Below, piece after piece: positions 1 through 64,000 of a DNA stretch of 64,000 nucleotides. Location: contig NZ_CP017713.1 in assembly GCF_002706425.1 (NCBI RefSeq), positions 124,001 through 188,000 on the forward strand, written 5' to 3'. The stretch is from Loigolactobacillus coryniformis subsp. coryniformis KCTC 3167 = DSM 20001 (lineage in GTDB: Bacteria; Bacillota; Bacilli; Lactobacillales; Lactobacillaceae). A program made the position numbers and the translations under genes. The notes under the pieces are model-generated. The model was not told the DNA's origin and made no database searches. It worked only from the letters and a program-made list of their open reading frames with translations. Numbering within the stretch: the first letter of the stretch is position 1; every line of letters begins with the position of its first letter.

Positions 1-366
1 AATCAAAATGTTGCGGATGTGGCAAAGGCAACACTTTTCCACGAACAAAATGATCAATCCAATCATTCACCGCCGCATCGCCTACCCGCATCTGTTCGGT
101 CAGATGATAATGTGTCACTGCGTAATCGCGCGTCACTCTTTTCAATAAAGCAGGTGTCCAAAAACTCTTTAGCTTGACTAGCTGGTGGAAATCGAACACG
201 AGCACCACCACTCGAGCCAACTGAAGAATATCAGCAAGCTGATTATGCCCACGGAATTTATTATACGGATCAGGCATCGTCAGTAGTAAATGGCCTTCAT
301 CGATCAGCACGACATCTGCCCGCTTACCGGCTTTGCGGTACGCGTTAATAAATGGTGTTGGTTTCA
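1..366 (-). pseudogene. DUF2075 ATPase remnant, cut by IS30
   Basis: Read on the minus strand, the stretch from 366 down to the window edge is open and encodes a Walker B-like segment (DVVLIDEGHLLL) followed by the DPYNKF, VVVLVFD and HLTEQMR segments typical of the DUF2075 P-loop ATPase/helicase family. The part that should carry the Walker A motif is missing: the reading frame begins right at the IS30 border (367), and the sequence on the far side of the IS does not continue the gene. The gene therefore appears 5'-truncated by, or together with, the IS30 insertion; its 3' end lies outside the window. Function of the family is uncertain (nucleic-acid processing is often suggested). Family call is fairly sure; pseudogene status is inferred. 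Confidence 0.65.
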
Positions 367-1411
367 TGGTAGATTGTAAAATTAATCCGAACGCTGTTCG
401 GACAAAAAAGATCAGCTTCCTTTAAAATGGTGTTTACCACAAACCCATCTTTTAGGAGCTGATCTTTTGTCTAGTATAACCTATTCCGAACGAATTAAAA
501 TCGAAACCTTTTGTGAACTAGGGCTGTCCAATATCCAAATGGGCGTTCGGCTGAACCGATCACCGTCAACAATTTCTTATGAATTATCTCGATGTCAACC
601 TTATCAGGCTGAATTAGCACAAACAGATGCCGAATACAAGCGATCACGATGTGGTCGGAAAACTAAGCTGAGCGATGAGTTAAAGCAAAAAATTCTCAAC
701 CATTTACGTCTAAGCTGGTCACCAGGAATGATTGCTCACGAATTTAAACTAGCTACTAAATCTATTTATAATTGGCTAAATCAGGGGAGAATTGATTTCT
801 CCTTGAATGATCTACCTGAACATGGCGTACGCCAACGGCGTAACGTTGACCAACGATCCAAATATAATCAATCTTTGGGGCGATCAATTGAACAGCGTCC
901 CATGATGATTAATCAACGTAATCGCATCGGCGATTTTGAACTAGATACCGTCGTTGGTCCTCGTGGGCATAGTAAGGCAGTTTTATTAACTTTAATCGAT
1001 CGCAAATCACGGTTCCTTTGGGCATACCGGTTAAAAGATCGGACGACAGCGACTGTTAATGAAGCACTAACTAAGTTCCTAACCACTTTTAATGGTCCGG
1101 TGCACAGCTTTACTGTGGACCGTGGCACTGAGTTTAGTGGGCTAGTATCACTTGAATCACAATATGGTATTAAGACCTATTACTGCCATGCTTATACGCC
1201 AGCTGAACGTGGTAGTAATGAACGCTTTAATCGGAATTTACGTTATTTTTATCCTAAAGGGACTCGTTTTGAGCACATTAGTGCTCAAGATTTAACGACG
1301 ACGTTACTCCAAATTAACCAGCGACCGCTTAAAATACTCGACTGGCAAACACCGTATCAGGTTATGCTGACAAATTTGTCCAAAAATTCGGATTAAATTT
1401 GCAATCTACCA
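367..1411 (+). mobile_element. IS30-family insertion sequence
   Basis: The element is bounded by imperfect inverted repeats: the left end begins TGGTAGATTGTAAAATTAAT at 367, and the right end (1411 backwards) reads TGGTAGATTGCAAATTTAAT. It carries one transposase. A CA dinucleotide flanks both ends (365-366 and 1412-1413), compatible with the short target duplications of IS30 elements but too short to prove it. The insertion separates the DUF2075 remnant from the clpL promoter region. Confidence 0.8.
467..1396 (+). CDS. IS30-family transposase
   Basis: A 309-residue DDE transposase. The N-terminus is a helix-turn-helix region (ERIKIETFCELGLSNIQMG, then RSPSTISYELSR) as in IS30 proteins that bind the element ends. 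The catalytic core shows FELDTVVG (first Asp), TVDRGTEF (second Asp) and ERGSNERFNRNLRYFYPKGT (Glu region), the standard IS30 signature. The start is TTG at 467, chosen because AGGAG lies eight bases upstream and the frame fills the element. It looks intact and may be active. Confidence 0.9.
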   Translation: MSSITYSERIKIETFCELGLSNIQMGVRLNRSPSTISYELSRCQPYQAELAQTDAEYKRSRCGRKTKLSDELKQKILNHLRLSWSPGMIAHEFKLATKSIYNWLNQGRIDFSLNDLPEHGVRQRRNVDQRSKYNQSLGRSIEQRPMMINQRNRIGDFELDTVVGPRGHSKAVLLTLIDRKSRFLWAYRLKDRTTATVNEALTKFLTTFNGPVHSFTVDRGTEFSGLVSLESQYGIKTYYCHAYTPAERGSNERFNRNLRYFYPKGTRFEHISAQDLTTTLLQINQRPLKILDWQTPYQVMLTNLSKNSD

Positions 1412-1510
1412 CATATTATATTTTGATATACTAATTAACGGCAATTTATCCTGAAAGGGTTTGTTGTAATGGTATTTCAAAGTATCTCGTTTAATACACC
1501 GATAAGCACT

Positions 1511-1543
1511 TTACTTAATGATACATAAAAATCGTGATATAAT
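1511..1543 (+). promoter_or_regulatory. Possible clpL promoter
   Basis: A TATAAT -10 hexamer sits at 1538-1543, about 70 bases before the clpL start. A -35 is weak (TTACTT at 1511-1516 with a long spacer). I looked for a CtsR heptad repeat and a CIRCE element, which often control clp genes, and found neither between the IS30 end and the gene. Confidence 0.35.
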
Positions 1544-1612
1544 TAGCTGAAGTTTTAAAGGATATTATGGTCACTAAGTTACACGTGTAAATTTTTATGG
1601 AGGTGTTGTACT

Positions 1613-3727
1613 ATGGCGAATTTCTACGAAAATGATCCTTTTTTCAACAATGATATGGATGATGTTTTCAATCAATTATTTCGGCGCATGGATAATCAAA
1701 ATTCGGAGCGTGCACGGTACTTAGTTAATGGAAAATCGTTGACACCAGATGAGTTTGCTCAATACCGAGCAACTGGTAAGCTACCCCAAAATAATAAAAC
1801 AATAGAAGTATCTAAAGATGGTAAACAGGCTTTTAAAAAAGGAGGGATTTTAGAAAAGTTAGGGACTAATTTGACGGAACAGGCTCGTGATGGATTACTA
1901 GATCCAGTGATTGGACGTGAGAATGAGATTCAAGAAACTGCAGAAATTTTGAGTCGTAGAACGAAAAATAATCCAATCTTAGTTGGTGATGCCGGTGTAG
2001 GTAAAACTGCAGTCGTCGAAGGTCTGGCACAAGCAATTGTGGCTGGTAAAGTTCCAGAAACGATTCAAGATAAAGAAATCTATTCGATTGATTTATCGTC
2101 TTTGGAAGCAGGAACTCAATATCGCGGTTCTTTTGAAGAGAATATTAAACAGCTGGTAAAGGAAGTTAAAGCAGCTGGTAATATTATTCTATTCTTCGAT
2201 GAAATTCATCAGATTATCGGCACGGGTGCCACTGGTGGTGAAGACGGTGGCAAGGGATTGGCAGATATCATTAAACCTGCTTTGTCACGTGGCGAGCTGA
2301 CTGTAATCGGGGCTACGACTCAAGATGAATATCGCAATACTATTTTGAAAAATGCGGCTTTGGCACGGCGATTCAATGATGTTGTGATTAATGAACCGAC
2401 GGCCGCTGACACTTTACGTATATTACAAGGTGTTAAAAAGCTGTACGAAAAGCATCATCATGTTGTATTACCAGATGATGTTTTGAAGGCGGCTGTGGAT
2501 TATTCAATCCAATATATACCACAACGCACTTTGCCAGATAAAGCTATCGATTTGATCGACATGACTGCGGCTCATTTAGCGGCTAAAAATTCGCAAACTG
2601 ATGTTGAGACATTGGATCAACGCGTTAAAAAATTAGAGGCAGCTAAGGAGGCCGCCGTTAAATCGGAGGACTTTAAAAAAGCCGCTGATATCAAGAAGTC
2701 GATCGAGGAAACCAAGCAAAAAATTAAAGAAACGGATCAAAAAGAAAAAATCACTGCCACGATTGATGATGTGGCACAATCGGTTGAACGTTTAACTGGT
2801 ATACCAGTTTCTGATATGGGCGCTAATGATATTGAGCATTTGAAAAATCTTGATAAGCGTCTGAAAAGTAAGGTAATCGGTCAAGATGAAGCGGTTGAAA
2901 TGGTAGCAAAAGCAATTCGGCGTAACCGTGCGGGCTTTTCAGAGGGTGATCAGCCGATTGGAAGTTTTCTGTTTGTGGGCCCAACTGGCGTAGGAAAGAC
3001 TGAATTAGCTAAGCAATTAGCCTTAGATATGTTTGGAAATGAAAATGCGATTATTCGGCTAGATATGAGTGAATATGCTGATCGTACAGCTGTGTCGAAA
3101 TTAATTGGTACCTCGGCTGGATACGTAGGCTATGAAGATAATGCTAATACTCTAACTGAACGGGTTCGGCGTAATCCATATTCCATTGTATTATTAGATG
3201 AAATTGAAAAGGCTGATCCACAAGTATTAACGTTACTATTACAAGTGATGGATGATGGGCGCTTAACGGATGGACAAGGCAATGTCATTAGTTTCAAAAA
3301 TACGATTATTATTGCTACTTCTAATGCTGGCTTTGGTAATGAAGCATTAAGTGGTGACAAGCAACGAGATCAGTCATTAATGGATAAGTTAGCACCATTT
3401 TTCCGCCCAGAATTTCTGAACCGTTTTAATGGAATCGTGGAATTTTCACATCTGACTAAGCAAGACTTAAGTCAAATTGTCGATTTGATGTTGGCGGATG
3501 TACAAAAAACGTTAGCCAAAAAATCCATCAAACTTGAGGTAACTAAAGCGGCCAAAGATTGGCTGATGGAACAAGGCTATGATGAAGCAATGGGTGCGCG
3601 GCCATTACGGCGAGTAATTGAACAACAAATTCGTGATAAGGTAACGGATTTCTACCTTGACCACTTAGATGTCAAAAACTTGAAGGCTGATTTAGTGGAT
3701 GGTGAGATTGTGATATCGGCAGCTTAG
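1613..3727 (+). CDS. clpL: ATP-dependent chaperone ClpL
   Basis: A 704-residue Hsp100/Clp ATPase that disaggregates or unfolds proteins in stress. The N-terminus ([21 protein letters not shown], then [20 protein letters not shown]) is characteristic of lactobacillar ClpL, which lacks the ClpC N-domain and the ClpE zinc finger. Two AAA+ modules are visible: Walker A GDAGVGKT (about 125-132) with ILFFDEIH (about 191-198), and GPTGVGKT (about 456) with IVLLDEIE. A coiled, UVR-like middle region rich in Lys and Glu lies around 330-390. A GGAGGTG site precedes the ATG. It is monocistronic with its own terminator. No CtsR site was seen, so regulation is unclear. Confidence 0.93.
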
Positions 3728-3778
3728 CTTAAATCAGTGTTCATAAATAACTTTATGTAAGAGGAGATTTATTGGGCA

Positions 3779-3806
3779 GGAGATCGCTTGATAGATCTCC
3801 TTTTTT
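3779..3806 (+). terminator. clpL rho-independent terminator
   Basis: GGAGATC and GATCTCC form a 7-bp stem around an eight-base loop, followed by six T. It lies 52 bases after the clpL stop. Confidence 0.85.
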
Positions 3807-3864
3807 CGTTGATTTTCACCATTTGATATTAATCTATTGAGTAAATATGGATATCGTCAAGAAT

Positions 3865-4688
3865 CTTGTGTAAATGAAATACCTCCGTACATATAATATG
3901 TAGTTAATTTAAATAAAGGATGATTCCAGGGTGTCCTGAAGTCCGTTGAATCTGCGATGGATTCGCTTCATGGACTTCTCGTTGTAGACGTTAAACTGAG
4001 AAACCAGGAATCGATTCAGTGAATCTTCCGTTGGAAATTGTTCTTTGTGGTTGGGGTTGCGTTTGAGATGCTTGTTAAAGTTCGCAATCAAGTTGGTTGA
4101 ATACAATGAACCGCTTCTTTTTGGACGGTGTCCCGCTTTAAAGGCAGGTAATTGGCATCTAAGAAGATGGCCGCATATTGCGAAGGCAGTCGCCGTTGCT
4201 GGAAAGCTTGAACTTGTTCATCAACGACTTTGGTCATGTTGGAAACCGTGGCTTTGGAGTAATGAGCACCGTACATTTTCTCAATGAGTTAGGCGATTTC
4301 GGTGGTGGTAATTCCCTTGGTGTATAGCTGAATAACCGTTGTTTCCAAGCTGTCACTGTGCCGACCGTAGGCTGGCAAGATGTGGTTGTGGAAAATACCA
4401 TTGCGATCCCGCGGAATGGTTAAGTTGAGTTGACCATACTTCGTATCAAACGAGCGTTCATAACTGCCATTGCGGTTATTTCTAGTGTTAATTCCAGCAT
4501 ACGAGTGGCGCTCATAGCCTAAAAAAGCTGCCAGTTCGGTTTGAAGCAGCTGGTTAATCGCAATTTCGAGGTGGTGCCGAAAAACTTCGTCTAAATCTTG
4601 TTTTTGGACTAGCGTAGCGATAATTTCTGTGGTAAGTTCATTCCCTAGTTCTATACAATTTAGAAATCTTTTTATGCGTTTACACAAG
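3865..4688 (-). mobile_element. Decayed IS256-family element
   Basis: The ends keep recognisable inverted repeats: CTTGTGTAAATGA at 3865 and CGTTTACACAAG ending at 4688, similar to the ends of the intact IS256 copy at 5070-6382 (GTTTGTGTAAATGA). The internal transposase has a stop codon and a large internal deletion, so the element is dead. Confidence 0.75.
3909..4687 (-). pseudogene. IS256 transposase, deleted and interrupted
   Basis: Three minus-strand fragments line up in order with the intact transposase at 5162-6340. The N-terminal third (4289-4687) ends in a stop at the position where the intact copy reads ITDLIEKMYGA. The second piece (4088-4276) continues LIEKMYGAHYS to KRDTVQKEAV. 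It then jumps straight into the C-terminal piece (3909-4106, YSTNLIANFNKHLKR onward) in another frame. About 170 residues containing the second catalytic Asp and most of the core are gone. It is only about half identical to the intact copy, so it is a separate, older insertion. Confidence 0.85.
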
Positions 4689-5069
4689 TTATTTTACGCT
4701 CTCTGTTATCGAGCTTGCAACTTTGTATTATCAAAATAGAGGAGTATTAACGACCGTAAAGGACTTCCCGTATTCATTGCGTGTTTTGATTAATCAAGTT
4801 AAAATATAATCAACTTCTATTTATTTGGTATTGGCACATATATCAGAAAGACGTCATTCTTAATTGAGTGGCGTTTTTTTTGTGTATCTAATAAAATTTC
4901 GATTTTATAACGTGACAATCTCGTGACTTTATTTTCAGACGTAATATAAACGCATTCTCGTGCATTGTTTGCTTATACGTGTATATAGGTTGTCAAATGC
5001 GTGCTATGATTGTATCAATAACTTAGCATATACTTGAAAGGGTGGTAGATTTGACGAGAGTATAAAATA
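4689..5069. other. Gene-free stretch between two IS256 copies
   Basis: No credible gene. It holds one terminator-like hairpin (4851-4881) and, just before the intact IS256, a possible truncated gene start: a GAAAGGGTGG ribosome site at about 5037-5046, then TTG at 5051 that reads only ACG AGA GTA before a stop. It may be the orphaned promoter region of the glucosaminidase gene downstream of the IS. Confidence 0.4.
4851..4881 (+). terminator. Orphan rho-independent terminator
   Basis: ACGTCATTC pairs with GAGTGGCGT (two G-U pairs) around TTAATT, followed by eight T. No gene directly upstream remains, so it probably belonged to a gene lost by IS activity. Confidence 0.6.
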
Positions 5070-6382
5070 GTTTGTGTAAATGAATAAAAATCCTATTGAA
5101 AAGGGAATCCCTTCCCCGTATGATTAAATCGTCAAACCAAACCAAAACGGAGGGATTCCCCATGGACCAGTTTACCAAAGATTTAACCAAAACTCTATTA
5201 TCAAATGGCGATGTTAAAGAACTTTTTCGTCAACAACTCGAAACGGCTATTAATCACATCTTGCAAGCTGAACTAACAGCTTTGCTTGGTTATGATCCTT
5301 ATGACCGCTGCGGCTTTAATTCGGGCAATTCTCGCAATGGCCAGTATTATCGCTTAATTGACTCTGAATATGGTAAGTTGAAGATTGCTGTGCCGCGTGA
5401 CCGTAAGGGCCATTTTCATAACCACCTGCTTCCAGCCTATTCTCATCGTCAGGACGCTTTAGAAACAACAATCATTCAGCTTTATTCCAAGGGCGTTACG
5501 ACCCGTGAAATTACAGATTTGATTGAAAAAATGTATGGCGCTTATTATTCACCTACTACTGTTTCTAATATCACTGCTCAGGTAACAAAACAGATTGAAG
5601 CTTTTCATCAACGAACTATTAAGGCAAACTATGTTTGTCTTTTCTTAGATGCAACTTACTTACCTTTGCGCCGCGATTCAGTTCAAAGAGAAGCGGTCTA
5701 TATTGCTTTAGGTATTACATCTGTCGGCATCAAAGAAGTTCTTGATTATCGAATCGCTCCAAGTGAAAATGCAGGAGTTTGGTCAGAAATGGCAGAAGAT
5801 CTTAAAAAACGTGGATTAGAACAAGTCCAGTTGATCATTGCAGATGGAATGGTTGGTCTGCAGCCAGCATTATTGCACGCTTTCCCGAAAGCCAAATTTC
5901 AAAGATGCCTAGTACATGTTATGCGTAATATTGGTTCGCATGTGCGTTTAAAAGATCGTGAGGCGATCTTAAATGACTTTAAAGAGTTGCATTCAGCGAC
6001 CGATGTAACTGCAGCACACAAGATCTTAAATGATTTTTATGGTGCATGGGGGAAATCGTATTCCAATCTGATCCAGCAACTTAAATCCATTGAAAATGAA
6101 CTATTAGCTTTCCTGAGTTTTCCCCCGGCCATTCGACCAACAATTTATTCAACCAATATCTTAGAATCACTGAACAAAAGAATCAAACGCAAGACCAAAC
6201 CAAAGGAACAATTTCCAAACGAAAAATCTTTAGACAATTTTATCGGAGTTCAAGTCATAAGCTATAACGAAAAGTACTTCAATCGTAGCCATCGCGGATT
6301 TGGTCAAGTCAAAGACACGTTAGAATCACTTTTCGATTAATACATTATTTTGCCAGGAGAAGGGATTTTCATTTACACAAAC
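5070..6382 (+). mobile_element. Intact IS256-family insertion sequence
   Basis: The left end begins GTTTGTGTAAATGA at 5070; the right end, read backwards from 6382, is GTTTGTGTAAATGAAAATCC. One full-length transposase fills the interior. No 8-bp target duplication is visible in the flanks (ATAAAATA against TTCTTGAC), which hints at rearrangement or deletion next to the element. It lies about 130 bases upstream of the glucosaminidase gene and may have replaced its promoter. Confidence 0.8.
5162..6340 (+). CDS. IS256-family (mutator type) transposase
   Basis: A 392-residue transposase if started at ATG 5162, which has GGAGGG six bases upstream; an upstream in-frame start at 5096 is less likely because it lies in the inverted repeat region. 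Visible signatures include CGFNSGNSRNGQYYR and IAVPRDRKGHF in the N-terminal region, FLDATYLPLRRDSVQREAVY (first Asp), IADGMVGL (second Asp), and YSTNILESLNKRIKRK near the C-terminus. It appears intact. Confidence 0.92.
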   Translation: MDQFTKDLTKTLLSNGDVKELFRQQLETAINHILQAELTALLGYDPYDRCGFNSGNSRNGQYYRLIDSEYGKLKIAVPRDRKGHFHNHLLPAYSHRQDALETTIIQLYSKGVTTREITDLIEKMYGAYYSPTTVSNITAQVTKQIEAFHQRTIKANYVCLFLDATYLPLRRDSVQREAVYIALGITSVGIKEVLDYRIAPSENAGVWSEMAEDLKKRGLEQVQLIIADGMVGLQPALLHAFPKAKFQRCLVHVMRNIGSHVRLKDREAILNDFKELHSATDVTAAHKILNDFYGAWGKSYSNLIQQLKSIENELLAFLSFPPAIRPTIYSTNILESLNKRIKRKTKPKEQFPNEKSLDNFIGVQVISYNEKYFNRSHRGFGQVKDTLESLFD

Positions 6383-6512
6383 TTCTTGACACTCCCGAAT
6401 GCTTGATATTTGGTGCCCAAAAGATTTAGATATAGGTGTGAATAGTAAAAACAAATAGATTAATTTGCGTATATTAAGAGTAGTACCTAATTTAATAATG
6501 GAGGGACATGAA

Positions 6513-8081
6513 ATGACTCAGAAAAATTTAAAAATCGCACAGCGGGCGGCGACGGTAGCCTTATCTAGCATTCTTTTAAGCTCGACGATTTTGGCAGCGG
6601 TTCCGCCACTAGTTCATGCGACAGCAACGACTAGTACCGAACAGACGACCACTAAAAATGCCGCACAATTAGCTGCGCAGCAAGATGTTTTAGCCGATAA
6701 GGCCAGTGGCACCAGCAGTGATCCAGCCGGTGATGCGACATATCAAGCTGACTATCAAGCAGAGTTTACTCGTGGCAGTCAAGAAGTCGCACAAGGAAAA
6801 GCAGCGGCCGATTCTGATGTAACAAGTCAGAAGACGCAAAATACGAGCAAACCAGCAGGTAGTAGTGTTTATTACGCACATGGTTATGATACAGAATTTG
6901 TAGCGGCTACTGCGACCTTTAAAACTGGTGTTACCGCTGGTCAAGCGGCTGGCTATGCACAAAAGCCTAGTCAGCCAGACGCACAATTAGGCAATATTTA
7001 TGCGGCTGGTTATGCGGTCGGTTACGCACAAGGAAAAGCACAACAGTCGGCTGAAGCCAGTACGGCTGCCAGTCAAGCTGCTGCGGCGAGTCAAGCAGCA
7101 GCTAAACCGGCAACGAGTACCGCAGCCAGTGGTGCAAATAGCACAAATAGCCAAGCCACAACTAAACCGGCAGCGAGTCAGGCTAAGCCAGCTACAAGTA
7201 GTCAGGCACAGCAACCAACTGCTAGCCAGGCGACGAGTGCAGCGACTACCAATGCGGCTAAGCCAGCCGCTGCATCCAAAGTCAATGCCGCAACTGAATC
7301 TAGTACAGCTACTGCGGCCATTGCAGTGACACCAGTTTTACAGCCAGCTCCAGCACCCGGTGACAATAACGGATTTAGCAATAATGTGACGAACAGTGAT
7401 GATGGTTGGCTTTATACCACCGGAACGCCAGTGGCTTCGCACGAAGAATTCATCAAGCTTTTTGCTAAGGACGCCCAGAAAATTGCACAAACTAAGGGCT
7501 TATACGCATCAGTTATGATTGCGCAGGCTGCATTAGAAAGTAGCTGGGGGACTAGTACATTATCGCTGGCGCCTAATTATAATTTATTTGGGGTCAAGGG
7601 CAGCTTTGACGGGCAGAGTGCCTTAATGGCGACGCAAGAAGATAATGGTTTTGGTCAACTATATACGATCAAATCAAGCTTCAAGCGCTACCATAATTAT
7701 AAAGATTCATTGACTGATTATGCTGATTTGCTCCGCGACGGTCCTGGTTTAGCATCTAATTATTATGCAGGTGCGTGGAAACAAAACGCTAAGGATTACC
7801 AAGCAGCAACCAAGGCTTTAACTGGTCGCTACGCTACAGATACTAAATATAATTTGAAGTTGAATCAAATTATTGCCACTTATCATTTAACCAAATACGA
7901 TCAAGCACCAACGACGCAATCAACGACCGCCAGTGCTAAACAAGTTGATTTCACAGCAACATTGAAGCAAAAGCCACAATTAAAACAAGTTTTACATGGG
8001 TATTTTCTTACGAATAACCACCCCGCTTATTTGATCACGAAGACCAATTTGTTGCGGACGCCAATTATTTGGCATTTATAA
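6513..8081 (+). CDS. Secreted glucosaminidase-type wall hydrolase
   Basis: Starts at ATG 6513, with GGAGGG seven bases upstream, giving 522 residues. A Sec signal peptide is clear (basic MTQKNLKIAQR, a hydrophobic core, and cleavage near VHA at about residue 36). Residues 60-200 hold three related Tyr/Gly/Asp-rich blocks (YQADYQAEFTRG, YYAHGYDTEF, YAAGYAVGYAQGKA). A long Ala/Ser/Thr/Gln linker follows, probably spanning or crossing the wall. The catalytic domain (about 315-470) has MIAQAALESSWGTS, with the family's acidic residue in ALESSWG, then YNLFGVKG and SFKRYHNYKDSLTDYADLL, matching endo-beta-N-acetylglucosaminidase domains. The C-terminal 50 residues (GYFLTNNHPAYLITKTNLL) look like the start of a wall-binding repeat that ends abruptly. 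Confidence 0.85.
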   Translation: MTQKNLKIAQRAATVALSSILLSSTILAAVPPLVHATATTSTEQTTTKNAAQLAAQQDVLADKASGTSSDPAGDATYQADYQAEFTRGSQEVAQGKAAADSDVTSQKTQNTSKPAGSSVYYAHGYDTEFVAATATFKTGVTAGQAAGYAQKPSQPDAQLGNIYAAGYAVGYAQGKAQQSAEASTAASQAAAASQAAAKPATSTAASGANSTNSQATTKPAASQAKPATSSQAQQPTASQATSAATTNAAKPAAASKVNAATESSTATAAIAVTPVLQPAPAPGDNNGFSNNVTNSDDGWLYTTGTPVASHEEFIKLFAKDAQKIAQTKGLYASVMIAQAALESSWGTSTLSLAPNYNLFGVKGSFDGQSALMATQEDNGFGQLYTIKSSFKRYHNYKDSLTDYADLLRDGPGLASNYYAGAWKQNAKDYQAATKALTGRYATDTKYNLKLNQIIATYHLTKYDQAPTTQSTTASAKQVDFTATLKQKPQLKQVLHGYFLTNNHPAYLITKTNLLRTPIIWHL

Positions 8082-8196
8082 GCCGGTAATAAAAAAGCGC
8101 ACCGACAAAGTCAGTCCGCTTGATGAACCGGTGAACAAACAGCTTACGGGGGACGTAATCTGAGCTTTACCGGTATCATTAATAATGGTACCATTA
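8082..8196 (+). pseudogene. Possible frameshifted tail of the glucosaminidase
   Basis: After the stop at 8081, another frame continues open across the stop (from about 8052 to 8163) and reads GIYKPVIKKRTDKVSPLDEP, which looks more like protein than random sequence. The annotated C-terminus ends in the middle of a binding-repeat-like segment. A single-base indel near 8045-8065 would fuse the two. This is a weak inference from reading frames only. Confidence 0.3.
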
Positions 8197-8241
8197 ATGC
8201 CGCCCAAATCAAGCTGAAAATGCATATTTATACCCAGTTAA

Positions 8242-8269
8242 GGATTCCTAATTTATGGGGATCCTTTTT
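8242..8269 (+). terminator. Terminator after the glucosaminidase
   Basis: GGATTCC pairs with GGGATCC (one G-U) around a nine-base loop, followed by five T. Confidence 0.75.
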
Positions 8270-8698
8270 GGTTCGATTGCATCCTCTGATAATTTTTAAA
8301 ATAACAATTTTACTTGGAAAATAGCTGGTATACTTGAAGTTAACGGTTATTAGCACAAGAGATGCTTACAGCGGATGACAGTTATAGTTGGTGATGTTTT
8401 TAGGCATATTAAGTAGAATTAATTACGATTTTCTAACTAACATTGATAATTTCTGTACGCACTTATTTTTCTACGCGACGAAAAAGCTAATCACTAGGTA
8501 TCAGTATAATTCGGTGCAGTAAATTAAGGCAAAAATTGCAGATGAGTATGGGCTAGTTGTTTACTTCTAGGTGGTTTTACCGCTATCTGTGTATTGTTCC
8601 ATATGAAACAATACGTATATTTTCCGTCAAGTTATACAAAATATAACGATTAACTATGGTATATTTAAAGAAACTAGGCAGGAATTTATACAATAATT
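8270..8698. other. AT-rich gene-free region
   Basis: No credible coding frame, RNA gene or clear terminator. The sequence is AT-rich with several possible -10 hexamers. It probably contains the promoter for the leader element and phosphatase that follow, but I cannot point to a convincing -35/-10 pair. Confidence 0.4.
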
Positions 8699-8880
8699 GT
8701 GAAGTAAGATCATATTCCTTGCGGCATGAATTATGTTACAAGAATGGATACGGTCGCTTGTTCTTAATAACACTTTTAAGCAAGTATTGAATTTGGGGCT
8801 TACTCGTTAGACAGAGTAGACTAATGCTGTAGTACGACAAGCCCAAGTGGCATCGTCCGTAACATCTGAGTTAATTAGTA
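8699..8880 (+). promoter_or_regulatory. Structured leader-like element (family D, copy 1)
   Basis: Shares five ordered blocks with the tandem element at 55647-55876: GTGAAGTA (8699), TTCCTTGCGG (8715), ACAAGAATGG (8739), CATCGTCCGTAACATC (8851) and TTAATTAG (8871). Blocks two and three form a stem whose loop differs between copies (GCATGAATTATGT here), so pairing rather than sequence is kept. Compared with the other copies it has about 100 extra bases between blocks three and four, containing GGGCTT/AAGCCC and CTTG/CAAG arms. It ends at the ribosome site (GGAGG) of the phosphatase gene, which suggests a 5'-UTR element. I do not recognise a known riboswitch or T-box in it. Confidence 0.55.
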
Positions 8881-8892
8881 GGAGGCTTTGAA

Positions 8893-9507
8893 ATGACTGA
8901 ATTTTACATTGTGCGTCATGGACAGACGCAGGCAAATACACAAGATATTAAACAAGGTACGATCAATACGCCAGCAACTTATTTGAACGATACCGGTAAG
9001 GCACAAGCACAAACGCTGCATGATAATTTTGATTTAAGTTTTGCTGATCGAATGATTGCCAGTCCATTAGAGCGCACCAAACAGACGGCCGCAATTCTGA
9101 ATAGCGGGTACGATCTACCATTAAGCTACGATCAGCGGTTGATTGAAATTTCTTATGGCCGCTGGGATGGTCAGACGAATGCCCAGCTGCGCAAAACTTA
9201 TCCGGAATTATTTAATCCGATCACTGGTGAAGTTTATCCAGATTATGCCATTCCAGCTAAAGGTGAAGAATTTAATGCGGTTGAAACACGGGTGCGTGCA
9301 TTTACTGAAGAGATGACCCAGCGTTATCCGAAAGAAAAAATCGTGATCGTTTCGCATGGTTTTACGGTACGCAGTTTTGCGGTCAATGCAGTACAGCCGC
9401 AAGATCCGATGAGTATGCCAGAGCCAGAGAATACCAGTGTAACCAAAATAATCTGTGCACCAGGGACCTTACAACAATATTTGATTTACTATAATCGACG
9501 TTATTAG
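8893..9507 (+). CDS. Histidine phosphatase family protein
   Basis: A 204-residue member of the phosphoglycerate-mutase-like histidine phosphatase superfamily. The catalytic RHG motif is at the N-terminus (FYIVRHGQTQAN, His about residue 9), followed by SPLERTKQTA (conserved Arg), the acidic EISYGRWDGQ segment, and the second histidine in IVIVSHGFTVRSF. The length fits a phosphatase rather than true glycolytic mutase. The substrate cannot be told from the sequence. The ATG at 8893 follows GGAGGCTTTGAA. The gene sits directly behind a structured leader-like repeat and 40 bases before a small coiled-coil gene. Confidence 0.88.
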   Translation: MTEFYIVRHGQTQANTQDIKQGTINTPATYLNDTGKAQAQTLHDNFDLSFADRMIASPLERTKQTAAILNSGYDLPLSYDQRLIEISYGRWDGQTNAQLRKTYPELFNPITGEVYPDYAIPAKGEEFNAVETRVRAFTEEMTQRYPKEKIVIVSHGFTVRSFAVNAVQPQDPMSMPEPENTSVTKIICAPGTLQQYLIYYNRRY

Positions 9508-9547
9508 CTTCAATTTGTGCTATAGTCAAATTGATGGGGATGATCAT

Positions 9548-9895
9548 ATGGCTGAAGTTGAAGTAGCTGATTTGGAAAAAATTAAGCAACGGCTAAGAAA
9601 GTTAGCAGCGCAGATGCGTAAATTAGGTGGTAAAACTAGTGGTTTAAGCCAGCGCTGGACACAGGATCGAGCAATTCGTGAAGTGAACGCGATCGTAAGT
9701 GAAACTAAAAAGGCGACCGCTACTGGGCAACCCTTAACTACAGCTGAGCGCAAGTCACTCGAGTATATTGAAACTGAATTTGTTGATCTTGACGATGCAC
9801 TCGTTAATTTACCCGATTCTGCGGATAAATTAAAAACAACTATGCTGAAGCAGGAAGCTTTGAAAGCTGTTCGTCAGCGATTAACACTAAAATAA
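9548..9895 (+). CDS. Small helical protein of unknown function
   Basis: 115 residues from ATG 9548, which has GGGGAT upstream. I do not recognise the family. The sequence is charged and almost free of Pro and Gly in its first half (VADLEKIKQRLRKLAAQMRK), predicting a coiled coil of about 30 residues, then a second helical segment, and a Lys/Arg-rich C-terminus. It has no signal peptide or membrane span, so it is probably cytosolic. It follows the phosphatase gene by 40 bases and may be co-transcribed; its stop lies inside the shared terminator. Confidence 0.6.
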   Translation: MAEVEVADLEKIKQRLRKLAAQMRKLGGKTSGLSQRWTQDRAIREVNAIVSETKKATATGQPLTTAERKSLEYIETEFVDLDDALVNLPDSADKLKTTMLKQEALKAVRQRLTLK

Positions 9896-9928
9896 GCGTT
9901 AGGCATTTTTGCCTAACGCTTATTTTAG
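9887..9928. terminator. Perfect 18-bp bidirectional terminator
   Basis: CTAAAATAAGCGTTAGGC and its exact reverse complement flank a six-base loop (ATTTTT). The A-rich and T-rich stem ends supply U-tracts on both strands. It overlaps the stop codons of the convergent genes at 9548-9895 and 9920-11335. Confidence 0.9.
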
Positions 9929-11335
9929 TAAAGTCCCACTGTCCGGCGTTAATGCGCGCCGCTTTAACTTGCCATTACCAGTACGCGGAAAATCAGTGAC
10001 CAAATAAAAAGCATGGGGAACTTTGTAATGCGCTAAATGATTGCGGCCATAATCGCGTAGCTCCGCTGCACTGATCGGTGTTTTTAACTGAAGATAGGCT
10101 AATGGAACGCTGCCCCAAGTGGCATCAGCATGACCGGCAACAACGATCTGCTTGACCGCTGGGTGCTGCTGATAAACAGCTTCGATCTCACCAGGAAAAA
10201 TATTTTCGCCGCCAGAATTGATCATATCGCCGCTACGACCTTGGACAAACAGGAAGCCTTCGTCATCCAGATAGCCAATATCGTCGGTGTCAAACCAACC
10301 GTCATGTAGTTGGCGGTTAAATGCTGCTGGCTGATTTAAGTAGCCGGCGGCCAGGGTTGGTGTTTTAACCAAAATATGTTGATCAGTGGCGATCTTAATT
10401 TGAACAGGGAACAGTGGTTGCCCAGCCGAGCCTAATTTACGAGCGGCGTTAGCGAAATCTAGCGCCACGATCTGCGAGGCAGTTTCGGTCATGCCATATG
10501 ACTGAATCACAGGAATCTGTCGTTGTTGACACTCATTCAGTGTCGCCCGATCGATCGGGCCGCCGCCGAGGAGCATACAGCGGAACGCAGCCTGATAATA
10601 TTGGTCTGTTGGCAGCGTCTGCAGTAATTTTTGTAGCATGTACGGGACGACTGAAATCGTTGTGATCGGCTGTGTGCAGAGTAGGTGGTTGATCAGCGGG
10701 GCATCAAAATGATCGACCAATACAACGGTCATGCCGTAGATCAAGCCGCGTAACATGATCGATAAGCCACTGATATGAAATAGCGGCACACAACATAACC
10801 AACTATCGGCGGCAGTCAAGCCGAGATTTAGAACCGAACCGATTGCCGAATAAAAATGATTGCTGTAAGTTTGCAGCACGCCTTTTGCGTGGCCTGAAGT
10901 ACCAGAAGTAAACATAATGCTCGCCACTGCCGCTGGTTCGAATTCAACTGGCGGGATTATGGGCAAGGGAGCCTGCTGGGCTAACTGACTAAAGCTGACC
11001 ACTTTAACTGGCAGTGGCCGCACCAATTGATCGGCGGCCAAACAAAGAGTGACTGCAGCGTCAGTTAATTGCTGACTTAACTCGTCAACGCTCAGTCGCT
11101 GATTGAGCAAAACAGGGGTAAAACCCAATTGCTGCAACGCTAAAATGGTCAAATAACCAGGTAGCGTGTTATCAGTTAAAATGGCGATGCGCCCCGTTGG
11201 CTGCAATTGTTTGATCCGGCCAGCTTGTTGTAGAACTTGTTGCTGCAATTCAGCAAAGGTCAACTTTTCGTGTTTGGTCCGCACGGCACAGCGTTGCGGT
11301 GACAGCCGTGCGCGCTTACTTAACCAATTTTCCAT
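9920..11335 (-). CDS. menE: o-Succinylbenzoate-CoA ligase
   Basis: A 471-residue acyl-adenylate-forming enzyme. Motifs in order: the phosphate-binding loop MFTSGTSGHAKGV (about 140), the QSYGMTETAS A5 motif, the WFDTDDIGYLDDEGFLFVQGR hinge/ATP region, and the C-terminal GNGKLKRR lysine loop. The length is right for MenE, and it sits two bases after menB on the same strand, so the assignment to menaquinone side-chain-ring activation (o-succinylbenzoate to its CoA ester) is firm. Other men genes are not in the window, so the pathway may be completed elsewhere or be partial. Confidence 0.88.
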   Translation of the reverse strand: MENWLSKRARLSPQRCAVRTKHEKLTFAELQQQVLQQAGRIKQLQPTGRIAILTDNTLPGYLTILALQQLGFTPVLLNQRLSVDELSQQLTDAAVTLCLAADQLVRPLPVKVVSFSQLAQQAPLPIIPPVEFEPAAVASIMFTSGTSGHAKGVLQTYSNHFYSAIGSVLNLGLTAADSWLCCVPLFHISGLSIMLRGLIYGMTVVLVDHFDAPLINHLLCTQPITTISVVPYMLQKLLQTLPTDQYYQAAFRCMLLGGGPIDRATLNECQQRQIPVIQSYGMTETASQIVALDFANAARKLGSAGQPLFPVQIKIATDQHILVKTPTLAAGYLNQPAAFNRQLHDGWFDTDDIGYLDDEGFLFVQGRSGDMINSGGENIFPGEIEAVYQQHPAVKQIVVAGHADATWGSVPLAYLQLKTPISAAELRDYGRNHLAHYKVPHAFYLVTDFPRTGNGKLKRRALTPDSGTLLK

Positions 11336-11337
11336 CG

Positions 11338-12159
11338 TTAAGGGAACTTCGGGAACTGATCGAAATCAGGTTTGCGCTTCTCATTGAAGGCATCCCGACC
11401 TTCCTTACCTTCGTCGGTGGTGTAAAATAGCATTGTGGCATCGCCAGCGAATTGTTGTAATCCAGCTAAACCATCTGTGTCTGCGTTCATTGCGGCTTTG
11501 ATGAAACGTAAGGCGGTCGGTGATTTAGTCAAAATCTCATTACACCAATCTAAAGTAACTGATTCAACTTCAGCTAATGGGGCAACTTTGTTGATCCAAT
11601 TCATTTGGTAGGCTTCTTCAGCGCTGTAAAAATGATTCAAGAACCAAACTTCTTTAGCGCGCTTATGGCCGATCACGCGGGCTAAATAGCCAGAACCGTA
11701 GCCGGCGTCAAAACTACCGACTTTAGGCCCGGTTTGACCGAATTGCGCGTTATCAGCGGCGATCGTCAAGTCACAGATCAGCTGGAGAATATTGCCACCA
11801 CCGACTGACCAACCTTTGACCATTGCGATAACCGGCTTAGGGATGATCCGAATCAAATGTTGCAGATCTAATACATTGAGGCGGGCAATTTTATCGGGAC
11901 CCACATAGCCACCATTACCGCGAATACCTTGATCACCGCCAGAAGAAAAGGCTTTGTCACCGGCACCCGTTAAAATAATCACGCCAATACTTGCATCATC
12001 ACGGCAGATCGTGAAGGCCTCGATCATTTCTTGGATCGTTACTGGCGTAAATGCGTTCAACTTTTTGGGACGGTTCATCGTAATTTTTGCGATTTTATTG
12101 GCCCGTTCAAAAATAATTTCTGAGTAGTCTTTGACGTTTTGCCAAGTTACACTAGTCAT
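11338..12159 (-). CDS. menB: 1,4-Dihydroxy-2-naphthoyl-CoA synthase
   Basis: A 273-residue crotonase-fold enzyme that closes the naphthoquinone ring from o-succinylbenzoyl-CoA. Diagnostic MenB segments are [28 protein letters not shown] (oxyanion region), [29 protein letters not shown], and [27 protein letters not shown]. The C-terminus ([17 protein letters not shown]) is also typical. It starts at 12159 with an A/G-rich ribosome site. It is followed immediately by menE, and is divergent from a hotdog thioesterase only 31 bases away. Confidence 0.93.
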
Positions 12160-12190
12160 AAATACAACTTCTTTCTATATGGAGGTCAAA

Positions 12191-12565
12191 ATGAATTTAC
12201 TTGAATTGTTGGGCGTTAAAACGGTGCGCGCTACTGCTACTGAGGCGATCGTCGAAATCGCAGTGACTGACCAATTAAAGCAGCCCTTTGGTGTTGTCCA
12301 TGGCGGCATCAATACCATTTTAGCTGAAACCGCGGCTAGCTTAGGTGCTAGCGCTGGTCTGGACACGACGCAACAAATAGCAGTAGGCGTCAATGTGGAA
12401 ACGCACCACCTTTATACTGTAGCACAAGGTCGTCTGCGCGCCAATGCCAAACCGCTCCACGCAGGCAAGCGATTACAAACCTGGCAGGTTGAAGTTCACG
12501 AACAAGCCAGCGCACGGCTAACGAGTGTCAGCACCGTTACGCTTATGATCACAGCTCGTCAGTAG
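12191..12565 (+). CDS. menI: Hotdog-fold thioesterase, likely DHNA-CoA hydrolase
   Basis: 124 residues from ATG 12191 behind GGAGGTCAAA. The PaaI-like hotdog signature is visible: PFGVVHGGINTILAETAASLGA, with the acidic catalytic residue in the LAET helix, then GVNVETHHL. Proteins of this size next to menB and menE usually hydrolyse 1,4-dihydroxy-2-naphthoyl-CoA, the step after MenB, so the context supports that role; the substrate is inferred. It is divergent from menB with a 31-base gap, so one or both promoters must overlap coding sequence. Confidence 0.75.
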   Translation: MNLLELLGVKTVRATATEAIVEIAVTDQLKQPFGVVHGGINTILAETAASLGASAGLDTTQQIAVGVNVETHHLYTVAQGRLRANAKPLHAGKRLQTWQVEVHEQASARLTSVSTVTLMITARQ

Positions 12566-12750
12566 CGCAAAAAGAATTTTACGATCGTGATTCTAGCACG
12601 TTTATTTCCAAAGTACTGATTAGGTGCGTCTGGGTGTAAAAGCCCTTCGCTAGAACTGATATTGGGTCGTTTTAGATTACTGATTTTAGCTGAAAACTGA
12701 AGGAATCAATAGTAATTGGATCCTAGTTTACTAGGATGCCAGTTAAGCTC

Positions 12751-12789
12751 TAACCCCAGTGGGATTTATCCTGCGGGGGTTATCTTTTT
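12751..12789 (+). terminator. Terminator after the thioesterase
   Basis: TAACCCC and GGGGTTA form the lower stem, with a second paired segment (GGGAT/ATCC region) above, followed by TCTTTTT. A perfect small inverted repeat, ATCCTAG TTTA CTAGGAT, lies just upstream at 12720-12737. The 185 bases between the gene and the hairpin hold nothing else I can support. Confidence 0.75.
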
Positions 12790-12807
12790 ACTTACAAAAA
12801 AACACCG

Positions 12808-13098
12808 TTACTGGCGTTTTTTCTTTTGCCCATTTTCTTCCGCTGGTTCCGGCACCATGCGCCGATAGCCCCAATAACCGACTAACAGTAAAATCAGCAG
12901 GTTGATCCCTAGATTGGTGTTTTGCAGCAACCGCGCACCGCCATAATTCAATAGCCGCACCACCGTGATTACACAATTTGCCACTAGCAGCCACTTGGTC
13001 AGCGTCAGCAAGTGCTGCTCGCGCATGTTGTGCAGAGGCACGTAATCTAGAATAAAGACGATCCCAATTTGCATCAGTAAAACTAACCAAACATCCAT
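12808..13098 (-). CDS. Small membrane protein, unknown
   Basis: 96 residues from ATG 13098, chosen because GAGGTG lies upstream on the minus strand; a longer frame to 13173 lacks a ribosome site. Three hydrophobic segments are visible: VWLVLLMQIGIVFILDYV, LTKWLLVANCVITVVRLL and NLGINLLILLLVGYWGY. The C-terminus is short and very basic (NGQKKKRQ), which should lie in the cytoplasm. I do not recognise the family. It is divergent from the DMT transporter gene. Confidence 0.6.
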   Translation of the reverse strand: MDVWLVLLMQIGIVFILDYVPLHNMREQHLLTLTKWLLVANCVITVVRLLNYGGARLLQNTNLGINLLILLLVGYWGYRRMVPEPAEENGQKKKRQ

Positions 13099-13235
13099 AG
13101 CGCACACCTCACTCAAATATTTATAATAATTATAGCGCTTACATAAAGTGTGAAGCAATCTTTTTCCAGGCAAAGTTGTTTACCGCCGCTGGTTTCCTGT
13201 TATGATAGAGGTAATGTTGAACGTTGGAGGGAATC

Positions 13236-14150
13236 ATGCAAAAGTCACGAACATTATCAGGGGTCTTGCTTGCCAGTGGTGGCGCGGTTTTGTGGGGCAT
13301 TTCTGGTATTTTTGGTAAATTATTATTTGAAGGGCCGAATGCAGTGACACCGGCTTGGCTAACGGCAGTGCGGATGCTTCTAGCCGGGGGGTTGTTATTG
13401 CTGTATAGTTTGGCGCGTCACGGCGATCCATTAGCAGTATGGCGGACGCCGAGTACGGCGATTCGGCAAATTTTATACGGGGTACTTGGTTTGTTGCCGG
13501 TGCAGTTTTTTTATTTTTTGGCAGTTGATTACGGTAATGCCTCGATTGCAACCATTCTACAGTTTCTGGGACCAATCGTGATCGCGTTGTACTACGTGAT
13601 CTTTAAACGGCAGTTACCATCACGGGCCGAAGCAATTGGGATGTTGTTGGCGTTACTGGGGACCTTCATTTTGGTCACCCACGGGCACTTCAATCAATTA
13701 GTGGTCGCACCGTTAGCCTTATTTTGGGGTTTGATGTCGGCACTAGCAATTGCTGGTGATACGTTATTACCGCGGCCACTGTTACCAAAATTCGGCTCGA
13801 TCAACGTCAATGCTTGGGGGCTTTTAGTCGGCGGGGTGCAGATGAATTTCATTCAGCCAGTCTGGGTCGGTGTGCCGCAGTTTACATGGCAATTGGCCGG
13901 CGAGATCACCGTGGTCGTGTTGTTTGGGACCTTGATCGCCTACGTGATGTATTCTAATAGCTTGTTGTATATCACGCCGACCACCGCCAGTTTATTAGAT
14001 GCCTTCGAACCACTAGCAGCGACGATTTTATCGATTATTTTCTTCAGTATTCCATTTGCTTGGGCCGATGCTGTCGGCGGAATTTTGATTGTTTTGGCGG
14101 TGGTGATGCTGTCATTGAATGTACGACCGTTTAAGAAACGGCGTAAATGA
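13236..14150 (+). CDS. EamA/DMT-family transporter
   Basis: 304 residues from ATG 13236 (GGAGGG upstream). Ten hydrophobic segments are spread over two EamA repeats; the first begins SGVLLASGGAVLWGISGIFGKLLFE, the second around LALFWGLMSALAIAGDTLLP. It resembles the YicL-type subgroup of the drug/metabolite transporter superfamily, usually exporting amino acids or metabolites. The substrate is unknown. It appears to be a single-gene unit. Confidence 0.85.
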   Translation: MQKSRTLSGVLLASGGAVLWGISGIFGKLLFEGPNAVTPAWLTAVRMLLAGGLLLLYSLARHGDPLAVWRTPSTAIRQILYGVLGLLPVQFFYFLAVDYGNASIATILQFLGPIVIALYYVIFKRQLPSRAEAIGMLLALLGTFILVTHGHFNQLVVAPLALFWGLMSALAIAGDTLLPRPLLPKFGSINVNAWGLLVGGVQMNFIQPVWVGVPQFTWQLAGEITVVVLFGTLIAYVMYSNSLLYITPTTASLLDAFEPLAATILSIIFFSIPFAWADAVGGILIVLAVVMLSLNVRPFKKRRK

Positions 14151-14422
14151 AAAGAGCCTGTGGCATAAGTCTCAAAAAATAAATAGACCGACTGAAATTA
14201 TTCATGTGGTCAGTTGAGCCATTTTTAGTTATAAGCTAAAGGTTGAAAGCATCAAAAATATCAAAAGGTTATGGCGCAATATATTACTAGTTTTTACTCT
14301 ATTAAGCATTACCTCAGAGCTTGTCAAAGCTATGAGGTAATGCTTTTATAAATTCGTCAAAAATTATATTTAATGTACGTGTGGTGCTAGTTTGTAACAT
14401 TTAGAAATTTAACAAAAAAGTC
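14151..14422. other. Gene-free region with a long hairpin
   Basis: It begins with GAGCCTGTGGCATAAG, which vaguely resembles the start of the structured repeats at 40976 and 47781, but the rest does not align well. The main feature is the hairpin at 14304-14345. No coding frame is credible. The N-terminal part of the WxL gene truncated by IS982 is not present here. Confidence 0.4.
14304..14345. terminator. 18-bp hairpin, terminator-like
   Basis: AAGCATTACCTCA pairs perfectly with TGAGGTAATGCTT, and inside it AGCTT GTCA AAGCT extends the stem, with one mismatched pair between. Only four T follow, so termination is uncertain. It lies about 150 bases after the DMT gene. Confidence 0.5.
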
Positions 14423-15353
14423 CAACCCAGTTAGACTCATAAGTGACAAAACTTAAAAGGAGTAATAACTGTGTTGAACCACCTCAAGTTTAAGCAAAAT
14501 CGTCACGAATTACAAGTTAGTTTCCATTACTTTTACCAGTTATGTTCATTGCTTTATCAGCGTTATTGTCCGCGTAGCGTCATTGAGCGGCGCAACGTTG
14601 AACATACTAAAATTACTGATATTAAACTTTTAGCTTTACTGTGCTTACAAGTCACACTGGGAATTCAATCGCAACGCCGCTTCTATTATCTGATGGCAGC
14701 GTTTATGCCGCGGCAAATGGTGGTATCACGTTCACGTTTCAACCGCCGCGCGCAACAATTACTGGCAGTAGTCAATGCCATTCGCTCAGGTATCACTAAG
14801 GATTATGCTCATTCGGGCGACCTAGCGATTATCGACAGTTTACCCAACCCACTATGTGCCAAAGTTCGTAATTTCAGAGTTAGAATTTTTGCTGGGAAGG
14901 CCAACATTGGCTATAATGCCACCAAGAAAATGCCATTTTATGGGTTTAAAACCCACATGGTCGTCACGGCTAATGGCTATATTCTGAATTATGTGATCAC
15001 GGCGGCCTCAGTTCATGATGCTAAGGTAGCGCCTGAGCTAATTAGCGGTTGTCCTTGTCCCAATATTTTGGCCGATGTTGGTTATGTTGGGAAAAAACTC
15101 AAGACCAGTTTTAGGGCCCTAGGCTATAACTTATGGACGCCTTATCGTTCTAATATGAAAGGTGCTAAACAGCATAATAAGCGTCAACTCAAGGCGTTAC
15201 GGCGGACAATAGAGTCACGCTTTTCAATTTTAGCCCAGCAATTTGGGATTGAAACCAATCTCACCCGTAGTCTATTTGGTTTTCAATTAAAGATTGAATT
15301 GACGATATTGGTATACAATTTAGGCTTTTTTGATTTTATGACGAACTAGCAAC
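14423..15353 (+). mobile_element. IS982-family insertion sequence
   Basis: Carries one transposase. The ends show a rough inverted repeat: CCCAGTTAGACTCATAA near 14426 on the left, and TGCTAGTTCGTCATAA read backwards from about 15352. Boundaries are approximate. The right end abuts, in frame, the remnant of a WxL-domain gene. Confidence 0.7.
14471..15349 (+). CDS. IS982-family transposase
   Basis: 292 residues from GTG 14471 behind AAAAGGAG. Motifs of the IS982 family are AIIDSLPNPLCAKVR (first Asp), NATKKMPFYGFKTHMVVTANGYI, ITAASVHDAKVAP, ILADVGYVGKKL (second Asp) and RRTIESRFSILAQQFGIE (Glu). Length is normal and the frame is uninterrupted, so it may be active. Confidence 0.92.
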   Translation: MLNHLKFKQNRHELQVSFHYFYQLCSLLYQRYCPRSVIERRNVEHTKITDIKLLALLCLQVTLGIQSQRRFYYLMAAFMPRQMVVSRSRFNRRAQQLLAVVNAIRSGITKDYAHSGDLAIIDSLPNPLCAKVRNFRVRIFAGKANIGYNATKKMPFYGFKTHMVVTANGYILNYVITAASVHDAKVAPELISGCPCPNILADVGYVGKKLKTSFRALGYNLWTPYRSNMKGAKQHNKRQLKALRRTIESRFSILAQQFGIETNLTRSLFGFQLKIELTILVYNLGFFDFMTN

Positions 15354-15793
15354 ACGCGTATCATGATATTACTGAGGGTAGTGCTACTGCCAACTTAGTG
15401 GATGGTAACGTTAATCGTGATGCAACGCAAAATTCTGATCAGAGAATCAATTTGACCGATACGCGTAGCACTGATCGTAATTGGCAATTAAAAGCTGTAA
15501 TGACTGACTTTGAAAATGGAAATGATACGATTACAGTTGGTCTTGGTAGTGGGATTGGCTTGGATATAGAAAATGGTGGTGCTGCAGTTGTAAACCCGAT
15601 TGATAGTAGCGGCGCCCAGGTTGTCATTAGTTCCGAAAATGCCATCCATCATCGTGACACTAATCAACAGTATAGCTTAACTACTAATACTGATTTAACA
15701 TTAGATCGTAATGAGTTGTTGCCAACTACTGCTGCTGGTACGACATTCCAATCTGATATTACTTGGACATTGGAAGATGGGTTAACATTTTAA
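15350..15793 (+). pseudogene. WxL-domain surface protein, C-terminal remnant
   Basis: The frame runs on from the IS982 stop codon and encodes about 147 residues with the WxL wall-binding signature: a first W-x-L at RNWQLKAVMTDF with LTDTRSTDRN before it, and a second at the C-terminus (SDITWTLEDGL). The N-terminus and signal peptide are missing, replaced by the IS. WxL proteins bind peptidoglycan non-covalently and usually occur in clusters; here only this piece is left. A GTG at 15398 could start a shorter frame, but it has no ribosome site and no secretion signal. Confidence 0.85.
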
Positions 15794-15887
15794 AATAGAT
15801 TAATTTGAATAGCTGGTAGTACACATTTTATAAGGACGTTACTTTCATTAAGAAAAATCTAGAAATTAATATTCCTGTGATAAAGTG

Positions 15888-15928
15888 AACCTCCAAGGCT
15901 GGATTTGGTGTCTAACCTTGGAGGTTTT
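15888..15928 (+). terminator. Terminator after the WxL remnant
   Basis: AACCTCCAAGG pairs perfectly with CCTTGGAGGTT around a 17-base loop, with four T in a row at the end. Confidence 0.8.
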
Positions 15929-15989
15929 ACTATCTCCAGATCTTTGTTCTTGAATTTGATTATTTTAAGTTAATATTTCTTAAAAAACG

Positions 15990-16019
15990 TTGCTTTTTCT
16001 CATTGCTACATTCTACTAT
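15990..16019 (+). promoter_or_regulatory. Promoter of the two-component operon
   Basis: TTGCTT (15990-15995) and TACTAT (16014-16019) are separated by 18 bases, 41 bases before the response-regulator start. Confidence 0.5.
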
Positions 16020-16059
16020 AGATTCAATGAGTCTAATTGTATCAAGGAGAAAATTAAAA

Positions 16060-16770
16060 ATGGGTAAAACGATTCTATTGGTCGAAGATGAAGATAGTTT
16101 AATTTCTTTTTTAAAAACTGAACTAAAGTTTGAAGATTATACGATAATTGTAACTAAAGATGGTCAGGAGGCGTTAACTAGCTATGCTAGTAACCAGCAG
16201 CAGATCGATTTGATTATATTGGATTGGATGTTGCCTAAATTAGATGGACTGGAAGTAATGCGGCGCATTCGCCGCCACGATGATGTACCGATCATTATGA
16301 TGACGGCGCGTGACTATATTGGCGATAAGGTAGCCGGGTTAGATAATGGGGCCGATGATTACATTACGAAACCGTTTGAAATTGAAGAGTTATTAGCGCG
16401 CATTCGTGTCATTATTCGGCGGGAGCAAAGGCATGATGAGCAGACACAAACCAATTATCAAATTGCTGACTTAGCATTAGATACCAAGTCGCGGCAGGTG
16501 CACCGAGCCGGTAAAATAATTCAGTTAACGCAACGCGAATATAATTTATTGCTGATATTGATCAAACACATCGGAGAAACTTTAACACGTGATGAGTTAT
16601 TGGATCTGGTGTGGGGCGTTGATTTTGAAGGCCAGCTAAATATTGTTGATGTCTATATTCGCTATTTACGGCACAAAGTTGATTTTGAAAGCCAGCCGTT
16701 GATCCATACCGTACGGGGTGTGGGCTATACGCTGAGGGATGATAACGATCATGCGAAAAAAGCAGAATAA
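16060..16770 (+). CDS. OmpR-family response regulator
   Basis: 236 residues from ATG 16060 (AAGGAG upstream); the frame extends further 5' but without a ribosome site. The receiver domain shows acidic pocket residues in LVEDED, the phospho-acceptor Asp55 in LIILDWMLPKLDG, Thr in MMTARD, and Lys in ITKPFEIEELLARI. The C-terminal winged helix includes REYNLLLILIKHIGETLTRDELLDLVWG and ends TVRGVGYTLRDD. It overlaps the kinase gene by 20 bases, so the two are translated together. The next operon is the dlt cluster, making envelope control a reasonable guess, not a demonstrated link. Confidence 0.93.
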   Translation: MGKTILLVEDEDSLISFLKTELKFEDYTIIVTKDGQEALTSYASNQQQIDLIILDWMLPKLDGLEVMRRIRRHDDVPIIMMTARDYIGDKVAGLDNGADDYITKPFEIEELLARIRVIIRREQRHDEQTQTNYQIADLALDTKSRQVHRAGKIIQLTQREYNLLLILIKHIGETLTRDELLDLVWGVDFEGQLNIVDVYIRYLRHKVDFESQPLIHTVRGVGYTLRDDNDHAKKAE

Positions 16771-18154
16771 TACTAATACGAGCGCAGCACAGATCACTAA
16801 GGCATACGCCATAATTTTAATTTTAATTACGTTACTGATGAGCGGTTCAATTATCACGGTGGTTGGTTATCGGCTAGTTACAAATAAGCGTGAAGAAGCG
16901 CAGTCACTGATGAGGATTTTAAAGCAATCCTTGGTTGGGGACCAACCAGATTGGGTACGCTGGCGCGGTGAGACTACCCTCGATACTAGTAACACGTTTG
17001 TAAAAGTAAAAGTAGATCCGCCTACGCGCACACAAGCTGTCTTTTATTCGCCGCGCACCAAAGGCTTTTTGAATGAAAATTATCACGCATGGCCACTTTT
17101 TAAAGATGTTCAGTATCGCTCTAAACAGGGGGTCTACTATCATATTATTGATTACGATCATGCTAGTGAGGGCCCCAATAAAAAGCCAGAAATTAAGTAC
17201 GAAATTTGGTTAAGTTTAAATAATATGGTCCATATATTTAAAACGATCTTAGAAACAATTAGTTTAATCACCATATTTAGTTTCTTAATTGGCTTATGGT
17301 TTATTTCTAAGTTAGCGCGGCGGTTGAATCAACCATTGGTAGATTTAACCAAGGCAACCCATGAAATAAATAAGGCTGAGAATATTACCTATCATGAATC
17401 TTTACCAATTTCTGGTAATCCACAAGAAGTGCATGAATTGAGTATTGAATTTAATCGGTTGTTAAGTTCGCTCAACCAGCAAATATTACGTGAGCATCAG
17501 TTTGTTTCCGATGCTTCACACGAATTAAGAACGCCGTTAGCCGGTGTACGGGGTCATATAAGTTTAATTCGCCGACATGGTCAAGCGCATCCAGATATTG
17601 TGCCGACCTCACTAGATTATATTGATTCCGAATCGCTACGGATGCAACACTTAATTGAAAGCCTATTGCAACTATCACGTATGGATCATGCTGAATTAAC
17701 CTTGGAATATTTTAATTTAAGTGATTTATTAGCCAAGATTTGTGCGCGCTATCAGCAACAAATTCCCCAGCAATTATGCTTAAAAATTCTACCGACTACA
17801 ATTGTTTATGCTAACTGTGATAGTGTTGAACAGATCATAACGGCATTATTAGATAATGCACATAAATACTCACCTACCGCTGCGACTATTACGCTTGAAG
17901 TAACGACTGATCCTAATGATATTGCGGTGAAGGTTTTTGATGAAGGTAACGGAATCAGTGATCAGGATAAACCGCATATTTTTGATCGTTTTTATCGTGC
18001 TGATCAATCTCGTTCCCAAAAAATCACTGGTTCTGGTCTCGGGCTAGCAATTGCCGCCCGCTTGGTTGATTTGAATCATGGTAAGATTGCGGTGCAAGAT
18101 AATGTACCGCACGGTAGTTGTTTTGTTGTCATTCTGAAAAAAACTAAACCTTAA
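16751..18154 (+). CDS. Membrane sensor histidine kinase
   Basis: 467 residues if started at ATG 16751; ATG 16739 is also possible, but GAGGG lies too close to it. Two membrane spans (about 20-42 and 170-190) bracket an extracellular sensor loop of some 125 residues. A HAMP region follows, then the HisKA box FVSDASHELRTPLAGVRGH (His about 257), the N box DNAHKYSP, and the G boxes DEGNGISDQDKPHIFDRFYRAD and GSGLGLAIA. The form is like ArlS/CssS-type kinases. It partners with the upstream regulator. What it senses is unknown. Confidence 0.92.
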   Translation: MRKKQNNTNTSAAQITKAYAIILILITLLMSGSIITVVGYRLVTNKREEAQSLMRILKQSLVGDQPDWVRWRGETTLDTSNTFVKVKVDPPTRTQAVFYSPRTKGFLNENYHAWPLFKDVQYRSKQGVYYHIIDYDHASEGPNKKPEIKYEIWLSLNNMVHIFKTILETISLITIFSFLIGLWFISKLARRLNQPLVDLTKATHEINKAENITYHESLPISGNPQEVHELSIEFNRLLSSLNQQILREHQFVSDASHELRTPLAGVRGHISLIRRHGQAHPDIVPTSLDYIDSESLRMQHLIESLLQLSRMDHAELTLEYFNLSDLLAKICARYQQQIPQQLCLKILPTTIVYANCDSVEQIITALLDNAHKYSPTAATITLEVTTDPNDIAVKVFDEGNGISDQDKPHIFDRFYRADQSRSQKITGSGLGLAIAARLVDLNHGKIAVQDNVPHGSCFVVILKKTKP

Positions 18155-18193
18155 TTCTGAGAAATTTAAAGAATTTATTCAGAAATTATTAGT

Positions 18194-18257
18194 AGACCCG
18201 ATTTAAATAGCTAACTACAATTCCTATTGTAATCAACTGTTTGAACTGGGTCTTTTT
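18194..18257 (+). terminator. Terminator after the kinase
   Basis: AGACCC and GGGTCT form the base of a long hairpin containing an inner ACAAT TCCT ATTGT stem; five T follow. It separates the two-component operon from the dlt operon. Confidence 0.65.
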
Positions 18258-18410
18258 GTGTGATCAATTATTCAATTGTCGGTATAAGCTATTTTGATTG
18301 AGCTAGAGCATAGTTAATTAAGCAGCAATTTTACACCATGTGCTAAATAATCGCGCTTCTAAACTGAATATTGGCTTTACTGATAATTTCTAAGGAAAGG
18401 AGTAACACTA

Positions 18411-19340
18411 ATGGCGACTATGTCACTGGTTATCCCATGCTATAACAATGAAAAGATGATTCCGTTATTCTATGCCGCGGCTGCAGAAGTGGTTAATACG
18501 ATTCAACAGACTTGGGAAAATATTGATGTTGAGTATTGGTTTATTGATGATGGCTCGTGCGATCGAACTTTAGATCAATTGCAGCAGCTGCAGGCTAGAG
18601 CAAAATTTGTGCATTATATTTCTTTCTCACGTAATTTTGGTCAAGAAGCGGCAATCTATGCTGGCTTGCAACAGGCCACTGGTAAATACGTGGCTTTAAT
18701 GGCGGGTGATCCACAGATACTACCTAATTTATTGCCACAAATGCTATCTGCCATTATTGAAGAACATTACGATATCGTTGTTGGCACTAGACAAGCAGCC
18801 AGAACAGAAGTGCCTAATTTACGGGCCTGGTTTATAAAAAAAATCAACCATTTTACTAAAGTGAAAGTTAATGCGCCTGTTGGGGATTGTCGGCTGATGA
18901 CTAGGCAAGTGCTTGATGCTGTGATGTCATTGCCTGAATATAATCGATTTTCATTAGGAATTTTCAATTGGGTCGGCTTCACAACAAAGTATTTAGCCTA
19001 TCAAAATGATGAAGACGGCGATGGGCAGCCCACTAGAGGATTTTGGCAAGTGATCAGTGATTCAGTGAATGGAATCAGTGGCTTTTTGAGCGGGCCATTA
19101 GCTTTAGTTTTTTATGTTGGCTTAACTTCTTTTATTGCGGCGCTGATTGTGCTAGTAGTCATTGTTATGCGGCTATTAGTGCTTAATGATCCGGCCAATG
19201 GTTGGCTAGCACTTATTTCAATCATCCTGTTGCTTGGCGGGATTCAGCTATTATGTTTGGGCATCGTTAGTAAGTATATTGCTGAAATTTATTTAGAAAC
19301 GAAACATTGGCCTATTTACATTGCTAAAGAAATTAAATAG
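18411..19340 (+). CDS. GtrB-like family 2 glycosyltransferase
   Basis: 309 residues, ATG behind AAGGAAAGGAG. The N-terminal GT-A domain has SLVIPCYNNE, WFIDDGSCDRT, and ISFSRNFGQEAAIYAGLQQATG, the pattern of polyprenyl-phosphate glycosyltransferases (GtrB, CsbB, Ppm). Two membrane spans occupy the C-terminal third (LALVFYVGLTSFIAALIVLVV and LISIILLLGGIQLLCLG), then KYIAEIYLETKHWP. Such enzymes make undecaprenyl-phosphate-sugar used to decorate teichoic acids outside the cell. The usual DADLQ metal site reads MAGDPQ here, keeping one Asp. No GtrA flippase or YfhO-type polymerising transferase is next to it; it is followed 63 bases later by dltX. Confidence 0.85.
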   Translation: MATMSLVIPCYNNEKMIPLFYAAAAEVVNTIQQTWENIDVEYWFIDDGSCDRTLDQLQQLQARAKFVHYISFSRNFGQEAAIYAGLQQATGKYVALMAGDPQILPNLLPQMLSAIIEEHYDIVVGTRQAARTEVPNLRAWFIKKINHFTKVKVNAPVGDCRLMTRQVLDAVMSLPEYNRFSLGIFNWVGFTTKYLAYQNDEDGDGQPTRGFWQVISDSVNGISGFLSGPLALVFYVGLTSFIAALIVLVVIVMRLLVLNDPANGWLALISIILLLGGIQLLCLGIVSKYIAEIYLETKHWPIYIAKEIK

Positions 19341-19403
19341 TTCAAATAAATACTTAGTCAGAAATGATCGTAACTAGTGACTGAGTGAAAGGGGGCGGAC
19401 TGA

Positions 19404-19550
19404 ATGGAACGCTTAAAAGCGATTATAGCACGGCCAGGTGTTAAGTTTATTTTACAAACTATTTTTTATTTTTTTATCTTGTTAATTCTGGTTTATTTGT
19501 ATAGTTATAGCGGAATCAGCAATAGCAAGTTTATTTACACTGAATTTTAG
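19404..19550 (+). CDS. dltX: Teichoic acid D-alanylation protein DltX
   Basis: 48 residues from ATG 19404 (GGGGGCGGA upstream). One membrane span (about 15-34, FILQTIFYFFILLILVYLY) and the conserved C-terminus ending FIYTEF are the DltX hallmarks; the terminal residues carry the D-alanine intermediate to DltD in characterised systems. It sits immediately before dltA, the usual position. Short enough to be missed by automatic callers. Confidence 0.92.
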   Translation: MERLKAIIARPGVKFILQTIFYFFILLILVYLYSYSGISNSKFIYTEF

Positions 19551-19578
19551 ATACCATGTTTTTGGGGGTAAAAGAACG

Positions 19579-21081
19579 ATGATAGCAGATATTATTAAGG
19601 CAATCGATATGGTTGCCATACAAACACCTAGTGCAGTAGCTTATAATTATTTAGGTCAAACTAATACGTATGCTGAACTAAAACACTTTTCCGATTCACT
19701 AGCTAATTACATTGATCATCTGGATTTACCGGCGGGCTCACCAATCATAGTTTACGGTGATCAGACTTTTTCGATGATCGCGGTTTTTTTGGGCTGTGTT
19801 AAATCAGGTCACGCCTACATCCCAGTAGATCTGCATTCACCAAATGATCGGTTGACGATGATTCAGGCGATTGCCCAACCACAGCTGGTTATTGCCGTAA
19901 AACCATTACCAGTGAAATTACTGGTGGCTAATACTATTGAAGCACCGCAACTACAAGCTATTTTTCGCCAAGCTAATCCGTACCAATTAACCCATGCGGT
20001 GAAGGATACTGATAATTTCTATATTATTTTCACTTCTGGAACTACTGGTAAGCCCAAGGGCGTGCAGATCAGTCATCAAAATCTACTTAGTTTTGTCAAT
20101 TGGATCTTGACTGATTTTGGGCTGCCAGAAAAACCGACCAGCTTAGCGCAAGCACCATATTCATTTGATTTATCGGTGATGGATCTCTATCCCACCTTGG
20201 TCATGGGCGGTCAGCTGCAAGTGTTGCCTAAGGCGATAACTGATAATTTCAAGACCTTGTTTGCCACCTTACCTAGTTTATCTTTAAATATCTGGGTATC
20301 AACCCCTTCGTTGATCGATATTTGCCTGTTAGAGCCAAACTTTAAACAAGCAAAGTATCCCCAATTGTCGCATTTTATGTTTTGTGGTGAAGAATTAACG
20401 CATCAGACCGCTGCTAAATTAAAGCAACGCTTCCCAGCCGCCAAAATTTTTAACACTTATGGTCCCACCGAGACCACGGTGGCTGTGACTGGTATTGAAA
20501 TTACGACTGCGATACTTAATGATTACCAACGCTTGCCCATTGGTTACGCTAAAGCAGACACTACGGTTAAAATTGATCCGATAACACCGACAAAGCAATC
20601 TGGCGAGCTTATTATTAGTGGTCCCAGTGTTTCAAAGGGTTACCTTAATTCACCAGAAAAAACCAAACAAGCTTTTTCTGAAAAAGGTTATCGTAGCGGC
20701 GATTTAGTGACGATGACTGCGTCCGGTTTAATTTTTTATCGCGGGAGAACCGATTTTCAAATTAAATTAAATGGTTACCGAATTGAATTAGAGGAAGTTG
20801 ATCATTATCTAAGTCAGCAGAAACTGATCAAGCAAGCGGTGGCCGTACCAAAATATAATCAACAACACAAAGTTACCGCATTGTTGGCTTATGTTGTTTT
20901 ACAGACTGCGACGGATCGACCTGCATTTGAAGTTACCAAAATTTTGAAGCAGCAATTGCAGCGGGAAATGATGGCCTACATGATTCCGCAACGATTTATC
21001 TATCGTTCCTCATTGCCACTGACTATTAATGGCAAAATTGATGTTAAAGCCATGATTAAAGAGGCCAATACAAATGATTAA
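19579..21081 (+). CDS. dltA: D-alanine--carrier protein ligase DltA
   Basis: A 500-residue adenylation enzyme that activates D-alanine and loads it on DltC. The P-loop is FTSGTTGKPKGV (about 152-163), the A5 motif is NTYGPTETTVAVTGIE, and the later motifs are GYRSGDLVTM, FQIKLNGYRIELEEVD and NGKID at the C-terminus. GGGGGTA precedes the ATG. It overlaps dltB by eight bases. Length matches the family. Confidence 0.96.
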   Translation: MIADIIKAIDMVAIQTPSAVAYNYLGQTNTYAELKHFSDSLANYIDHLDLPAGSPIIVYGDQTFSMIAVFLGCVKSGHAYIPVDLHSPNDRLTMIQAIAQPQLVIAVKPLPVKLLVANTIEAPQLQAIFRQANPYQLTHAVKDTDNFYIIFTSGTTGKPKGVQISHQNLLSFVNWILTDFGLPEKPTSLAQAPYSFDLSVMDLYPTLVMGGQLQVLPKAITDNFKTLFATLPSLSLNIWVSTPSLIDICLLEPNFKQAKYPQLSHFMFCGEELTHQTAAKLKQRFPAAKIFNTYGPTETTVAVTGIEITTAILNDYQRLPIGYAKADTTVKIDPITPTKQSGELIISGPSVSKGYLNSPEKTKQAFSEKGYRSGDLVTMTASGLIFYRGRTDFQIKLNGYRIELEEVDHYLSQQKLIKQAVAVPKYNQQHKVTALLAYVVLQTATDRPAFEVTKILKQQLQREMMAYMIPQRFIYRSSLPLTINGKIDVKAMIKEANTND

Positions 21082-22291
21082 TTTACAGCCATATAGTAAT
21101 CCGATGTATTTTGTTTGGCTCTTAGTGAGCCTATTGCCATTGATGATTGGGTTATATTTTGGTAAGCGGTTTGTGGCCTATCAAACGATTATTTCTGGGA
21201 TATTTTTATTATTGATTTTTGGTGGCTCAAAGTGGCAACAAGGCTTAGCGCTAATTGGCTATATTATTTTTCAGTTTATAGTTGTTGATGGCTATGTGCG
21301 CTATAAAAAGCGGGCCAACCAGACCTGGGTATTTGTTGGTGCCGTGTTACTAAGTATATTGCCACTGGTTATTGTCAAAATCACGCCGGCAGTTCAAGTG
21401 GGCCGGAAGTCTTTGGTTGGGTTTTTAGGAATCAGCTATTTAACCTTTAAATCAGTCCAAATGATTATGGAAACACGTGATGGGACCATTAAAAAATTTG
21501 ATCCGATCATGTTTGCTCGGTTCTTACTATTTTTTCCCACCGTTTCATCAGGTCCAATTGATCGGTATCGTCGCTTTCAGCATGATTATTTAAAAATACC
21601 GGATCGGGAACGTTATTTAGAAATGTTAGGTAAAGCGGTGCACTATATTTTTCTAGGTTTCTTATATAAATTTATACTGAGCTATTTATTTGGTACTGTT
21701 ATGTTGCCGCACATAGCCCATATTGCCATCATGCACCGGGCCGCATTTTTCCATACGGGAATTTCACTAGCCTTAGTTGGCTACATGTATACGTACAGTA
21801 TGTATTTATTTTTTGATTTTGCCGGTTACAGCCTATTTGCGGTAGCCGCCAGTTACTTGATGGGTATTGAAACACCGATGAACTTTAACCAACCTTTTAA
21901 GGCGCATAATATTAAGGATTTTTGGGATCGTTGGCATATGACGTTGTCATTTTGGTTTCGTGATTTTATTTTTATGCGTTTAACGTTCTTTATCATGAAA
22001 CATCATTTGCTTAAAAAACGCGTTCGTATTTCACAGGTCACTTATCTAGCCAACTTCTTAATTATGGGCTTTTGGCATGGTGTGACCTGGTATTATATCG
22101 TTTATGGGCTTTTCCATGCGAGTGCAATCATCACTAATGATTATTGGTTAGCGTTTAAGAAAAAACATCGCCGATTGCCGCATAATCGGTTGACTGAAGG
22201 TATCGCGATTTTTATCACGTTTAACGTCGTTTGTTTTAGTTTTTTAATTTTTTCAGGTTTTTTGAACACGCTTTGGTTTCAGGCACATTAA
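21074..22291 (+). CDS. dltB: D-alanyl transfer protein DltB (MBOAT)
   Basis: A 405-residue membrane-bound O-acyltransferase with about ten or eleven hydrophobic segments. The catalytic histidine is in LIMGFWHGVTWYYIVYG (about residue 336), and the conserved DRWHMTLSFWFRDFIFMR and FDFAGYSLFAVAASYLMGI loops are present. It passes D-alanine from DltC across the membrane to DltX. The start overlaps the end of dltA, which suggests translational coupling. Confidence 0.96.
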   Translation: MINLQPYSNPMYFVWLLVSLLPLMIGLYFGKRFVAYQTIISGIFLLLIFGGSKWQQGLALIGYIIFQFIVVDGYVRYKKRANQTWVFVGAVLLSILPLVIVKITPAVQVGRKSLVGFLGISYLTFKSVQMIMETRDGTIKKFDPIMFARFLLFFPTVSSGPIDRYRRFQHDYLKIPDRERYLEMLGKAVHYIFLGFLYKFILSYLFGTVMLPHIAHIAIMHRAAFFHTGISLALVGYMYTYSMYLFFDFAGYSLFAVAASYLMGIETPMNFNQPFKAHNIKDFWDRWHMTLSFWFRDFIFMRLTFFIMKHHLLKKRVRISQVTYLANFLIMGFWHGVTWYYIVYGLFHASAIITNDYWLAFKKKHRRLPHNRLTEGIAIFITFNVVCFSFLIFSGFLNTLWFQAH

Positions 22292-22316
22292 ATTATATAA
22301 ATAAGGGGTAATCAAG

Positions 22317-22550
22317 ATGGATACAAAACAAGCAGTAGTCGCTATTTTAAAAGAATTAACTGGCACCGATGTCAGTAATAATTTAGATGATAATTTATTT
22401 GATTCCGGGATGATCGACTCCATGGCAACAGTTGAAATGTTATTGGAGTTGCAAGAAAAATTTGGGATCGACGTACCTGTATCTGAATTTGATCGCAGTG
22501 AATGGGATACGCCTAATAAAGTTATTGCGAAGGTGGAATCAATGAAATGA
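22317..22550 (+). CDS. dltC: D-alanyl carrier protein DltC
   Basis: 77 residues, with Ser35 in [13 protein letters not shown] as the phosphopantetheine attachment site. AAGGGG precedes the ATG. The stop codon overlaps the dltD start (ATGA). Confidence 0.95.
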
Positions 22551-23806
22551 AGGTTAAGGGTAGTCAACTATGGTTGATATTTGGACCGGTGATCGTTGCT
22601 GCTAGTTTATTGGTTTTATTTTTATCACTACCACTTGGACTGGGTCATTTTAGTGCGCAAACCCAAAAAAAGGCTGCAGTTTCACTATCATCCAAGGTTT
22701 TTCGGGGTCGTAAAATTAAACAGCAGGCACTGCAAAATGGTTATGTACCCTTTTTTGGCTCATCAGAGTTATCACGGCTGGATGCGTTTCATCCAGCTGT
22801 TTTGGCTGCCAAGTACCACCGAGCTTACCGACCATTTCTGTTAGGTGCCGCGGGGTCACAGTCATTGACTCATTATTTTATAATGCAAAATTTAGGCCGT
22901 CAGTTAGAGGGGAAAAAGGCAGTTTTCATTATTTCACCTCAATGGTTTACTAAGTCAGGACAGCGGCCTGATGCTTTTGACTTTTATTATTCACCCTTGC
23001 AAACAACTGATTGGATTATTAATGCCAAAAACAATATTGCTGATCGTTATACAGCTAAGCGCTTGCTCCAGATGCCATCAGGCCGTGCTAGCCAAGTCAC
23101 TGCAGCAGCGCTTAAAAATATTGTAAATGGTAAACCAATTTCAAATTTTCAAAAAATTTTTCTACAAGGTAAAGAGACGATTCTATTAAATGAAGATTCA
23201 TTATTTTCACGGTTTCAAGCGAATAAAAACCTAGCTGAAGTCCAAAAAGGTGAAAAATTTTTACCCCCGCATTATTCAGTTAGTCAACTAAATCGTCTGG
23301 CCATAAAAGTGGGGCACCATGAAACCAATAGCAATCAACTAGGCATTAAAAATTCGTTTTATAAAACGCGATTAAGTGGTGATCGAATCAAAGTATTAAA
23401 AAATTCGCAGAATAATTTCGATTATCGCCAGTCTCCAGAATATAGTGATTTTGAACTTGTACTAAATCAATTTGCTAAATGGCACGTTAAGGTTCAGTTT
23501 ATTATTCCACCGGTTAATGCGCGCTGGGCGAAGTATACTGGTTTGTCTATGCCAATGATCCGACAAACTGATCAAAAAATTGAATATCAGTTACGACAAC
23601 AAGGTTTTAATAATGTGTTGGACTTAACCAATAACGGTAGCGAAAAGTATTTTATGGAAGATACGATCCATTTAGGCTGGCGCGGCTGGGTAAAGGTCGA
23701 TCAAACCGTTGATCCATTCTTAACCAAGCAACAACCGCAACCAAATTATAATATTCAAAATAGATTCTTCACTAAAAAGTGGCAAACAGCCACGAAAATC
23801 GAATAA
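22547..23806 (+). CDS. dltD: D-alanyl-lipoteichoic acid biosynthesis protein DltD
   Basis: 419 residues: a single N-terminal membrane span (about 8-30) and an extracellular SGNH-like domain. The nucleophile region is [12 protein letters not shown] (Ser at 72-73), and the C-terminal Asp/His pair is in [15 protein letters not shown], as in DltD enzymes that transfer D-alanine from DltX to teichoic acid. The last 16 codons and the stop lie inside one arm of a perfect 11-bp hairpin that reaches the next gene. Confidence 0.95.
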
Positions 23807-23820
23807 AGGGGCTGTTTGCC
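23781..23820 (+). promoter_or_regulatory. Perfect 11-bp hairpin at the dltD/dltE junction
   Basis: GGCAAACAGCC (23781-23791) and GGCTGTTTGCC (23810-23820) are exact inverted copies. The right arm ends on the base before the TTG start of the next gene and lies directly after its AAAGGGG ribosome site, whose last two G are in the stem. No U-tract follows, so it is unlikely to be a plain terminator. It could limit translation of the downstream gene or mark an mRNA processing site. Confidence 0.55.
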
Positions 23821-24975
23821 TTGCTAAATCGATCCCGGATGGTCAAAGTCTTATTTATTGTCGGTTTTGTTTTGCTGGGGCTGGTTTTAATCAGATTTGT
23901 TGCCAGTGGGTCGCGCCAAAGTGTTACGCCAACGCATAGAATTGCCGCAGCCAGCGTTGAACCAACACACCAAAATACCGCAGTTAAACAGGCAATTAAT
24001 TCTAAGTTTCAAACTAAGCTAGTTCAAACCCTAAAACAAGATAATTATTCTGGATCGGCCATTATTTATGATAATGGACAGCAAGTAGCTAGTTATAATG
24101 CCGGCTACGCTAACTATTTAAGCCGAATTAAAAATCAAGCTAACACAATGTATGAGATCGATTCAATTCAAAAATCAATTACGGGTGTGTTAGTCATGCA
24201 GCAAGTGGCCAAACGTCAACTAGCATTATCCGACCGGCTAAATAAGTTCTACCCGAATGTTCCTGGTAGCCAAAATATTACAATTCGACAAATGTTAAAT
24301 ATGACTTCTGGGTTGATTATGACTGGTCCAGTTGGGCCTATGGTAGCCAAAACAGATACACAGATTATTCAGAGTGATATTTCACGGGTACATTATCTTC
24401 GTGTAATGCACGGTCGTTGGAATTATCAGGCGATTAATTTTAATTTGTTATGTGGTATTTTAGAAAAAATCACTCATCAAAGCTACCAACAACTGTTTTA
24501 TGAGCAAATTATTGAACGGCTCCATTTGCAACGCACGGCCTTTGCCTATAAATTACCTAACAGTACGATAGCCGCAACCGGATACGATGGCCTGATCGGT
24601 AAGAATCAAAAACTAATTTATACCAAGCCTAGTGTTAGAAATCAAGCATTAGAGCAAGATGAGTTGGGCACCGGTCAAGTTTACATGAGTGTCGGTGATC
24701 TTTATCGAGTTGAAAGCGCAATTGTGTCTGGTAAAATAGTTCCATTGCAATTGCTGCAACAGCTTTATCAAGGTGGCTCATATAGTAAATATGAAGCTGG
24801 TTTTTACACCCATAAGCAGGTCAAATCAGCTAATGGTTCCGGATATGGTTTTGAATCTTCCATTCACATCAGTCCTAATGGTAAAAATGCCGTTATTTTA
24901 CTCAGTAATTATCAAGAACCATTGTTTAGAGTCAGAAGTTTAGCACAAAAATTTGATTATTTATTGTTTAATTAG
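23821..24975 (+). CDS. dltE: DltE-like serine hydrolase (teichoic acid D-Ala esterase candidate)
   Basis: 384 residues from TTG 23821 (AAAGGGG upstream; a GTG at 23779 lies inside dltD and has no clear site). One N-terminal membrane anchor (about 10-27) precedes a class C beta-lactamase-like domain. The SxxK motif is SIQK (Ser115, Lys118 in YEIDSIQKSITGV), and the second motif region is NYQAINFNLLCGIL. In Lactiplantibacillus plantarum the equivalent dlt-linked serine hydrolase, once called PbpX2, is DltE, which removes D-alanine from lipoteichoic acid and has the same SIQK motif as I recall it. Position in the operon supports that role; a plain D-Ala-D-Ala carboxypeptidase is the alternative. 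There the gene precedes dltX, here it follows dltD. Confidence 0.75.
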   Translation: MLNRSRMVKVLFIVGFVLLGLVLIRFVASGSRQSVTPTHRIAAASVEPTHQNTAVKQAINSKFQTKLVQTLKQDNYSGSAIIYDNGQQVASYNAGYANYLSRIKNQANTMYEIDSIQKSITGVLVMQQVAKRQLALSDRLNKFYPNVPGSQNITIRQMLNMTSGLIMTGPVGPMVAKTDTQIIQSDISRVHYLRVMHGRWNYQAINFNLLCGILEKITHQSYQQLFYEQIIERLHLQRTAFAYKLPNSTIAATGYDGLIGKNQKLIYTKPSVRNQALEQDELGTGQVYMSVGDLYRVESAIVSGKIVPLQLLQQLYQGGSYSKYEAGFYTHKQVKSANGSGYGFESSIHISPNGKNAVILLSNYQEPLFRVRSLAQKFDYLLFN

Positions 24976-25071
24976 AGCGTATCTCAAAGGGCGCTCAGTC
25001 TGCTAGCCACGGCTACGCTGATTGGCTATCAATCAATAACTTTTAGTTGCAAGCTACCTTAGGAGGTCACT
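24976..25071 (+). other. 96-bp operon gap with a hairpin
   Basis: Within the otherwise tight operon this gap contains CAGTCTGCTAGC and GCTACGCTGATTG, which pair around CACG to make an imperfect hairpin, and no clear promoter. GCGCTCAGTCTG is reminiscent of the repeats at 40972 and 47781, so it may be a decayed copy. The AGGAGG ribosome site of the next gene lies at 25060. Confidence 0.4.
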
Positions 25072-26340
25072 TTGTTACGATTAAAACATCAATGGGCCAA
25101 TGACTTGGTTAATTTTAGTCAGTGGTTAAGTGAACGTAAATTTTATCAAGTAATCCTAATGTCATTGACGACTATCTTTCCAATCGCCGCTGTAGGTGCA
25201 TTTATTACTTTGATTGATAAAATAATTTTTATTCCCACCGGAGTGTTTAATCAATTTTATCAGGTTAGTAAATGGCTACCATTTTATGCTGAATGTAGTA
25301 ATTTCTGGTCGAGCCTAGATATTTTAATCAATAATTTAGTTGTTATTTGGTTGGCCTTTTTAGTGGCAGCCAACGCGGCTAAGTTGAAGCAGCAAAATGA
25401 ACAGTTAACCGGAATTGTCAGCGGTACATTTTTGTGGCTAGGTAATCAATCACTATTCATGAGTGCCACTAAGCATGGCATGCTGCAGTTAACATTAAAT
25501 TTTAGTGGTTTGGCAATGCACGGTGTTTTTGCAGCAATTATGGTTGGCTTCTTCGTTAGCTGGTTGCTAGGGCGCTGCCCTAAACACCAGCTGTTAGCGA
25601 TGACCTTTTTAATTTTAATTGGCGCTGCCACCGCAGCCGGCTTTCATACATTCATTCCTGATAGTTTTACGGGAATGCTAATGTCAAAGTTAACGCAAGT
25701 CACTGCTAACTGGGGAACCAATATTTTTCTAATGGTCTTGATCGTTCTAATTAGTAATTTATTGATGATTTTCGGTATAATAGGGCCGCTTAATTCGGGT
25801 GATGGATATAATGATGCAGTATTTTCAATCCAGAATTTGAATTACGCTTTACAGTATCATCACCTAGGCAATATACCATACCCCATTAATTTACATGCTA
25901 TTTATGATACCTATGCTTTTGTCGGGGGTAGCGGCATGCTGCTGGCACTATTAATTGCTATTTTGTGGCGCGCGCGTGATCAACGAGTACAACAAACTGC
26001 AAAAATAAGTTTTTTACCGGTCCTTTTTAATTTGAATTCGCCGATGTTTGTGGGATTGCCGGTTCTATTTAACCCACTATTAGTGATTCCTTTTATTGTG
26101 ACCCCGATCGTAGCGTGTTTAGTTGCTTGGCTATTTGTTAGTTTACATTTGATGCCAACTGCCGTTTATCCAGTACCGCTGACCACACCAGGATTTTTGA
26201 AAGGCTTTTTAGCAACCGGTGGTAATTGGGTATCCCTATTGGTCGGCATCCTTAATCTGCTGATTGCCACAATTATTTATTTACCGTTTGTCACCTTGAA
26301 TGATAAATATGACTTAGTTAGTAAAGTTGGTGAAAAATGA
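25072..26340 (+). CDS. EIIC-like permease in the dlt operon
   Basis: 422 residues from TTG 25072, six bases after AGGAGGTCAC. It has about ten hydrophobic segments and the overall plan of the lactose/cellobiose/chitobiose PTS EIIC family: MSLTTIFPIAAVGAF near the N-terminus, AFVGGSGMLLALLIA (about 280), and FNLNSPMFVGLPVLFNPLLVIPF (about 320). In sugar-transporting members the last segment normally reads NEP, whose Glu helps bind sugar; here it is NSP. No EIIA or EIIB gene lies nearby. This suggests the protein has left the PTS and moves another substrate, perhaps a lipid- or wall-related sugar. The stop overlaps the next start (ATGA). Confidence 0.7.
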   Translation: MLRLKHQWANDLVNFSQWLSERKFYQVILMSLTTIFPIAAVGAFITLIDKIIFIPTGVFNQFYQVSKWLPFYAECSNFWSSLDILINNLVVIWLAFLVAANAAKLKQQNEQLTGIVSGTFLWLGNQSLFMSATKHGMLQLTLNFSGLAMHGVFAAIMVGFFVSWLLGRCPKHQLLAMTFLILIGAATAAGFHTFIPDSFTGMLMSKLTQVTANWGTNIFLMVLIVLISNLLMIFGIIGPLNSGDGYNDAVFSIQNLNYALQYHHLGNIPYPINLHAIYDTYAFVGGSGMLLALLIAILWRARDQRVQQTAKISFLPVLFNLNSPMFVGLPVLFNPLLVIPFIVTPIVACLVAWLFVSLHLMPTAVYPVPLTTPGFLKGFLATGGNWVSLLVGILNLLIATIIYLPFVTLNDKYDLVSKVGEK

Positions 26341-27185
26341 GTAAAAAGAGAATCTTGTATAGTTCATTAATTTTATTAATTACGGCGGTCGTTGGATTGT
26401 CAGGCTACCAGTGGCAAAAGCAAGCGATTGGTTTACAGCAAAGACAGTTTCGCTCACCAATGGATCCAATTTTCTTAGTGCCTGGTAGTTCGGCCAATCA
26501 AAATCGATTTGATTCGTTAGTAACGTTACTAAATAGAGGTCGTTCTAAGCGTAGCCTTTTAAAAGTAACGGTCCAAACGAATGATCAATTGAAATTTAGT
26601 GGTCATTTACAGCCGGGGGACAAACATCCTTTTATTGTCGTTGGTTTTCAGAATAATCGTGATGGTTACGCCAATATTGAACGCCAAGCACGATGGTTCG
26701 GCATTGCTTATCGAAAATTAGCTACGATCTATCATTTCAACCATTTTTCGGGAATGGGTCATTCAAATGGTGGCTTAGTACTGACCTTTTTCTTGGAAAA
26801 GTATTTGCCTAAAAACAATACCGTCGATCGGTTAATGACGATCGCCTCACCATTTAATTTAGAAAGAAATACAACAAAAAAAACGCCGATGTTGAAGAAT
26901 TTGATTGCACATAAGGCTAACTTGCCCAAAAAGATGAAAGTCTATTCAATTGCAGGAACTCAAAATTATAAGGGTGATGGGATCGTTCCCTTCGTTAGTG
27001 TTGATAGTGGTAAGTATATTTTTCAAGATCAAGTCGCCGGCTATACAGAAATAATTGTGACCGGGGCAAATACCACACATTCCAATTTACCAAAAAACCG
27101 CCAAATTGTTCATATTATGCGTCAATATATTTTGCAGGAAGACAATTCAAAAACAGTAAGGCATAAGCAAATGCGGACACCATAG
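26337..27185 (+). CDS. DUF915 alpha/beta hydrolase, membrane-anchored
   Basis: 282 residues. An N-terminal hydrophobic segment (ILYSSLILLITAVVGLSGY) acts as signal or anchor. The catalytic triad is readable: nucleophile Ser in FSGMGHSNGGL (about 143), Asp in NYKGDGIVPFVS, His in NTTHSNLPKN. DUF915 proteins are cell-surface-associated hydrolases of lactic acid bacteria, in some cases lipases/esterases; the substrate is unknown. It overlaps the EIIC-like gene by four bases and ends the extended dlt operon. Confidence 0.8.
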   Translation: MSKKRILYSSLILLITAVVGLSGYQWQKQAIGLQQRQFRSPMDPIFLVPGSSANQNRFDSLVTLLNRGRSKRSLLKVTVQTNDQLKFSGHLQPGDKHPFIVVGFQNNRDGYANIERQARWFGIAYRKLATIYHFNHFSGMGHSNGGLVLTFFLEKYLPKNNTVDRLMTIASPFNLERNTTKKTPMLKNLIAHKANLPKKMKVYSIAGTQNYKGDGIVPFVSVDSGKYIFQDQVAGYTEIIVTGANTTHSNLPKNRQIVHIMRQYILQEDNSKTVRHKQMRTP

Positions 27186-27204
27186 AATACGTGAATGAGT
27201 AGAA

Positions 27205-27247
27205 AGCTGATCTCGATAAGGCTCGTCTTTGTCGGGGTCGGCTTTTT
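27205..27247 (+). terminator. Terminator of the extended dlt operon
   Basis: AGCTGATCTCGA pairs with TCGGGGTCGGCT (three G-U pairs) and is followed by five T. It is the first clear terminator after the one at 18194, supporting a single transcript from 18411 to 27185. Confidence 0.75.
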
Positions 27248-27312
27248 GCCACCCCTGCCTAAAAGCGGTAAAATAGGCAAGAATACAATGTAATAGTAGA
27301 GGGGATATTTAA

Positions 27313-28737
27313 ATGGCACAATATGAACGCGCGTGCACGTCGATTTTGGTCGGTAAAAACGCGAGCTTAGATGGCTCAACACTGATTGCACGTAACGATG
27401 ATACTTTTTTGCCCAACACACCACAGCGTTTCTTGGTCCATCCAGCGGTCAAAGGCCAGAAAAAGACGCTGACGTCTTATTTAAATGGCTTCAAAGCCGA
27501 ATTACCCGCTGACGCCTACCGCTACCAAGCGGTACCTAACGTTGACCTGAATAAGGAAGGCGTGTACGACGAAAGTGGCTTCAACGAGAAGAACGTTGCC
27601 ATGAGTGCGACTGAGAGTACTTATGGTAATGAACGGACTTTGGCCTATGATCCTTTGGTGGTTGATGGCATGGACGAAGATACGATGCAAACGATGGTTT
27701 TGCCTTATATCGATTCCGCCGTTGATGGGGTTAAGCGTTTAGGCGCGCTGATCAAACAATACGGCTCACCGGCTGGTAACAGTGTGCTGTTCAGCGATAA
27801 GGACGACGTTTGGTATATGGAGATCGTCACCGGCCATTTGTGGGTCGCCCAACGGATCCCTGATGACGCCTACGCTGTCGCAGCCAATCAGGTGGCGATC
27901 CAGCAAGTCGATTTTAACGATCCAGCTAACTTTATGTGGGCGGACGGCATCCAAGACTTTGTTGAAAGTCATCATTTGAATCCGGACAAAACCGGCTGGA
28001 ATTTCCGCCACATTTTTGGCACAGACACGGAAAAAGATCGCCATTACAATACACCGCGGGTCTGGTTTGCCCAACGTTATTTCAATCCGGAGATCGAACA
28101 AAATCCGGAAAGCTCTGAATTACCATTTATTTGTCATACTGACCGCAAAATTGGTGTCGAAGATATCGAATATATTCTCGGCTCCCACTATAATGAAACG
28201 CCATTTGATCCGTTGGGTCATGGCAGTGACGCTGACAAATACCGTTACCGGCCGATCGGCTTGAACCGCACGCAAAATTCGCACGTTTTGCAAATTCGCA
28301 ATGACGTACCAGAAGCACAAGCGGCGATCATGTGGATGGCGTTTGGTTATCCGGCATTCACCCCGTACGTACCGTTCTACGGTAACGCCAACGATACGGA
28401 TCCTAGCTACAGCGAAACCCCATTGAAATTTGATTTCAAGAGTGCTTACTGGATGTACCGTGCGACTTCTGTTTTAGTCGAAAGCCACCACAGCAAGTTC
28501 ATTGAAGCCAACAATGCTTACCTAAAGGATGCCCGCGAACAACAACGGCGTTTAATTGCTGCGACGGATGCCGCGGCAAAGCAGTTAAGTGGTGCGGCAT
28601 TAACTGACTATTTAACGAAGCAAAACTACGCCATGGTTGCGGATATGCGCCAGCGGACGATGGACTTCTTCGGTGAACTGATCATTGCTGGGTTAGATCT
28701 GTCCAAGTTAACGTTTGATATTGATAAGAATCTATAG
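27313..28737 (+). CDS. pepD: Dipeptidase, peptidase family C69
   Basis: 474 residues. The N-terminal nucleophile is Cys8 in MAQYERACTSILVGKNASLDGS, followed by TLIARNDD, the standard C69 (PepD) opening. These enzymes mature by exposing this Cys and cleave a wide range of dipeptides in the cytosol. The remaining signatures include GNSVLFSDKDDVWYMEIVTGHLWVAQRIPDD and VAANQVAIQ. Length is normal. AGAGGGG precedes the ATG. Single-gene unit with its own terminator. Confidence 0.92.
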   Translation: MAQYERACTSILVGKNASLDGSTLIARNDDTFLPNTPQRFLVHPAVKGQKKTLTSYLNGFKAELPADAYRYQAVPNVDLNKEGVYDESGFNEKNVAMSATESTYGNERTLAYDPLVVDGMDEDTMQTMVLPYIDSAVDGVKRLGALIKQYGSPAGNSVLFSDKDDVWYMEIVTGHLWVAQRIPDDAYAVAANQVAIQQVDFNDPANFMWADGIQDFVESHHLNPDKTGWNFRHIFGTDTEKDRHYNTPRVWFAQRYFNPEIEQNPESSELPFICHTDRKIGVEDIEYILGSHYNETPFDPLGHGSDADKYRYRPIGLNRTQNSHVLQIRNDVPEAQAAIMWMAFGYPAFTPYVPFYGNANDTDPSYSETPLKFDFKSAYWMYRATSVLVESHHSKFIEANNAYLKDAREQQRRLIAATDAAAKQLSGAALTDYLTKQNYAMVADMRQRTMDFFGELIIAGLDLSKLTFDIDKNL

Positions 28738-28744
28738 ATTTAGG

Positions 28745-28776
28745 AAAGAGTCGTATTTTTTGTGGCTCTTTTTTTC
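28745..28776 (+). terminator. pepD terminator
   Basis: AAAGAGTC pairs with GGCTCTTT around a loop rich in T, followed by a run of T. Confidence 0.75.
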
Positions 28777-28842
28777 GCGGCATTTTTTAGAAGTTTGTTT
28801 CTAAGTTAAAGGGGTATACTGGCTAAATTTCCGAGCGCTTTT

Positions 28843-28856
28843 TGTAAGCGCTTGAA
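28843..28856 (+). promoter_or_regulatory. cre site upstream of ackA
   Basis: TGTAAGCGCTTGAA matches the catabolite response element consensus TGWAARCGYTWNCA at 13 of 14 positions. It ends six bases upstream of the ackA -35 hexamer, the location from which CcpA activates ackA in Bacillus subtilis. Activation here is inferred from that parallel. Confidence 0.75.
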
Positions 28857-28862
28857 AAATAG

Positions 28863-28892
28863 TTGGAACTCCTTTAGAATTAAGCGTATGAT
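28863..28892 (+). promoter_or_regulatory. ackA promoter
   Basis: TTGGAA (28863-28868) and TATGAT (28887-28892) with an 18-base spacer, 47 bases before the ackA start. Confidence 0.6.
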
Positions 28893-28939
28893 CTGCGCAG
28901 ACGCGCGCGACAAGTTTCACGAAGATGGAGGAAATTCGG

Positions 28940-30145
28940 ATGGCAAAAGTATTGGCAATCAACGCCGGCAGCTCAACACTTAAATGGAAGTTGTTTGAGA
29001 TGCCAGCTGAAACCGTTGTGGCTTCGGGGATGATCGATCGCTTGGGTTTAGCTGACTCGGTGTTCACCGCAAAATATGGTGACGGGCAAAAGTTTAAACT
29101 CACTCGCGACATCAAGACCCACGATTTGGCAGCAACGTTATTATTAGAAGAATTAAAGGATCTCGGTATTATTGATCATTTTGAAGAAATCACCGGGATC
29201 GGCCATCGCGTGGTTGCTGGTGGTGAAGATTTTAAGGATTCTGTGGTTATCACTGAGCAAACGCTGAGCCGTATTGAAGCGCTGGCCGAATATGCACCAT
29301 TACATAATCCAACGCAAGCTTATTATATTCGTGTGTTCCAAAAATTATTACCGCGGGTCATTCAAGTGGCCGTTTTTGATACTTCATTATTTGCCGGGAT
29401 GCCGAAAGAAAACTATTTGTACAGTATTCCCTATGAATACTATCAAAAATTTGGCGCACGTAAATATGGCGCTCACGGCACGAGTCATCGTTATGTGGCG
29501 GCCCGAGCGGCGGAATTATTAGGCAAGCCGCTAAGCGAATTGAAGCTGATTACGCTACATTTAGGTAGTGGGTCATCGATCACCGCCTTTAATCACGGTC
29601 AAGCAGTGGATACGTCGATGGGTTTCACGCCACTGGCTGGGATCACGATGGCGACCCGCTCCGGTGACATTGACGTTTCATTGTTACCCTACTTGATGCG
29701 TAAATTAAACATTACCGATATGGCGGAAATGATCGATATTCTGAATCATAAATCCGGCTTGCTGGGCTTGTCGCAGCTGTCGCCGGATCAACGTGACCTG
29801 GAAGAAGCTGCCGCGACTAATAAATTGGCGCAGCAGGCGTTAGCTATTTTTATCAACCGGGTTGTCAAATACGTTGGTTCTTACGTGGCAACGATGAACG
29901 GTCTGGATGCACTAGTGTTCACCGCGGGTAGTGGCGAGAATGGCATTGAGTTGCGCGAAAACATCGCCGCACAATTACACTATTTCGGGGTTAAATTAGA
30001 TCCAGAAAAGAACCACGTACGCGGTAAAGAACGTGATATCAGTGCAGCTGATGCGAGTGTGACCACCTTATTGATTCCAACTAATGAAGAATTAATGATC
30101 GCGCGTGACGTCATGCGCTTGGGCCATAATGATACGGCGTTATAA
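28940..30145 (+). CDS. ackA: Acetate kinase
   Basis: 401 residues from ATG 28940 (GGAGG upstream; the frame reaches 28925 but without need). Interconverts acetyl phosphate and acetate with ATP. Signatures: VLAINAGSSTLKWKLF, IGHRVVAGGEDF, VAVFDTSLFAGMP, YGAHGTSHRYVA, LHLGSGSSITA, DTSMGFTPLAGI and VFTAGSGENG. Length is standard for AckA. Preceded by a cre site and promoter; followed by a terminator into which a group II intron has inserted just downstream. Confidence 0.96.
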   Translation: MAKVLAINAGSSTLKWKLFEMPAETVVASGMIDRLGLADSVFTAKYGDGQKFKLTRDIKTHDLAATLLLEELKDLGIIDHFEEITGIGHRVVAGGEDFKDSVVITEQTLSRIEALAEYAPLHNPTQAYYIRVFQKLLPRVIQVAVFDTSLFAGMPKENYLYSIPYEYYQKFGARKYGAHGTSHRYVAARAAELLGKPLSELKLITLHLGSGSSITAFNHGQAVDTSMGFTPLAGITMATRSGDIDVSLLPYLMRKLNITDMAEMIDILNHKSGLLGLSQLSPDQRDLEEAAATNKLAQQALAIFINRVVKYVGSYVATMNGLDALVFTAGSGENGIELRENIAAQLHYFGVKLDPEKNHVRGKERDISAADASVTTLLIPTNEELMIARDVMRLGHNDTAL

Positions 30146-30154
30146 AACAGTTTG

Positions 30155-30183
30155 GATCGTACTTCAAGGTACGATCTTTTTTT
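30155..30183 (+). terminator. ackA terminator, target of the group II intron
   Basis: GATCGTAC and GTACGATC form a perfect 8-bp stem around TTCAAG, followed by seven T. The intron begins two bases later, the typical insertion site for group IIC introns. Confidence 0.92.
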
Positions 30184-30184
30184 G

Positions 30185-32091
30185 GTGCGCCCGGCATGGG
30201 CGTCAACTAGGTGGTGAAAGTCCACTGCGGGCCGTAGTAGTCGGAACCGCTAGCCAAAGGCAAGGCCTTTATCGTGAGGTGAAGACTGAAGGAAGCCTGA
30301 TGAGCAAAGTACTGCACCGATGAACAAGAAGCAGCTATAAGGCCGGAAGTAACTGGATAAGGTGGCCAAACACACTGAAGTCCGATACTACCCGAAGTTA
30401 CGACAGTAAAGCTGACGGTGACATGGTACGAAAGTTGACGTTCTTACCCGGGGAGACCTGTACACACAATCCTGATTTTCTTAGGGAATACCCAAATGAC
30501 AAGGAAATATGAGTTCAAAGCAAGTCAGAAATGGCTGGTTAAGTGTACAGGAGTCAGCCGAGGTCATAGTAGTGGGTAACCATGAAGGACCAAACAATAA
30601 TAACTCATATTGCGACTGGAAGTGAAGACGATGCGAAAATCGCAGAAAACAGAACAAGCTGACCGCCAGCGGATGATAGGTCTGGAAGACCAAAGACAAA
30701 CTGGGGCGCGTAGTATCGCCTCCGGTGAAGGAGAAAAGATGAGTGGCACTCAGTTTCAAGCATTAGTTTTGGCCCGCAACAACCTGAATTTGGCTTATCA
30801 ACGTGTGGTCAGGAACAAAGGGGCGGCCGGAGTTGACGGTATGACCGTTGATGAATTGAAACCGTACCTGAAAGTACATCGCGAAGAATTACTCGCAGAA
30901 TTGGCCAATGGGACTTATAAACCGGCACCAGTCAAGCAAGTCTCAATTCCAAAGCCCAACGGTGGAACGCGTAAGCTTGGCATTCCGACCGTGATCGACC
31001 GGCTAGTCCAGCAGGCCGTGGCCCAGGTCCTTTCGCCGATATATGAACAGATCTTCGCCAACAATAGTTTTGGTTTTCGACCCCAACGCAGTGCACATGA
31101 CGCAGTTCAACAGGTCGTTCAGCTAGATAATGCGGGTTATCACTATGTGGTTGATCTGGATTTGAAGGCCTACTTCGATACGGTTAATCATGACATGCTT
31201 ATGAAGTTTCTCAAGCAGCGAATTAGTGACCGCTGGATACTACGGCTCATTCGCCGTTTTCTGACTAGTGGCACCATGAATGGGCAATTGTTTGAACGCA
31301 GTGAGAAAGGCACACCGCAAGGCGGGCCGATCTCGCCACTGTTAGCGAATATTTATCTCAACGAATTCGACCAAGAACTAGCTAGGCGCGGTCATGAATT
31401 TGTCCGTTACGCCGATGACTGCAATATCTTTGTTAAAAGTCCACGCGCGGGCCAACGAGTCCTCGCTAGTGTGACTCGTTTTCTCGAGCATGAGTTAAAA
31501 CTCACGCTCAATCAGGAAAAGACACAAGTGGTCGCCACCAACAGAATGAAGTTCTTAGGTTTTACGTTGGGCCACACTAAAGGCAGGGCTTTTCCCTATC
31601 CGGTGTGGTCAGCGAAGCAGCGAGTTAAACAAGCATTGAGGCGGCTGACTAAGCGTAATCGTGGTGTATCCGAAGACCAAATAATGGCAGAGATTCGTCA
31701 AAAGATGCGCGGTTGGTTGCAGTATTACAGCTTGGGTAGAATGAAGCGGTTCATCACGGAATTAGATGCGTGGCTGCGGTCACGTATTCGCCAGTACATT
31801 TGGAAACAATGGAAGAAAGCCAAAACTAGAGAGAACAACTTGAGCGGATTAGGATTTACGAAAGATGAAGCTAAGCTATCCGCTAACACGCGTAAAGGGT
31901 ACTGGCGGACAGCGCATAGTAAAACGCTGTGCCGTACCCTAACTAACAAAGAGCTGGAACGTCGTGGACTCATTAACTTGAGTCAGACGCTCCAGCAAAT
32001 TCAGAGTGCTTAAATTATTGAACCGCCGTATACGGAACCGTACGTACGGTGGTGTGAGAGGACGGTAACTTACAATTACCTCCTACTCGAT
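30185..32091 (+). mobile_element. Group IIC intron
   Basis: The 5' end GTGCGCCCGGCATGGG (from 30185) and the following CAACTAGGTGGTGAAAGTCC are typical of group II domain I. A maturase gene occupies domain IV. Domain V is recognisable near 32020-32060 (GAACCGCCGTATACGG... pairing with CCGTACGTACGG...), and a domain VI hairpin (GGTAA...TTACC) ends at about 32080. The 3' end is placed at CTACTCGAT (32091), uncertain by a few bases. Inserted directly behind the ackA terminator in the same orientation. Confidence 0.88.
30631..32013 (+). CDS. ltrA: Group II intron reverse transcriptase/maturase
   Basis: 460 residues from ATG 30631 (GGAAGTGA upstream). Reverse-transcriptase blocks: KGAAGVDGMTVDEL, VSIPKPNGGTRKLGIPTVIDRLVQQAV, FGFRPQRSAHDAV, VDLDLKAYFDTVNHD, GTPQGGPISPLLANIYLNE, and the catalytic VRYADDCNIF (about 260). 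The C-terminal maturase (GIIM) domain includes WLRSRIRQYIWKQWKKAKTR, the form seen in bacterial class C introns. There is no HNH endonuclease domain, again fitting class C. It looks intact. Confidence 0.94.
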   Translation: MRKSQKTEQADRQRMIGLEDQRQTGARSIASGEGEKMSGTQFQALVLARNNLNLAYQRVVRNKGAAGVDGMTVDELKPYLKVHREELLAELANGTYKPAPVKQVSIPKPNGGTRKLGIPTVIDRLVQQAVAQVLSPIYEQIFANNSFGFRPQRSAHDAVQQVVQLDNAGYHYVVDLDLKAYFDTVNHDMLMKFLKQRISDRWILRLIRRFLTSGTMNGQLFERSEKGTPQGGPISPLLANIYLNEFDQELARRGHEFVRYADDCNIFVKSPRAGQRVLASVTRFLEHELKLTLNQEKTQVVATNRMKFLGFTLGHTKGRAFPYPVWSAKQRVKQALRRLTKRNRGVSEDQIMAEIRQKMRGWLQYYSLGRMKRFITELDAWLRSRIRQYIWKQWKKAKTRENNLSGLGFTKDEAKLSANTRKGYWRTAHSKTLCRTLTNKELERRGLINLSQTLQQIQSA

Positions 32092-32243
32092 TGATTAAAT
32101 CTAACATTAAACGTAACTGAACGAATGACTATTTACAGCGCTGTTAAGCCGGATTGTGCTTATTTACAATCAACACGATAAAAGCGTTTCCACCACTTTA
32201 TTTGAACTAACATTAAAAAAACGCCACTAAAAGATTAATTTGA

Positions 32244-32260
32244 TGTTATAATTTCTAACA
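32244..32260 (+). promoter_or_regulatory. GlnR/TnrA box over the amt promoter
   Basis: TGTTATAATTTCTAACA fits the GlnR/TnrA consensus TGTNA-N7-TNACA perfectly. Its left half contains TATAAT (32247-32252), the likely -10, so binding would block the promoter under nitrogen excess. It lies 41 bases before the amt start. Confidence 0.82.
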
Positions 32261-32300
32261 TAAAATTCATTCAGCATTTAAATGAAGTGGAGGAGATCTA

Positions 32301-33599
32301 ATGAGTACAGCAAACACAGCTTTTATTCTGGTCGCCAGCATTTTGGTTTTATTCATGACCCCCGGCTTAGCCTTTTTCTATGGTGGCTTAGTTTCACGGC
32401 GCAATGTAGTCAATACAATGTTGTCGGTTTTCTTCATTTGCGGGATCGCAATTTTATTGTGGGTCGCGATTGGCTATGAATTAGCGTTCAACGGTGATAT
32501 TGGTGGTGTGATCGGTACCGTACATCACTTTTTCTTAACCAATCTTAATTTAAACCATGTGATGGCCAATGGGCTGCCGACTGGGGTGTACTTATTATTT
32601 CAAATGATGTTTGCGATTATTACACCAGCATTGTTTGTTGGTGCGATAGTCGGTCGGACTCGGTTTAAATTTTTGCTGTGGTTCATCGTTTTGTGGTCAG
32701 TACTGCTTTATTATCCGATGGTACACATGGTTTGGAGTGCAAATGGACTCTTAGCGCATATCGGGATGATCGATTTTGCTGGCGGCACGGTGGTGCATAT
32801 TAATGCTGGGATCACAGCGTTTGTACTCTCTGCTTTTCTGGGCCGGCGGCATAATTACGGGCAAGAACTGCAACATTATAATTTGCCGTGGGTGTTACTG
32901 GGAACGACGATTTTGTGGATCGGCTGGTATGGGTTCAATGCCGGTAGTGCTTTAGCGATGAATTCGGTGGCGTTGCAAGCAGCGCTGACGACAACGGTAG
33001 CGACAGCCACTTCAATGATTGCATGGATGATTTTAGATATCATGATCGTGGGTAAACCGACCTTGGTCGGCGTCTGTACGGGGACACTGTGCGGCTTGGT
33101 CGGAATTACGCCTGGTGCCGGTTACGTCACGTTGGCAGGTTCATTTTGGATCGGCATTTTAGCCGTGGCGGCTAGTTACACTTTTATCACGTTATTGAAG
33201 CCGCGAATCGGTGTCGATGATGCGCTGGATGCTTTTGGTTGTCACGGCGTTAGCGGCATCATGGGCAGTATTGTGACTGGGTTATTCGCGACAAAAACGG
33301 TCAATGAGACGATTCCGGAAAATGGTTTGTTTTACGGTGGCGGCTTTAAATTATTGGGCGCGCAGTTATTTGGCACCGTGGCAACAATTATTTTTGTCGC
33401 CGTGTTGTGCGTCATTTTGATCAGTTTATTGCGGTTAGTCGTCCCGATGCGAGTGGATGCGGCCGAGGAAGATCTAGGCTTAGATCAAGGCGAGCACGGT
33501 GAAAGTGTCGATTATATTGTTAAAGGTGATCGCGATATCCTTAATCATCAGGCCGAATTCCAAGGGCAGATGGCGCGGTTGCAGCAGCGGCATAAGTAG
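32301..33599 (+). CDS. amt: Ammonium transporter
   Basis: 432 residues with eleven hydrophobic segments in the Amt/MEP pattern. Diagnostic segments: MTPGLAFFYGGLVSRRNVVNT, FVLWSVLLYYPMVHMVWS-like loop with the first pore His region, DFAGGTVVHINAG, IGWYGFNAGSALAMN, and DALDAFGCHGVSGIMGSIVTGLFA with the second pore His. The C-terminal tail is cytosolic and acidic. GGAGGAG precedes the ATG. No glnK gene follows, unlike in many bacteria. A perfect GlnR box overlaps the promoter. Confidence 0.95.
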   Translation: MSTANTAFILVASILVLFMTPGLAFFYGGLVSRRNVVNTMLSVFFICGIAILLWVAIGYELAFNGDIGGVIGTVHHFFLTNLNLNHVMANGLPTGVYLLFQMMFAIITPALFVGAIVGRTRFKFLLWFIVLWSVLLYYPMVHMVWSANGLLAHIGMIDFAGGTVVHINAGITAFVLSAFLGRRHNYGQELQHYNLPWVLLGTTILWIGWYGFNAGSALAMNSVALQAALTTTVATATSMIAWMILDIMIVGKPTLVGVCTGTLCGLVGITPGAGYVTLAGSFWIGILAVAASYTFITLLKPRIGVDDALDAFGCHGVSGIMGSIVTGLFATKTVNETIPENGLFYGGGFKLLGAQLFGTVATIIFVAVLCVILISLLRLVVPMRVDAAEEDLGLDQGEHGESVDYIVKGDRDILNHQAEFQGQMARLQQRHK

Positions 33600-33635
33600 C
33601 TGTGGTAAAATGAAAATAAAAAAGGATACTGACTA

Positions 33636-34016
33636 ATGCAATTAAATCAACTACACCATATCGCAATCATCTGTTCCGACTACACTGCCAGTAAACATTT
33701 TTACTGCGATCTATTAGGTTTTACCCCGCTGCACGAAGTTAAGCGCGCTGACAAAGGTGACGTTAAGTTAGATGTTACCAATGGTAATTTGCAATTGGAA
33801 TTATTTATTAAAGCCGCCGCGCCGCAACGAATCAGTTACCCGGAAGCGCAAGGGTTACGCCACATTGCCTTTAAAGTTGCCGACGTTGCGGCCACCGTTG
33901 CGGAATTAAATCAGCGCGGCATTAAAACTGAGCCGATCCGCCAAGATAGCGAGACGGGCGCGGCGATGACTTTCTTTTTCGACCCGGATGGTTTGCCGCT
34001 AGAATTGCATGAATGA
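33636..34016 (+). CDS. VOC-family (glyoxalase-like) protein
   Basis: 126 residues with two beta-alpha-beta-beta-beta modules: LHHIAIICSDYTASKHFYCDLLGF and GLRHIAFKVADVAATVAELNQRG, ending FFFDPDGLPLELHE. Metal-binding residues would be His (LHHIAI), Glu (LELF), His (LRHIAF) and Glu (LELHE). It belongs to the YaeR/GloA2-like subgroup; a true lactoylglutathione lyase role is unproven. AAAAAGGA precedes the ATG. Confidence 0.85.
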   Translation: MQLNQLHHIAIICSDYTASKHFYCDLLGFTPLHEVKRADKGDVKLDVTNGNLQLELFIKAAAPQRISYPEAQGLRHIAFKVADVAATVAELNQRGIKTEPIRQDSETGAAMTFFFDPDGLPLELHE

Positions 34017-34023
34017 TCTTATA

Positions 34024-34053
34024 GATACTGTTATATACTGTTAGATACTGTAA
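34024..34053 (+). repeat. Three 10-bp direct repeats
   Basis: GATACTGTTA, TATACTGTTA and GATACTGTAA follow each other without gaps. A 10-bp period places each copy on the same DNA face. Confidence 0.7.
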
Positions 34054-34082
34054 ACTAGCTGCGTAAACGTGGTTAAAAAAGC

Positions 34083-34164
34083 AGATTATGGGCGGTATAG
34101 CAACGCTAGTTGAACGAGCCACTGTGTGTCTCTTATCGTCTAGCTAAGCTATACGTCATAATCT
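34083..34164. repeat. 82-nt nested inverted repeat
   Basis: Arms pair in order: AGATTATG/CATAATCT, GTATAGC/GCTATAC, GCTAG/CTAGC and ACGA/TCGT, separated by small internal loops and capped by an 18-base loop. It could be a miniature mobile element, a small RNA or a terminator-like structure. No T-run follows. Confidence 0.6.
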
Positions 34165-34348
34165 GGGCGCCTTTCTAACTGCACTCTGAATATTTTTGGT
34201 GGTCATTCCCCGCGACTGTCGGTATAATCATAGGTGTTACCAAAGTTTAAGATCTGCTGATTTGGCTGATAAAATAGGTTGAATGTTGTAAACTTAAATC
34301 AGGTGATGATCGAAGTTAGATGATCTATAGTAACGAGGGGGGAAAAAC

Positions 34349-34978
34349 GTGGCACTAGTGAACATACTTGGTATTGTGTTATGGCTGATCGTGTTGGCCT
34401 TTATCTGGTACACGATCCACAATATTCGTAGCCGTCGTCTGCGGCGTTTAGTTAAACACCAACGGAATTTTAGCGGTAAAGACTTCACCATATCCACGAT
34501 CTTGGTGCTTGTAGCAGCTTTATTGCTGGGAACGGCCAGTTATTTAACGTTCTTCCGCGACGTTGATCTAGAAGATCAATCAGCGGTAACACTGAAATAC
34601 AGTTATGAACCGTTAGTGATGACTGAGGTCGGCGGGAAGTTCTATGACGTTAAGGTTGAAAACGGCAATGGCAAGCAGCCGCAGCAGCATTACACGTACT
34701 GGGTAAAAGGCGCACGTTACCAAATTACCAGTAACAATGCGACGGTGGCAGCCGGCGCTAAACCAATCAACCTCACGGCAGCGAATTATCCATGGCCCCG
34801 TAAAGAATTAGCACGCAAAGATAAGCAATACGAACAGACCTTTGCGGCCACTTTACAAGCTACGTATAAGGAAACTTGGTTAAACGGTCTTGGCCTACGC
34901 GCTGGTCGTACGGCGACGCACTTTACCATTATTCGCGTACCAAACTCATCAGTAATTTATATGAAACCAGTAAAATAG
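34349..34978 (+). CDS. Membrane-anchored extracellular protein, unknown
   Basis: 209 residues from GTG 34349 behind GAGGGGGG. Two membrane spans (about 4-25 and 46-68) enclose a very basic cytosolic loop (RSRRLRRLVKHQRN). The remaining 140 residues should face outside; they are rich in Tyr, Lys and Gln and contain YTYWVKGARYQITS. I recognise this only as a lactobacillar hypothetical family. It shares a bidirectional terminator with the convergent P-type ATPase gene. Confidence 0.7.
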   Translation: MALVNILGIVLWLIVLAFIWYTIHNIRSRRLRRLVKHQRNFSGKDFTISTILVLVAALLLGTASYLTFFRDVDLEDQSAVTLKYSYEPLVMTEVGGKFYDVKVENGNGKQPQQHYTYWVKGARYQITSNNATVAAGAKPINLTAANYPWPRKELARKDKQYEQTFAATLQATYKETWLNGLGLRAGRTATHFTIIRVPNSSVIYMKPVK

Positions 34979-34984
34979 ATAATA

Positions 34985-35018
34985 AAAAAGTTGCCGGCAT
35001 CGCACGGCAACTTTTTTT
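34985..35018. terminator. Bidirectional terminator
   Basis: AAAAAAGTTGCCG pairs with CGGCAACTTTTTT around a loop of eight bases. It serves the membrane protein on the plus strand and overlaps the stop of the P-type ATPase on the minus strand. Confidence 0.88.
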
Positions 35019-37359
35019 AACGCCAATGAATTCGCTGGATCACAAAATATTCCATTAAGACTTGTAGACCGCGAAACAGCGGGTAGCTCGCGCAGATCAG
35101 TGGCAAGTAAATCAACGCCAGAGACCAGTTGAACAATGAGATCAACGAGAAAAACTGGCCGGCTAGCGGGAACATTAAAATAAATGCAGTGATCAGGCTA
35201 CCAACGAGTAGACTTTTCCAACGATTAAACGGTCGGGTGATCGAAATCAGCGCACTGAAGCTGACAGTGCCGGTTAGCAGCACGCTTAAGGTCGAAGTTT
35301 GCGCGTGGTTAAGCTGCAGCTGACCACCTAACAGGTGAACGAATAAAATGTAACTGACGATCAACGCTGCAGCGGGTACTGCGGTGCGCATGACTTTCGC
35401 CATAAAATAGCCGGTGATCCGCTGATAATTTGGCGCCATCGCTAGGAAGAATGAGGGGATTCCCACCGTCAACGCGGCGATCGGGGTTAATTGGATCGGC
35501 GCAAACGGATAATCTTGGTTAAGAAAGATAAAAACGAAGCCCAGCACCACGGAGTAAATGGTTTTGATCAAGTATAGTGCCGCCACCTGTTCAATGTTGT
35601 TGATCACGCGGCGACCTTCGTTTAATACATGCACCATGGCGTCAAAGTTAGAGTCTAGCAGGACAAAATCAGCAACACTTTTGGGTGCTTCGCTGCCACT
35701 GGCCAAAGCCACGCCGCAGTCAGCTTGGCGTAACGCTAAAACATCATTAACGCCATCGCCGGTCATCGCGACTGTATGGCCAGCAGCTTGATAAGCACGG
35801 ATCAGCTGTTGCTTTTGTGTTGGCGATACCCGACCAAAAACCGTGTAATCACGAATCAATTGATCGAAGTCAGCCGTTTCGCCTTGGGTGTGCATGTCGA
35901 TAAAATGGGTACTATCGGCGATTCCAGCACGTTGGGCAATATTAGCCACCGTTGTTGGATTATCACCGGAAATCACCTTGATCGCAATATCTTGAGTCGC
36001 AAAATAGCTGAACGTTTTGACTGCGGTCGGTCGGATTTCGTCGCGTAGCAAAATGAGTCCCCAAAATTCAATTGCAGCCGGTAAATCAGCGGTCAAGCGC
36101 GCTTGACTACGCGCTAGACATAAAACACGTTCTCCTTTTGCTGTGTGTTGAGCGATCAATTCTTGTTGTGCCGGCGTCAGTTGGGGCAGGACATATTCAG
36201 GGGCACCGATAATAAAACTGCCTTGCTCGGCAAAGGTGACGCCACTCCATTTACGTGCCGAAGAAAAAGGCATCGTTTGTACTTTCTGCCAGGTGGCCGG
36301 TTGCGGTAAAGCGGCTTGCAAGGCAGCGGCAGTGGGATTATCTTCATTTAATGTATTGACGGTTTGTGCCAATGCTTGTTCCAGCTGCGTTTTGGTGTGT
36401 GGAGCTACTGGCAACAAATCGCTCATGGTAAGTGCGCCGCTGGTGATCGTGCCCGTTTTATCAAGACACAAAACGTCAACGCGGGCTAGTGCTTCGATCG
36501 CTGGTAAGGTGCGGACTAAGACTTGCCGGCGGCCTAAGGTGAGCGCACTTACGGCTAAGGCCACTGATGTCAAAAGAACCAAGCCTTCAGGAATCATGCC
36601 GATCGTCGCTGCGGCGGTGCCTAAAATAGCATGATTGAGGTGGCCCCGTTGCCAATAGGCAGAAATGAATAGCGCTACACCTAAGGGCACAATAATAAAG
36701 GTCAGTACTTTAATGATGCGATTGATCGTATCTAAAAGGACGCTGGTCAGCTTTTTTTCCTGTTTGGCCGCATGGGCTAACTTAGCGACAAAGCTTTGCT
36801 GACCAACTGCAGTGACTTGAACTAATGCTTGACCACTAACGATAAAGCTACCTGATAATAACTTAGAATCGACGGTTTTATTGATCGGTTTGGCTTCGCC
36901 AGTCAACTGTGACTCGTCGACTTCGAGGCCATCAGTTTGGCGTACACGGCTATCGGCTGGCACCTGATCGCCGCGGGATAAAAATAAAATATCATCACGG
37001 ACAATATCAGCCTGTACGATGGCCTGTTTTTGCTGCTGCCGGATCACGGTTAGTGGCGATTCCGCCAGTAGTGAAAGCTGATCGATTTTGTGCTTCTCGC
37101 GCAGTTCTTGAACGATCCCAATTATCGTATTAAAGGTCGCCACGCCGAGAAAAAGTAGATTACGATAACTACCAGTAGTGACGATCAACGCGCCTAAAAT
37201 GAGGTTGATCAGATTAAACAGCGTTAACGTATTATCGCGCAAAATTTGTTGTGTACTCCGCGTCAATGAAGGTGGCGGTGTATTTTTTTGCCCGGTAGCG
37301 ATCCGCTGCTCAACTTCAGCGGTCGTCAAGCCAGTTTTTAGATCAATTTTCGTCTGCAA
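35017..37359 (-). CDS. CtpE-like cation P-type ATPase
   Basis: 780 residues if started at TTG 37359, seven bases after GGAGGTGACG; a GTG three codons earlier overlaps the ribosome site itself. It has the N-terminal cation ATPase domain, the actuator loop DESQLTGEAKPINK, the phosphorylation motif LCLDKTGTITSG, and the hinge VAMTGDGVNDVLALRQADCGVAL. The absence of a CPx motif or heavy-metal domain excludes P1B. Overall form fits the CtpE/YfgQ group, linked to calcium uptake in mycobacteria; substrate here is unproven. About ten membrane spans. Confidence 0.85.
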   Translation of the reverse strand: MQTKIDLKTGLTTAEVEQRIATGQKNTPPPSLTRSTQQILRDNTLTLFNLINLILGALIVTTGSYRNLLFLGVATFNTIIGIVQELREKHKIDQLSLLAESPLTVIRQQQKQAIVQADIVRDDILFLSRGDQVPADSRVRQTDGLEVDESQLTGEAKPINKTVDSKLLSGSFIVSGQALVQVTAVGQQSFVAKLAHAAKQEKKLTSVLLDTINRIIKVLTFIIVPLGVALFISAYWQRGHLNHAILGTAAATIGMIPEGLVLLTSVALAVSALTLGRRQVLVRTLPAIEALARVDVLCLDKTGTITSGALTMSDLLPVAPHTKTQLEQALAQTVNTLNEDNPTAAALQAALPQPATWQKVQTMPFSSARKWSGVTFAEQGSFIIGAPEYVLPQLTPAQQELIAQHTAKGERVLCLARSQARLTADLPAAIEFWGLILLRDEIRPTAVKTFSYFATQDIAIKVISGDNPTTVANIAQRAGIADSTHFIDMHTQGETADFDQLIRDYTVFGRVSPTQKQQLIRAYQAAGHTVAMTGDGVNDVLALRQADCGVALASGSEAPKSVADFVLLDSNFDAMVHVLNEGRRVINNIEQVAALYLIKTIYSVVLGFVFIFLNQDYPFAPIQLTPIAALTVGIPSFFLAMAPNYQRITGYFMAKVMRTAVPAAALIVSYILFVHLLGGQLQLNHAQTSTLSVLLTGTVSFSALISITRPFNRWKSLLVGSLITAFILMFPLAGQFFSLISLFNWSLALIYLPLICASYPLFRGLQVLMEYFVIQRIHWR

Positions 37360-37535
37360 AATCGTCACCTCCGAGCCGGAATTACTTTTGTAATAGCACG
37401 TTTTAGTTCTATTAAAAGTATAACATGGACTATTTTGTCTAACATTAAAACAGAATTGGCGAATTACGTGGCAAGACTTGCAAAACCGTTTTCATAACGA
37501 CATAATAAAAGAAAAAGACTAGTGAGGCGTTTTTA

Positions 37536-38027
37536 ATGGATGAACAAGCAATCAAACAGGCTAGTTGGAAGATTAGTTTTAAGAAGCAGCCGCAGGAACA
37601 AAAATATAGTGGCGATGTCGAATTTAATGGCGGTGCACTAGCAGCAGCGGTGGTCTATATTCAGTTGATGACGACGATCGCCAAAAAAACGCAAGTGGTC
37701 AGTGATAAGCGTAAATTTTATTTAGCAACTAAAGAAATTGGGCTACGCGATGGCTTTGCGGCCGATCAATATAAGATTCAATACATTCAAAGTGCGTTAT
37801 TAGATAGTGGCTTTGATTTTACTTTAGAAAAGGCGGTTGGCGCTGAACTTGATGATAGTACGGCGACGATTCATTTTGCGGCTGATCCAATGAGCTGTGT
37901 TTGGCCAACTGAAATTATTGGTAAAGCATTGGCGGCACAATTGACTGATACGGAGCGCGCTAGCTTTAATCAAGCGGTGACGACTGCCGCCGACACACAA
38001 ATGGCGTCATTGGAGCAGTTAAAATGA
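37536..38027 (+). CDS. Conserved-looking cytosolic protein, unknown
   Basis: 163 residues. I do not recognise the family. It has no signal peptide or long hydrophobic stretch, mixed alpha/beta composition, a GGALAAAVVYIQLMTTIAKK helix near residue 32 and FAADPMSCVWPTEIIG near 123. The stop overlaps the start of a 40-residue basic protein (ATGA), so the two are probably co-translated. Confidence 0.65.
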   Translation: MDEQAIKQASWKISFKKQPQEQKYSGDVEFNGGALAAAVVYIQLMTTIAKKTQVVSDKRKFYLATKEIGLRDGFAADQYKIQYIQSALLDSGFDFTLEKAVGAELDDSTATIHFAADPMSCVWPTEIIGKALAAQLTDTERASFNQAVTTAADTQMASLEQLK

Positions 38028-38146
38028 GCAGCGGAACGATTGGCAACCCCGATGCCCAAGTGGTTAAGTTATTTGGCTTAGATCGTTTGGCCAAAAAGAA
38101 AAAAGTTGTGAAAACTCAACAAAATAAGTCTAAAAAAAGCAAATGA
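38024..38146 (+). CDS. 40-residue basic protein, unknown
   Basis: Starts at ATG 38024, overlapping the preceding stop by four bases. The N-terminal half (SSGTIGNPDAQVVKLFGLDRLA) looks structured; the C-terminal half is a run of Lys with Thr, Gln and Ser (KKKKVVKTQQNKSKKSK). It might bind nucleic acid, but that is a guess from composition only. Its stop is inside the terminator hairpin. Coupled start and tight spacing argue it is real. Confidence 0.6.
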   Translation: MSSGTIGNPDAQVVKLFGLDRLAKKKKVVKTQQNKSKKSK

Positions 38147-38170
38147 TTTTAGCGCTAATTGCTAAAATCA
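38144..38170 (+). terminator. Terminator after the small basic protein
   Basis: TGATTTTAGC and GCTAAAATCA pair perfectly around seven bases. The following T-run is interrupted (CTTGCTTTT). Confidence 0.7.
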
Positions 38171-38171
38171 C

Positions 38172-38199
38172 TTGCTTTTAGTGTGTAAAATGCTACTAT
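38172..38199 (+). promoter_or_regulatory. prs promoter
   Basis: TTGCTT (38172-38177) and TACTAT (38194-38199) with a 16-base spacer, 38 bases before the prs start. Confidence 0.5.
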
Positions 38200-38237
38200 T
38201 TTCTTGATAGATAATTCCTAAAAAATGGAGGACCAGC

Positions 38238-39215
38238 ATGACAGAACATAATTTGGACCCGGAACTCAAGCTGATCGCTTTAAATGCTAACCGGCCATTG
38301 GCAGATAAGATTGCTGCAGCGACTGGTGTTCAATTAGCAAAAACATCAGTTAAGCAATTTAGTGATGGTGAGATCCAGATCAATCTTGAAGAAAGCATTC
38401 GGGGCGACGAAGTGTTTGTCATTCAGTCAATTTCCGATCCAATCAACAAAAGTTTGATGGAACTTATGATCATGATCGATGCGCTGCGCCGTGCTAGTGC
38501 AAAATTCATTAATGTCGTGATTCCATATTACGGCTATTCACGGCAGGATCGTAAAGCACGTTCCCGCGAACCGATCACCGCTAAATTGATCGCCAATTTA
38601 TTACAAATGGATGGGGCAACGCGGGTGATCGCTTTAGATCTACACGCTGCTCAATTACAGGGTTTCTTCGATATTCCAGTTGATCATTTACAGGCAGCCC
38701 CTTTGTTGGCTAATTATTTCAAAGCGTGCGGCTTAACTGATGTGGTGGTGGTTTCACCGGATCATAGTAGCGTTGCGCGGGCACGGCAAATGGCAACCTT
38801 ATTAGGCGGTGCGCCAATTGCGATCATTGATCGACGCCAGTCAACGACAACCGGCGAAAATCTCAGTATTATCGGCGATGTGGCGGGTAAAAAAGCAATC
38901 GTGGTTGACGATATGATCGATACTGGGCATCGAATCATCAGCTCAACAGAAGCGTTGAAGCGCGCTGGTGCAACTAAAGTTTATGCTGCTGGAACCCATG
39001 CCGTGTTTTCCGACAATGCGACCGCTAAGCTGCAGGCATCAGCAGTTGAACAAGTGGTTGTCACCGATTCGATCAATATTCCGGATGAAAAACATTTTGC
39101 CAAATTGGCAGTGGTTTCGGTTGGTGAATTGATCGGTAAAGCAATTCAATTGATCCATGACGATCAACCGATCGATGTTTTGTTCCATACTGTAGCTGAT
39201 AAAAACGAAGATTAA
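38238..39215 (+). CDS. prs: Ribose-phosphate pyrophosphokinase
   Basis: 325 residues. Makes PRPP from ribose 5-phosphate and ATP. Signatures: [20 protein letters not shown] (flexible region), [23 protein letters not shown] (ATP loop), [22 protein letters not shown], and the PRPP-binding loop [25 protein letters not shown] precedes the ATG. Standard length; single-gene unit with its own terminator. Confidence 0.95.
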
Positions 39216-39222
39216 GGACTTG

Positions 39223-39260
39223 AAGACAGTGAACCTTTTTACAGGTCACTGTCTTTTTTT
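39223..39260 (+). terminator. prs terminator
   Basis: AAGACAGTGA pairs with TCACTGTCTT, followed by a T-run. Confidence 0.88.
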
Positions 39261-39331
39261 AAATAAAAATGGCAATTTAATGAATAATCGATTAGAATTA
39301 ACTTTATCAAATTTAAAAAGGGTGGTCATTT

Positions 39332-39601
39332 ATGCGTGCAGTATTAACCGTTGTCGGGCGAGATAAGGTCGGAATCGTTGCCGGAGTTAGTCAAACCTTG
39401 GCCGAATTGAAGTTTAATATCGTCGATATGAGCCAGACGATCATGCAAGGGAGTTTTACCATGATGCTGATGTGTGAGTTACCCGCCACTGACGTTGATT
39501 TTGAACAAGTCCGCAGTCAATTAAATGAACTGGGACAGCAACTAGGCGTCCAAATTCGGATCCAACGTGAAGAAATTTTTGACACGATGTACAAAATTTA
39601 A
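39332..39601 (+). CDS. ACT domain protein (UPF0237)
   Basis: 89 residues forming one ACT domain: [37 protein letters not shown] domains bind small ligands such as amino acids. It is followed 14 bases later by the UPF0210 gene, a pairing found across Firmicutes, so the two likely work together, perhaps with the ACT protein as a sensor. The role is unknown. Confidence 0.88.
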
Positions 39602-39615
39602 GGAGGTGCCGCAGC

Positions 39616-40959
39616 TTGGAAACTAGTCAGATCTTAGAAACGATCCGTATGATCGATGAAGAAAATTTAGATATTCGGACGATCACGATGGGCATTTCGC
39701 TACTCGACTGTATCGATCCAGATATTGAGCGGGCCTGTGATAAAATCTATCAAAAAATCACTACCAAAGCGGCACATTTGGTTGAGGTAGCGGCTGCCAT
39801 CGAAGCTGAATACGGGGTGCCAATCATTCACAAGCGAATCGCGGTAACGCCGATCAGTATCATCGGTGCCGCCACGGCGGCCATCGATTACCTACCGTTT
39901 GCACAAGCTTTGGATCGGGCGGCAAAAAAAGTAGGCGTTAACTTTATCGGCGGTTTTTCCGCGCTGGTGCAAAAAGGGTACCAAAAGGGCGATGAGATTT
40001 TAATTCACTCGCTTCCCCAAGCGTTGAGCCAAACCGAATTTGTGTGCGGCTCGGTCAACGTTGGTTCCAGTAAATCAGGCATCAACATGGACGCTGTTCG
40101 CGATATGGGCGAAGCGGTTAAAGCGGCCGCCGCACTTTCGCCGCTAGCGCCGGCTAAGTTAGTCGTTTTCGCTAATGCGGTGGAAGACAATCCCTTTATG
40201 GCTGGCGCCTTTCATGGTGTCGGTGAAGCGGATGTGGTGATCAATGTTGGCGTCAGCGGCCCTGGCGTGGTCAAGCGTGCGTTGGAAAAGGTTAAAGGCG
40301 AACCCTTTGACGTGGTCGCCGAAACAATCAAGAAAACCGCCTTTAAGATCACACGTGTCGGCCAATTAGTCGGCCATATCGCTGCCGAACGACTTGATGT
40401 GCCGTTTGGTATCGTTGATCTTTCGCTGGCGCCAACGCCGAAAGTTGGCGACTCGGTAGCCCGTATCCTCGAAGAGATCGGCTTGGAAACTGTTGGTACG
40501 CATGGCACAACCGCTGCTCTAGCAATGCTAAACGATGCAGTCAAAAAAGGTGGTGTGATGGCCTGCAACCAAGTTGGCGGCTTATCAGGTGCTTTTATCC
40601 CTGTTTCTGAGGATGAAGGGATGATTGCTGCCGCCACTAGTGGGGCGCTAAATTTGGAGAAGTTAGAGGCCATGACGGCGGTTTGTTCGGTGGGGCTGGA
40701 TATGATCGCCATTCCGGGGGATACCCCGGCAACGACGATCGCTGCCATGATCGCTGATGAAGCCGCGATCGGCATGATCAACAACAAAACCACTGCTGTC
40801 CGGGTTATTCCGGCGGTTGGCGCTAAGGTCGGCGACAACGTCGAATTTGGTGGCTTATTAGGGCGCTCGCCGGTGATGCCAGTTAATACTGCCTCGTCGG
40901 CGGACTTTATTGCCCGCGGTGGTCATATTCCGGCACCAATTCATTCGTTTAAAAACTAA
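39616..40959 (+). CDS. UPF0210/PFL-family protein
   Basis: 447 residues from TTG 39616 behind AAGGAGGTG. The sequence fits the DUF711/UPF0210 family: [15 protein letters not shown] near the N-terminus, [30 protein letters not shown], and [29 protein letters not shown] in the C-terminal part. Family structures resemble glycyl-radical/pyruvate-formate-lyase folds, but no glycyl-radical motif is seen and the reaction is unknown. Co-transcribed with the ACT protein. Confidence 0.88.
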
Positions 40960-40971
40960 AGTCAGCAAAAA

Positions 40972-41090
40972 GAGAGTGTGACATAAGGCGCTCAGCTTTT
41001 GAGTATTAGCCTAGAGCGGCGAATAATTCACGTAGTGGATTATTTGACGATCGTAGCTAAACGGAAAAAGTTGCCTTATGGAACACGTTT
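40972..41090. repeat. Structured intergenic repeat (family A, copy 1)
   Basis: The ends pair: GTGTGACATAAGGC (40976) with GCCTTATGGAACAC (ending 41086). Inside are a CTCA/TGAG hairpin, and AATAAT-T-CAC-GTA-GTG-G-ATTATT. The copy at 47781-47898 has the same layout with different paired bases, so the structure is conserved by compensating change. Conserved unpaired blocks include TTTGAC, GTAGCTA and a final CACGTTT. It starts 13 bases after the UPF0210 stop. Confidence 0.7.
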
Positions 41091-41123
41091 TAACTATATT
41101 ATTTGGAAGTACAAAAGAGGAGC

Positions 41124-41158
41124 TGTGACATAAATTATTTATGTCACAACCCTTTTTT
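41124..41158. terminator. Terminator between UPF0210 and the MocR gene
   Basis: TGTGACATAAA pairs with TTTATGTCACA, followed by CCCTTTTTT. Its left arm repeats the GTGACATAA of the preceding repeat. It serves the plus strand and abuts the minus-strand MocR gene end. Confidence 0.8.
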
Positions 41159-42575
41159 AGTCCTTTCTAGCGCGCTTGATCAACTGGGCTAGAACGGCGA
41201 TTCCCTGGCGAAATTCTGCCGGTGCCACGTAAGCAAATGATAGGCGTAGCGCCTGGTTAGTACCATAAATCGTCCCCGGATTAAACAAAATATGCCGCTT
41301 AAGCGCCGCTTGAAATAGCCGTTCAACATTGATCGTTGGGGCTAATTTGAGCCAAATATAAAAGCCACCGCGGGGGATCTGCCAAGTGGCAACGTCAGCT
41401 AAATAGTCTTGCAAACTAGCGAGGGCAGCGTCACGGCGTTGGCGCAGTTGCTGACGTAATTCAGTCAGGTAAGCGTCATAAGCTGGATCAGTTAGTAGCG
41501 CCGCTAACAGTTGTTGCGCCAGTGAACTTGCACCATAATCGGTTTGCATTTTGACGTCACTTAAGCGGCGGATGACTGCAGCGGGGCCGACTAGCCAACC
41601 TATGCGTAAGCCGGGAGCCAGTGTTTTTGAGATCGTACCTAGATATAACACGTTGTTGGCGCGATCCAGTGCTTTTAATGGCAATGGCGGTGGAGTTTCT
41701 AACCAGAGTTCCTGGTAGGCGGTGTCCTCGATGATCGGCAATTGATGTTTCTGGGCAAATTGCAGCAGTTGCTGGCGGCGTTGTAGCGACATCACGCTGC
41801 CAGTTGGATTTTGGAAGCTGGGGATCGTGTAAAGCAATTGTTGGGTCGTGCTGTGCGGCGGAATTTGCCAATAACAGAGGCCAGCGTCATCTTGGGGGAT
41901 GCCGGTTAAAGTAGCAGCCGCCGACTGGAAAACTTGCAATGACTTCAGATACGTGGCGGCTTCGGTATAAACGGTTGCGCCGGGTTTAAGTAGCGCGACT
42001 GAAATTAAATCCAGCGCCTGTAGCGAGCCCGTGGTGATCAAAATATTTTCCGGTTGGACGTCAATGTGCCAGCGTTGTAGCCGTTTCGCCAGTGCTTGGC
42101 GTAAATTTAGCGCGCCTAATGGTTCCAAATAGTTCATCTGCGTAATTTGCGGCGTGATCGCCTGTAATTTAGCTTGCACCAATTTTTGAGGAAATAATTC
42201 TGGCGCTAATTCACCGGTGCTCAAGCGTAAGTAATTTTCGCCTTCTAGTCGATTGATCGTTTGGATCGTTGGTAAATTCGCGTTGAATTGCCCGTGTAAA
42301 TAGGGCTGCCAATCTAGCGCTAACGACCAAGTGTTACTGGCAACGCGGGTACCGTCACCGTACGCACTGCTTAAAACGCCATCGGCTTGTAGATCGTTTA
42401 ATGCGGTGACGATCGTGCTCCGGTTAACGTTAAATTGAGCGGCTAACTGGCGCTGAGCCGGTAATTTTTCACCGACTAACCAGTTGCCTTGTTGGATCTG
42501 TTGGCGGCAGTAAGCGCTGATTTGTTGATATAGTGGTGTGGTGACCTGCGGATCGGGTTGCCAATTAATTTCCAT
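41157..42575 (-). CDS. MocR-type PLP-dependent transcription regulator
   Basis: 472 residues from ATG 42575, with AAGAGGCG upstream; the frame is open for 46 more codons but without support. The N-terminal GntR winged helix (PLYQQISAYCRQQIQQGNW, LPAQRQLAAQFNVNRSTIV) is fused to a class I aminotransferase-like domain with the PLP lysine in LGTISKTLAPGLRIGWLVGP and substrate Arg region near the end. Such proteins sense amino-acid-like ligands through PLP. It is divergent from a LysE-family exporter, which it probably controls. Confidence 0.9.
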   Translation of the reverse strand: MEINWQPDPQVTTPLYQQISAYCRQQIQQGNWLVGEKLPAQRQLAAQFNVNRSTIVTALNDLQADGVLSSAYGDGTRVASNTWSLALDWQPYLHGQFNANLPTIQTINRLEGENYLRLSTGELAPELFPQKLVQAKLQAITPQITQMNYLEPLGALNLRQALAKRLQRWHIDVQPENILITTGSLQALDLISVALLKPGATVYTEAATYLKSLQVFQSAAATLTGIPQDDAGLCYWQIPPHSTTQQLLYTIPSFQNPTGSVMSLQRRQQLLQFAQKHQLPIIEDTAYQELWLETPPPLPLKALDRANNVLYLGTISKTLAPGLRIGWLVGPAAVIRRLSDVKMQTDYGASSLAQQLLAALLTDPAYDAYLTELRQQLRQRRDAALASLQDYLADVATWQIPRGGFYIWLKLAPTINVERLFQAALKRHILFNPGTIYGTNQALRLSFAYVAPAEFRQGIAVLAQLIKRARKD

Positions 42576-42598
42576 CGTTTGTTCGCCTCTTTTGTAAT

Positions 42599-42628
42599 GG
42601 TTGGGAAATTTTTTTGAATTTGGTTGGG
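42599..42628. promoter_or_regulatory. Candidate MocR operator repeats
   Basis: Two direct copies of GGTTGGG at 42599-42605 and 42622-42628 are 23 bases apart, about two helical turns, inside the MocR/LysE divergent promoter. MocR regulators often bind paired direct repeats. A third partial copy, GGTTGG, overlaps the LysE ribosome-site region (42694). Confidence 0.45.
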
Positions 42629-42704
42629 TGCAACGCTTGAATTTAACTCTATAATAACCACCTATTAGCGAAAATAAAAGTTTAATTAGTAAAGGTTGGT
42701 TGGT

Positions 42705-43319
42705 ATGGCACATTATTTACAGGGATTATTATTTGGTTTAGCTTACATTGCGCCGATCGGGCTACAGAATTTATTTGTGATCAATACGGCCCTAGCCCAA
42801 CCACGGCGGCGGGCGTTACGGGTGGCAATGATCGTCACTTTCTTCGATATTAGTTTGGCGCTGGCAACTTTTTACGGCGTCGGTAAATTACTGACGTGGT
42901 TACCGTGGTTGAAAATGGTCGTATTAGGTATTGGCAGCCTGATCGTGCTCTACATTGGCATCAGTTTATTGCGTGCGCAGGCACCACAACTGAAAAAAAG
43001 CGCCCCGACACAATTTAGTTATTGGCGGGCAACGCTGGCGGCCTTTGCGATTGCTTGGCTGAATCCGCAAGCACTTTTGGATGGGACGTTACTATTAGGG
43101 GCGTTCCGTGCTTCGCTGGCGCCGTTAGCAGCCAATTTTTTTATTGTTGGCGTTATGACGGCATCGGCTGTTTGGTTCACTGGTTTGACGCTACTAATTG
43201 CCTGGTTGCGCGACCGTTTCACGACTAAATTTCTATTGTTGCTCAACCGAATCTGTGGCGTAGTTATTATTTTATACGCCTTGAAGCTGATCAGCGAATT
43301 TTGCCAGTCAGTTTGGTAA
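42705..43319 (+). CDS. LysE-family amino acid exporter
   Basis: 204 residues from ATG 42705 (AAAGG upstream). Six hydrophobic segments and the LysE N-terminal signature GLAYIAPIGLQNLFVINTA are present, followed by ALAFAIAWLNPQALLDGTLL-type family segment (Asn-Pro in helix 5). LysE/ArgO members export basic amino acids. Divergent from a MocR regulator, a common arrangement for self-regulated exporters. Confidence 0.88.
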   Translation: MAHYLQGLLFGLAYIAPIGLQNLFVINTALAQPRRRALRVAMIVTFFDISLALATFYGVGKLLTWLPWLKMVVLGIGSLIVLYIGISLLRAQAPQLKKSAPTQFSYWRATLAAFAIAWLNPQALLDGTLLLGAFRASLAPLAANFFIVGVMTASAVWFTGLTLLIAWLRDRFTTKFLLLLNRICGVVIILYALKLISEFCQSVW

Positions 43320-43344
43320 AATTATCAAAAAGGAGTGAACGGGT

Positions 43345-43881
43345 ATGCGGTATTTGATCTTGTTGCGTGGCGTCAATGTTGGCGGTAATCATCGAGTAGT
43401 CATGGCTGAATTGCGTCAGCAGCTGACTGATTTGGGTTTCAGTGAAGTACGTTCGTATATCGATAGTGGCAATTTGCTGGTTGATAGCCCATTAGCACTG
43501 GCTGAAGTTCAGGCGGCGGTGACCACGCTTTTAGCGACCCAGTATGATTTTCCGGTGGCTGCGCTGGTTATTGAAAAGGAAGCTTACTTGACTGACTTGG
43601 CGCAAGTGCCTGAATGGTGGGGCGCGGTTGGCGATTTGCGGCACAATGCATTGTTCTTTTTGCCGACCTTTACGGCGGCGATGCTGGAATCACTACGCCA
43701 AAAAATAACCACATATGATCAAATTCACTACGGCCAGCACGCGCTATTTTGGACGGCGCCCGCCAAACAGAATTACTCCCGCAGCCTGTACGCCAAATTA
43801 TTACCAATGGCCTTATACTCGGCAGTGACGATCCGCAATCGCAATACAGCGCTGAAGCTGGCTATGTTGCTGCAGAAATAA
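43345..43881 (+). CDS. DUF1697 family protein
   Basis: 178 residues. The N-terminal MRYLILLRGVNVGGNHRVVMAELRQQLTDLGFSEVRSYIDSGNLLV is the DUF1697 signature; the C-terminus ITIRNRNTALKLA is also typical (AVTIRNRNTALKLAMLL). Function of the family is unknown. GGAGTG precedes the ATG. It follows the LysE gene by 25 bases and could share its transcript. Confidence 0.9.
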   Translation: MRYLILLRGVNVGGNHRVVMAELRQQLTDLGFSEVRSYIDSGNLLVDSPLALAEVQAAVTTLLATQYDFPVAALVIEKEAYLTDLAQVPEWWGAVGDLRHNALFFLPTFTAAMLESLRQKITTYDQIHYGQHALFWTAPAKQNYSRSLYAKLLPMALYSAVTIRNRNTALKLAMLLQK

Positions 43882-43955
43882 TGCATTCTATAAGGTGTGT
43901 AGTATAATAAAAGTAGATAAATAGTTTTCATTTTACGCAAAGGAAGGACTTCTGA

Positions 43956-44732
43956 ATGTATAAAGCTGTTGTTTTTTTTGATTTAGATGGGACTTTATTT
44001 GACAACGATAAACAGGTGACGCCGGCCAGTATTAAGGCGATCGCACAGTTAAAAGCCAATAACATCTTACCGGTGATCGCAACGGGACGAAGTTTATTTG
44101 AAATTACCGACACATTGGCGCAGGCGGGAATTGATTCCTGTGTTTGTGCGGATGGTAGCTATATTCAAGTTGCCGGACGGCCGCTGAAAACGGAGTATCT
44201 GAAAACGGCTGATATTACGGCAATTACTGAATACGCACAAAAGACGAATTTGGCGGTTTCTTACTATAATCCTAATGGGTTTGTCGTCAGCCATGAAAAT
44301 AAGCTGGTGCGAGCCAATTATCATGAACTAAAAGAACGGATCACGGTGGCGCCAGAAGCGTATTTGACGACTAAGGTCAACATGTTATTTGTATTTAGTC
44401 AGGAAACGGATAAGCAGGATGATGTCTATCGCAAGCAATTTGATGGGACGTTTAGTTTTTACCGCAATAATTGGCGCGGCCTTGATGTGGTCAAGTATGG
44501 GGTGTCCAAGCGTTCAGGAATCGAATATTTACTGAACCACACCGATTTAGAACACGTGCCAACATACGGTTTCGGTGATTTTTATAACGACTTGCCGATG
44601 TTCGACGTGGTCAAAACACCGATCGCCATGGGCAATGCCGTTCCAGAAATGAAAGCCAAAGCCGCCTGGGTCACTACCAGCAACATGGATGATGGTATCG
44701 TTAATGGCTTAAAGCACTACAATCTAATTTAA
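43956..44732 (+). CDS. Cof-type HAD phosphatase
   Basis: 258 residues. HAD motif I FFDLDGTLFDND, motif II VIATGR, Lys in VVKYGVSKRSGIEYLL, and motif IV FGDFYNDLPMFDVV are all present, with a C2-type cap between II and III. These enzymes dephosphorylate sugar phosphates or flavin/pyridoxal phosphates. Own terminator. Confidence 0.92.
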   Translation: MYKAVVFFDLDGTLFDNDKQVTPASIKAIAQLKANNILPVIATGRSLFEITDTLAQAGIDSCVCADGSYIQVAGRPLKTEYLKTADITAITEYAQKTNLAVSYYNPNGFVVSHENKLVRANYHELKERITVAPEAYLTTKVNMLFVFSQETDKQDDVYRKQFDGTFSFYRNNWRGLDVVKYGVSKRSGIEYLLNHTDLEHVPTYGFGDFYNDLPMFDVVKTPIAMGNAVPEMKAKAAWVTTSNMDDGIVNGLKHYNLI

Positions 44733-44740
44733 GGTAAACA

Positions 44741-44779
44741 AAAAGTTTAGCCAACACGTCGTCGGCTAAACTTTTTTTA
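44741..44779. terminator. Terminator after the Cof phosphatase
   Basis: AAAAGTTTAGCC pairs with GGCTAAACTTTT across a short loop, followed by a T-run. A-runs on the other side let it also end minus-strand transcripts. Confidence 0.85.
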
Positions 44780-44826
44780 GTGCTTAGATCATAGGAAAAA
44801 TACGATATTTATTTTTTCAATCCCCA

Positions 44827-45381
44827 TTAATCTTCGTCGTCATCGTCTTCTTCAACTAAGCCTTCCCAAGCTGTTTTGCCTAAAACAGCTTGCAAGCGGC
44901 GGATCGCACGGTTATTTTGGCCCCGTAAGTCAGTTAAGAAGGCGGCCATTGCTGGGCGTTCTTCCTTAGCGGCTAAGGCAATGGCGCGGTCGATAAACAT
45001 ATTCTGCGTTGCGTAATCATGCGCCGTGATGTCCACTAATTCCGCGTTGCTGCGGTATTTGTTGCGACCATCTTCTTCAAGCATGCTGTATTGTGTGTAT
45101 TCAGCTAAGGTTGAAGGTGGTAACTCGTTTTCGTCCAACAATACTTCAGCTAAAGCGTCAAAGCTCTTGCGACCAGCGCTGATCAATTCAGTGTAAAGTG
45201 GCCGTAATGCTTCAGCGGCAAAACCATCTAAAAACCAGCTAGTTTGATGAAGCTTGATGTTGTTTACGTGGAGATTAGCCAAAATATGGCCCGTCATTGC
45301 ACCGGCAGTTGGTGTGTGGTGATCAATGTCGGCTTGTTTGATTTCAGTTTGGTAACGTGCTTCGATTTCTTCTTTACTCAT
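44827..45381 (-). CDS. Dps/ferritin-like protein
   Basis: 184 residues, all helical by composition, with segments LANLHVNNIKLHQTSWFLDGFAAEALRPLYTEL and FDALAEVLLDENELPPSTLAEYTQYSMLEEDG that match Dps-type ferritin-like proteins. In Dps the two His and acidic residues of this area form a ferroxidase centre between subunits; only some are evident here, so activity is uncertain. The C-terminus is an acidic run (EEDDDDED). It follows the HMA gene by 62 bases on the same strand, linking it to metal handling. Confidence 0.75.
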   Translation of the reverse strand: MSKEEIEARYQTEIKQADIDHHTPTAGAMTGHILANLHVNNIKLHQTSWFLDGFAAEALRPLYTELISAGRKSFDALAEVLLDENELPPSTLAEYTQYSMLEEDGRNKYRSNAELVDITAHDYATQNMFIDRAIALAAKEERPAMAAFLTDLRGQNNRAIRRLQAVLGKTAWEGLVEEDDDDED

Positions 45382-45443
45382 AGGTTTATTCCTCCAAATT
45401 TGAATGGCTAAGTTTTTATTTATTGTGCTAGTCGTAGAAAAAA

Positions 45444-45671
45444 TTAAGCCTTAACTTTAACTTTTTCTACGGTGTAGCCTAGTTTAGTCACGACGTCGGC
45501 TAGAGCTTCAGCGCTGGTTTGTTCGTCGTTGAAGTCAGCTTTGACTTTGCTGGCGTTGAACAAAACTTTTACGTTTTCAACACCAGTATGGTTCTTGACA
45601 GCATTTTCGATTTTTTGCATGCATGATGGGCAAGTTAATGCGCCTAATTGTAAAACTGCTTTTTTAGTCAT
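45444..45671 (-). CDS. Stand-alone heavy-metal-associated (HMA) protein
   Basis: 75 residues with one HMA fold: AVLQLGALTCPSCMQKIENAVKNHTGVENVKV. The metal site is CPSC (Cys14 and Cys17), where copper chaperones usually show GMTCxxC. It may deliver metal to the P1B ATPase encoded upstream on the same strand, whose own N-terminus lacks such a domain. It has its own promoter with a motif shared with the ATPase gene. Confidence 0.85.
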   Translation of the reverse strand: MTKKAVLQLGALTCPSCMQKIENAVKNHTGVENVKVLFNASKVKADFNDEQTSAEALADVVTKLGYTVEKVKVKA

Positions 45672-45712
45672 ATAGAATGCAACTCCTTTGTTTAACTTTA
45701 CTTGATGGTTAT

Positions 45713-45760
45713 AGTGTACCGCCGAGTGGAGGCAGCGGAATTGACGGTGGTCAAGTTTTG
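45713..45760 (-). promoter_or_regulatory. HMA-dps promoter with shared motif
   Basis: On the minus strand, CAAAACTTGACC-N4-GTCAATTCC (45737-45760) is followed by a -10-like TACACT exactly 30 bases after TTGACC. The ATPase gene has the same motif (20 of 24 bases) and the same 30-base distance to TATAGT. The core TTGAC-CACC-GTCAA is an inverted repeat. Confidence 0.65.
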
Positions 45761-45809
45761 GTTACTTTTTTGAAATTAACCGAATAGATAGTTATTGTGA
45801 TAGTGAAAA

Positions 45810-45848
45810 CGCGTGTTGTAAGATACTTGAAATCTCTACAACACGCGC
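45810..45848. terminator. Terminator of the P1B ATPase gene
   Basis: GCGTGTTGTA pairs with TACAACACGC; T-rich or A-rich tails on both sides make it usable in both directions. It lies between the ATPase stop and the HMA promoter. Confidence 0.8.
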
Positions 45849-45856
45849 TTTTTTGT

Positions 45857-47755
45857 CTATTTCACTGTCGATAACTCAGCCGCTGAGTCAGCTTTCTCAT
45901 GGCCGTAATTGATCAAACGCATTGCGTTGAAGATCACGACGAGGATGCTGATTTCATGGACGAACATCCCACTAGCCATGTAGATGAAGCCGGCGACTAA
46001 GCCTAGTAGTAAGAAAGCAACGACGCCGATGGCGATGACGATGTTTTCCTTGGTGTTAAGGACGGTCTTTTTCGCTAAGCCGTACGCATGAACTAAAGCG
46101 TGGAAGCTGGATTGCATTAGGACAACGTCGGAAGTTTCGATGGCAACGTCGGTGCCGCTACCCATGGCGATCCCGATGTTTGCAGTGGCCAGTGAGGGGC
46201 TGTCATTGATACCATCGCCGACAAAAGCAACGGTGCGGCCGTCTTGCTGGAATTGTTTCACGAATTCGACTTTTTGTTCTGGCATTAATTCGGCGTGCAC
46301 TTCGTCGATACCAACTTGTTGAGCGACGTAATCGGCGGTGGCCTGGTTATCGCCAGTCAGCATTACTAAATGTTTAGCGCCTTTTTCCCGTAAGTGTTGT
46401 AATTCAGCTGCAACTTCTGGGCGGATGATATCAGCGATGCCGAGCATTAATTCAAGTTTGCCGTCAACGGCGACTAGTACGATCGAGCTGCCTGTGGTTT
46501 TCAATTCAGCGAGATCTTCCTGTTGACTGGCGCTTAAGTGAACATTGTTAGCAGCGAGTAATTTATGATTACCGGCTAAAACCGCATGACCGTCGATGGT
46601 AGCAACGAGGCCTTGCCCTTTAATGGTTTGATTGTCGGTGATGGTCAGCTCTTGATAGTGATAATCGTTTTGGTCTGCATAACTGACAACGGCGCGGCCT
46701 AGAGGATGATCGGATAAGCTTTCGATCTTTGCGGTCAAGGCAAAAGCTTGTTCGAGTGGTAAGTCGTAGTTATTGACTTTGGCGACGGAAGTATTGCCTT
46801 TAGTCAGTGTGCCGGTTTTATCGAAGACGAAGGTATCGACTTTTGAGAAGGTGTCCATCGCGTCGCCACCTTTGATCAAGATACCACGTTTGGCGCCATT
46901 ACCGATACCGGCAACGTTAGAGACGGGGGCACCAATAACCAAGGCACCGGGGCAACCTAGCACTAAGACAGTGATTGCCAGCTTGAAGTCACGGGAGAAA
47001 ATGAAGACTAACAGGGCAATGATCAAAACGGCTGGGGTGTAATATTGGGCGAAACGATCGATAAACTTTTCAGCGTGGGACTTAGTGTCTTGGGCGTCTT
47101 CAACTAATTCGATGATCTTAGCAAAAGTGGTGTCATCGCCGACTTTAGTGGCGCGCACTTTTAAATAGCCGTCGCTGAGCATGGTGCCGGAGAAGACGTT
47201 GTCGTCAACCTGTTTAGTGATTTCCCGTGATTCACCAGTTACGGCGGATTCGTCGGTATAGCCGTGGCCATCAACGATCACACCATCGACTGGAATCGAG
47301 GCACCAGTTTTGACTAAAACGATATCGTCTTCTTCGACGTCATCTACGTCAACTTCTTCAGTGGTACCATCGTCGTGGACCAATGTGGCGGTGGTCGGTG
47401 CCATTTCTGTTAGTGATTTGATCGATTCACGGGTTTTGGATAAGGTCCGTGCTTCTAAGTAACTACCGAACAAGAATAAGAAGGTCACGATCGCGGATTC
47501 ATTGTATTCACCAATGATGAAGGCACCGATCACGGCGATACTGACTAACAATTCAATACTGATGACTTTTGCCCGTAAGGCTTGGTAGGCGTGGATCATG
47601 ATCGGCACAGCGGCGATGATCGAAGCAACGGCCAACACAATGTTGTAAGTGAGTAGGCTGCCAGCAAATTTACCGGCGTAGCCTAAGACGATCAAGACGG
47701 CGGACAGTAACGTGATTTGGTTGATGTGATTTTGAATCCAGTTTTGAAATTTCAT
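45857..47755 (-). CDS. P1B heavy-metal-translocating ATPase
   Basis: 632 residues. Motifs: actuator loop DESAVTGESREI, phosphorylation DKTGTLTKG, the P1B HP motif in SLSDHPLGRAV, and the hinge FVGDGINDSPSLATANIGIAMG. The intramembrane metal site reads GCPGALVIGAPV, that is CPG where known subgroups have CPC, SPC, TPC or CPH. There is no N-terminal metal-binding domain. The transported metal therefore cannot be assigned. Linked HMA and Dps-like genes suggest copper, iron or a similar redox metal. Confidence 0.87.
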   Translation of the reverse strand: MKFQNWIQNHINQITLLSAVLIVLGYAGKFAGSLLTYNIVLAVASIIAAVPIMIHAYQALRAKVISIELLVSIAVIGAFIIGEYNESAIVTFLFLFGSYLEARTLSKTRESIKSLTEMAPTTATLVHDDGTTEEVDVDDVEEDDIVLVKTGASIPVDGVIVDGHGYTDESAVTGESREITKQVDDNVFSGTMLSDGYLKVRATKVGDDTTFAKIIELVEDAQDTKSHAEKFIDRFAQYYTPAVLIIALLVFIFSRDFKLAITVLVLGCPGALVIGAPVSNVAGIGNGAKRGILIKGGDAMDTFSKVDTFVFDKTGTLTKGNTSVAKVNNYDLPLEQAFALTAKIESLSDHPLGRAVVSYADQNDYHYQELTITDNQTIKGQGLVATIDGHAVLAGNHKLLAANNVHLSASQQEDLAELKTTGSSIVLVAVDGKLELMLGIADIIRPEVAAELQHLREKGAKHLVMLTGDNQATADYVAQQVGIDEVHAELMPEQKVEFVKQFQQDGRTVAFVGDGINDSPSLATANIGIAMGSGTDVAIETSDVVLMQSSFHALVHAYGLAKKTVLNTKENIVIAIGVVAFLLLGLVAGFIYMASGMFVHEISILVVIFNAMRLINYGHEKADSAAELSTVK

Positions 47756-47780
47756 TTTCCCGCACTCCTTTTAATTGAGA

Positions 47781-47898
47781 GTGTGTTCGGAAAAGCGGTT
47801 AGATTCTGAGCACTAGCCTAACTGGGCAATAGCAGCACGAAGTGATGCGTTTGACCAGTGTAGCTAGGCGCAGGAAGCTGCTTTTTCAACCACGTTTC
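47781..47898. repeat. Structured intergenic repeat (family A, copy 2)
   Basis: Same architecture as 40972-41090: end pairing of GAAAAGC with GCTTTTTC and GTG with CAC, an internal hairpin GCA-G-CAC-GAA-GTG-A-TGC, conserved GAGCACTAGCCTA, TTTGAC, GTAGCTA and final CACGTTT. The paired bases differ from copy 1 while pairing is kept. It lies between the ATPase start and its promoter, so it is transcribed (antisense to this orientation) in the ATPase leader. Confidence 0.7.
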
Positions 47899-47968
47899 TA
47901 CTAAACTAATTATAAAAATTAACTTAGTGGTGATTTCCGGACACACCTTGTTTCAACTTGATGACTCT

Positions 47969-48016
47969 ACTATAAGCGCTAGGGGGTGTGCAGGAATTGA
48001 TAAGGGTCAAGTTTTG
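47969..48016 (-). promoter_or_regulatory. P1B ATPase promoter with shared motif
   Basis: On the minus strand, CAAAACTTGACC-N4-ATCAATTCC (47993-48016) precedes TATAGT (47969-47974) by 30 bases counted from TTGACC. Compare 45713-45760. The leader from here to the gene start is about 210 bases and contains the family A repeat. Confidence 0.65.
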
Positions 48017-48019
48017 CAA

Positions 48020-48304
48020 AAAGTTTGCGTTTAGCGCTATTTTTTTCGCTGACGTTCAACTATAGTAATGATTAGGTTGAAAAATTGGCTGTGCGGTAAA
48101 GTGTGAGTAAGGGGATGCACCATTGATAACCAGCATTAACCTGAATTATTCACCATAAGTTCTCCAAGTACAGTGTCACCCCGGTATCATGGGCGGTACT
48201 GTGTTTTTTATTTTTCACCTTTTTAGTGCAGAAAAAGAACCTCCGATTTGGTATAGTTGATTCACCACAAGTCAGCTATCCACCAAAAGAAAGAGGTCCT
48301 TCTC
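48020..48304. other. Region upstream of the IS1380 transposase
   Basis: No gene. The sequence includes a hairpin-like area, CAGTGTCACC...GGCGGTACTGTG at 48170-48203, then a T-rich stretch that probably contains the left end of the IS (around 48195-48235). Confidence 0.4.
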
Positions 48305-49655
48305 ATGGCAACTTTACCGGAAAAACGAGTTAATTTCAATCCTAAATTACATATTTCGCACACTGGTGGTGAACTTTCCACTGATGCTGGGCTAGTGTTG
48401 GTCAAAGAATTAATGGCGCAACTCAATTTCACGACCTTAGCGTATCAATTAATCCATTTTGATGACCAGCGCCATTACGCTCGTTACAGCAACGTTAGTC
48501 TACTAGAACAGGTCGTGCTGCAGTTGATCGCCGGTTACCCGGCCGATCTAGCTGCCACCAGTTTGCGCAATGACCCCACATTTAAATTACTATTGGCACA
48601 ACCGCAATTGGCCTCACAACCGTCGTTATCCCGTTTTTGGCAACGCTGTGACGAGCAGACCATCACCTCATTACAAACGTTGAATCAAGCATTGCTTGAC
48701 CAAGCGTGGACTGGCGCCAAGCAACAACAGCTGATCCTCGATATTGACTCGACTCACGCCGATACTCATGGTCATCAGGAAAAAACGGCCTTTAATGCGC
48801 ATTACGGTACCACGGGTTACCATCCGCTGGTCGCTTTTGACGGGCAAACGGGCCACTGTTTAAAGGCTCAATTGCGCCCAGGTAATGTTTATACCAGTAC
48901 GGATATTGCCCCCTTTATCACACCACTACTACAGCACTATCATCAAGTCAAACCGAACGCTGATATCTTGGTCCGCGGGGATAGTGGCTTTGCGACTCCA
49001 GAATTATACGAAACTTGTGAAGCCAACGACACTTTTTACTTGATCCGCCTGAAAGCCAATCGGCGGCTGAACCAACTGGCTGAACGTTTTGTTCAGATCA
49101 GTGATGAGCAGAATTGGACTGAGACCGAGGTCCATTATTATCGCGCGTCTTATCAAGCCCGATCATGGCCTAAGCCGCGCCAGATCTATATTAAATCAAC
49201 TCGACCAGCTGGTGAATTGTTATTTCAACATGAATACCTTGTGTCCAATTTAACGAGTTTTGTCGCCGAAGATGCGTTTCAAGCCTATCATCAACGGGGC
49301 CAAATGGAAAATTATATCAAGGAAGCCAAGGCTGGCTTTTACCTGGATAAAATGACTAGCTCGCAATTTATACCAAATTATGCCCGCATGATGCTCAGTG
49401 TCCTCGCTTATAATTTAGTCAGCTTGATGCGCCAATTGTTGCCTGTACAACATCAGCGATTACAGGTTACAACCTTGCGCTTATGGCTGTTTAAAGTAGC
49501 GGGTAAGCTGGTGACCAGCGGCCGGCAACTTTATCTAAAATTAAGCCGCCACCACGTCTATCAGGATTTGTTTTATCAACTGTTAGCTCGAATCCAAGCG
49601 CTACAGTGGGGCTAAACTGGTGCAATAAATCAAAAAAAGTCGGTTCGGCCAAGGG
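48195..49655 (+). mobile_element. IS1380-family insertion sequence (approximate ends)
   Basis: Defined by its transposase. Possible end sequences are GGTACTGTGTTTTTTATTTT near 48194 and, read backwards from about 49655, CCGAACCGACTTTTTTTGAT; they match only partly, so the boundaries are uncertain by tens of bases. It lies between the ATPase promoter and the MATE gene. Confidence 0.6.
48305..49615 (+). CDS. IS1380-family transposase
   Basis: 436 residues from ATG 48305 (GAAAGAGG upstream); an earlier in-frame start at 48257 lies in the IS end. Family motifs: HISHTGGELSTDAGLVLVKEL, LDIDSTHADTHGHQEKTAFNAHYGTTGYHPLVAF (first Asp), LVRGDSGFATPELYETCE (second Asp), and QRGQMENYIKEAKAGFYLDKM (Glu). 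Intact. Confidence 0.93.
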   Translation: MATLPEKRVNFNPKLHISHTGGELSTDAGLVLVKELMAQLNFTTLAYQLIHFDDQRHYARYSNVSLLEQVVLQLIAGYPADLAATSLRNDPTFKLLLAQPQLASQPSLSRFWQRCDEQTITSLQTLNQALLDQAWTGAKQQQLILDIDSTHADTHGHQEKTAFNAHYGTTGYHPLVAFDGQTGHCLKAQLRPGNVYTSTDIAPFITPLLQHYHQVKPNADILVRGDSGFATPELYETCEANDTFYLIRLKANRRLNQLAERFVQISDEQNWTETEVHYYRASYQARSWPKPRQIYIKSTRPAGELLFQHEYLVSNLTSFVAEDAFQAYHQRGQMENYIKEAKAGFYLDKMTSSQFIPNYARMMLSVLAYNLVSLMRQLLPVQHQRLQVTTLRLWLFKVAGKLVTSGRQLYLKLSRHHVYQDLFYQLLARIQALQWG

Positions 49656-49841
49656 GCAAGTATGCTCAAAATTGAGGATCAAAAATTTATCCAGCCCCAT
49701 AATTTGGTAGCCTTTAGCAAAAACAGTACATCTTGGTTTGACTACACCATAGCAGCACGAGAATTGGTCCAAAATTGTGCGGTATGCCGATATTAAACCT
49801 CGTATGAATAATTCGGGATTAAAACTAAATTTAAAGATATT

Positions 49842-51191
49842 TTGGCACGATTCTTTTCCGGTGAAGGCATGTCCTATCGTGACGTGTTTTCGTTGCTATT
49901 GCCGGTGGTGGTCGATCAATTTTTCCTGATCGGCTTTAACTTCATCAACACGGCGATGATCAGTTCGTCCGGCGCGGCGGCGATCAGTGCCGTTAATATC
50001 GTCGGCAGCTTGAACGCTTTATTGGTGCAATTATTTACCTCGATCGCCCTTGGCGGCACAGTGCTGATTGCCCAATATTATGGTCAGAAAAATTATAAAA
50101 TGATCTGTAAAATGGTCAACGGTGGTGTCTACGCAACTGTACTAGTGGCGACCACGGCGGCGATTTTATTCATGTTGCTACATAGCCCAATTTTGGCGTT
50201 GCTATTCGGTGCTGCATCGCCGGCGGTTATTCACGGTGCACGGATCTACATGATTGGTATTTTATTTAGTTATGTTGGTGAATCAACCATTGAAGGGGTC
50301 AACGGCTGTTTGCGTGGTATTGGCCGCACTAAAGTTTCCCTGCAGTTGTCATTGTTGATGAACACGATCTACTTGCTGTTCAATTTTTTATCTGTGACGT
50401 TCATGCACTTGGGGGTATTCGGCTTGACCTTGTCGTTAAATATCTCCCGCTACAGCATTGCGGTATTGGCGATTTGGACGTTATACCGCAATCGGGCGCA
50501 CTTTGGCCTAAACTTTAAAACGCTACGTCACGTTGATTTGGGCCTGACCAAACGGGTTTTAAAAGTCAGTGTACCGTTCGCCGCGGAATCAACTTTCTTT
50601 AACGGGGGCAAGATCATTATGCAGATGATGATCGTGACACTAGGTACGGCGATGATCGCCGCTAACGCGATCGCTAGCTCATGGATCCAATTGTCGGAGA
50701 TCATTCCTAATGCGCTGAGTGTGGCGTTGGTACCGATCGTTGGGCAGTGCATCGGCCGCAACAATATCGGTGATGCTAAAAAACTGACCAAATCGTTTCT
50801 TGGTTTAGGTACGCTGGCCTTTTTAGCAGTCGATCTGGGCTTATTACCGTTCTTTTCGATCGGGATGCGGCTATTTGCGCCAGCGCCAGCCACGATTCCG
50901 ATCATTTTTCATATTTATCTAGTGGTGATCGTGATGCACGCGCTATTTTGGAGTTCCAGCTTCGTGTTGCCGTCCGCGTTACGAGCTGCTGGCGACGCCA
51001 GATTTACGACGGTAGTTTCACTGATCTCAATGTGGAGCTTCCGCATCGGTTTTGGCTACTTAATTGGGATCGTGCTCGGTTACGGTATTTTCGGGATCTT
51101 CGTTGTGATGTCCTCCGAGTGGGCGATCCGCGCGATCGTATTCCAGCTGCGCTTTCATGGCGGTCGTTGGTATCGGAATAAGTTGATTTAA
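49842..51191 (+). CDS. MATE-family efflux transporter
   Basis: 449 residues with twelve hydrophobic segments; the opening GEGMSYRDVFSLLLPVVVDQFFLIGFNFINTAMISS is typical of a lactic acid bacterial MATE group. It exports drugs or metabolites using an ion gradient. The 5' end is odd: the TTG at 49842 has no ribosome site, a stop lies 12 codons upstream in frame, and an ATG at 49806 (MNNSGLKLNLK) would join only after a one-base shift near 49830. The IS1380 lies 190 bases upstream. Expression may be impaired. Confidence 0.82.
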   Translation: MARFFSGEGMSYRDVFSLLLPVVVDQFFLIGFNFINTAMISSSGAAAISAVNIVGSLNALLVQLFTSIALGGTVLIAQYYGQKNYKMICKMVNGGVYATVLVATTAAILFMLLHSPILALLFGAASPAVIHGARIYMIGILFSYVGESTIEGVNGCLRGIGRTKVSLQLSLLMNTIYLLFNFLSVTFMHLGVFGLTLSLNISRYSIAVLAIWTLYRNRAHFGLNFKTLRHVDLGLTKRVLKVSVPFAAESTFFNGGKIIMQMMIVTLGTAMIAANAIASSWIQLSEIIPNALSVALVPIVGQCIGRNNIGDAKKLTKSFLGLGTLAFLAVDLGLLPFFSIGMRLFAPAPATIPIIFHIYLVVIVMHALFWSSSFVLPSALRAAGDARFTTVVSLISMWSFRIGFGYLIGIVLGYGIFGIFVVMSSEWAIRAIVFQLRFHGGRWYRNKLI

Positions 51192-51354
51192 AAGTGCGGT
51201 CTAGCTTAACACCAATTAGATCATTGCACAAAATTAGTTTAGCCATTGGTTATTTTTTTAAATAATAGGGTTTTAAAACAATCATTTATTTTATACTTCA
51301 CTTATATATACGTTTGAGCAGGCGCTTTTGTCTCGCTCTTTTTCAAAAAAAATA
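51192..51354. other. Gene-free tail after the MATE gene
   Basis: Nothing recognisable before the terminator at 51355. Confidence 0.4.
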
Positions 51355-51407
51355 AATTCCTGTTATGAAACATTGAGTTATCAACGTTTATAGCAGGAAT
51401 TTTTTTA
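51355..51407 (+). terminator. Terminator downstream of the MATE gene
   Basis: AATTCCTG pairs with CAGGAATT (plus TAT/ATA inside), followed by seven T. Confidence 0.8.
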
Positions 51408-51435
51408 ATGCAGCTAGTTATTTTATTAAGGCGTA

Positions 51436-51557
51436 ACTGACGAAACATCAGTCTAAAGTGATGTTTTGTCAGTTGCAGGTGATCTTTCGTCAGTCTAAAG
51501 TGATGTTTTGTCAGTTGCAGGTGATCTTTCGTCAGTCTAAAGTGATGTTTCGTCAGT
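51436..51557. repeat. 21-bp-phased array of TGATNTTTNGTCAGT
   Basis: Five direct copies start at 51459, 51480, 51501, 51522 and 51543, exactly 21 bases apart, with alternating six-base spacers (TGCAGG, CTAAAG). One inverted copy, ACTGACGAAACATCA, lies at 51436-51450, pairing with the first direct copy. The array can also be read as a 42-bp tandem repeat. It lies between the convergent MATE and greA genes. See findings. Confidence 0.85.
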
Positions 51558-51600
51558 TTAGCACGACATTATGTCGCGGATGAATGATGTTAGATCAAAT

Positions 51601-52065
51601 TTAGGCGACCGTCAAAATTTTAACTTGATAAGTTGCCTCCGGGGCTGTGACCGTGATCACCACATTCGCTTTTTGACCGCGTAACGCTTGGCCTAGCGGT
51701 GAGGCGGTGGAAATTTTACCGGCAGTCACATCGACTTCTTCTTTCCCCACTAGCTGATAAGCGACTTGATCGTGGTCATCAAGAAATTCCAGCGTGACTG
51801 TGTTGCCGATGTCGACGGTGCCATCAGTTTTAGGCGCGATGATCTGCGCGTATTGTAATTGTTTATTCAAATAGCGCAGGCGGCTTTCCAAATGGCGTAG
51901 GTCGCGTTTAGCCGAGCTGTATTCCGCATTTTCCGAGAGATCGCCTAATGCGCGGGCCGCTTGTAAAACTTTGATCCGCTGTGGCTTTTCCTGTTGTAAT
52001 TGCGCGATTTCGGCGGCGATTTGGTCATAACCGTTTTGTGTCATTTTGTTGAAATAAGGTTCCAT
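51601..52065 (-). CDS. greA: Transcription elongation factor GreA family
   Basis: 154 residues from ATG 52065 behind GGAGG on the minus strand; the open frame extends 25 codons further without support. The N-terminal coiled coil carries KMTQNGYDQIAAEIAQL and the tip ALGDLSENAEYSSAKRDL, which rescues stalled RNA polymerase. The C-terminal domain ends SPLGQALRGQKANVVITVTAP. Lactobacilli often have a second divergent GreA; this could be that copy. Confidence 0.9.
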   Translation of the reverse strand: MEPYFNKMTQNGYDQIAAEIAQLQQEKPQRIKVLQAARALGDLSENAEYSSAKRDLRHLESRLRYLNKQLQYAQIIAPKTDGTVDIGNTVTLEFLDDHDQVAYQLVGKEEVDVTAGKISTASPLGQALRGQKANVVITVTAPEATYQVKILTVA

Positions 52066-52212
52066 GAAGGGCCTCCGTTTTTTGTTTCTCGGCTGGTTAG
52101 GCAAATAGGTGCGGCTATTTTTTACTGCGATTTCAGCCACTCTTCAGTTTAAAACAAAAATTCGACAACGACAACTTCAGGGGCGGCGTTAATTTTTTAA
52201 AATAGAAAAGGC

Positions 52213-52261
52213 TTGCATTTTATTAGTATGTCATATATATTTAATGACGTACTAATAAAAT
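52213..52261 (+). promoter_or_regulatory. ppdK promoter with CcpN-like operator
   Basis: TTGCAT (52213-52218), a 17-base spacer, and TATATT (52236-52241) form the promoter. An 18-bp inverted repeat with one mismatch (arms 52217-52234 and 52244-52261) covers it. Inside, TATGTCATATA (52227-52237) fits the Bacillus CcpN site TRTGHYATAYW as I recall it. The gene after ppdK encodes a CcpN-type HTH-CBS protein, so repression by it is likely. Confidence 0.7.
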
Positions 52262-52279
52262 AAAAAGGTGGCTATCAGT

Positions 52280-54928
52280 ATGCAACAAATCTATTTCTTC
52301 AATGAAGGTCGACGGGATATGCGCGCACTCCTTGGCGGTAAGGGTGCTAATTTAGCAGAAATGACGCACTTAGGTCTGCCAGTGCCGCAGGGCTTTACCA
52401 TTTCGACAGTTGCATGTCACGATTACGAAAAAAATCAAAATCAACTATCTGATGAATTACGTGCTGAAATAGCGCAAGCGTTAACGCGTTTAGAAGCACT
52501 CACTGATAAAAAGTTCGATTCAATGCAGACACCGTTATTGGTTTCGGTCCGCAGTGGTGCGGCGATCTCGATGCCAGGGATGATGGATACCATTTTAAAT
52601 CTCGGCTTAAATGATCAAACGGTGCTCGGTTTGGCGGAACAAACACATAATGAACGCTTTGCTTGGGACTGCTACCGGCGGTTATTACAAATGTTTGGTA
52701 ACGTGGTTTATGGGATGCCGGAACAAACTTTTGAAAGCGTATTAACTAGTTATAAGCGGCGCAACGGCTACCACAATGATCTGGATTTGACCGCTGGTGA
52801 TCTAAAGGCGATTGCAGCTAGATTTCAGGATCTGTACTTGGAATCTGGCCATGGGACGTTCCCACAATCACCGCAAGAACAGCTAGAATTAGCGGTAGCG
52901 GCCGTCTTCACCTCGTGGCAAAATCCACGGGCGCAAGTTTATCGCGAACTGCATCATATTGATAACACGATCGGTACTGCGGTCAATGTGCAAGCGATGG
53001 TTTTCGGCAATAGTGGTGCTGACAGCGGTACTGGCGTAGCCTTTACCCGTGATCCAGTTACTGGGGAGAAGAAAATTTTTGGTGAATTCTTACAAAATGC
53101 ACAGGGTGAAGATGTCGTTTCTGGTGTGCGCACGCCGCAAGGGTTACCAGCGATGGAAAAAATGGCGCCGCAAGCCTATCAACAATTTTTGACCGCTGTT
53201 GCGAAATTGGAAAAGCATTACCGCGATATGCAGGATGTGGAATTTACCTTGGAACACGGCAAGTTATATTTCTTACAGACTCGTAATGGTAAACGGACGG
53301 CCAAAGCGGCAGTTAAGATTGCAGTGGATCAAGTTAACGAAGGTTTGATCGAGCGCAACGCTGCTTTGCTTCGAATCGATCCGGAACAGGTCAGCAATTT
53401 ATTGCATCCTGAATTTGCCGCTGCAACGTTAGCTGCACACACTCCGTTGACTAAGGGCTTACCCGCTAGTCCTGGCGCGGCCAGTGGCAAGATTTATTTC
53501 ACGGCGTCTAGTGCTAAAGCGGCACATGAAGCTGGTGAACAGGTCATTTTAGTTCGGCAAGATACGTCACCAGAAGATATTGAAGGGATGGTCGTCAGTG
53601 AAGCAATCGTCACTTCGCGCGGGGGCATGACCTCTCATGCAGCCGTTGTTGCCCGTGGGATGGGTAAGTGCGGCGTCGTCGGTTGCGAGAACTTGGTGGT
53701 CGATCAAGAAAAGCAGCAGGTCACGATCAACGGAAAAGTTTTCCCAGCGGGCAGTGAATTATCAGTCGATGGTGCTTCGGGACAGCTCTATCAAGGGCAC
53801 CTAGAAGCCACACAAGCGACGCAAGATCAAAATTTACAGATTTTATTGTCGTGGGCGCAGGAAGCAGGCCAACTAGATGTTTACGCCAATGCGGACACGC
53901 CGAATGATTTTGTCCAAGCACTTAATTTTGGTGCTAAAGGAATCGGCTTGACACGTACGGAGCATATGTTTTTTAAAACAGACCGGTTACTGAAGATGCG
54001 GCGCTTGATCATTGCGGGTACGGCGCTTGATCGTGTGGAACCATTAGCTGAGTTACAAGAATTGCAGACCGAGGACTTCTATCAACTTTATCGCTTGGCC
54101 CAAGGTAAAACCGTGACGATCCGCCTATTAGATCCACCATTGCATGAGTTTTTACCACACGACGCTAAAGAAATGGCGCGGGTGGCGGCAGCACTGGATA
54201 TGCCAGTTACGGCATTAGCAAAACGGGTGGCTGTTTTACATGAAGCTAATCCGATGTTAGGTCATCGCGGCTGCCGCTTAGCAGTAACGTACCCCGATAT
54301 TTACGAAATGCAAGTCACGGCGATCATTCATGCGGCGTTACGGCTAAAAAAAGAAGGCGTGCCAGTTAAGCCACACATTATGTTACCGCTGATTGATACG
54401 TTGCCTGAATTACAGTGGCTCAAAGCGCGTTTAGTGGCAAAAATAAACGATTTGTTAGCGGCTGCGCACACCCCGCTGCATTATCAAATTGGGATCATGA
54501 TCGAAATGCCACGGGCATGCCTGATCGCCGACCAATTGGCTCAAGCCGCCGACTTCTTCAGTTTTGGCACCAACGATTTGACGCAATTAACATTCGGTTA
54601 TTCACGTGATGATATCGGTAGCTTTTTACCAACGTATTTGGATCAAGGTATCTTAAAGGCTGACCCATTTAAAACCTTGGACGTTGAAGGCGTGGGTAAA
54701 TTGATGAAAATGGCCGTCGATAAAGGCCGCTATGAACGCCGCTCGCTGCCGATCGGTGTTTGTGGTGAACTCGGTGGCGATCCAGCATCGATTCGTTATT
54801 TTGCTGAAATCGGTATCGATTATGTATCCGTTTCGCCCTTCCGCGTCCCAAGTGCGATCCTCGCTAGTGCTCAATCAGCGTTACAGCGCAACTATCAGGC
54901 CAGCAAAGTTGCCGTGCAGGCACATTAA
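52280..54928 (+). CDS. ppdK: Pyruvate, phosphate dikinase
   Basis: 882 residues from ATG 52280; GTG 52268 overlaps the AAGGTGG ribosome site and is less likely. The enzyme interconverts pyruvate, ATP and phosphate with PEP, AMP and pyrophosphate. The ATP-grasp domain starts GGKGANLAEMTHLGLPVPQGF, the phospho-His loop is TSRGGMTSHAAVVARGMGKC (His about 453; the adjacent Thr is the regulatory site), and the PEP/pyruvate barrel holds GLTRTEHMF, LGHRGCRLAVTYPDIYEMQ, and FSFGTNDLTQLTFGYSRDD. It would support gluconeogenic or malate/citrate flux. Followed by its likely repressor and modifier. Confidence 0.95.
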   Translation: MQQIYFFNEGRRDMRALLGGKGANLAEMTHLGLPVPQGFTISTVACHDYEKNQNQLSDELRAEIAQALTRLEALTDKKFDSMQTPLLVSVRSGAAISMPGMMDTILNLGLNDQTVLGLAEQTHNERFAWDCYRRLLQMFGNVVYGMPEQTFESVLTSYKRRNGYHNDLDLTAGDLKAIAARFQDLYLESGHGTFPQSPQEQLELAVAAVFTSWQNPRAQVYRELHHIDNTIGTAVNVQAMVFGNSGADSGTGVAFTRDPVTGEKKIFGEFLQNAQGEDVVSGVRTPQGLPAMEKMAPQAYQQFLTAVAKLEKHYRDMQDVEFTLEHGKLYFLQTRNGKRTAKAAVKIAVDQVNEGLIERNAALLRIDPEQVSNLLHPEFAAATLAAHTPLTKGLPASPGAASGKIYFTASSAKAAHEAGEQVILVRQDTSPEDIEGMVVSEAIVTSRGGMTSHAAVVARGMGKCGVVGCENLVVDQEKQQVTINGKVFPAGSELSVDGASGQLYQGHLEATQATQDQNLQILLSWAQEAGQLDVYANADTPNDFVQALNFGAKGIGLTRTEHMFFKTDRLLKMRRLIIAGTALDRVEPLAELQELQTEDFYQLYRLAQGKTVTIRLLDPPLHEFLPHDAKEMARVAAALDMPVTALAKRVAVLHEANPMLGHRGCRLAVTYPDIYEMQVTAIIHAALRLKKEGVPVKPHIMLPLIDTLPELQWLKARLVAKINDLLAAAHTPLHYQIGIMIEMPRACLIADQLAQAADFFSFGTNDLTQLTFGYSRDDIGSFLPTYLDQGILKADPFKTLDVEGVGKLMKMAVDKGRYERRSLPIGVCGELGGDPASIRYFAEIGIDYVSVSPFRVPSAILASAQSALQRNYQASKVAVQAH

Positions 54929-54996
54929 AAATCAGCTATACTAAAGTGTGTCTTAGCACTTTTTCAAATATGCTAAGCTTAATTATGAGATGAAGG

Positions 54997-55641
54997 ATGG
55001 CGCTGGCCGTGGAGTTTACTAAGCGACAACGAGAAATTATAGCGATCGTAAAACGCGAACAACCAATCAGTGGGGCAAAGATTGCTGCTCACCTGAATTT
55101 AACGCGGCCAACATTGCGTAATGATCTATCAATTTTAACAATGACGGGCATGCTAGATGCCAAACCAAAAGTGGGCTATTTTTACGCAGGCCAACAGGTG
55201 GCTAATCTGTCATTTGAGGCCTTGTATGAAGCGCCAATTGCGACGATCATGTTGGCGCCGGTGTTGATCAAGCCGACGACCACGGTGCAGGATGCAGTGA
55301 CTAATCTGTTCATGAATGATGTGGGCTCGCTATACGTAGCGGATGAACAACAGCAGCTGCTGGGCGTGATCTCGCGTAAGGACTTACTACGCAGCACAAT
55401 AAACGGTGGTGATCTGCGGCAGAATTACGCCTCATTGATCATGACGCGGATGCCAAACGTAGTCACGACCACACCCAATGTGCGGATCCTTGACGCCGGC
55501 TATTTATTAAAGGAGCACCAGGTCGATTCGCTGCCAGTGCTAGCCGAAGGAACGCAAAAAGTTGTCGGCAAGCTCACCAAAACACGCTTAATGGCCTATT
55601 TTGTGGAGCAAGGCTTAAAATTCGAACAGGAACGGCTTTGA
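54997..55641 (+). CDS. ccpN: CcpN-like HTH-CBS transcription regulator
   Basis: 214 residues. N-terminal DeoR-like winged helix (FTKRQREIIAIVKREQPISGAKIAAHLNLTRPTLRNDLSIL) and two CBS domains (VQDAVTNLFMNDVGSLYVAD; LKEHQVDSLPVLAEG), the CcpN architecture. In Bacillus subtilis CcpN represses gluconeogenic genes and is encoded next to yqfL, the PDRP homologue, as here. CBS domains likely sense ATP/ADP. Its candidate operator precedes ppdK. Confidence 0.85.
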   Translation: MALAVEFTKRQREIIAIVKREQPISGAKIAAHLNLTRPTLRNDLSILTMTGMLDAKPKVGYFYAGQQVANLSFEALYEAPIATIMLAPVLIKPTTTVQDAVTNLFMNDVGSLYVADEQQQLLGVISRKDLLRSTINGGDLRQNYASLIMTRMPNVVTTTPNVRILDAGYLLKEHQVDSLPVLAEGTQKVVGKLTKTRLMAYFVEQGLKFEQERL

Positions 55642-55646
55642 TTTAA

Positions 55647-55876
55647 CCTTAAAAGTGAAGTAGAGCCATGTTTCTTGCGGTGAGGTCTCTGCCACAAGAA
55701 TGGCTATCGTCCGTAACATCAAGGTTAATTAGCGCACTTTGCTAATTAACTACCTTAAAAGTGAAGTAGAGCCATGTTTCTTGCGGTGAGGTCTCTGCCA
55801 CAAGAATGGCCATCGTCCGTAACATCAAGGTTAATTAGCGCACTTTGCTAATTAGCTACCTTAAAAGTGAAGTAGA
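55647..55876 (+). repeat. 106-bp tandem repeat (family D, copies 2 and 3)
   Basis: Two full units (55647, 55753) and an 18-base third start (55859) with a 106-bp period, nearly identical. Each unit has GTGAAGTA, TTCTTG...CAAGAA stem, ATCGTCCGTAACATC, and a perfect GTTAATTAGC/GCTAATTAAC hairpin (the second unit has one change in the right arm, GCTAATTAGC). The last partial copy supplies the GAAGTAGAGG that is the ribosome site of the PDRP gene. Matches blocks in 8699-8880. Confidence 0.85.
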
Positions 55877-55888
55877 GGAAGTGGCGTT

Positions 55889-56674
55889 GTGATTATTTAC
55901 ATTATTTCGGATGCCGTTGGGGAGACGGCACAGCGCGTAGTGCAGGCGACATTGCTGCAGTATCCGCAACTGAAGCCAACGATCCGCACGTATCCGTTTG
56001 TGACAACAGTCGATGAATTAGCGCCGATCATGCAGGATGCTGTCGCAGAACAAGCGGTGGTTGCGACAACTTTTGTTACCGCAAAATTAGCGACTTGGGC
56101 GACTGATTTTGCCGCGCAGCATCAGTTGCAGTTGGTCGACTATATGTCGCCATTAATGCAAGTGCTCACGACGCAAACGGGTACCGCGCCATTAGCGCAG
56201 CCGGGGATGCTGCATACGATCAATGGCGATTATTTCAAAAAAGTGGCGGCGCTGGATTTTGCCGTGGCGCATGATGACGGGCAGAATTTACAGACGCTGG
56301 CTAAAGCTGATCTATTGATCCTAGGCGTGTCGCGGACGTCCAAAACCCCCGTTAGTCTTTATTTAGCGGAACAGCGCTTGAAGGTCGCTAATATTCCGTT
56401 ATTACCCGATAATCCGCTGGATGAAGCGGTGTATCAATTGCCTAAGGAAAAAATTGTCGGTTTGACGATCAGTCCGCAACGGCTACAAAAGGTTCGTCAG
56501 ACACGAATGGCGGCGCTAGGGTTAACCGCTGATAATTATTATACTGACGTTGCTTCGATCGAAAAGGAACTCGATTACGCAGCGGCAATTTTTACCAAAT
56601 TGCAGATCACGCCGATCGATACGACTGAACGCTCAGTCGAGGAAACTGCGGCGTTGATCATGCAACGGCGGTAA
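55889..56674 (+). CDS. Pyruvate, phosphate dikinase regulatory protein (PDRP)
   Basis: 261 residues from GTG 55889. The DUF299 signature is clear: IIYIISDAVGETAQRVVQATLLQYP at the N-terminus and the P-loop-like LGVSRTSKTPVSLYLA (about 145). PDRP phosphorylates and dephosphorylates the active-site-adjacent Thr of PPDK or PEP synthase. With ppdK 1 kb upstream, PPDK is the obvious target. The gene sits directly behind the tandem structured repeat. Confidence 0.92.
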   Translation: MIIYIISDAVGETAQRVVQATLLQYPQLKPTIRTYPFVTTVDELAPIMQDAVAEQAVVATTFVTAKLATWATDFAAQHQLQLVDYMSPLMQVLTTQTGTAPLAQPGMLHTINGDYFKKVAALDFAVAHDDGQNLQTLAKADLLILGVSRTSKTPVSLYLAEQRLKVANIPLLPDNPLDEAVYQLPKEKIVGLTISPQRLQKVRQTRMAALGLTADNYYTDVASIEKELDYAAAIFTKLQITPIDTTERSVEETAALIMQRR

Positions 56675-56677
56675 ATG

Positions 56678-56710
56678 AAATAGGCGTGCCAATCTGAGGT
56701 ACGTCTATTT
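56678..56710 (+). terminator. Terminator after PDRP
   Basis: AAATAGGCGTGCC pairs with GGTACGTCTATTT (two G-U). The T-run is short. Confidence 0.55.
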
Positions 56711-56731
56711 GTGTTGTATAAGCGAATTGTT

Positions 56732-56782
56732 TTTACAAAATTAGCGACTTCACGTATAATGACTATATTAGAATCAATCTAA
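56732..56782 (+). promoter_or_regulatory. Dyp promoter with PerR/Fur-like box
   Basis: TTTACA (56732-56737), 17 bases, TATAAT (56755-56760). Just downstream, TTAGAATCAATCTAA (56768-56782) is a near-palindrome matching the PerR box TTATAATNATTATAA at 12 of 15 positions and lying at the transcription start, where a repressor would act. Confidence 0.65.
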
Positions 56783-56815
56783 ATAGATAACCGTTATAGG
56801 AAAGAAGGACTATTA

Positions 56816-57751
56816 ATGCCAATTGATGTTCGCGATGCGCAAGCTGTATATAAAGATGCTGGTGAAAGTGTTATTTTTCAAACCCTGTTATTGAAACGAG
56901 AGGATCAGGTACAAGAGTTAGCCGCTGTGCAGGATCTAGCCGCCAATATGCAGTCAGTGATCAATAGTATGAATGTTCGTTATCCAGATGGTCGTTTGAG
57001 CGTGACTTTTGGTTTTAGTGCGCCGGCCTGGACTTATTTATTCCCTGAGGCACCACGGCCGCAAGAACTAGAAGAATTCACTACGATCGAAGGACCTAAA
57101 TATACCGCACCCGCAACTGGTGGCGACTTGTTTTTCCATGTCCGTGCGCATAATGAAGCGATCACGTATGAAGTGATGGATCAATTTAGCAGTTTTATTC
57201 AGGCTGCTACGACCGTGCTGGATGAAACCCACGGCTTCCGTTATTTTGAAGGTCGCGCGATCATCGGGTTTGTCGATGGCACTGAAAATCCAGCGGCGGT
57301 CGAAGGGGCTGACTATGCGCTGATCGGTGATGAAGATCCCAAATTCATTAACGGCTCGTACGCCTTTGCCCAAAAATATATCCATAATATGGAAGCTTGG
57401 AAAGCACTGAAAACTGAAGAGCAGGAAAAAGCCATCGGTCGCCGGAAATATTCTGATTTGGAATTAGCTGACGATGAAAAGGCAGAGAATGCCCATAATG
57501 TTGTTGCGCAAGATAATGAAAATGGCGTCGAACACAAAATCGTTCGGATGAACGTGCCGTATTCTGATCAAGGTGTCACCGGGACCTATTTTATCGGCTA
57601 TGCCCGCGAGTGGGCGATCACCAAACGCATGCTGACCAGCATGTTTACCAAAAGTGATCGGTTATTAGATTTCAGCACACCGATCACTGGCGCCCTGTTC
57701 TTTATTCCTTCAAAAACTGTGCTCGACCAAATCGCCGAAGACGCGCTGTAA
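56816..57751 (+). CDS. Dyp-type heme peroxidase
   Basis: 311 residues. Signatures: LSVTFGFSAPAW near the N-terminus, DLFFHVRAHNE, the distal Asp motif IIGFVDGTENPA (GxxDG), the proximal His region VEHKIVRMNVPYSDQG, and GTYFIGYAREWAITKRML. Dyp enzymes oxidise varied substrates with hydrogen peroxide. No Tat signal, so cytosolic. Preceded by a strong promoter and a PerR-like box, which fits oxidative-stress control. Confidence 0.92.
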   Translation: MPIDVRDAQAVYKDAGESVIFQTLLLKREDQVQELAAVQDLAANMQSVINSMNVRYPDGRLSVTFGFSAPAWTYLFPEAPRPQELEEFTTIEGPKYTAPATGGDLFFHVRAHNEAITYEVMDQFSSFIQAATTVLDETHGFRYFEGRAIIGFVDGTENPAAVEGADYALIGDEDPKFINGSYAFAQKYIHNMEAWKALKTEEQEKAIGRRKYSDLELADDEKAENAHNVVAQDNENGVEHKIVRMNVPYSDQGVTGTYFIGYAREWAITKRMLTSMFTKSDRLLDFSTPITGALFFIPSKTVLDQIAEDAL

Positions 57752-57755
57752 GTCG

Positions 57756-58361
57756 ATGACGCTTCAGCATTATTGTGCCATGGGCGACAGCATCACTGAC
57801 CCCAGCAACCAATTAGTGAAAAAGTGGTACCACGACTGGTTAAAAGATTGGTGGCAGCCTAACCAAGTTAGTTTACTGGCGGTTTCTGGCGCAACGATCA
57901 ACGCTGATTATGCATCAATGGCGCAAAGCTGCCGCTTGATACCAGCTGATTGTGATCGACTAACGATTTATGGTGGGATCAACGATTTTGGGATGAGTCA
58001 GCCGCTAGGTCAGTTAGGTAATAGTGATAACGTCACTTTTTATGGTGCGTTAGATCAATTATTGCGTCGCGTACTGCAGGCCCATCCGCAAATGGCGGTT
58101 TACTTTGTTTCCCACGTTAAGATTGGCCATGATTTTTTTCCAACGACGAATCAGTTAGGCTTGCAACAGGCTGCTTACGAGGAAGCTATCGCCGCAGTGA
58201 CTGCGGCTTATAGTGTGCCGCATTTAAGTTTGTATCGAAGTTGGCTGAACTTTGCCGATCCGGTTATGGCGGCACAATATAGTATTGATAGTCTGCATCC
58301 CAATGATGCCGGGCAACTCGTCATTGCGCATATGATCGATGAATTTGTCCGAACACAGTAA
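57756..58361 (+). CDS. SGNH/GDSL hydrolase
   Basis: 201 residues. Blocks: CAMGDSITD (nucleophile Ser about 12), AVSGATINAD, YGGINDFG (Asn of block III), and SLHPNDAG (Asp-x-x-His style end, DSLHPND). No signal peptide, so probably a cytosolic esterase; substrate unknown. It starts four bases after the Dyp stop with only a weak ribosome site, so translation may be coupled. Confidence 0.85.
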   Translation: MTLQHYCAMGDSITDPSNQLVKKWYHDWLKDWWQPNQVSLLAVSGATINADYASMAQSCRLIPADCDRLTIYGGINDFGMSQPLGQLGNSDNVTFYGALDQLLRRVLQAHPQMAVYFVSHVKIGHDFFPTTNQLGLQQAAYEEAIAAVTAAYSVPHLSLYRSWLNFADPVMAAQYSIDSLHPNDAGQLVIAHMIDEFVRTQ

Positions 58362-58435
58362 GCGGCGTTTGATTTTAGTTTATGTGTTTTTTGTTCCTGA
58401 GTTTTGAATAGTGAACTTTATTTAATAACAACAAG

Positions 58436-58455
58436 AAGGCGGAATGCCTTTTTTT
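58436..58455 (+). terminator. Terminator after the SGNH gene
   Basis: AAGGC GGAAT GCCTT followed by a run of T. Confidence 0.65.
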
Positions 58456-58492
58456 AATACTATTATTGTAATTAAATTACAATAATAGTATT
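58456..58492. promoter_or_regulatory. MurR operator candidate O1 (37-bp palindrome)
   Basis: A perfect 37-bp palindrome centred on 58474, with core TTGTAATTAAATTACAA. The same 17-base core recurs at 58508-58524; centres are 42 bases apart, four helical turns. Confidence 0.75.
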
Positions 58493-58507
58493 TTTTAAAT
58501 TATATGC

Positions 58508-58536
58508 TTGTAATTAAATTACAAACAGGCTATACT
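58508..58536 (+). promoter_or_regulatory. mupG promoter with operator O2
   Basis: The second palindrome TTGTAATTAAATTACAA (58508-58524) supplies the -35 hexamer TTGTAA; TATACT (58531-58536) follows after 17 bases. A repressor on O2 would block RNA polymerase. TGAAAACGGTTAACA at 58545 resembles a cre site but with one extra base. Confidence 0.78.
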
Positions 58537-58575
58537 TATTTTTGTGAAAACGGTTAACAAGGCGGTGGATAGATT

Positions 58576-59646
58576 ATGTTAGGCTTTTCAGTATATTTAG
58601 CAGAGGAATTAACTGATAACCAGTATCAATATTTAGCTTCTATGCAAAATCATGGTTTTACAGGTGTTTTTACGTCATTACATATCCCAGAGGATGATCC
58701 TAAGTTAGTAATGACACGTTTTCAACGCTTAGTTCAATGGTGTAAAACATTGAATCTAGAATTAACGTGTGATTTATCACTACAAGGTCTTGGACGATTA
58801 CATTTAAGCTATGATGATTTATTATCAGCAACTGTATTTAAAAATATCGGGCTTCGCATCGACGATGGCTTTTCATTGCGGCAGATTGCTCAACTATCGC
58901 AGCAAACTAAAGTGATGTTAAATGCCAGCACGATCACCGTAGATGAATTAGTACAATTACGTCAGTTCCAAGCTGATTTTTCTAATTTGGAAGCTTGGCA
59001 TAATTATTATCCACGTCCTGAAACCGGCTTAAGTGCGATTTGGTTAAGTGAAAAAAATGAATGGCTACAGCAACAAGGCTTGCGGACAATGGCTTTTGTG
59101 GCTGGTGATGCAGGTAAACGTGGACCAATATATACTGGTTTACCAACTTTGGAATGTGATCGACAACGTCATCCTTTAATAGCTATTGTAGATTTATTAA
59201 AAAAATGGCATACGGATAATGTTTATATTGGTGATCCTGAATTATCAGTTTTGGGTCAGCAACAAATTAGCGCCTACTTTGAGCAACGGGCACTTGTGTT
59301 GCCGATAACGACAACACATCACTTTTTGTATCGGCAGGATTGGCACAGTCGTCCCGATATTGCGGCACAAGTTGTGCGTTTGATTGAAGGACGTGTGCAG
59401 CTCGGAACTCGCGTTATTCATTCAGATAATACTGTAGAACGTTGTTTAGGAACAATTACACAAGATAATGAGCGGTACGGGCGTTATATGGGTGAACTAC
59501 AGATTTGTCGTACAAATTTAACTGCAGATCAGCGCGTAAATGTTATTGGCCATGTGGCAGCTCATAGTCAAACTTTGTTAGCTTTAGTACGACCTAAACA
59601 AACAATTCGTTTTATTAAGGAAAATATTCATGAGGAGGAACAGTAA
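58576..59646 (+). CDS. mupG: 6-phospho-N-acetylmuramidase MupG (DUF871)
   Basis: 356 residues of the DUF871 TIM-barrel plus cyclophilin-like family: [42 protein letters not shown] at the N-terminus, LRIDDGFS in the barrel. In Staphylococcus aureus MupG splits MurNAc-6-phosphate-GlcNAc after uptake. Gene order mupG-murQ-murP-murR is the same as there. The stop overlaps the murQ start (TAATG). Confidence 0.9.
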
Positions 59647-60536
59647 TGGTCAACTTGGAAAGTTTAGCAACAGAAACACGGAATACAAAAACAATGCATT
59701 TAGATGAGGAATCGATTCACCAAATATTAAGTGATATGAATCAGGAAGATCAATCGGTGCCACAAAAGATTGCGCATTCGCTTACTGAGATCGAACAAGC
59801 TGTGCAACAAATTATTCGTAGTTTTCAACAAGGGGGGCGATTATTTTATATTGGCGCTGGCACTAGCGGACGTCTGGGTGTGTTGGATGCTGCCGAATGT
59901 GTGCCGACATTTGGTACAGAACCAGAAATGGTACAGGGTTTGATTGCTGGTGGCATGCAGGCGATGACAGTTGCGGTTGAAGGCGCTGAAGATTCGTTGA
60001 CGTTGGCTATTGATGATTTAAAAGAACGCAACCTATCGGCTAAAGATACGGTGGTTGGTATTGCTGCGAGTGGCCGTACGCCATATGTGATCGGTGGCTT
60101 AGATTACGCTCAGTCAATTGGTGCCGGTACGGTCAGCTTGGCTTGTAATCGTGATGCGGTTATTAGTCAACACGCTGCAATTAAGATCGAAGTAGAAGTT
60201 GGTCCAGAAATTCTAACTGGTTCAACTAGATTAAAGGCAGGAACCGCACAGAAGTTAGTCCTAAACATGTTATCAACTACCGCCATGATCGGCATCGGTA
60301 AAGTCTACAAAAACTTAATGGTCGATGTTAAGCCGACTAATGAAAAGTTGGTAGCCCGTGCTAAACGAATTATCTGCCAAGCAACTGAATGTTCGGCAGA
60401 AGTTGCTGAGCAAGCGTTCTATGCTGCTGATCAAAATGTGAAGTTAGCGATCGTTATGGTATTGACTGATTTACCTAAGCACGAGGCTGAGCAACGTTTA
60501 CTTCAAGCTAATGGTTTTGTTGGAAAAACAATTTAG
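59646..60536 (+). CDS. murQ: N-acetylmuramic acid 6-phosphate etherase
   Basis: 296 residues. Removes lactate from MurNAc-6-phosphate to give GlcNAc-6-phosphate. The SIS-domain signatures are [27 protein letters not shown] and [17 protein letters not shown]; the catalytic Glu lies in [15 protein letters not shown]-type segment. C-terminal helical region [22 protein letters not shown] is standard. GAGGAGG precedes the ATG. Confidence 0.96.
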
Positions 60537-60557
60537 TTTTATAGGGAGGTTATTATT

Positions 60558-62015
60558 ATGGCTGAAGATAAGGTAACGCGACTTGCGCGTGAGATTTATC
60601 AAAATGTTGGTGGACCAGAAAATGTTTCCAAGTTGATTCATTGTATGACTCGTGTGCGGATGACGATCAAAGACACGTCGAAGGTTGATATGGCTGGCTT
60701 AAAGGCAATTGACGGTGTTATGGGTGTTGTGGAAGAAGATACGTTACAAGTTGTTGTGGGACCAGGAACCGTGAATAAGGTAGCCGCCGCAATGGTTGAA
60801 CAGGTCGGCGTGGGCTTAGGTGAAGATTTTCCGACGGCAAAAGCAACTGGTGTTGAGGCGGGTTTAACTGATCGTGAAAAAGTGGAAGCACGTGCAGCAG
60901 AAGTTAAGGCAGCACAAAAAGCTAAACAAAAACAAACGCCGATCAAGCGAATTCTAAAATCAATTTCAAATATTTTTATTCCTCTGATTCCAGTATTTGT
61001 TGGTGCCGGGTTAATTGGCGGGATTGCGGCGATAATGTCGAATCTCCTTGTTGCCGGTGATATTGGTAAGAGCTGGACTGATTTTGTAGCGGTGCTTAAT
61101 GTTATTAAAAACGGGGTCTTTGCTTATTTAGTGATCTATGTCGGTATCAATAGTGCCAATGAGTTTGGGGCAACGCCAGGTTTAGGTGGCGTGATCGGTG
61201 CCGTTACATTGTTGAATGGAATCACACCAGAAGCGCCCTTGCATAATATCTTTAATGGCCAAGCTTTGACAGCAGGCCAAGGTGGTGTGATCGGTGTTAT
61301 TTTCGCAGTGTGGGTTCTAGCTATTATTGAAAAACGACTGCATAAAATCATTCCGGATTCGATCGATATTATTGTAACACCAACAATCTCACTTTTAGTA
61401 GTCGGTGTCTTTACAATTTTCTTAGTCATGCCAATTGCGGGGGTAATCTCAAACTCACTAGTTGGTGGCATCAATTGGGTATTAGAAGTTGGCGGTGCTT
61501 TTTCTGGGTTCATTCTTGGACTATTCTTCTTACCAATGGTTATGTTTGGGCTCCATCAAATTTTGACACCAATTCATATTGAGATGATCAATAAAACTGG
61601 TGCAACTCCATTACTGCCGATTTTAGCGATGGCTGGGGCTGGACAAGTTGGTGCAGCTCTAGCTTTATGGATTCGTTGTCGTAAAAATAAAGAATTAACT
61701 AATTTGATCAAAGGCGCGTTACCGGTTGGTTTCTTAGGTATTGGCGAACCATTGATCTATGGGGTAACGTTGCCACTAGGTCGACCATTTATTACAGCTT
61801 GTATCGGTGGTGGTATTGGTGGGGCTGTTGTAGGTTGGTTAGGTAATATTGGTGCAATTGCTATCGGTCCTTCAGGTATTGCATTGATTCCACTGATCAA
61901 TAACGGTCACTGGTTGGGCTATGTTGCAGGTTTATTGGCGGCTTACATTGGTGGTTTTATCGCAACTTACTTCTTTGGTGTACCTAAGGAAGCAACTTTG
62001 CCTAAAGAAGCATAA
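60558..62015 (+). CDS. murP: PTS EIIBC for N-acetylmuramic acid
   Basis: 485 residues. The EIIB domain comes first, with phospho-Cys29 in [13 protein letters not shown], then a basic linker and the EIIC domain from about residue 130 with ten hydrophobic segments; the sugar-site signature [18 protein letters not shown] is present. There is no fused EIIA, which is supplied by the last gene of the operon. Operon context points to MurNAc or MurNAc-GlcNAc uptake. Confidence 0.92.
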
Positions 62016-62084
62016 TGAGGTAGCGACATATAGCTAATTCCGTTATGATAAGGTTAATTTAGAAAATGAAACGGAATGACATGT

Positions 62085-62933
62085 ATGCAAAATATACTAT
62101 TTGAAATTCATAGTCAATTAAGTAAACTATCACCATCAGAGTCAAAGGTAGCGGCTTATATTTTAAAGCATCCTCGTAGTGTGATTGAAATGAATACGGC
62201 GACTTTTGCGCAAAAAGCTGGCGTCAGTACAGCAACGATCATTCGCTTTAGTAAGAATATTTGTCCGGAAGGTGGTTTTCCAGCATTAAAGTTGCGTCTT
62301 TCAGCGGAAACGGAAATTGATGAGCGGCTTTATAGCGAGATCAATCCTGGAGATAGTTTGGCTGTTGTGAAAAATAAGTTTGCTATGCGGGTCAGTCATA
62401 CGATCACACAAACTAATCAGGTCTTAAGTGAAGCATCAGTACAAACTGCGGTGCAACAACTAACTGCAGCTGCAACAATTTTTGTTTATGGTTTAGGTGC
62501 CTCGAATGTAGTGGCACAGGATTTTCAACAGAAGTTTATCCGAGTAGGTAAATCAGTAGTTCAATCATTAGATACACATTTATTAGCAGCTGGTTTAACT
62601 GCACAAACACAACCAACGGTTTTGGTACTCATTTCTAATTCTGGTCAAAAAAAAGATAGTCAAAATCTAGCTAAGTTGGCACGAGATCAACAGGTGCCAG
62701 TGATCGTGCTAACCCATGCGGCTAAAAGTAAACTCGCTAAACTTGCGACAACACTGCTATTGCATGATGATAGCGAAGAAAATATGAATACGCGTAGTGC
62801 AGCGACAACTTCCTTGTTGGCCCAACTATATGCAGTTGATCTACTTTATTATGCTTATGTGGCATCTAATTATCATGCTAGTATTTTACCGATCGTCAAC
62901 TCACATGACGTGATCGGTAAGTATTTTGACTAA
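62085..62933 (+). CDS. murR: RpiR-family regulator MurR
   Basis: 282 residues from ATG 62085 (ACGGAA eight bases upstream; ATG 62076 is possible). N-terminal HTH_6 (LSKLSPSESKVAAYILKHPRSVIEMNTATFAQKAGVSTATIIRFSK) and a C-terminal SIS domain (IFVYGLGASNVVAQDFQQKF, VLISNSGQKKDSQNLAKLA) that should bind MurNAc-6-phosphate or a related effector. It likely binds the palindromes at 58456 and 58508. Confidence 0.9.
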   Translation: MQNILFEIHSQLSKLSPSESKVAAYILKHPRSVIEMNTATFAQKAGVSTATIIRFSKNICPEGGFPALKLRLSAETEIDERLYSEINPGDSLAVVKNKFAMRVSHTITQTNQVLSEASVQTAVQQLTAAATIFVYGLGASNVVAQDFQQKFIRVGKSVVQSLDTHLLAAGLTAQTQPTVLVLISNSGQKKDSQNLAKLARDQQVPVIVLTHAAKSKLAKLATTLLLHDDSEENMNTRSAATTSLLAQLYAVDLLYYAYVASNYHASILPIVNSHDVIGKYFD

Positions 62934-62946
62934 GTGGAGGTTCGAT

Positions 62947-63435
62947 ATGTTTAACTTTTTAAAAAAGAAAAGTAGTCCAAAAGATGAATTACACGCGTTA
63001 GCAACTGGTAAACTGATACCGTTAGAACAAGTAGCTGACGATGTTTTCTCACAAAAAATGATGGGCGATGGTTTTGCAGTTCAGCCAGATACTGGTGAAA
63101 TCGTTGCACCAATAACCGGTAAAATTGAAAGTATTTTTCCAACTAAACATGCGCTAACGATCAGTACATCTACTGGTCTAGAATTAATGTTGCATTTGGG
63201 ATTGGACACAGTTGAATTAAATGGCGCACCATTCTCATTAAATGTTAGTGAGGGTCAAATGGTTACGGCAGGTGAACCACTTGTAAAAATGGATCTAGCA
63301 GCAGTGACAGCTGCTGGTAAAGAAACAACCGTTATTGTGGTCATCACGAATATGGATGTGGTAGCTGAATTAACCACAGTTGAAACACGATCAGTTACCG
63401 CTGGCGAAGTTGTTCAAGAAATTAGTCTTAAATAA
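62947..63435 (+). CDS. PTS EIIA component (glucose type)
   Basis: 162 residues from ATG 62947 behind GGAGG. The phospho-His is His83 in ELMLHLGLDTVELNG, with the second active-site His68 in PTKHALTIST. A short Lys-rich N-terminus precedes the domain. As the EIIBC protein lacks this domain, this gene probably completes the MurNAc phosphotransfer chain. Last gene of the operon. Confidence 0.92.
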   Translation: MFNFLKKKSSPKDELHALATGKLIPLEQVADDVFSQKMMGDGFAVQPDTGEIVAPITGKIESIFPTKHALTISTSTGLELMLHLGLDTVELNGAPFSLNVSEGQMVTAGEPLVKMDLAAVTAAGKETTVIVVITNMDVVAELTTVETRSVTAGEVVQEISLK

Positions 63436-63448
63436 GTATGTACCACTA

Positions 63449-63479
63449 AAAAAACACGCTCACTGAGCGTGCTTTTTTG
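63449..63479. terminator. Bidirectional terminator
   Basis: AAAAAACACGCTCA and TGAGCGTGCTTTTTT pair closely, with A-runs before and T-runs after. It serves the MurNAc operon and the convergent binding-protein gene. Confidence 0.88.
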
Positions 63480-63484
63480 TTTGA

Positions 63485-64000
63485 CTAAGCTGGTTTTTCC
63501 CCGGCCAAGATACGTTTGGCTGCCGCTTTACTTAAGTCATAGTGATAGTACTTTTCGTAAAATTGTTGCGTTTTTTGGATCATGTTTAATTGTTTGAATT
63601 GAGCGGGATGTAATTTTTTCGCCGCCCATAAGACTTGTAAGGCCTCTTCAGCACTATAGCGATCCCAGGCAAAGGTACCTTGCGGGTTACCATACACCCG
63701 GCCAGCTTTGACAGCTTTTAAATTTGCAAAACGAGAATCCGCCCGTAATGTTTTTAGCGCCGCTTTGCTAGTGGTGCTGCCAACGATGATCACATCGGGA
63801 TTAGCCGCAATGATCTGCTCGGCAGTCACTGCTTTCATATTACCTTTGATCGTTAGCGCATTTTGACCGCCACTTAATTTGATCCATTCATCGACGATCG
63901 TATCGCGCCCGTCAACTTTCAGTAGATCTTGGGCGTTGACGATGTGCAAGACCTTAGGCTTTTGCGTGCCTTTTTTAAGATGTTTCGCCACGTAATTAAT
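63485..64000 (-). CDS. Periplasmic-binding-type substrate-binding protein (partial)
   Basis: The C-terminal 172 residues of an ABC-transporter lipoprotein of the FecB/BtuF type; the gene continues beyond the window edge in frame. Visible segments: VLHIVNAQDLLKVDGRDTIVDEWIKLSGGQNA, AEQIIAANPDVIIVGS, and FAWDRYSAEEALQVLWAAKKLHP. This fold binds siderophores, heme or cobalamin; the ligand cannot be told from this half. Confidence 0.85.
   Translation of the reverse strand: MNYVAKHLKKGTQKPKVLHIVNAQDLLKVDGRDTIVDEWIKLSGGQNALTIKGNMKAVTAEQIIAANPDVIIVGSTTSKAALKTLRADSRFANLKAVKAGRVYGNPQGTFAWDRYSAEEALQVLWAAKKLHPAQFKQLNMIQKTQQFYEKYYHYDLSKAAAKRILAGEKPA

What the first reader, a model, noticed from the sequence alone, without database searches (positions are those of the whole stretch)
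18411..27185. Extended dlt operon: glycosyltransferase, dltXABCD, DltE-like, EIIC-like, DUF915
No terminator is seen between 18257 and 27205, and several junctions overlap. The standard machinery that adds D-alanine is joined by a candidate remover (DltE-like, SIQK motif), a GtrB-like transferase, a lone EIIC-like permease and a surface hydrolase. The set could form a wider teichoic acid editing system that adds, removes and perhaps glycosylates, with a two-component system just upstream. I know of no described system with this combination.
Basis: partly seen in the sequence, partly recalled or inferred. Interest (0 to 1): 0.75.

Follow-up and report, generated by a model that had tools for sequence, protein, structure and literature searches.

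The report
Dlt operon with two accessory genes
A lactic acid bacterium carries the known machinery that adds D-alanine to its surface polymers, followed by an eroded sugar-transporter gene and a surface hydrolase gene of unknown function which, in the related genomes checked, occur only alongside that machinery.

Summary
In detail: GT2, dltX, dltA, dltB, dltC, dltD, a DltE-like gene, a lone EIIC-like gene and a DUF915 gene lie on one strand between two strong terminator hairpins (18194-18257, 27203-27247). Three parts behave differently. (1) dltXABCD plus DltE is known in kind (L. plantarum dltEXABCD). (2) GT2 is absent from the HK-dltX gap of the seven relatives where that gap is held: an insertion, not a conserved part. 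(3) The last two genes are the interesting part: a near-constant EIIC-DUF915 pair. In 151 Lactobacillaceae genomes, all 107 with this DUF915 type have a dltD match, and 0 of 31 dltD-less genomes has it. It lies within 10 kb of dltD in 35 of 107 (10 of 29 genera), in several arrangements needing at least four changes of linkage on its tree. Paired EIICs lack the phosphotransfer His (0 of 143 keep it) and mostly the Glu (25 of 143 keep it); 21 of 27 unpaired EIICs keep both. Best reading: an EIIC-derived, non-PTS membrane protein coupled to an outward-facing serine hydrolase, an accessory of LTA D-alanylation. The chemistry is inferred. A 2024 paper calls DUF915's function unknown.

The parts
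16003..16770 (+). OmpR-type response regulator (start uncertain, probably about 16060)
   Evidence: Pfam Response_reg + Trans_reg_C; also upstream of dlt in relatives
16739..18154 (+). Histidine kinase
   Evidence: Pfam HisKA + HATPase_c
18155..18187 (+). Conserved element with three spaced repeats right after the kinase stop: candidate regulator site or promoter
   Evidence: lies in a 45-58-nt stretch 87-91% identical in three Loigolactobacillus relatives; no binding test
18194..18257 (+). Terminator-like hairpin and T run between kinase and dlt unit
   Evidence: -22 kcal/mol, z -5.0; a similar hairpin precedes dltX in relatives, by eye
18411..19340 (+). GtrB/CsbB/PgfS-like GT2 glycosyltransferase, an insertion not seen at dlt in the relatives checked
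   Evidence: absent; weak paralogues elsewhere
19404..19550 (+). dltX
   Evidence: PF12459, 67.9 bits vs cut-off 25
19579..21081 (+). dltA
   Evidence: TIGR01734 over cut-off
21074..22291 (+). dltB
   Evidence: TIGR04091 over cut-off
22317..22550 (+). dltC
   Evidence: TIGR01688 over cut-off
22547..23806 (+). dltD
   Evidence: TIGR04092 over cut-off
23821..24975 (+). dltE-like D-Ala esterase (TTG start)
   Evidence: 185 bits to 8agr; catalytic Ser, Lys, Tyr and motif-3 Gly kept
25072..26340 (+). EIIC*: lone EIIC-fold membrane protein without the His/Glu phosphotransfer residues (TTG start)
   Evidence: PF02378 over cut-off; H250 to I and E334 to S against ChbC; model matches ChbC/MalT
26337..27185 (+). 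DUF915 serine hydrolase with N-terminal hydrophobic stretch, overlapping EIIC* by ATGA
   Evidence: PF06028 186 bits vs 22; S143, D214, H248 kept; 294 bits to 3lp5
27203..27247 (+). Intrinsic terminator closing the unit
   Evidence: -32.4 kcal/mol, z -6.1, 0 of 200 shuffles as good

Best explanation
[quoted passage not shown] DUF915 is a membrane-anchored, outward-facing alpha/beta serine hydrolase. EIIC* is a PTS-derived elevator-fold membrane protein that has lost the residues for phosphorylating sugar transfer. Most likely DUF915 acts on an ester or acyl bond of the polymer that Dlt makes or of its products (D-alanyl-LTA or a D-alanyl-glycerol fragment), and EIIC* works with it in the membrane, by moving the small product without phosphorylation or by holding or presenting the substrate. 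Shown by comparison: the pairing, the confinement to genomes with dltD in the sample, the repeated linkage, the loss of PTS residues and the intact hydrolase triad. Inferred: membrane topology, substrate, transport, and that the two proteins form a complex. I put about 0.8 on the module being a functional accessory of D-alanylation and about 0.3 on the specific chemistry; the figure given is for the accessory claim together with a non-PTS role of EIIC*.
For: Co-occurrence: 107 of 107 genomes with pair-type DUF915 (A2 profile, E<=1e-75) have a dltD match; 0 of 31 dltD-less genomes have it (Fisher p 3e-22, not corrected for relatedness). Within the four genera that vary and hold the pair, the chance that all pairs fall in dlt+ members is 0.002. 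Outside the family, all nine f4/g43 genomes with a match over 300 bits have dltD. Linkage: within 10 kb of dltD in 35 of 107 genomes, 10 of 29 genera. Arrangements: after dltE (Loigolactobacillus, Paucilactobacillus), after dltD (Ligilactobacillus ubinensis, L188), before dltX in line (g30), head-to-head with dltX or dltA (g2, g7, g8, g17, g39), one reversed gene away (g37). At least four changes between linked and unlinked on the tree of 85 pairs. Pairing: EIIC directly before DUF915 in 41 of 41 EIIC-cluster members, 34 of 40 loci (20 of the 40 had been picked as possible unpaired controls) and 80 of 80 named loci. PTS residues: of 143 distinct paired EIICs 0 keep His250 (one has a gap) and 25 keep Glu334; of 27 unpaired EIICs, not all distinct, 21 keep both. 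DUF915 triad kept.
Against: The pair is not within 10 kb of dltD in 72 of 107 genomes, so it need not be co-transcribed with dlt. 13 dltD+ genomes lack it, as does one of six dltD+ genomes in the window's genus, and the control B. subtilis matches DltD but not PF06028: Dlt works without it. Some dltD matches are damaged (G007 four stops, G038 one stop, G130 two pieces, G139 a fragment), so G007 may hold the pair without a working dltD. One pair-type DUF915 (G018, L217) has no EIIC beside it. Lower-scoring DUF915 proteins (about 210 bits) without an EIIC beside them (five looked at, L212-L216) also sit in dltD+ genomes, so co-occurrence with dltD is not specific to the pair type in the order. 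Co-occurrence is partly phylogenetic. Six of 27 unpaired EIICs also lack the His. No biochemistry exists for the substrate.
Confidence: 0.65

Rival explanations
1. The pair is a sugar-uptake module (lone EIIC using EIIA/EIIB encoded elsewhere, hydrolase trimming an acylated sugar), and its position behind dlt is accidental.
For: EIIC* is over the Pfam EIIC cut-off and its model matches ChbC and MalT; 72 of 107 pairs are not near dltD. In staphylococci DUF915 genes are reported near PTS subunits EIIC and IIA (PMC11878206, passage).
Against: 0 of 143 paired EIICs keep His250 and only 25 keep Glu334; no PTS subunit was found among the scanned genes beside the window's pair; a nutrient module would not be expected to be confined to dltD+ genomes or to join dlt in different arrangements.
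Confidence: 0.12
2. The pair protects against cationic antimicrobial peptides or bacteriocins in cells with D-alanylated envelopes; it shares regulation, not substrate, with Dlt.
For: Linkage to dlt and to a two-component system in the window's genus and Paucilactobacillus. In L. paracasei the dlt operon and mprF are controlled by the response regulators ApsR/PsdR that answer lantibiotics (PMC10858260, abstract and passages).
Against: Confinement to dltD+ genomes is more than shared regulation predicts; most of the unlinked pairs have no homologue of this regulator beside them.
Confidence: 0.15
3. The module serves wall teichoic acid (for example D-Ala transfer from LTA to WTA), like S. aureus FmtA.
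For: FmtA is needed for WTA D-alanylation, and the acyltransferase that loads WTA is unknown (PMC12505958, abstract); DUF915 is a putative surface serine hydrolase. The window's own genome has two PF04464 matches.
Against: 62 of 107 pair genomes have no PF04464 (TagB/TagF-type) match, and the family is commoner in dlt-less genomes (24 of 31) than in pair genomes (45 of 107).
Confidence: 0.07
4. All nine genes, GT2 included, form one teichoic acid editing and glycosylation system.
For: One strand, one unit between two terminators.
Against: GT2 is absent from the HK-dltX gap in seven of seven related loci where it is held; no flippase or GT-C gene was seen beside it.
Confidence: 0.08

Closest known systems
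L. plantarum dltEXABCD (pbpX2-dltXABCD) operon with D-Ala esterase DltE
   Same: Same Dlt proteins and a DltE homologue with SIQK, catalytic Tyr and motif-3 Gly kept
   Different: dltE comes after dltD rather than first; pocket residues 345, 347 and 349 differ (Asn at 347 in the dlt-operon members of both genera); GT2, EIIC* and DUF915 are added. L. plantarum EGD-AQ4 has an EIIC*-DUF915 pair with no dltABCD within the 8 kb held on each side (L156)
Lactose/cellobiose-family PTS EIIC (ChbC 3qnq; MalT 5iws)
   Same: Fold, and sequence over residues 209-421 for ChbC
   Different: No phosphotransfer His/Glu, no EIIA/EIIB found beside it, partnered with DUF915
DUF915 alpha/beta hydrolases (3lp5 L. 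plantarum, 3ds8 Lin2722, 3fle)
   Same: Same family, triad kept; 3lp5 is close (294 bits)
   Different: Function recorded as unknown (PMC11878206, passage); that passage names PTS EIIC and IIA among staphylococcal neighbours but not the pairing in lactobacilli nor dlt
S. aureus FmtA
   Same: Homologue of the DltE-like protein (5zh8, 1.3e-21); teichoic acid D-Ala esterase (PMC12505958, abstract)
   Different: No EIIC* or DUF915 partner known to me (recalled, not searched)
GtrB/CsbB/PgfS polyprenyl-phosphate glycosyltransferases
   Same: GT2 family; matches sll0501 (5eke) and the PgfS model
   Different: Below the PgfS equivalog cut-off; not conserved at dlt

Membership tests
dlt operon | DltA, B, C, D over curated cut-offs and DltX, in order | tested here: met
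DltE (LTA D-Ala esterase) | Homology and catalytic Ser, Lys, Tyr (128, 131, 213) | tested here: met
   residue roles from PMC10241514 passages
DltE (LTA D-Ala esterase) | Substrate-site residues Tyr338, Arg345, His347-Gly348-Leu349 | tested here: inconclusive
   Tyr338 and Gly348 kept; 345, 347, 349 changed
DltE (LTA D-Ala esterase) | Esterase activity on D-alanyl-LTA | not testable with these tools
   needs biochemistry
PTS EIIC permease | EIIC fold and family score | tested here: met
   PF02378 54.7 bits vs 30.7; 3qnq E 2.3e-11 by Foldseek
PTS EIIC permease | Curated lactose/cellobiose EIIC subfamily score | tested here: not met
   TIGR00410 138.7 bits vs 236
PTS EIIC permease | Phosphotransfer His and conserved Glu | tested here: not met
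   window: Ile and Ser; kept in 0 of 143 and 25 of 143 paired EIICs. Role of these residues: PMC12900739 passages; the equation with ChbC numbering is mine
PTS EIIC permease | Cognate EIIA/EIIB in the same operon | tested here: not met
   no PTS subunit among the window genes scanned around it
DUF915 hydrolase | PF06028 score and Ser-Asp-His triad | tested here: met
   186 bits vs 22; in 20 aligned proteins S143 and D214 invariant, H248 at least 90%; that these are the triad is read from the motif and family fold
GtrB/CsbB/PgfS system | Equivalog score | tested here: not met
   PgfS 242.6 bits vs 500
GtrB/CsbB/PgfS system | Flippase and GT-C partner in the genome | not tested
   none seen beside it; the genome was not searched for them

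The most novel reading that the evidence does not exclude
EIIC*-DUF915 is a second, general teichoic-acid editing machine of Lactobacillales: a PTS permease turned into a non-phosphorylating membrane carrier (or substrate-presenting partner) for a surface hydrolase that cuts or moves the D-alanyl groups laid down by Dlt, recycling D-Ala or D-alanyl-glycerol and so setting surface charge. It would give DUF915 a function and an EIIC fold a non-PTS role in the cell envelope.
Probability: 0.3. Interest if true: 0.8.

Novelty: new variant of a known kind. Interest (0 to 1): 0.6.

Why it matters
Two DUF915 families are found in nearly all lactic acid bacteria and were in 2010 taken to suggest an essential but unknown function (PMC3017865, passage); in 2024 the function was still unknown (PMC11878206, passage). 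I did not establish which of those families is the EIIC-paired type. Tying the paired type to LTA D-alanylation gives a direct test in L. plantarum, where D-alanylated LTA is a known host cue (PMC10241514, abstract and passages). It also suggests that the lone EIIC genes of this pair are not PTS sugar transporters, whatever their annotation.

Tried and rejected
GT2 as a system part: rejected, absent at dlt in the relatives where the gap is held, only 49-52% identical best matches in the genus. A WTA role: tested with PF04464 and disfavoured. A terminator in the dltE-EIIC gap: none. Neighbours of stand-alone pairs: varied between genera, gave no further clue (Pfam of one f4/g43 locus). DltE by NCBIfam: only weak matches to AmpH and class C beta-lactamases; the PDB comparison settled it. 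Literature: in the rows shown by searches for DltE, DUF915, dltXABCD, cell surface hydrolase with EIIC, dlt with EIIC, and Loigolactobacillus with teichoic acid (several lists were cut), titles and abstract starts describe no EIIC-DUF915 pair with dlt; one passage reports PTS EIIC and IIA near DUF915 in staphylococci. The library is open-access only. A comparison of the EIIC* model by VIA-align was unavailable; Foldseek was used. The second structure job was not used.
Full report
What is there. The window lies in a 2.95-Mb genome of the genus Loigolactobacillus: contigs of its same-genus genomes have the same lengths as contigs of L. jiayinensis, L. zhaoyuanensis, L. iwatensis and L. backii. 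No call named the species itself. Nine genes on the + strand, 18411-27185, are GT2, dltX, dltA, dltB, dltC, dltD, a DltE-like gene, a lone EIIC-like gene and DUF915. Two strong hairpins with T runs bound the unit; the terminator-like sites inside it are no more than chance gives. Shared transcription is likely but unproven.

Upstream. The response regulator and kinase are separated from the unit by a conserved 33-nt element with spaced repeats and a terminator-like hairpin. In relatives without GT2 the dltX start can lie close behind the hairpin's T run: 22 nt in L. zhaoyuanensis (L115) and 13-14 nt in two Paucilactobacillus loci (L120, L121), though about 40 to 100 nt in the four others read (counted by eye). 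In the three close cases the dlt transcript probably starts upstream of the hairpin or reads through it. In the window GT2 sits between that hairpin and dltX.

GT2. It is a GtrB/CsbB/PgfS-like enzyme below the PgfS equivalog cut-off. In eight genomes of the genus the best match outside this locus is 49-52% identical, including one of 51% in the window's own genome. It is absent from the HK-dltX gap of three Loigolactobacillus relatives (the fourth contig, L037, is cut there) and of four Paucilactobacillus loci. It is an insertion, not part of a conserved system.

DltE. The best PDB match is L. plantarum DltE (8agr, 185 bits), next S. aureus FmtA. SIQK, Tyr213, Tyr338 and Gly348 are kept; Arg345, His347 and Leu349 are not, with Asn at 347 in the dlt-operon members of the two genera. 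L. plantarum DltE removes D-Ala from LTA (PMC10241514, abstract and passages). This part of the finding is known in kind.

The pair. EIIC is followed directly by DUF915 in 41 of 41 EIIC-cluster members (window included), in 34 of 40 further loci (20 of them had been picked as possible unpaired controls, 6 are unpaired), and in 80 of 80 named loci from the genome collection, which were fetched by DUF915. Of 18 more loci 10 have the pair. The 8 without are one high-scoring DUF915 (L217, 350 bits) and seven lower-scoring paralogues, of which L220 is cut by the contig end. A few copies look broken (L080, L207). The pair also occurs in a genus of another family of the order (f4/g43, L204-L208). The window's own genome has two more DUF915 genes, about 25% identical, with no match to this EIIC within 1.5 kb.

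Co-occurrence. In the same 151 Lactobacillaceae genomes 120 have a dltD match (G007, G038, G130 and G139 are damaged or partial) and 107 have pair-type DUF915 at E<=1e-75. All 107 have the dltD match; 13 dltD+ genomes lack the DUF915; 31 lack both. Adjacency of EIIC was not checked in every one of the 107. The Fisher p of 3e-22 ignores relatedness; a within-genus test over the four genera that vary and hold the pair gives 0.002. In the window's genus five of six dltD+ genomes have the pair and the two dltD-less genomes do not. In the order draw of 148 genomes (which shares genomes with the family draw) all 32 with A2 matches at E<=1e-60 have dltD, against 93 of 148 overall; but 8 of these 32 are lower-scoring (about 210 bits), and the five of them looked at have no EIIC beside DUF915, so that figure is not evidence for the pair alone. 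Nine non-Lactobacillaceae genomes, all g43, score over 300 bits, and all nine have dltD.

Linkage. The pair-type DUF915 lies within 10 kb of dltD in 35 of 107 genomes, 10 of 29 genera. Arrangements seen: dltXABCD-dltE-EIIC-DUF915 (Loigolactobacillus, Paucilactobacillus); dltXABCD-EIIC-DUF915 (Ligilactobacillus ubinensis, L188); EIIC-DUF915 before dltXABCD in line (five g30 genomes; dltX was not recognised in L098 and dltC not in L096); head-to-head with dltX or dltA (one or two loci read in each of g2, g7, g8, g17 and g39: L103, L104, L209, L210, L211, L218; the rest by coordinates); dltXABCD-dltE, then one to three other genes, then EIIC-DUF915 (g37); and one g6 genome 6.5 kb downstream on the other strand. 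On a tree of 85 pairs the linked and unlinked states need at least four changes. Direction is not known. A chance placement within 10 kb is about 1% for a 2-Mb genome.

EIIC*. Against ChbC, His250 and Glu334 align with Ile and Ser in the window. In 143 distinct paired EIICs His is kept in 0 (one gap) and Glu in 25. In 27 unpaired EIICs, not all distinct, both are kept in 21 and Glu in 25. In Glc-superfamily EIICs the Glu is described as essential for transport and phosphorylation and a His in HP1b as implicated in phosphotransfer (PMC12900739, passages; equating these with the ChbC positions is mine). The AlphaFold model (pLDDT 85.7) matches ChbC and MalT best, with large rmsd (12.2 and 7.7 A): the EIIC fold is clear, its conformation is not. 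EIIC* fails the functional features of a PTS permease; it may still move something by an elevator motion.

DUF915. Ser143, Asp214 and His248 are kept, with a hydrophobic N-terminal stretch. Its place outside the membrane is inferred. L. plantarum 3lp5 is a close relative.

Interpretation. The pair is best read as an accessory of LTA D-alanylation that can sit in or out of the dlt operon. WTA is unlikely to be its general substrate, because 62 of 107 pair genomes have no PF04464 match, although the window's own genome has two. The chemistry (ester cleavage, product uptake or substrate presentation) is inference.

Noticed in passing
window 18155-18257: Three spaced repeats plus a terminator-like hairpin directly upstream of the dlt unit, conserved in Loigolactobacillus and with a similar layout in Paucilactobacillus; in three relatives dltX starts only 13-22 nt after the T run, which suggests a leader that is read through or a dlt promoter upstream of the hairpin.
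   Followed up: partly
window 14471-15790: An IS transposase (DDE, 14471-15346) lies next to a short ORF resembling the end of a WxL surface protein (15398-15790; 22.9 bits, below the cut-off of 25), perhaps an interrupted surface-protein gene.
   Followed up: no
window 30610-32010: Group II intron reverse transcriptase/maturase just after ackA.
   Followed up: no
151 Lactobacillaceae genomes: TagB/TagF-type PF04464 is commoner in dlt-less genomes (24 of 31) than in pair genomes (45 of 107).
   Followed up: partly
L113 (G005) and window 27313: In another genus the pair is followed directly by a C69 peptidase homologue (PepD), as in the window, where a terminator lies between.
   Followed up: no
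L231, L234, L235, L239, L240, L248: Six unpaired EIICs have Asn in place of the phosphotransfer His; four of these keep the Glu and two do not.
   Followed up: no
L204-L208 (f4/g43): The same EIIC-DUF915 pair in another family of the order; in L204 a DUF4767 protein gene follows it.
   Followed up: partly
G007, L103: A genome with the pair head-to-head with a dlt operon whose dltD match has four stops inside: possibly the pair outliving a decaying dlt operon.
   Followed up: no
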